Shown here: positions 1-12,733 of the stretch, one piece after another | Layout: each line of letters starts with the position of its first letter | Numbering within the stretch: position 1 is the stretch's first letter | The notes under the pieces: model-generated | Told to the model about the DNA's origin: nothing | What the model saw: the letters and a program-made list of their open reading frames with translations, nothing else | Database searches by the model: none | Position numbers and translations under genes: made by a program | Origin: Cyanobacteriota bacterium | GTDB lineage: Bacteria > Cyanobacteriota > Cyanobacteriia > Leptolyngbyales > Leptolyngbyaceae | Length of the DNA: 12,733 nt | Direction of reading: 5' to 3' | NCBI GenBank assembly: GCA_027482985.1 | Contig: JAIXVO010000663.1 | Coordinates: 1-12,733, forward strand

Positions 1-1290
1 GTTGGGGGTTGGGGGTTGGGCGATGGGGGTTGGCTGAGGGGTTGGGGGTTGGGCGATGGGGGGTTGGGGCGTGGCTGGCTGGGTGGGTGGCTGGGTGACG
101 GGTGAGGGCGAGATGGGGCGGGTGGGGGGAGTTGGCGTGGAGGGAGTTGGAGTAGCGGCGGGTAGGGCGGCGGCGGGGCGGGTGGCGATAGGGGGGGCGA
201 CGGCGGAGGGGAGTAAGCCCATCAGGGTGATTTCGAGCCAGAGGCGGGGTTGGGTGGTGTGTTTGAGTTGGACCTCGGCGGCGCGGAGATGTTGCTGGCT
301 TAACAGAATGGTGAAGAGATCGAATTTTTGCGCCAGATCGCAGAGTTGCTGCCAGGTGGGGGGCGTGAGGGCGACGAGGTCGTTGCGGGTGGGGGAGGTT
401 TTGGCGATCAGTAGATCGCGGTAGAAGCTGGCGAGATTTTGTAACACGATCAGGGGTTCGCGACCCCGATCCATGAGGCGGCGGGTGCTTTCTAGCAGGG
501 GTTCGGGGTGATCCTGGACGATCGCCTGCACCAGTGACAGCAGATCCCGTTCGGGGACAGAACCCACGAGATCCCAGACTTGCTCGACGGTAATTTCGCC
601 AGCCACGAGGCTGAGTTGGTCGAGTAAGCTTTCCGCGTCGCGCAGGCCGCCCTGAGCAATTTGGGCGACCAGGGTGAGGGCTTCATCGGTAATGGCGATC
701 GCTTCTTGGGTGGCGATGTGGCGGAGATGGCTGACCATTGGGGCTAAGGGAATGCGGCGATAATCGAACCGCTGGCATCGTGAAATGATGGTGGGCAAAA
801 CGCGCTGCGGATCGGTGGTGGCCAGGACAAAGACGACGCGATCGGGCGGTTCTTCCAGGGTTTTCAGCAGGGCGTTGAAGGCGGCGGTGCTGAGCATGTG
901 GACTTCATCAATGATGTAGACCTTGTAGCGACATTGCACTGGGGCAAATTGCGATCGCTCGATCAGTTCCCGGATGTTATCGACCCCGGTATTGCTGGCG
1001 GCATCAATTTCAATCACATCCAACGCCGAGCCGCGAGCGATCGCCTGACACACATCGCAAGTGCCGCAGGGTGTTTCCGTGGGTTGGGGATGGGTCAGAC
1101 AATTGAGGGATTTGGCGAGAATACGGGCACTGGAGGTTTTGCCCGTCCCCCGTGCGCCCGTGAACAGATAGGCGGGGGCGATCCGTTGTTGCTGAATCGC
1201 CTGGGTCAAGGTGGCCGCGATCGCTTCCTGCCCCACCAGTTCTGCAAAGGTCTGGGGGCGATATTTGTGATGCAGAGGTTCGTAGGACAT
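1..1290 (-). CDS. dnaX: DNA polymerase III gamma/tau subunit (partial, C-terminus beyond left edge)
   Basis: This is the clamp-loader ATPase, which loads the sliding beta clamp during chromosome replication. I translated 430 codons from the ATG at 1290 to the window edge with no stop. Seen: Walker A GARGTGKT (residues 45-52), a zinc module of four Cys (64, 75, 78, 81), Walker B IIDEVHML (about 126-133), sensor-1 region VLATTDPQ, and the SRC arginine-finger motif with R171. From about residue 364 the protein becomes a Pro/Thr/Ala/Gln-rich linker, and the rest of the protein is off the window. No good Shine-Dalgarno precedes the ATG, but the start gives the expected N-terminus MSYEPLHHKYRP. Some cyanobacterial DnaX proteins carry an intein; the ATPase domain here is uninterrupted. 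The gene lies 58 bp downstream of a co-oriented glycosyltransferase-like gene and could be co-transcribed with it. The family call is very secure. Confidence 0.96.
   Translation of the reverse strand, partial: MSYEPLHHKYRPQTFAELVGQEAIAATLTQAIQQQRIAPAYLFTGARGTGKTSSARILAKSLNCLTHPQPTETPCGTCDVCQAIARGSALDVIEIDAASNTGVDNIRELIERSQFAPVQCRYKVYIIDEVHMLSTAAFNALLKTLEEPPDRVVFVLATTDPQRVLPTIISRCQRFDYRRIPLAPMVSHLRHIATQEAIAITDEALTLVAQIAQGGLRDAESLLDQLSLVAGEITVEQVWDLVGSVPERDLLSLVQAIVQDHPEPLLESTRRLMDRGREPLIVLQNLASFYRDLLIAKTSPTRNDLVALTPPTWQQLCDLAQKFDLFTILLSQQHLRAAEVQLKHTTQPRLWLEITLMGLLPSAVAPPIATRPAAALPAATPTPSTPTPPTRPISPSPVTQPPTQPATPQPPIAQPPTPQPTPIAQPPTPN
5..62. repeat. 33-bp in-frame tandem repeat in the dnaX linker, G-quadruplex-prone
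   Basis: A 25-base block at 5-29 recurs exactly at 38-62, a period of 33 bp. This keeps the dnaX frame and encodes an 11-residue repeat (PIAQPPTPQPT, then PIAQPPTPN). The plus strand of bases 1-70 is almost only runs of 3-6 G separated by TT or CGAT. It fits the classical four-run G-quadruplex pattern several times over. The G-rich strand is the dnaX template strand, so the mRNA is C-rich. Confidence 0.85.
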
Positions 1291-1348
1291 GGAGGGCAGT
1301 GGCGGGGATAATTGAGAGCGCTTGTACTAGATTCTATTGTGGAATCAC

Positions 1349-2005
1349 TCACGCTGATTCTGGCACACCTGACTCCCCTCGCGTGGCTTGTACCCGCTCC
1401 CAGATTGCCAGATCCGCAGGTTCATCAATGTCCGCGAGGGTGGGCAAGTGGGCGATCGCGAGTCCCAGTTGCTGCCCGATGGCGATCGTTTGGGCGCACA
1501 CAGCGGCGGTACTCCAGGCAATATTGTGGAACAACGCTGGCCAATCATGCCGCACCCCAATCAGGTAATAGCCCCCATCCAGCGCAGGCCCCAACACCAG
1601 ATCGTGGGTGGTCAGGGCGTGAAATGCCTGTTGCAAACAAGCGGCATCTAATTCCGGACAGTCCGTGCCCACCATCACGATGCGAGTTGCGCCTGCCGCG
1701 ATCGCCGCTGGGACGGCTCTCGCCAAGCGATCGCCCAAATCCCCATCGCCTTGCGGGGTGTAGCCCCAGCTGGAACCTAACCAGTCCACCATTTGCTCTC
1801 TGGTGCCGCCCGCAAATCGAATTTCCACCTGAAGATCGGGAAATTGCAACTGGCAGGTGTGAATTTGGGTCAGCGTGTGTTCTGTTAACTGGCGCGACAC
1901 AGTGGCGGCTCCAGCGGCACCCAGAGCGGGCATCAACCGCGTCTTGGCGGTGCCCGGTGTGGGGTAGCGGGTGAAGACAATCAGGTGATTGGGGGTCAGC
2001 AACAT
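1349..2005 (-). CDS. TIGR04282 / DUF2064 family glycosyltransferase-like protein
   Basis: This 218-residue protein has the GT-A-like fold motifs of the TIGR04282 family, whose name links it to arsenosugar biosynthesis. Seen: FTRYPTPGTAKTRL (residues 11-24) at the nucleotide-sugar-binding N-terminus, VGTDCPELD (112-120), LGPALDGGYYLIG (138-150), NIAWSTAAV (161-169), and a DIDEPADL tail motif (192-199). The length is normal for the family. I chose the ATG at 2005 rather than the in-frame TTG at 2011 because AGGA (complement of 2012-2015) lies 6 nt before the ATG but abuts the TTG. The TIGR04283 glycosyltransferase that often accompanies this family is not in the window. The substrate is unknown, and the arsenosugar label is a family name, not evidence of function here. 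dnaX follows 58 bp downstream on the same strand. Confidence 0.85.
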   Translation of the reverse strand: MLLTPNHLIVFTRYPTPGTAKTRLMPALGAAGAATVSRQLTEHTLTQIHTCQLQFPDLQVEIRFAGGTREQMVDWLGSSWGYTPQGDGDLGDRLARAVPAAIAAGATRIVMVGTDCPELDAACLQQAFHALTTHDLVLGPALDGGYYLIGVRHDWPALFHNIAWSTAAVCAQTIAIGQQLGLAIAHLPTLADIDEPADLAIWERVQATRGESGVPESA

Positions 2006-2197
2006 GGGCAATCCTGACGATATCGTAAAGGCGCTTGAGACTGCTCAACAAAAATTGATGGAAACAATCCTGAATCATTGCTTGAATCTGGCTATTAATA
2101 AAAATCCTAGTGTGAGTAATTTTGATGCCCTGTTTTGGATTGTCTCAAATTCGTCTAGCAGCGCGATCGCCAAACATTCAAAGAACCTGTAACCATA

Positions 2198-2219
2198 TAG
2201 GTTGGGTGACGAATCCTGC
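2198..2219 (+). repeat. Truncated copy of the AGGTTGGGT...GACGAA dispersed repeat
   Basis: The stretch reads AGGTTGGGTGACGAATCC. It matches the repeat at 7983-8011 after loss of about six internal bases, so the right arm no longer pairs. It lies immediately before the 2228-2257 hairpin. Confidence 0.4.
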
Positions 2220-2227
2220 TTAAATAA

Positions 2228-2257
2228 GCTAGACTCACTTTTTCGGGTGAGTCTAGC
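2228..2257. other. Perfect 11-bp inverted repeat (hairpin)
   Basis: GCTAGACTCAC (2228-2238) and GTGAGTCTAGC (2247-2257) are perfect complements around an 8-nt loop, TTTTTCGG. On the plus strand no T-run follows. On the minus strand the hairpin is followed by TTATTTAAG, only weakly terminator-like, and no minus-strand gene ends just upstream of it. Function is unassigned; it could be a terminator, an RNA-stabilising structure or a repeat remnant. Confidence 0.6.
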
Positions 2258-2490
2258 ATCAAACCCTCCTGATTCAAGGATGAAGGTCGCTCTGGACTGG
2301 AAGCTCTGAATGGTCATGCCGTTCTCGCTGGTCTCAGTTAATTTAAAGCAAGTTGAGCAAGGCAACCGCAGAATGCTGTGTTTTACTAAGCATGCGCTCC
2401 CACACCAGGCACTCTCATCTTTCATCAGATCCGTGTGTAAATCGGTTTTGATTCAACCAAATCCTGATGCAGTCAGACCTGCCAGGAGTT

Positions 2491-2498
2491 GAGGAAGG
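2491..2498 (+). promoter_or_regulatory. Ribosome-binding site of the phosphatase gene
   Basis: GAGGAAGG lies 5 nt before the ATG at 2504. This decides the start: the longer frame opens with a TTG at 2489 that overlaps the Shine-Dalgarno itself. Confidence 0.7.
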
Positions 2499-2503
2499 CA
2501 CTT

Positions 2504-4465
2504 ATGCTGATCTGTCCGCAATGTCAGTTTGATAACCCGACGACTAACAATTTTTGCCAGCAATGTGGCACAGCGCTCACTCAAAATACCTGTGCTGATT
2601 GTGGCACCCTGGTCGCGTTTGATCAGGTCAAGTGTCCGGAGTGTGGTGCCGTCGCTGGAGTGATGTGGTGGGCGGTGATCGCCTCTAAGGTGAATTCGGA
2701 TTTAACTGTTCCGATGGATTCGCGATCGCTGGGTGGCTTGAATGGCTATCTAGATTTGCAACGCCGCTATCAGATGTTGCAACCCTTTTCGACCATAAAT
2801 GCGGCGGGTGAGCAGCAAGGGCGTGTCCTCGACTGCCACCCGTTTCAGTTGTCGGTGCTGGAATCGTTGCTGGTGAAGGCATTGCAGGAAACGGATCAGG
2901 AATCTTTGAATTTACTGGATCCCAAGACGCGCACCCGCTGGGCCGATGCGATGGAAGTGTTGGGGGTGCCCGCGATCGCGTATCCCTACATTTCGTTGAA
3001 CAATCAGTTTTATCATGCCCTACCCGCCATTCATAACGCCTGGCAGTCCGATCAACACACGATTCTGCTCCTGGAAGATCGGTCAGACTATCCCAGCCTG
3101 ATGCAGATCTGGCAGGATGGGGTAAATGCGGTGCCCGTGTTGCAGGTCTTGCAATGGCTCTACGAAATGGTGGAACTGTGGCAGGCGATGGCACCCTGGC
3201 ACTGTCAACAAAGTTTGCTGATCACTGAGAATTTGCGGGTAGACCCCGAAGACCAGATTTTGTGTTTACAACGGCTGTATCTGAATGCGGCAGAAGCGCC
3301 GCTGCCGTTGCAAGAGTTGGGCCGGATGTGGCAGATTTTGCTAGCCGAATCCCAGAAAACCTATACCGAATCCATGACGCAATTACTGATGGATATAGAA
3401 ACCCAGGCATTGACCAGCGAAGATGCCGTTAAAGAGCGGATTGAAGCGATCGCCCACACCTACCAAACGGTGGCCGCACCGCTGGACATTAACATTGAGC
3501 CGGATTGGAGTAACGCCACGCCACTCACGCTGTTGGAACTGGATGACGCTCACGACAGTGGAGAGGACACCCAACTGGACAGTGACGAAATGCCGACGAT
3601 CGTCCTCCCGATGCAGTTGTTTAGCCTAGAAGAAGTGGGCCGAACTGATGTCGGACGGCAACGGGAACACAATGAAGATTACTTCGGCATTGAAACGCAC
3701 GTGGTGAAGCTGGAAAGTCCCTCTGGCAAAACCTTAAACGCCCGTAATTTATACATTCTGTGTGACGGGATGGGCGGTCATGCGGGGGGCGAAGTGGCGA
3801 GTTCGCTGGCGGTCGATACGATTCGGGCTTATTTCAAAGACCAATGGCAGCATCAGCCCCCACCGGGCACAGGGAATCCGCAATTGCCGGACATGGCACA
3901 GATGACGGAGGCCGTATTACAGGCGAATAAAGCGATTTATGACGTGAATCAGCAAAATTCCCGCTCCGGCAGCGGTCGGATGGGTACAACGCTGGTGATG
4001 GTGCTGATTCATGATACGGAAGTGGCGATCGCCCATGTGGGAGATAGTCGGCTGTACCGCTACACCCGCAAACGGGGATTAGAACAAATCACCGTGGATC
4101 ATGAAGTCGGACAGCGGGAAATTCAGCGGGGGGTTGATCCGGAAACGGCCTATTCTCGTCCCGATGCTTACCAGTTAACGCAGGCACTAGGGCCACGGGA
4201 TGAGCATTTTATTAAACCGGATGTGCAATTTTTTGAGTTGGCGGAAGATATGGTGCTGCTGCTCTGCTCGGATGGGTTAACAGACAACGACTTGCTTGAA
4301 AAACATTGGGAAACCCATGTGCAACCCCTGATTAGTTCGCAAACGAATTTAGACCAAGGGGTCGCGGAGTTGATTGACTTGGCGAATCAATACAACGGGC
4401 ATGATAATGTGACCGCGATCTCCATTCGCGCCAAAGTCCGTCCCTGTTTGGATCATTTACGCTAA
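2504..4465 (+). CDS. PP2C/PPM-type Ser/Thr phosphatase with zinc ribbons and a pseudokinase-like middle domain
   Basis: This 653-residue protein is predicted cytosolic and likely removes phosphate from Ser/Thr. Two zinc ribbons open it: C4/C7/C18/C21 and C30/C33/C44/C47. Residues about 87-330 resemble a protein kinase fold without catalytic residues. RYQMLQPF (88-95) is kinase-start-like, ILLLEDRSDYPSL (187-199) is hinge-like, and SLLITENLRVDP (237-248) aligns with the catalytic loop plus following strand. There the HRD Asp is L238, the loop Lys is I240, N243 is kept, and QRL (256-258) replaces DFG. An acidic spacer follows. The PP2C domain starts near 376 with metal and phosphate residues in place: REHNEDY (387-393), DGMGGH (D421), GDSR (D514), SDGLTD (D590) and GHDN (D634). 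The kinase gene follows after 66 bp on the same strand. The phosphatase call is firm; the pseudokinase call is inferred from motif spacing. Confidence 0.92.
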   Translation: MLICPQCQFDNPTTNNFCQQCGTALTQNTCADCGTLVAFDQVKCPECGAVAGVMWWAVIASKVNSDLTVPMDSRSLGGLNGYLDLQRRYQMLQPFSTINAAGEQQGRVLDCHPFQLSVLESLLVKALQETDQESLNLLDPKTRTRWADAMEVLGVPAIAYPYISLNNQFYHALPAIHNAWQSDQHTILLLEDRSDYPSLMQIWQDGVNAVPVLQVLQWLYEMVELWQAMAPWHCQQSLLITENLRVDPEDQILCLQRLYLNAAEAPLPLQELGRMWQILLAESQKTYTESMTQLLMDIETQALTSEDAVKERIEAIAHTYQTVAAPLDINIEPDWSNATPLTLLELDDAHDSGEDTQLDSDEMPTIVLPMQLFSLEEVGRTDVGRQREHNEDYFGIETHVVKLESPSGKTLNARNLYILCDGMGGHAGGEVASSLAVDTIRAYFKDQWQHQPPPGTGNPQLPDMAQMTEAVLQANKAIYDVNQQNSRSGSGRMGTTLVMVLIHDTEVAIAHVGDSRLYRYTRKRGLEQITVDHEVGQREIQRGVDPETAYSRPDAYQLTQALGPRDEHFIKPDVQFFELAEDMVLLLCSDGLTDNDLLEKHWETHVQPLISSQTNLDQGVAELIDLANQYNGHDNVTAISIRAKVRPCLDHLR

Positions 4466-4531
4466 TGCCCACTTGCCGATGCCCTACTTACCGCATCCTG
4501 CCAGTTGGGGTCGTACCAGGATATCCCTGAG

Positions 4532-5896
4532 ATGATTCGCCTGACGCTGCTCCATCCTCAATCTGGGCAACCGTTACGCCAATGGCGGTTTGACACGGAA
4601 ACCTTAATTCGAGTCGGACGTGCGCCGGGGAATGATGTGATTTTGAATAATCCGATCGTGTCTCGCTTTCATCTGGAGTTGCGAGCGATCGCTTCTGAGT
4701 CAGACAATGGCTCTGGCGCTTCCCGCTGGTTGCTGGTGAACCTTAGTTCCAATGGCACATTTATGGCGGGGGCTGCGATCGCCCAGGGCCTCATCACCGA
4801 TCAGGCGATCGTGCAATTGGCTTACGAAGGGCCTTGTTTGCAGGTGCAGATCGGCGCGCGATCGCCCCGTTCGGCGGCTCCCCCCCCCTTGCCCCTACCC
4901 GAATTGCCGCCACCCGCAGTGCCTCCACACGAGTTGCCAGCAGACCAAGCCAGCGAGGTGACTCCCGCTGTGCCCCCGCCGCTCCCGTACCCCTGCACCC
5001 ATGCGGGCAACCCTCCCGAAAATGTGTTTTGTATGCGCTGTGGACAGCCGCTTCAGGTGGAGAAGACGGTGCGCCAGTATCAGGTGTTGCGAGTGATTGG
5101 GCGCGGTGGGATGGGCACCACCTATCTGGTGTGGCATCCTGACCTGACTACGCCCAGCTTGGATCGGTCACCCCTGTTGAGTGGTGTGCCCAGCGGGAAG
5201 TTGCAAGTGTTAAAGGAGATGAATGCTGACGTGGCGCAAATTCCCAAAGCCCAGGAATTGTTTGAGCGGGAAGCCAGCACCCTGAGAACGTTGAATCATC
5301 CCGGCATTCCGCAATATTCTGACTTTTTTGTGGAAGCCGATAAGAAATACCTGGTGATGGAACTGATTCATGGGCAGGATTTGGAAAAGTGGGTGCGGCA
5401 CAAAGGACCGATTCCTGTTGCCCAAGCGATCGCCTGGATGATTCAAACCTGCGAAATTTTGGATTACTTGCATACTCGCCCCACACCCATCATTCATCGA
5501 GACATTAAGCCGGGTAATTTATTGATTCGCTCGGTGGATCAACAGGTGGTGGTGATCGATTTTGGAGCCGTGAAGGAGGCGGGCATGGCACCAGGAACGC
5601 GGATTGGCGCAGAAGGATACAGCGCCCCCGAACAAATTCAAGGTCGCCCGTTGACCCAATCGGATTTGTACGCGATCGGACCCAGTTTGGTTTATTTATT
5701 AACAGGCAAGAATCCTCTGCGTTTGCAAAAACGAGAGGATCCCTGGCATCGATTAGATTTGGAAAAGATTGAGAGTTTGCCGCGACGGTTAGCGCTCGTG
5801 ATTCAACGGGTGACAGAACCTGATCCGGGCGATCGCTATGCCACCGCCCAGGATTTAATTCGCGCCCTCAAAAGTTGTTTGGAAGCGAGTGAGTAA
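4532..5896 (+). CDS. FHA-domain Ser/Thr protein kinase with a degenerate zinc ribbon
   Basis: This 454-residue protein is likely cytosolic, with no membrane segment. The N-terminal FHA domain (about 1-105), a phosphothreonine-binding module, keeps its key residues: GR (29-30), SRFH (44-47) and NGT (74-76). A Pro-rich linker (about 110-154) leads to a zinc-ribbon remnant with C155, C167 and C170 but A158 where the second Cys is expected. The kinase domain (about 183-450) looks active: glycine loop GRGGMGTTY (190-198), VLKEM with K228, HRDIKPGN (322-329), DFG (343-345) and GYSAPEQ. A loop about 20 residues longer than usual separates the glycine loop from K228. I took the ATG at 4532 over a TTG at 4505 because AGG at 4518-4520 precedes it and the FHA strand starts at once. 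It probably shares an operon with the phosphatase, which may reverse its phosphorylation. Substrates are unknown. Confidence 0.93.
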   Translation: MIRLTLLHPQSGQPLRQWRFDTETLIRVGRAPGNDVILNNPIVSRFHLELRAIASESDNGSGASRWLLVNLSSNGTFMAGAAIAQGLITDQAIVQLAYEGPCLQVQIGARSPRSAAPPPLPLPELPPPAVPPHELPADQASEVTPAVPPPLPYPCTHAGNPPENVFCMRCGQPLQVEKTVRQYQVLRVIGRGGMGTTYLVWHPDLTTPSLDRSPLLSGVPSGKLQVLKEMNADVAQIPKAQELFEREASTLRTLNHPGIPQYSDFFVEADKKYLVMELIHGQDLEKWVRHKGPIPVAQAIAWMIQTCEILDYLHTRPTPIIHRDIKPGNLLIRSVDQQVVVIDFGAVKEAGMAPGTRIGAEGYSAPEQIQGRPLTQSDLYAIGPSLVYLLTGKNPLRLQKREDPWHRLDLEKIESLPRRLALVIQRVTEPDPGDRYATAQDLIRALKSCLEASE

Positions 5897-5909
5897 GTCA
5901 AACTTACTC
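5891..5909. other. Palindrome containing the stop codons of both convergent genes
   Basis: GAGTAAGT (5891-5898) and ACTTACTC (5902-5909) are perfect complements around the loop CAA. The kinase TAA (5894-5896) and the opposite-strand TAA (5904-5906) are both inside the stem. The stops are 7 bp apart. No U-tract follows on either strand, so intrinsic termination is not shown. Confidence 0.65.
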
Positions 5910-6143
5910 TTCGTCATCCCAACTTTCGACTAGCAATAACTCACTCACGGGATCTTGCATCGCAAAATCGTAAGCAATCAGTTCTTGCTTCCAAAAGGCC
6001 CATTCGTCTCCATACAGAAGGGCGATTTTCCAAATACTATCGGAGGGCTTCAACAACTTCGAATCGACAAGTTTTTGCACCTGACGTTGCAGTTTAGCCA
6101 TCGGATGAACAACCTGCTGAGTCATATTCTCTACAGTAACCAT
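5904..6143 (-). CDS. Small DUF4327-like hypothetical protein
   Basis: This encodes a 79-residue soluble acidic-tailed protein. The pattern from residue 17 on (a KLQRQVQKLVDSKLL helix, then SIWKIALLYGDEWAFWKQEL, YDF, and a final LLVESWDDEE) resembles my recollection of the short cyanobacterial DUF4327 family (LVE..., I..L...I...EW..VE.EL...DF..RD.I.DLL..E.W). That match is from memory and not verified. The family has no known function. The start is uncertain: the ATG at 6143 lacks a Shine-Dalgarno, and a second ATG at 6125 has only a weak GAGAAT before it. The gene converges with the kinase gene (7 bp between stops), so its role need not be linked to signalling. Compared with its neighbours it is AT-rich and lacks HIP1 sites. 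Confidence 0.65.
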   Translation of the reverse strand: MVTVENMTQQVVHPMAKLQRQVQKLVDSKLLKPSDSIWKIALLYGDEWAFWKQELIAYDFAMQDPVSELLLVESWDDEE

Positions 6144-6521
6144 GAATTTTTCAAAACTTTAGGTGAAATGGCAATGAGAAACTTCTCAAGTCTTGCCTAA
6201 ATTAGGACGATGCACATCATTTAGAAACTTGGAGAAATTTCGATGAACAAGCAGTCAATATATCTCAATTGGCATGAGCTGCTCGTAAAGCTTGGAATCG
6301 GTAATTCCAGGTATAGATAGTACCATACTTCAAGCTTATGACAAGTGTTTCCTGAAAGGAGGGCAATCGCGAGAGGGATAACCGAACTCTATCAGTCGAA
6401 ACGGAATGATAACAATCCATCTCAATTACTTTAGTATAAGCGGTCAAACTACAAGCCCAATCTAACGTTTGGTAGAACTTATGTGGGTGGGAGATGGCTG
6501 CACAAGAAATGTCCCTTATCA
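6144..6521. other. AT-rich intergenic region, nothing recognised
   Basis: No RNA gene, convincing promoter or conserved protein is visible. The only open frame of note (6265-6447, minus, 60 codons) lacks motifs and a ribosome-binding site. The stretch is richer in A/T than the flanking genes and has no HIP1 octamer; the nearest copies are near 5829 and 6776. Confidence 0.55.
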
Positions 6522-6621
6522 GGGTTTAGCATTCGGCAGTTGAACTTTGAGCGAGCGCCAAGCTTGTGGCCGAATGCCAAACCCCTACGATAGGTGGGTA
6601 AAATTTTTCTAGGAATGACCT
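6522..6621. repeat. Palindromic dispersed element, copy A (3' side of purK)
   Basis: Arms GGGTTTAGCATTCGGC (6522-6537) and GCCGAATGCCAAACCC (6569-6584) pair at 15 of 16 positions around a 31-nt spacer. Beyond the right arm the similarity to copy B continues (CTACGAT..GTGGGTA..TTTTTCT) to about 6621. That covers the purK stop codon (6609-6611) and its last three sense codons. The hairpin starts about 24 nt after the purK stop on the transcribed strand, without a U-run. Confidence 0.75.
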
Positions 6622-7781
6622 GGATACCAGATGGCTTCAATTTGCTGAATGATGGCGGCGGCTGTAGGCATTTGTTCCGCCCTCAGTAATACAGTGACAT
6701 GACCGAGTTTGCGACCAGGACGAGATTCCGTTTTACCGTACCAATGCACATGGGTGTGGGGCATGGCAGCGAGTTGCGATCGCTGAGCCGCATAGTCACT
6801 GTTAGAGGACTCGTAGCCCAATAAATTCACCATCACGGCTCCCGCCGCCTGGAGCATTGGACTACCGAGAGGAAACTCGCACACCGCTCGGAGTTGTTGT
6901 TCAAATTGCGAGGTAGTGCAGGCATCGAGGGTGAAATGCCCGGAGTTATGGGTACGGGGGGCAATTTCATTCACTAAAATCTGTCCTTCCGGAGTTAAAA
7001 ATAACTCAATCCCGACAATCCCCACGACTTGTAATTGTTCCACCACGGTACGCGCGATCGCTTCAACCTGATCCTGCACGGCGGCGGGAATGGCAGCGGG
7101 CGCAATCACCCAACGACAGACTTGATCGCGTTGTTCGGTTTCCACGACGGGATATAAAACAATCTCGCCCGTGTGCGATCGCGCCGCCATAATCGCTAGT
7201 TCCCGCTCAAACGGAATGAATGCTTCCAGAAGTAAAGGAACGGTTTCCAGGTTATCTAAGGTGGCAGTCAAAGTGGCGCGATCGCGCAGAATGAAGGTGC
7301 CCTGTCCGTCGTAGCCATGCCGTCGAGTTTTGAGCACGATCGGAAACTCGGTGGGAGGGTGCGATCGCAACTCAGCCGCAGTGACCGCCTTGAACGCGGG
7401 GACAGGTAGCCCCACAGCCTGTAAAAACGATCGCTGCTCAAATTTGTCCAGAATGGGCGCTAATGCCTCTAACCGAGGTCGAAAACACACGCCTTGTACC
7501 GCCAGTTGTTGTAGGGCTGGCAAATCGACGAATTCATTCTCAAAGGTAATGACATCACAGTCAGCCGCCAGTTTCGCAGTCGCGGCAGCATCCGCCACAG
7601 GAGCCAGGATCGTCTGTGCCGCGATCGCTACCGCTGGATCAGTTGCGGCAGGCGTTTGAATCACCAGTTCGATCCCTAACTGCGTCGCTGCATCGGCCAT
7701 CATCCACGCCAATTGCCCCCCCCCAATCACGCCAACTCGACGGATCGCGATCGGGGGTTGGGCAGCACTAGGTTCAAGCAT
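6609..7781 (-). CDS. purK: N5-carboxyaminoimidazole ribonucleotide synthetase
   Basis: PurK uses ATP and bicarbonate to carboxylate aminoimidazole ribonucleotide in de novo purine synthesis; PurE, not in this window, then uses the product. It is a cytosolic ATP-grasp enzyme. The 390-residue protein shows the N-terminal pre-ATP-grasp motif GVIGGGQLAWMM (17-28), the ATP-grasp lysine region VLKTRRHGYDGQG (149-161), EAFIPFERELA (186-196), the metal/ATP segment GIELFLTPEGQILVNEIAPRTHNSGH (257-282, key residues E259, E272 and N279), and the C-terminal GKTESRPGRKLGHV (349-362). The ATG at 7781 has no clear Shine-Dalgarno, but no other in-frame Met occurs before the first motif. It is flanked on both sides by copies of the same palindromic repeat, and its last codons (GHS-stop) fall in the repeat-like sequence. 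It appears to be a single-gene unit. Confidence 0.95.
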   Translation of the reverse strand: MLEPSAAQPPIAIRRVGVIGGGQLAWMMADAATQLGIELVIQTPAATDPAVAIAAQTILAPVADAAATAKLAADCDVITFENEFVDLPALQQLAVQGVCFRPRLEALAPILDKFEQRSFLQAVGLPVPAFKAVTAAELRSHPPTEFPIVLKTRRHGYDGQGTFILRDRATLTATLDNLETVPLLLEAFIPFERELAIMAARSHTGEIVLYPVVETEQRDQVCRWVIAPAAIPAAVQDQVEAIARTVVEQLQVVGIVGIELFLTPEGQILVNEIAPRTHNSGHFTLDACTTSQFEQQLRAVCEFPLGSPMLQAAGAVMVNLLGYESSNSDYAAQRSQLAAMPHTHVHWYGKTESRPGRKLGHVTVLLRAEQMPTAAAIIQQIEAIWYPGHS

Positions 7782-7839
7782 GATTCACGACTCAACAAGA
7801 CAACGAAGGAGATTGCTGAAAAAGATACTACCCCTGAGT

Positions 7840-7940
7840 GGGTTTGGCATTCGGCAAACAACCTCTAGAAGATTGCCAGGACTATGACCGAATGCCGAAC
7901 CCCTACAATTTGTGGGTAGGAATTTTTCTGAAAATGGCCT
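7840..7940. repeat. Palindromic dispersed element, copy B (5' side of purK)
   Basis: Arms GGGTTTGGCATTCGGC (7840-7855) and ACCGAATGCCGAACCC (7887-7902) pair at 14 of 16 positions. The spacer is 31 nt, the same length as in copy A, and about half its bases match. The outer part (CTACAAT..GTGGGTA..TTTTTCT..AATGGCCT) aligns with copy A with a 1-nt indel. The two copies are in the same orientation, about 1.3 kb apart. Confidence 0.75.
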
Positions 7941-7982
7941 CATGATGGGATGACCGTCCCTTATCCAGCATTACCGTAGGCG

Positions 7983-8011
7983 TAGGTTGGGTTGAGGTGA
8001 CGAAACCCAAC
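7983..8011. repeat. GTTGGGTT...AACCCAAC palindromic repeat
   Basis: GTTGGGTT (7986-7993) and AACCCAAC (8004-8011) are an 8-bp perfect inverted repeat around GAGGTGACGA. The form GTAGGTTGGGTTGAGG..ACGAAACCCAAC is one I recall as widespread in bacterial intergenic DNA, including cyanobacteria. A truncated relative is at 2198-2219. Confidence 0.55.
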
Positions 8012-8084
8012 ACCCGCACATGTACGCGATCGCTAAACCATCCTACCTTGGATGCAGTCAAGCAATTGACGGGCTAAACTCCAG

Positions 8085-8636
8085 CTAGCAACCCAACGAA
8101 TCGGCTGTGGAGACACCCGTTTGCGAGTTGACACCCTTGGCAATCTTACACAGTTGTTTCACCTGCGCGCCATCCAAGATCGCCTCACTGAAGTCTGTCC
8201 CGGTAATGTCGATCGCCTCAAAGGTGCTTCTCAGCAGAATCGCATTCGCCAAAATCGCATCACTCAAGTCGGTGCGAATCATCTTGACTTGATCCAGCAT
8301 GGCTTGAGTCAGGTCAGCCCCCTGGAGGGACGTATCGACCATCGTGGAAGCACTCATCACGGCTCCCATTAAGTCAGCGTGGGTAAAATTGACGCGGTTC
8401 AGGTTGGCATTGGAGAATTCCGCGACCCGCAAGGTTTGCCCAGAGAAATCCTGATCCGCCAGTTCCGCATTGCTGTAAGACGGCGGCGGCGCATACTGTT
8501 TCGAGAATTTGGCGGGGGTGGGGGCGGCGTGAGCGGGGAGCGTACAGCACCAGAGGGCGATCGCCAAGCCCACACTGACCCACCAGGAACGCCAGGGGCA
8601 ACGGGGCAAGGGGGGAAACAGCGGAGCAATATTCAT
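8085..8636 (-). CDS. Exported pentapeptide-repeat protein, thylakoid-lumen type
   Basis: This 183-residue protein has a Sec-type signal peptide: a hydrophobic core VSVGLAIALWCC (20-31), then LPAHA with likely cleavage after A37. After a short Pro-rich segment, residues about 57-158 form tandem pentapeptide repeats of the A(D/N)LxxA type (NANLN, HADLM, GADLT, TDLSDAIL, TDFSEAIL), which fold as a right-handed quadrilateral beta-helix. The C-terminus LCKIAKGVNSQTGVSTADSLGC (162-183, key residues C163 and C183) resembles the ending of plant and cyanobacterial lumenal pentapeptide proteins. The two Cys could form a disulfide, which is an inference. Location is lumen or periplasm; the molecular role is unknown. 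I chose the ATG at 8636; a GTG at 8642 is also possible. It diverges from the SLH lipoprotein gene across an 83-bp gap. Confidence 0.88.
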   Translation of the reverse strand: MNIAPLFPPLPRCPWRSWWVSVGLAIALWCCTLPAHAAPTPAKFSKQYAPPPSYSNAELADQDFSGQTLRVAEFSNANLNRVNFTHADLMGAVMSASTMVDTSLQGADLTQAMLDQVKMIRTDLSDAILANAILLRSTFEAIDITGTDFSEAILDGAQVKQLCKIAKGVNSQTGVSTADSLGC

Positions 8637-8652
8637 CAGCACAATTCACCGA

Positions 8653-8682
8653 GTTGCAATGTCTTCTTAACAGTAATGCAAC
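8653..8682. promoter_or_regulatory. Inverted repeat in the divergent intergenic region (possible operator)
   Basis: GTTGCA (8653-8658) and TGCAAC (8677-8682) face each other across 18 bp, centred in the 83-bp gap between the divergent pentapeptide and SLH genes. The gap must hold both promoters, so a shared operator is possible. The arms are short and chance cannot be excluded. Confidence 0.2.
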
Positions 8683-8719
8683 CACGATGGATTTGCTTTT
8701 ACGCTAGGGTGGATCTGTT

Positions 8720-10153
8720 GTGTGTCAGCGTGGTGTGGCAGTGGTGGTAGTGCGTCGGTCAGCGGTATGGGGCGGGTTAATGGCAGCGTTGTTGGTGCCG
8801 CTGGCCAGTTGTGCCAATAGTGGGTTGGGTGAGTCGTTGCAGGATTCGTTGGCAGCCGATCCGCGCTTACGGGAAACGAACCCCACCAGCAGTCCCAGTC
8901 CAGAACTCGCGCCGGAAGCTCAAGCGGAATTACCTACCAATTTTCCAACCGCCATTCCCCGCTATCCGAATGCCGCATTACAGGAAGTGATTCCGGCAGA
9001 AGCGGGTGCCGCCAATGCCGAAGTCTCCACTGTTTGGCGGACGCTGGATGGCAGCGATCGCGTCTTCGCCTTCTACCGCGAACAATTGCAAACCAATGGC
9101 TGGAAAATCCTGGAAGCCCCTTTAACCAATGATCAGGGCACACTGGTTGCCCAACGCGACACCCCAGACGGGTTAAAAGTAACCGTCGCGATCGCGCCCG
9201 CCTTATCTGTCCCCTCCCCATCACCGGAGACATCACCCTCACCCACCCCGACTGGGACAAAATTCACCCTGCGCTACATCCCGCCTACCGAAGTCGGACA
9301 AGCCTCGCCCAGTCCCGCTGCCAGCCCCTCGCCCAGTCCTAATGTCAGCCCGTCACCCAGTCCGCAACAACTGGAGACGAATTTGGGCTTGTCCGGCACT
9401 TCCGAGGGAGTCGCGATCGCCCCGCCCGCGATCGCCCTGTCACCCAACAGTTACACGGACGTAAATCAAGCGCCGTCGTACCTCCAACCGTTTGTGACGG
9501 AACTGGCACAATTAGGCGTGTTGAATCTTTCGGAGACAGAGAAAGCCAAGTCGGGGGCAACTAACTTTTTGCCGAATAAGCCTGTATCTCGGCGAGAATT
9601 TGCCCGCTGGCTGTTTGCCGCGAACAACCAACTGTATCGCGATCGCCCCGCGCAGCAGATTCGGTCGGGGAATCGCGAAATTCAATCGGCGTTTCGGGAT
9701 GTGCCCACCAGTGATCCAGATTTTGCCGCGATTCAGGGGTTAGCGGAGGCGGGAATTATTCCCAGTGCGCTGTCGGGTAATGCCACGGAAGTCCTGTTTC
9801 GCCCGGATGCCCAACTCAGTCGGGAAACGATGTTGTTGTGGAAAGTCCCAATGGATACCCGCCAGCCGTTACCAGCCGCGACATTGGATGCAATCAAACA
9901 AACCTGGGGCTTCCAGGATGCGGCTCGGATTGACCCAACCGCGCAACGGGCTGTCTTAGCGGACTATCAGAATGCCGATTTATCGAATGTTCGGCGGGTG
10001 TTTGGCTTTACGACCTTGTTTCAGCCCAAGCGTCCCGTGAGTCGGGCGGAAGCGGCGGCGGCACTGTGGCATTTTGGCTATCAGGGCGATGGCGTGACGG
10101 CGCGGGAAGCCCTCAAAGCTCAGGCGGGGCAGGGCGCTGGTAGTAACAACTGA
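8720..10153 (+). CDS. SLH-domain lipoprotein
   Basis: This 477-residue envelope protein starts with a basic n-region (RR at 12-13), a hydrophobic segment and the lipobox LASC (C31), so it is probably lipid-anchored. Residues about 73-160 form a compact domain with YPNA (82-85), FYREQL (118-123) and NGW (126-128) motifs; I do not know its function. Ser/Pro linkers (about 164-178 and 196-215) bracket a short LRYIPP segment. Three SLH-like segments follow: 243-302 (YTDV start, RREFARWL), 324-375 (FRDV start, RETMLLW) and 397-455 (FQD, VSRAEAAAAL). SLH domains bind cell-wall polymers, so it may tie membrane to peptidoglycan. The GTG at 8720 is favoured because AGGGTGGA (8706-8713) lies 6 nt upstream; GTG at 8735 to 8750 are alternatives. 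Its last 41 bp overlap the opposite-strand SET gene. Confidence 0.9.
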   Translation: MCQRGVAVVVVRRSAVWGGLMAALLVPLASCANSGLGESLQDSLAADPRLRETNPTSSPSPELAPEAQAELPTNFPTAIPRYPNAALQEVIPAEAGAANAEVSTVWRTLDGSDRVFAFYREQLQTNGWKILEAPLTNDQGTLVAQRDTPDGLKVTVAIAPALSVPSPSPETSPSPTPTGTKFTLRYIPPTEVGQASPSPAASPSPSPNVSPSPSPQQLETNLGLSGTSEGVAIAPPAIALSPNSYTDVNQAPSYLQPFVTELAQLGVLNLSETEKAKSGATNFLPNKPVSRREFARWLFAANNQLYRDRPAQQIRSGNREIQSAFRDVPTSDPDFAAIQGLAEAGIIPSALSGNATEVLFRPDAQLSRETMLLWKVPMDTRQPLPAATLDAIKQTWGFQDAARIDPTAQRAVLADYQNADLSNVRRVFGFTTLFQPKRPVSRAEAAAALWHFGYQGDGVTAREALKAQAGQGAGSNN

Positions 10154-10718
10154 GGATGGAATCGAGGGAGGCTGTGCCTTCCGCGATCGCCGCCACTTTG
10201 TCCTGATAGACCGGGTCAATCAAGTACAGAAGGGGTTGCTCCACCTGGTTGAAGTATTGCATCGCGTCGGCAGCTTTCCGATCCCATTCCGGGTAGTAGG
10301 AGAGAATGTCATCCGGCATAACTTTTGTGCGGCTGGAGTGGGGTTCGGGGTGACACTCAAACGGCACATCAAGATTGAAGTAGCCATAGTCATCGGTGAT
10401 TTCGTCACCGGGATAAAGATCTCGCGCCGCCAGTTCAAATTTATACGGCGTGGTAATCAGGGCTGAATCAAAGCTGTGATTGACGTAGCGGGCAATGTCC
10501 CAACACAGAATGTACTGCCCTTTTTCGTCGCGAAAGCTGTACTTTAACAGGCGATCGCGCCGCATCGGTTCCAGGCTCATGACGTAGGACTCGTCGTAAG
10601 CCAGATCGAGTTCATCCAGAATCCAGGTAATGGTGCCTTTGGGAATCAGTTTTGTGGCAAACACCCCAAACCCAATCGACTCATTAATGAATCGCAATTC
10701 TGTATCCGGATGAATCAT
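10113..10718 (-). CDS. SET-domain protein, putative lysine methyltransferase
   Basis: SET enzymes transfer methyl from S-adenosylmethionine to protein lysines. In this 201-residue protein the N-terminal GFGVFATKLIPKGT (16-29), the core RYVNHSF (77-83, N80 and H81) and DEITDDYG (105-112, Y111) are the three hallmark SET motifs. A helical C-terminal extension follows. There is no post-SET cysteine cluster; only one Cys, C122, sits near that site. It is probably a soluble cytosolic enzyme; the substrate is unknown. I chose the ATG at 10718 because MIHPDTELRF leads straight into the domain; a TTG at 10748 is possible, and neither start has a Shine-Dalgarno. The gene lies 62 bp downstream of the PRC-barrel gene on the same strand. 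Its 3' end overlaps the SLH lipoprotein gene by 41 bp, tail to tail. Confidence 0.88.
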   Translation of the reverse strand: MIHPDTELRFINESIGFGVFATKLIPKGTITWILDELDLAYDESYVMSLEPMRRDRLLKYSFRDEKGQYILCWDIARYVNHSFDSALITTPYKFELAARDLYPGDEITDDYGYFNLDVPFECHPEPHSSRTKVMPDDILSYYPEWDRKAADAMQYFNQVEQPLLYLIDPVYQDKVAAIAEGTASLDSILSCYYQRPAPPEL

Positions 10719-10780
10719 TCGTGGTTGGTATTGAGTGGCGGCGGGCAAGGAGAACAGGCAATCATGCCATCATCTCACCC

Positions 10781-11758
10781 TTAATACCCTTCTTCCTCGT
10801 ATTCCGGGATTTTTGTCTTTTCGGGAATATTAACACGGGGGGCTTCGTAGGGTTGTGGCTGTTCCGCCCAGGCATCATCTTCTAGATCGTCGTACTTGTC
10901 ATCGTACTGATCGTCGTAATCGTCGTCGTAATCACCTGCTGCGTAAGGTTGCGGGGCATAATCCCGCTGATAGTCGTCCTTGGCGTTGGCTTCGCTCCAG
11001 TTGTCGCCCTGATCAGGTTCGTCGTAATACATCTCGGCGCGGCGTTCCTGCCGCAGTTGGCGCGGTTCGGGTTCGCCCCAGTTATCGTCATCCCAGGTTT
11101 CCTGCACCACGGGTTCGCGCTGGCGAATGGGCGTATTCACCGGGGTACGCAATCCGGTGCCTAATTGGTTATCGGTCCGAACGGGGGTAATGTAAGCTTC
11201 ATCTTCGTCTTTTTCCCAGGGGGCGCGACCGATGCCGAGCCGTTCCAGCACCCCAACCGAGAGTTGTACCATCCGATCTTCGGAGCCTTCAAACACGATC
11301 AGGCGATCGGGGCCGCTGCTGACAATTTCATCAATGGGCAGCTCGTAAGTGCTGACGACCTGATCGGGCACCATCGGCAAGCCCACCGAGGCAATGATCA
11401 ACGACACCACACTGCCGTCATCCACATCAAACTTGTAGCCCCGCACTTTGCCCAGTAATTCACCCGTTTCGGTAATCACTTCGCAATTAATCAGGCTGCT
11501 GTAGGACTCGACATCGATATCTTCGATCACATCTTCGTCTTCCACCAGGATCACATCCCCAATCTGGCAGATGCTATCCAGTAACATCGGTTCCGGGGTG
11601 CCGTAGAGCAGGTTCGGACGGAGGCTCAGGGCAATCACTTTTTGCTGGTCAATATCCACCCAAAGCTGGCTGATCACGCCCATCTTTTTGCCAGTGTTGC
11701 GGGTGACCACCATGGTGCCGATAAGGTCTGAGCGAAGGCGAATTTCTTCAGATGCCAT
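10781..11758 (-). CDS. Tandem PRC-barrel protein with a repetitive acidic tail
   Basis: This 325-residue protein holds two PRC-barrel-like units: about 6-82 (LRSDLIGTMVVTRNTG, GVISQLWVDID) and about 86-157 (SSLINCEVITETGELLG, KVRGYKFDVDD). PRC barrels are small beta-barrels known from photosynthetic reaction centre H subunit and RimM and usually mediate protein contacts. The C-terminal half (about 185-325) looks disordered and highly acidic, with a DDY/DDx run at 276-295. I took the ATG at 11758 (MASEEIRLRS) rather than the GTG at 11815, whose extra 19 residues overlap the end of smc and look unlike the family. AGGA lies about 12 nt before the ATG. The gene follows smc by 43 bp on the same strand, suggesting co-transcription and perhaps a link to chromosome organisation. 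Its exact role is unknown. Confidence 0.88.
   Translation of the reverse strand: MASEEIRLRSDLIGTMVVTRNTGKKMGVISQLWVDIDQQKVIALSLRPNLLYGTPEPMLLDSICQIGDVILVEDEDVIEDIDVESYSSLINCEVITETGELLGKVRGYKFDVDDGSVVSLIIASVGLPMVPDQVVSTYELPIDEIVSSGPDRLIVFEGSEDRMVQLSVGVLERLGIGRAPWEKDEDEAYITPVRTDNQLGTGLRTPVNTPIRQREPVVQETWDDDNWGEPEPRQLRQERRAEMYYDEPDQGDNWSEANAKDDYQRDYAPQPYAAGDYDDDYDDQYDDKYDDLEDDAWAEQPQPYEAPRVNIPEKTKIPEYEEEGY
10878..10933 (-). repeat. Short tandem repeat encoding DDY/DDx acidic tail
   Basis: Iterations of a GAT/GAC-GAC-TAC-type trinucleotide pattern encode Y-D-D-x units at residues 276-295 of the PRC-barrel protein: Y277, Y281, Y285 and Y289 occur every four residues. Such tracts can change copy number by slippage. 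Confidence 0.7.
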
Positions 11759-11801
11759 TGTTTGTCCGAATCCTACTAAGTCCTGGTTGAAAATGTCCCC
11801 A

Positions 11802-12733
11802 TCACAGTGAAGCACGTTGGGGGGTTAAGTCAATCCCCAACACTTGAGTAAAGGCTCCCCTCGCCTGAGTCACGCCAATTTGCCGTTGCGCCGACTCGAT
11901 CATAGGCCGCCGCAGGCTGACCACTATGAATTGGGCCAGTTGGGCTTGCTGTTTGACCATTCTAGCTAATCGCTCTACGTTTGCTCCGTCGAGGAACATA
12001 TCGACTTCATCGAAGGCGTAGAAGGGCGAGGGGCGGTAGCGTTGGAGGGCAAAGATGAAACTTAAAGCGGTCAGCGATTTTTCGCCCCCGGACATGGAAG
12101 CCAGCCGTTGGACGGGTTTGCCTTTGGGGTGGGCGATCAGGTTCAAGCCGCCATTAAACGGATCTTGGGGATCGTCGAGTTGGAGGCGACCGTCACCATC
12201 CGAGAGGACGGCAAAGATGGCTTGAAAGTTTTCGTTGACGGCATCAAAGGCTTCCATGAAGGCGCGCTGCCGCAGGGTGGTGAAGTTTTCGATCCGGAGC
12301 AGCAGTTCGGTGCGTTCTTCTTCCAGGGTGTGCAGTTTGTCGGTGAGTTCGTCCAGGCGGGCCTGGGTGCGATCGTATTCTTCCAGCGCCAGCATATTCA
12401 CGGGTTCCATCGCCTGGAGTCGTTTTTGCAGCGATCGCAATTCCTGTTGCAACTGCTCTAATCCCATCTGTTCCGGCACTTCCGGCAGGGGATCAGGGAG
12501 TTCCAGTTGTTGGGACTGGAGTTGCAGTTGCAGCGCCGCCAGTTGCTCCCGACGAGTCGCCTGAGTTTCCTGCACTTTTTGCCGATCCCATTCCCGCTGT
12601 TGCTGCTGGAGTTGCTGTTCCCGCAGTTGCCGCTCGACGCGATCGCGCTGGGTCTTCTCCGATCCCAATCGTTGTTCTAACCCCACCTGGGTCGATCTCG
12701 TCTCGGTCGAGCTCACCGCCCGCATGCTGGCGA
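11802..12733 (-). CDS. smc: Chromosome segregation protein SMC (partial, N-terminus beyond right edge)
   Basis: SMC dimers form the ATP-driven condensin that organises and segregates the chromosome. This is the C-terminal portion of about 310 residues: Gln/Arg/Glu-rich coiled coil, then [11 protein letters not shown] at the return into the head domain. The ABC signature [19 protein letters not shown] follows, then Walker [16 protein letters not shown], and the [17 protein letters not shown] segment near the end. It ends at a TGA at 11802. The frame is open to the window edge, and the ATG at 12725 is internal, not a start. The N-terminal Walker A, hinge and most of the coiled coil lie outside. 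The PRC-barrel gene starts 43 bp downstream on the same strand. The family assignment is secure. Confidence 0.96.

Follow-up and report, generated by a model that had tools for sequence, protein, structure and literature searches.

We identify a putative pseudokinase domain in the middle of a cyanobacterial PP2C phosphatase, encoded on the forward strand at positions 2504..4465 of the window, by which we mean the whole 12,733-nucleotide stretch of DNA analysed here. The gene specifies a 653-residue protein from an ATG start, with a TTG at 2489 as an alternative start, and its product has the order zinc ribbon, pseudokinase, PP2C. We propose that residues 80-325 (2741..3478, + strand) are a pseudokinase descended from a zinc-knuckle Hanks-type kinase, serving as the nucleotide-free docking and allosteric middle of a PP2C whose own site is intact, a reading to which we give even chances. 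Structure prediction and alignment support a kinase fold that has lost its catalytic residues, a PP2C whose site is intact, frequent pairing with a kinase gene and the presence of the domain in a second PP2C family; docking, the partner and the transfer of a signal are what we infer. The initial annotation of this DNA had proposed a dead kinase fold fused to a PP2C, and this is supported by both structure prediction and conservation.

Zinc ribbon and PP2C domains

The window protein is a member of the 'serine/threonine phosphatase' family NF011149 / PRK14559, matching over residues 1-650 with 830 bits (cut-off 374, E 1.3e-249). A Pfam scan returned zinc ribbon models, the best of them the double zinc ribbon at residues 4-48, and PP2C or SpoIIE-type models over residues ~400-643. 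Conservation was evaluated in two sets of sequences. The smaller has 81 members, the window plus the 80 best-ranking loci among 518 relatives; because a full-length query chose them, these loci lean towards full-length, domain-bearing members. The larger has 196 rows, made up of 116 protein hits and the same 80 loci, with near-duplicates possible.

The double zinc ribbon (2513..2647, + strand; residues 4-48; Pfam DZR, 38.9 bits against a cut-off of 27.3) contains eight cysteines, C4, C7, C18, C21, C30, C33, C44 and C47, each of which is Cys in 81 of 81 sequences. At the other end of the protein, the PP2C (PPM) phosphatase domain (3617..4441, + strand; residues ~372-646; Pfam PP2C_2) has its metal-site residues in place. 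N390, E391, D392, D421, G422, D514, D590, D634 and N635 are each found in 81/81, and of these we take D392, D421, D514, D590 and D634 to be the metal-binding acidic residues of PP2C enzymes. In fold searches with the full-length model, the top matches included PP2C phosphatases such as tPphA, PstP and Stp1. The fold and the conserved acidic residues that mark the PP2C/PPM family are both present, and in the alignment the active site looks intact.

Predicted fold of the middle domain

PP2C structures filled the listed matches of the full-length fold searches, and residues 80-325 were therefore modelled alone. The AF2 model of the isolated domain has a pLDDT of 92.5 and a pTM of 0.89, and in each of two structure searches with this model all 50 of the 50 PDB matches listed were protein kinases. 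These listed kinase matches span model residues 4-244, covering both lobes, with modest TM-scores of about 0.45. The best VIA match was PknG, tied with others within 1 Z. A viral structure library yielded one match at E 0.001 or better; its listed matches were mostly viral kinases, with no closer relative among them.

These data indicate that residues 80-325 adopt a predicted N-lobe and C-lobe arrangement of a protein kinase. The initial annotation had called for a structure prediction and held that a fold with no kinase C-lobe would speak against it; that outcome did not occur, since the kinase matches run over both lobes. The fold assignment rests on the structure model, with which the sequence agrees without proving it. 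As the full-length model has a pTM of 0.55, the placement of the domain relative to the PP2C is not fixed by it.

Lost and retained kinase motifs

Motifs are numbered from the ATG at 2504, and active-site correspondences were taken from motif register and the secondary structure of the model rather than from coordinate superposition. The motifs had been placed correctly at the outset, with RYQMLQPF at residues 88-95, the hinge-like ILLLEDRSDYPSL at 187-199 and the catalytic loop plus strand, SLLITENLRVDPEDQI, at 237-252, while the overall span first given, 2762-3490 (residues 87-329), is adjusted here to the part modelled as one fold, residues 80-325 (2741-3478).

No glycine loop precedes the β3 equivalent, V-L-D-C-H-P (2825..2842, + strand; residues 108-113), of which residues 108-110 form a strand in the model. 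Its Asp, D110, absent from the initial annotation, would sit at about the position of the β3 Lys and is almost invariant (195/196, one gap), as is P113 (195/196, one gap). The hinge equivalent, ILLLEDRS (3062..3085, + strand; residues 187-194; strand 185-190 in the model), has E191 in 71/81 and R193 in 79/81 sequences.

In the catalytic-loop equivalent, QSLLITENLR (3209..3238, + strand; residues 236-245) stands against H-R-D-x-K-x-x-N-L, with the Asn alone kept. The retention of N243, noted from the start, extends to 81 of 81 sequences and to 195 of 196 rows, the last having Ser. Replacement of the catalytic Asp by L238 likewise holds across the family: this position is Leu in 177, Val in 16 and Ile in 3 of 196 rows, and no Asp was counted there in the 81 sequences. 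At the loop Lys position the residue had been read correctly as I240 but it is not fixed (E 50, D 20, K 2 of 81), and Glu or Asp also predominates there in the 196 rows. The QRL seen at the DFG position (3269..3277, + strand; residues 256-258) proves to be nearly fixed, with Q in 171, R in 171 and L in 193 of 196 rows; the seven commonest residues at position 256 account for 195 of the 196, with no Asp among them. Only about ten residues, from Y259 on, separate QRL from the helix at 269-283, so that the activation segment is nearly absent, a feature that the initial annotation had not mentioned. This helix in the model is the αF equivalent with L-G-x-x-W (3308..3352, + strand), in which L272 (81/81), G273 (80/81) and W276 (81/81) are retained.

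The features of an active Hanks-type kinase are thus absent: the β3 Lys is replaced by Asp, the HRD Asp by Leu, Val or Ile, and the DFG Asp mostly by Gln. A bacterial pseudokinase is defined by a kinase fold with degraded motifs, and here model and alignment point to a predicted kinase fold in which all three catalytic motifs are degraded. Conservation of the motifs, with Asn at N243 and no Asp counted at 238, appears to be more than chance. Median identity to the window is lowest in the middle domain (0.39; ribbon 0.55, PP2C 0.70), but 33 of its 246 columns are fixed to 95% or more. Such constraint, with the chemistry gone, is to be expected of a pseudokinase.

A related domain in a second PP2C family

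The genome that holds the window has two more PP2C genes, L031 and L032, with similar N-terminal halves, which the domain profile matches at E 4.8e-11 and 5.7e-9. A search with the L032 region found 538 relatives, of which 120 were listed; alignment A2, with 117 rows, omits three of these (P0049, P0055 and P0093) for which Pfam showed no PP2C, and the 121 rows used for this second family include the own-genome protein twice. Comparison of the second-family profile with the window's domain by hhalign gave a probability of 98.1% (E 1e-13). The two families share RY...LD..P (D 118/121, P 121/121) and SLL...N(L/I)RV (S and N both 121/121). L031 has a Cys where other members keep the catalytic-loop Asn. 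In the paralogous PP2Cs L031, L032, L033 and L034 a domain of this kind follows a Cys knuckle, and by eye all four have a likely C-terminal membrane helix.

L031 also matches the 4-Cys-prefix kinase model NF045510 (24.4 bits, cut-off 24), a model that found no match on the window protein and scored 14.2 bits, below the cut-off of 24, on the kinase encoded next to it. In the same genome, a strict pattern finds such a zinc knuckle in 5 of 25 kinase entries, of which two are the same gene and another is the neighbouring kinase, and by eye L122 and L137 have a similar knuckle. Given the 4-Cys prefix of L031 and these knuckle kinases, we think it likely that the domain originated as a zinc-knuckle kinase that was fused to a PP2C and later died.

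The near-invariance of D110, P113 and N243 over the 196 rows, and their recurrence in the 121-row second family, exceeds what a plain scaffold would need, and the zinc ribbon suggests a sensing head. The cleft might accordingly have been repurposed as a small-molecule or nucleotide sensor that gates the PP2C through D110, N243 and R245. We consider this unlikely, since the domain has no glycine loop, β3 Lys, DFG or metal-binding Asp, the Asn is missing in L031, and the kept residues, whose positions come from register and not superposition, may only shape the loop. Of the three roles first suggested for the domain, scaffold, nucleotide sensor and decoy, the sensor has the least to recommend it, since the motifs that would contact a nucleotide have been lost.

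Distribution and phosphatases without the domain

At E 0.001, NF011149 matches 57 of 58 related genomes, 53 of which score over its cut-off; in 14 named control genomes there are six matches, one of them over the cut-off. Its name covers the phosphatase only, and PP2Cs that have no middle domain can score over the cut-off too. Of the 53 genomes, 40 match the domain strongly, at E 1e-46 or better, and the other 13 do not, so that the domain is present in 40 of the 58 related genomes. In a wider set of 194 cyanobacterial genomes, 70 were matched by the domain profile, 63 of them strongly (E below 1e-29; frames of 535 to 829 codons). Completeness is below 95% in two of the 13 domain-less genomes (G034, 69%; G044, 93%). 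We read seven of the 13 (G009, G012, G016, G024, G042, G045 and G049), and their PP2Cs start just upstream of the catalytic domain, without ribbon or pseudokinase and often with a 'PTIVLPMQL' lead-in. Because these seven proteins begin so shortly upstream of the PP2C, the phosphatase can do without the domain, which is, as far as the sequences tell, a removable, optional module. In G041 the domain and the PP2C occupy separate overlapping frames. L171-L175, L177 and L178 are orthologous PP2Cs without zinc ribbon or pseudokinase.

The existence of related phosphatases without the domain in 13 of 53 genomes, and its faster divergence than that of its neighbours (0.39 against 0.70 for the PP2C and 0.55 for the ribbon), would suit a folded relic that merely dimerises, or separates the ribbon from the phosphatase, with no signalling. 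However, the strictly kept former active-site residues and the occurrence in two PP2C families imply a specific role, and an inert spacer seems to us doubtful.

Sequence comparison with kinases

At the sequence level the link of the middle domain to kinases appears weak. Within the full-length Pfam scan, no match to the middle of the window protein was found at E up to 10, and the middle scanned alone gave one chance-level match, SAM_Exu. NCBIfam searches of the window protein revealed no protein kinase similarity in the middle. Against PDB sequences, the window protein gave only chance matches, to a thioredoxin-like protein, and the profile of the middle domain gave none. None of 48 members matched a protein kinase family in Pfam, although one produced a chance-level match to the aminoglycoside kinase model APH_6_hur (E 0.074). 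The middle-domain alignment A4 contains 47 of the 80 loci at a mutual identity under 80% (48 qualified and one TTG-start fragment was dropped), and the commonest Pfam match of its middle domain was DUF7668 (10/48 members, best E 0.00023).

We compared the domain profile by hhalign with a diverse kinase set, consisting of 22 kinase domains of the own genome plus relatives of the neighbouring kinase. The score was 24.1 (P 0.012); one of 40 column shuffles scored higher (32.1), the others reached 19.4 or less, and the reversed profile gave 19.6. The path lies in the expected register, with 'LPAIHNAWQ' on 'HPQIPSLLDYF', then through the hinge and the long helix to N-L, which falls on N-M. The region of the second PP2C family, compared with kinases in this way, gave nothing above its own shuffles. 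The initial annotation had counted a lack of kinase similarity in profile searches against itself; Pfam and the PDB did yield none, and hhalign was borderline.

Taken alone, these sequence results would be compatible with an α/β domain of separate origin whose model happens to resemble a kinase. Every listed structure match is nevertheless a kinase over model residues 4-244, the hhalign path keeps the motif register HP.I / hinge / N-L, and a paralogue carries the 4-Cys kinase prefix, which together make a separate origin very improbable.

A neighbouring FHA kinase gene

Downstream of the phosphatase, positions 4532..5896 (+ strand; Pfam FHA and Pkinase) encode a protein with an FHA domain, one zinc knuckle and a canonical protein kinase domain (HRDIKPGN, DFG); the longest ORF starts at 4505. 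Its kinase match in Pfam begins only at position 24 of the model; by eye, the cause is an insertion of a dozen or so residues that separates the glycine loop from the β3 Lys.

With adjacency called at a blast score over 300, this kinase gene lies downstream on the same strand in 65 of 80 loci, within 400 bases in 63 of them, and HRD and DFG are present in 65/65 adjoining kinases; the loci without the pair have 2.8 to 6 kb of downstream room, and a contig end could hide the pair in some. At E 1e-80 the kinase was found in 25 relatives, 20 within 400 bases of the phosphatase, two within 1.2 kb and three on another contig, and had no match in 33 of 58. Among the 40 domain-bearing genomes 23 have the kinase, versus 2 of 13 without the domain (Fisher P 0.011, kinship not removed); counted by genus, the figures are 15/27 versus 2/10 (P 0.073, kinship again not removed). 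The two domain-less genomes with the kinase, G042 and G053, have it near a PP2C without the domain; L175 is the G042 protein.

The conserved gene pair counts in favour of the early suggestion that the domain acts as a decoy for the neighbouring kinase, whereas the pair-less genomes without the kinase, and G042 and G053, count against it. As a sole function we set the decoy aside, 9 of 15 genomes without the gene pair having no match to the kinase at E 1e-60.

Proposed role of the pseudokinase

Because the nucleotide contacts are gone, we regard a docking and allosteric role as the most likely. An ancestral kinase would have lost its glycine loop, β3 Lys, HRD Asp, DFG and activation segment, and the resulting pseudokinase would most likely need no nucleotide for its work in docking and allosteric control. 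It may bind a partner or substrate, with the FHA-zinc knuckle-kinase protein as the first but not the sole possible candidate, and may pass its bound state to the PP2C. The redox or zinc state of the ribbons is perhaps relayed to the PP2C as well.

A more tentative extension, which we hold to be unlikely, is that this pseudokinase family, for which we found no earlier annotation, provides the shared regulatory part of two or more cyanobacterial PP2C families, a soluble family with a DZR and another with a membrane segment, in which a captured and killed knuckle kinase, its Asn kept and a new β3 Asp fixed, serves as a receptor for the living kinase and its substrates. If this were true, one gene pair, the phosphatase with the FHA kinase often beside it, would set the phosphorylation state.

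Relation to known systems

The target choice of bacterial PP2Cs is often unclear. A dead kinase fold in a phosphatase, often beside a motif-intact kinase, would offer a genetically tractable system (Nostoc, Anabaena) for non-catalytic functions of the kinase fold, with relatives that have no such domain as natural controls, and it gives a hypothesis of function for ~250 unannotated residues in a family named by its phosphatase alone. PknG, with its metal-binding head, and 4-Cys-prefix kinases such as SpkB place a zinc- or Cys-rich head before a kinase fold, as is the case here; these kinases are active, whereas in the window protein the kinase fold appears dead and is followed by a PP2C. In SpkB the Cys-rich N-terminus is a reported target of redox changes (PMC10651672).

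The described bacterial Ser/Thr pseudokinases (EssB/YukC, MviN, ActPs, CP1, DYD and DLHK; PMC12599244) have the same degraded ATP-binding, catalytic and metal motifs, and EssB/YukC in particular combines a degraded glycine loop with a short activation loop, as seen here (PMC12599244). Bacterial pseudokinases such as EssB are reported to act by scaffolding, and the group is largely unexplored experimentally (PMC12599244). We considered CP1, a cyanobacterial and proteobacterial pseudokinase linked to a COG3899 ATPase (PMC12599244), and set it aside, since zinc ribbon and PP2C models were the only ones in Pfam to exceed their cut-offs on the window protein. Altered motifs do not always make a kinase fold inactive (PMC12599244), as in SelO (AMPylation) and SidJ (glutamylation), but SelO keeps the β3 Lys and DYG and SidJ keeps VAVK and DLG (PMC12599244), and with both motifs gone here an unusual transferase is extremely improbable; SelO-like catalysis was thought unlikely on the same motifs.

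PP2C-kinase fusions of Pseudomonas and others also combine a PP2C and a kinase fold in one chain, yet there the PP2C is N-terminal and its partner is described as a kinase (PMC1262709), whereas here the dead kinase-like domain comes first, behind a zinc ribbon. HltA is a widespread cyanobacterial PP2C that likewise has an N-terminal regulatory domain (PMC9430166); it was set aside as a counterpart, being a Group II RsbU-like PP2C with GAF (PMC9430166) in contrast to the tPphA/PstP/Stp1-like PP2C with a pseudokinase. Regulatory domains of PP2Cs are reported to dock on switch helices of the catalytic domain (PMC5468089). DZR-PP2C proteins have been recorded in Cyanobacteriota, whose PP2Cs with Pkinase domains are outnumbered by those of Pseudomonadota, where this combination is mainly recorded (PMC12088040); the passages on these proteins mention no pseudokinase.

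The word PP2C is absent from the review of bacterial pseudokinases (PMC12599244). In the literature searched, outside which most subscription papers fall, we found no description of the pseudokinase of PRK14559 phosphatases, no paper with the PRK14559 accession and none that mentions pseudokinase, cyanobacteria and 'PP2C phosphatase' together. The phosphatase family itself is already known and named; what is new, so far as this search showed, is a pseudokinase in a new architecture.

Other genes of the window and genome

Three further genes of the window, all on the reverse strand, are ordinary surroundings: a TIGR04282 glycosyltransferase (1349-2011), PurK (6609-7781) and a chromosome segregation SMC protein, of which the C-terminal part is present (11802-12725). 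Positions 1-1290 (- strand) encode the first 430 residues of what by eye is a DNA polymerase III gamma/tau-like protein, with a Pro/Gln/Thr-rich repeat at the window edge. Elsewhere in the same genome, L135, L136, L137 and L138 match Pfam kinases at 47.8 to 64.1 bits with broken catalytic loops (HGNLKPDN, HQQIKPTH, HGNLTPEN and HHHVSPQN), and to judge from these loops they are likely further pseudokinases.
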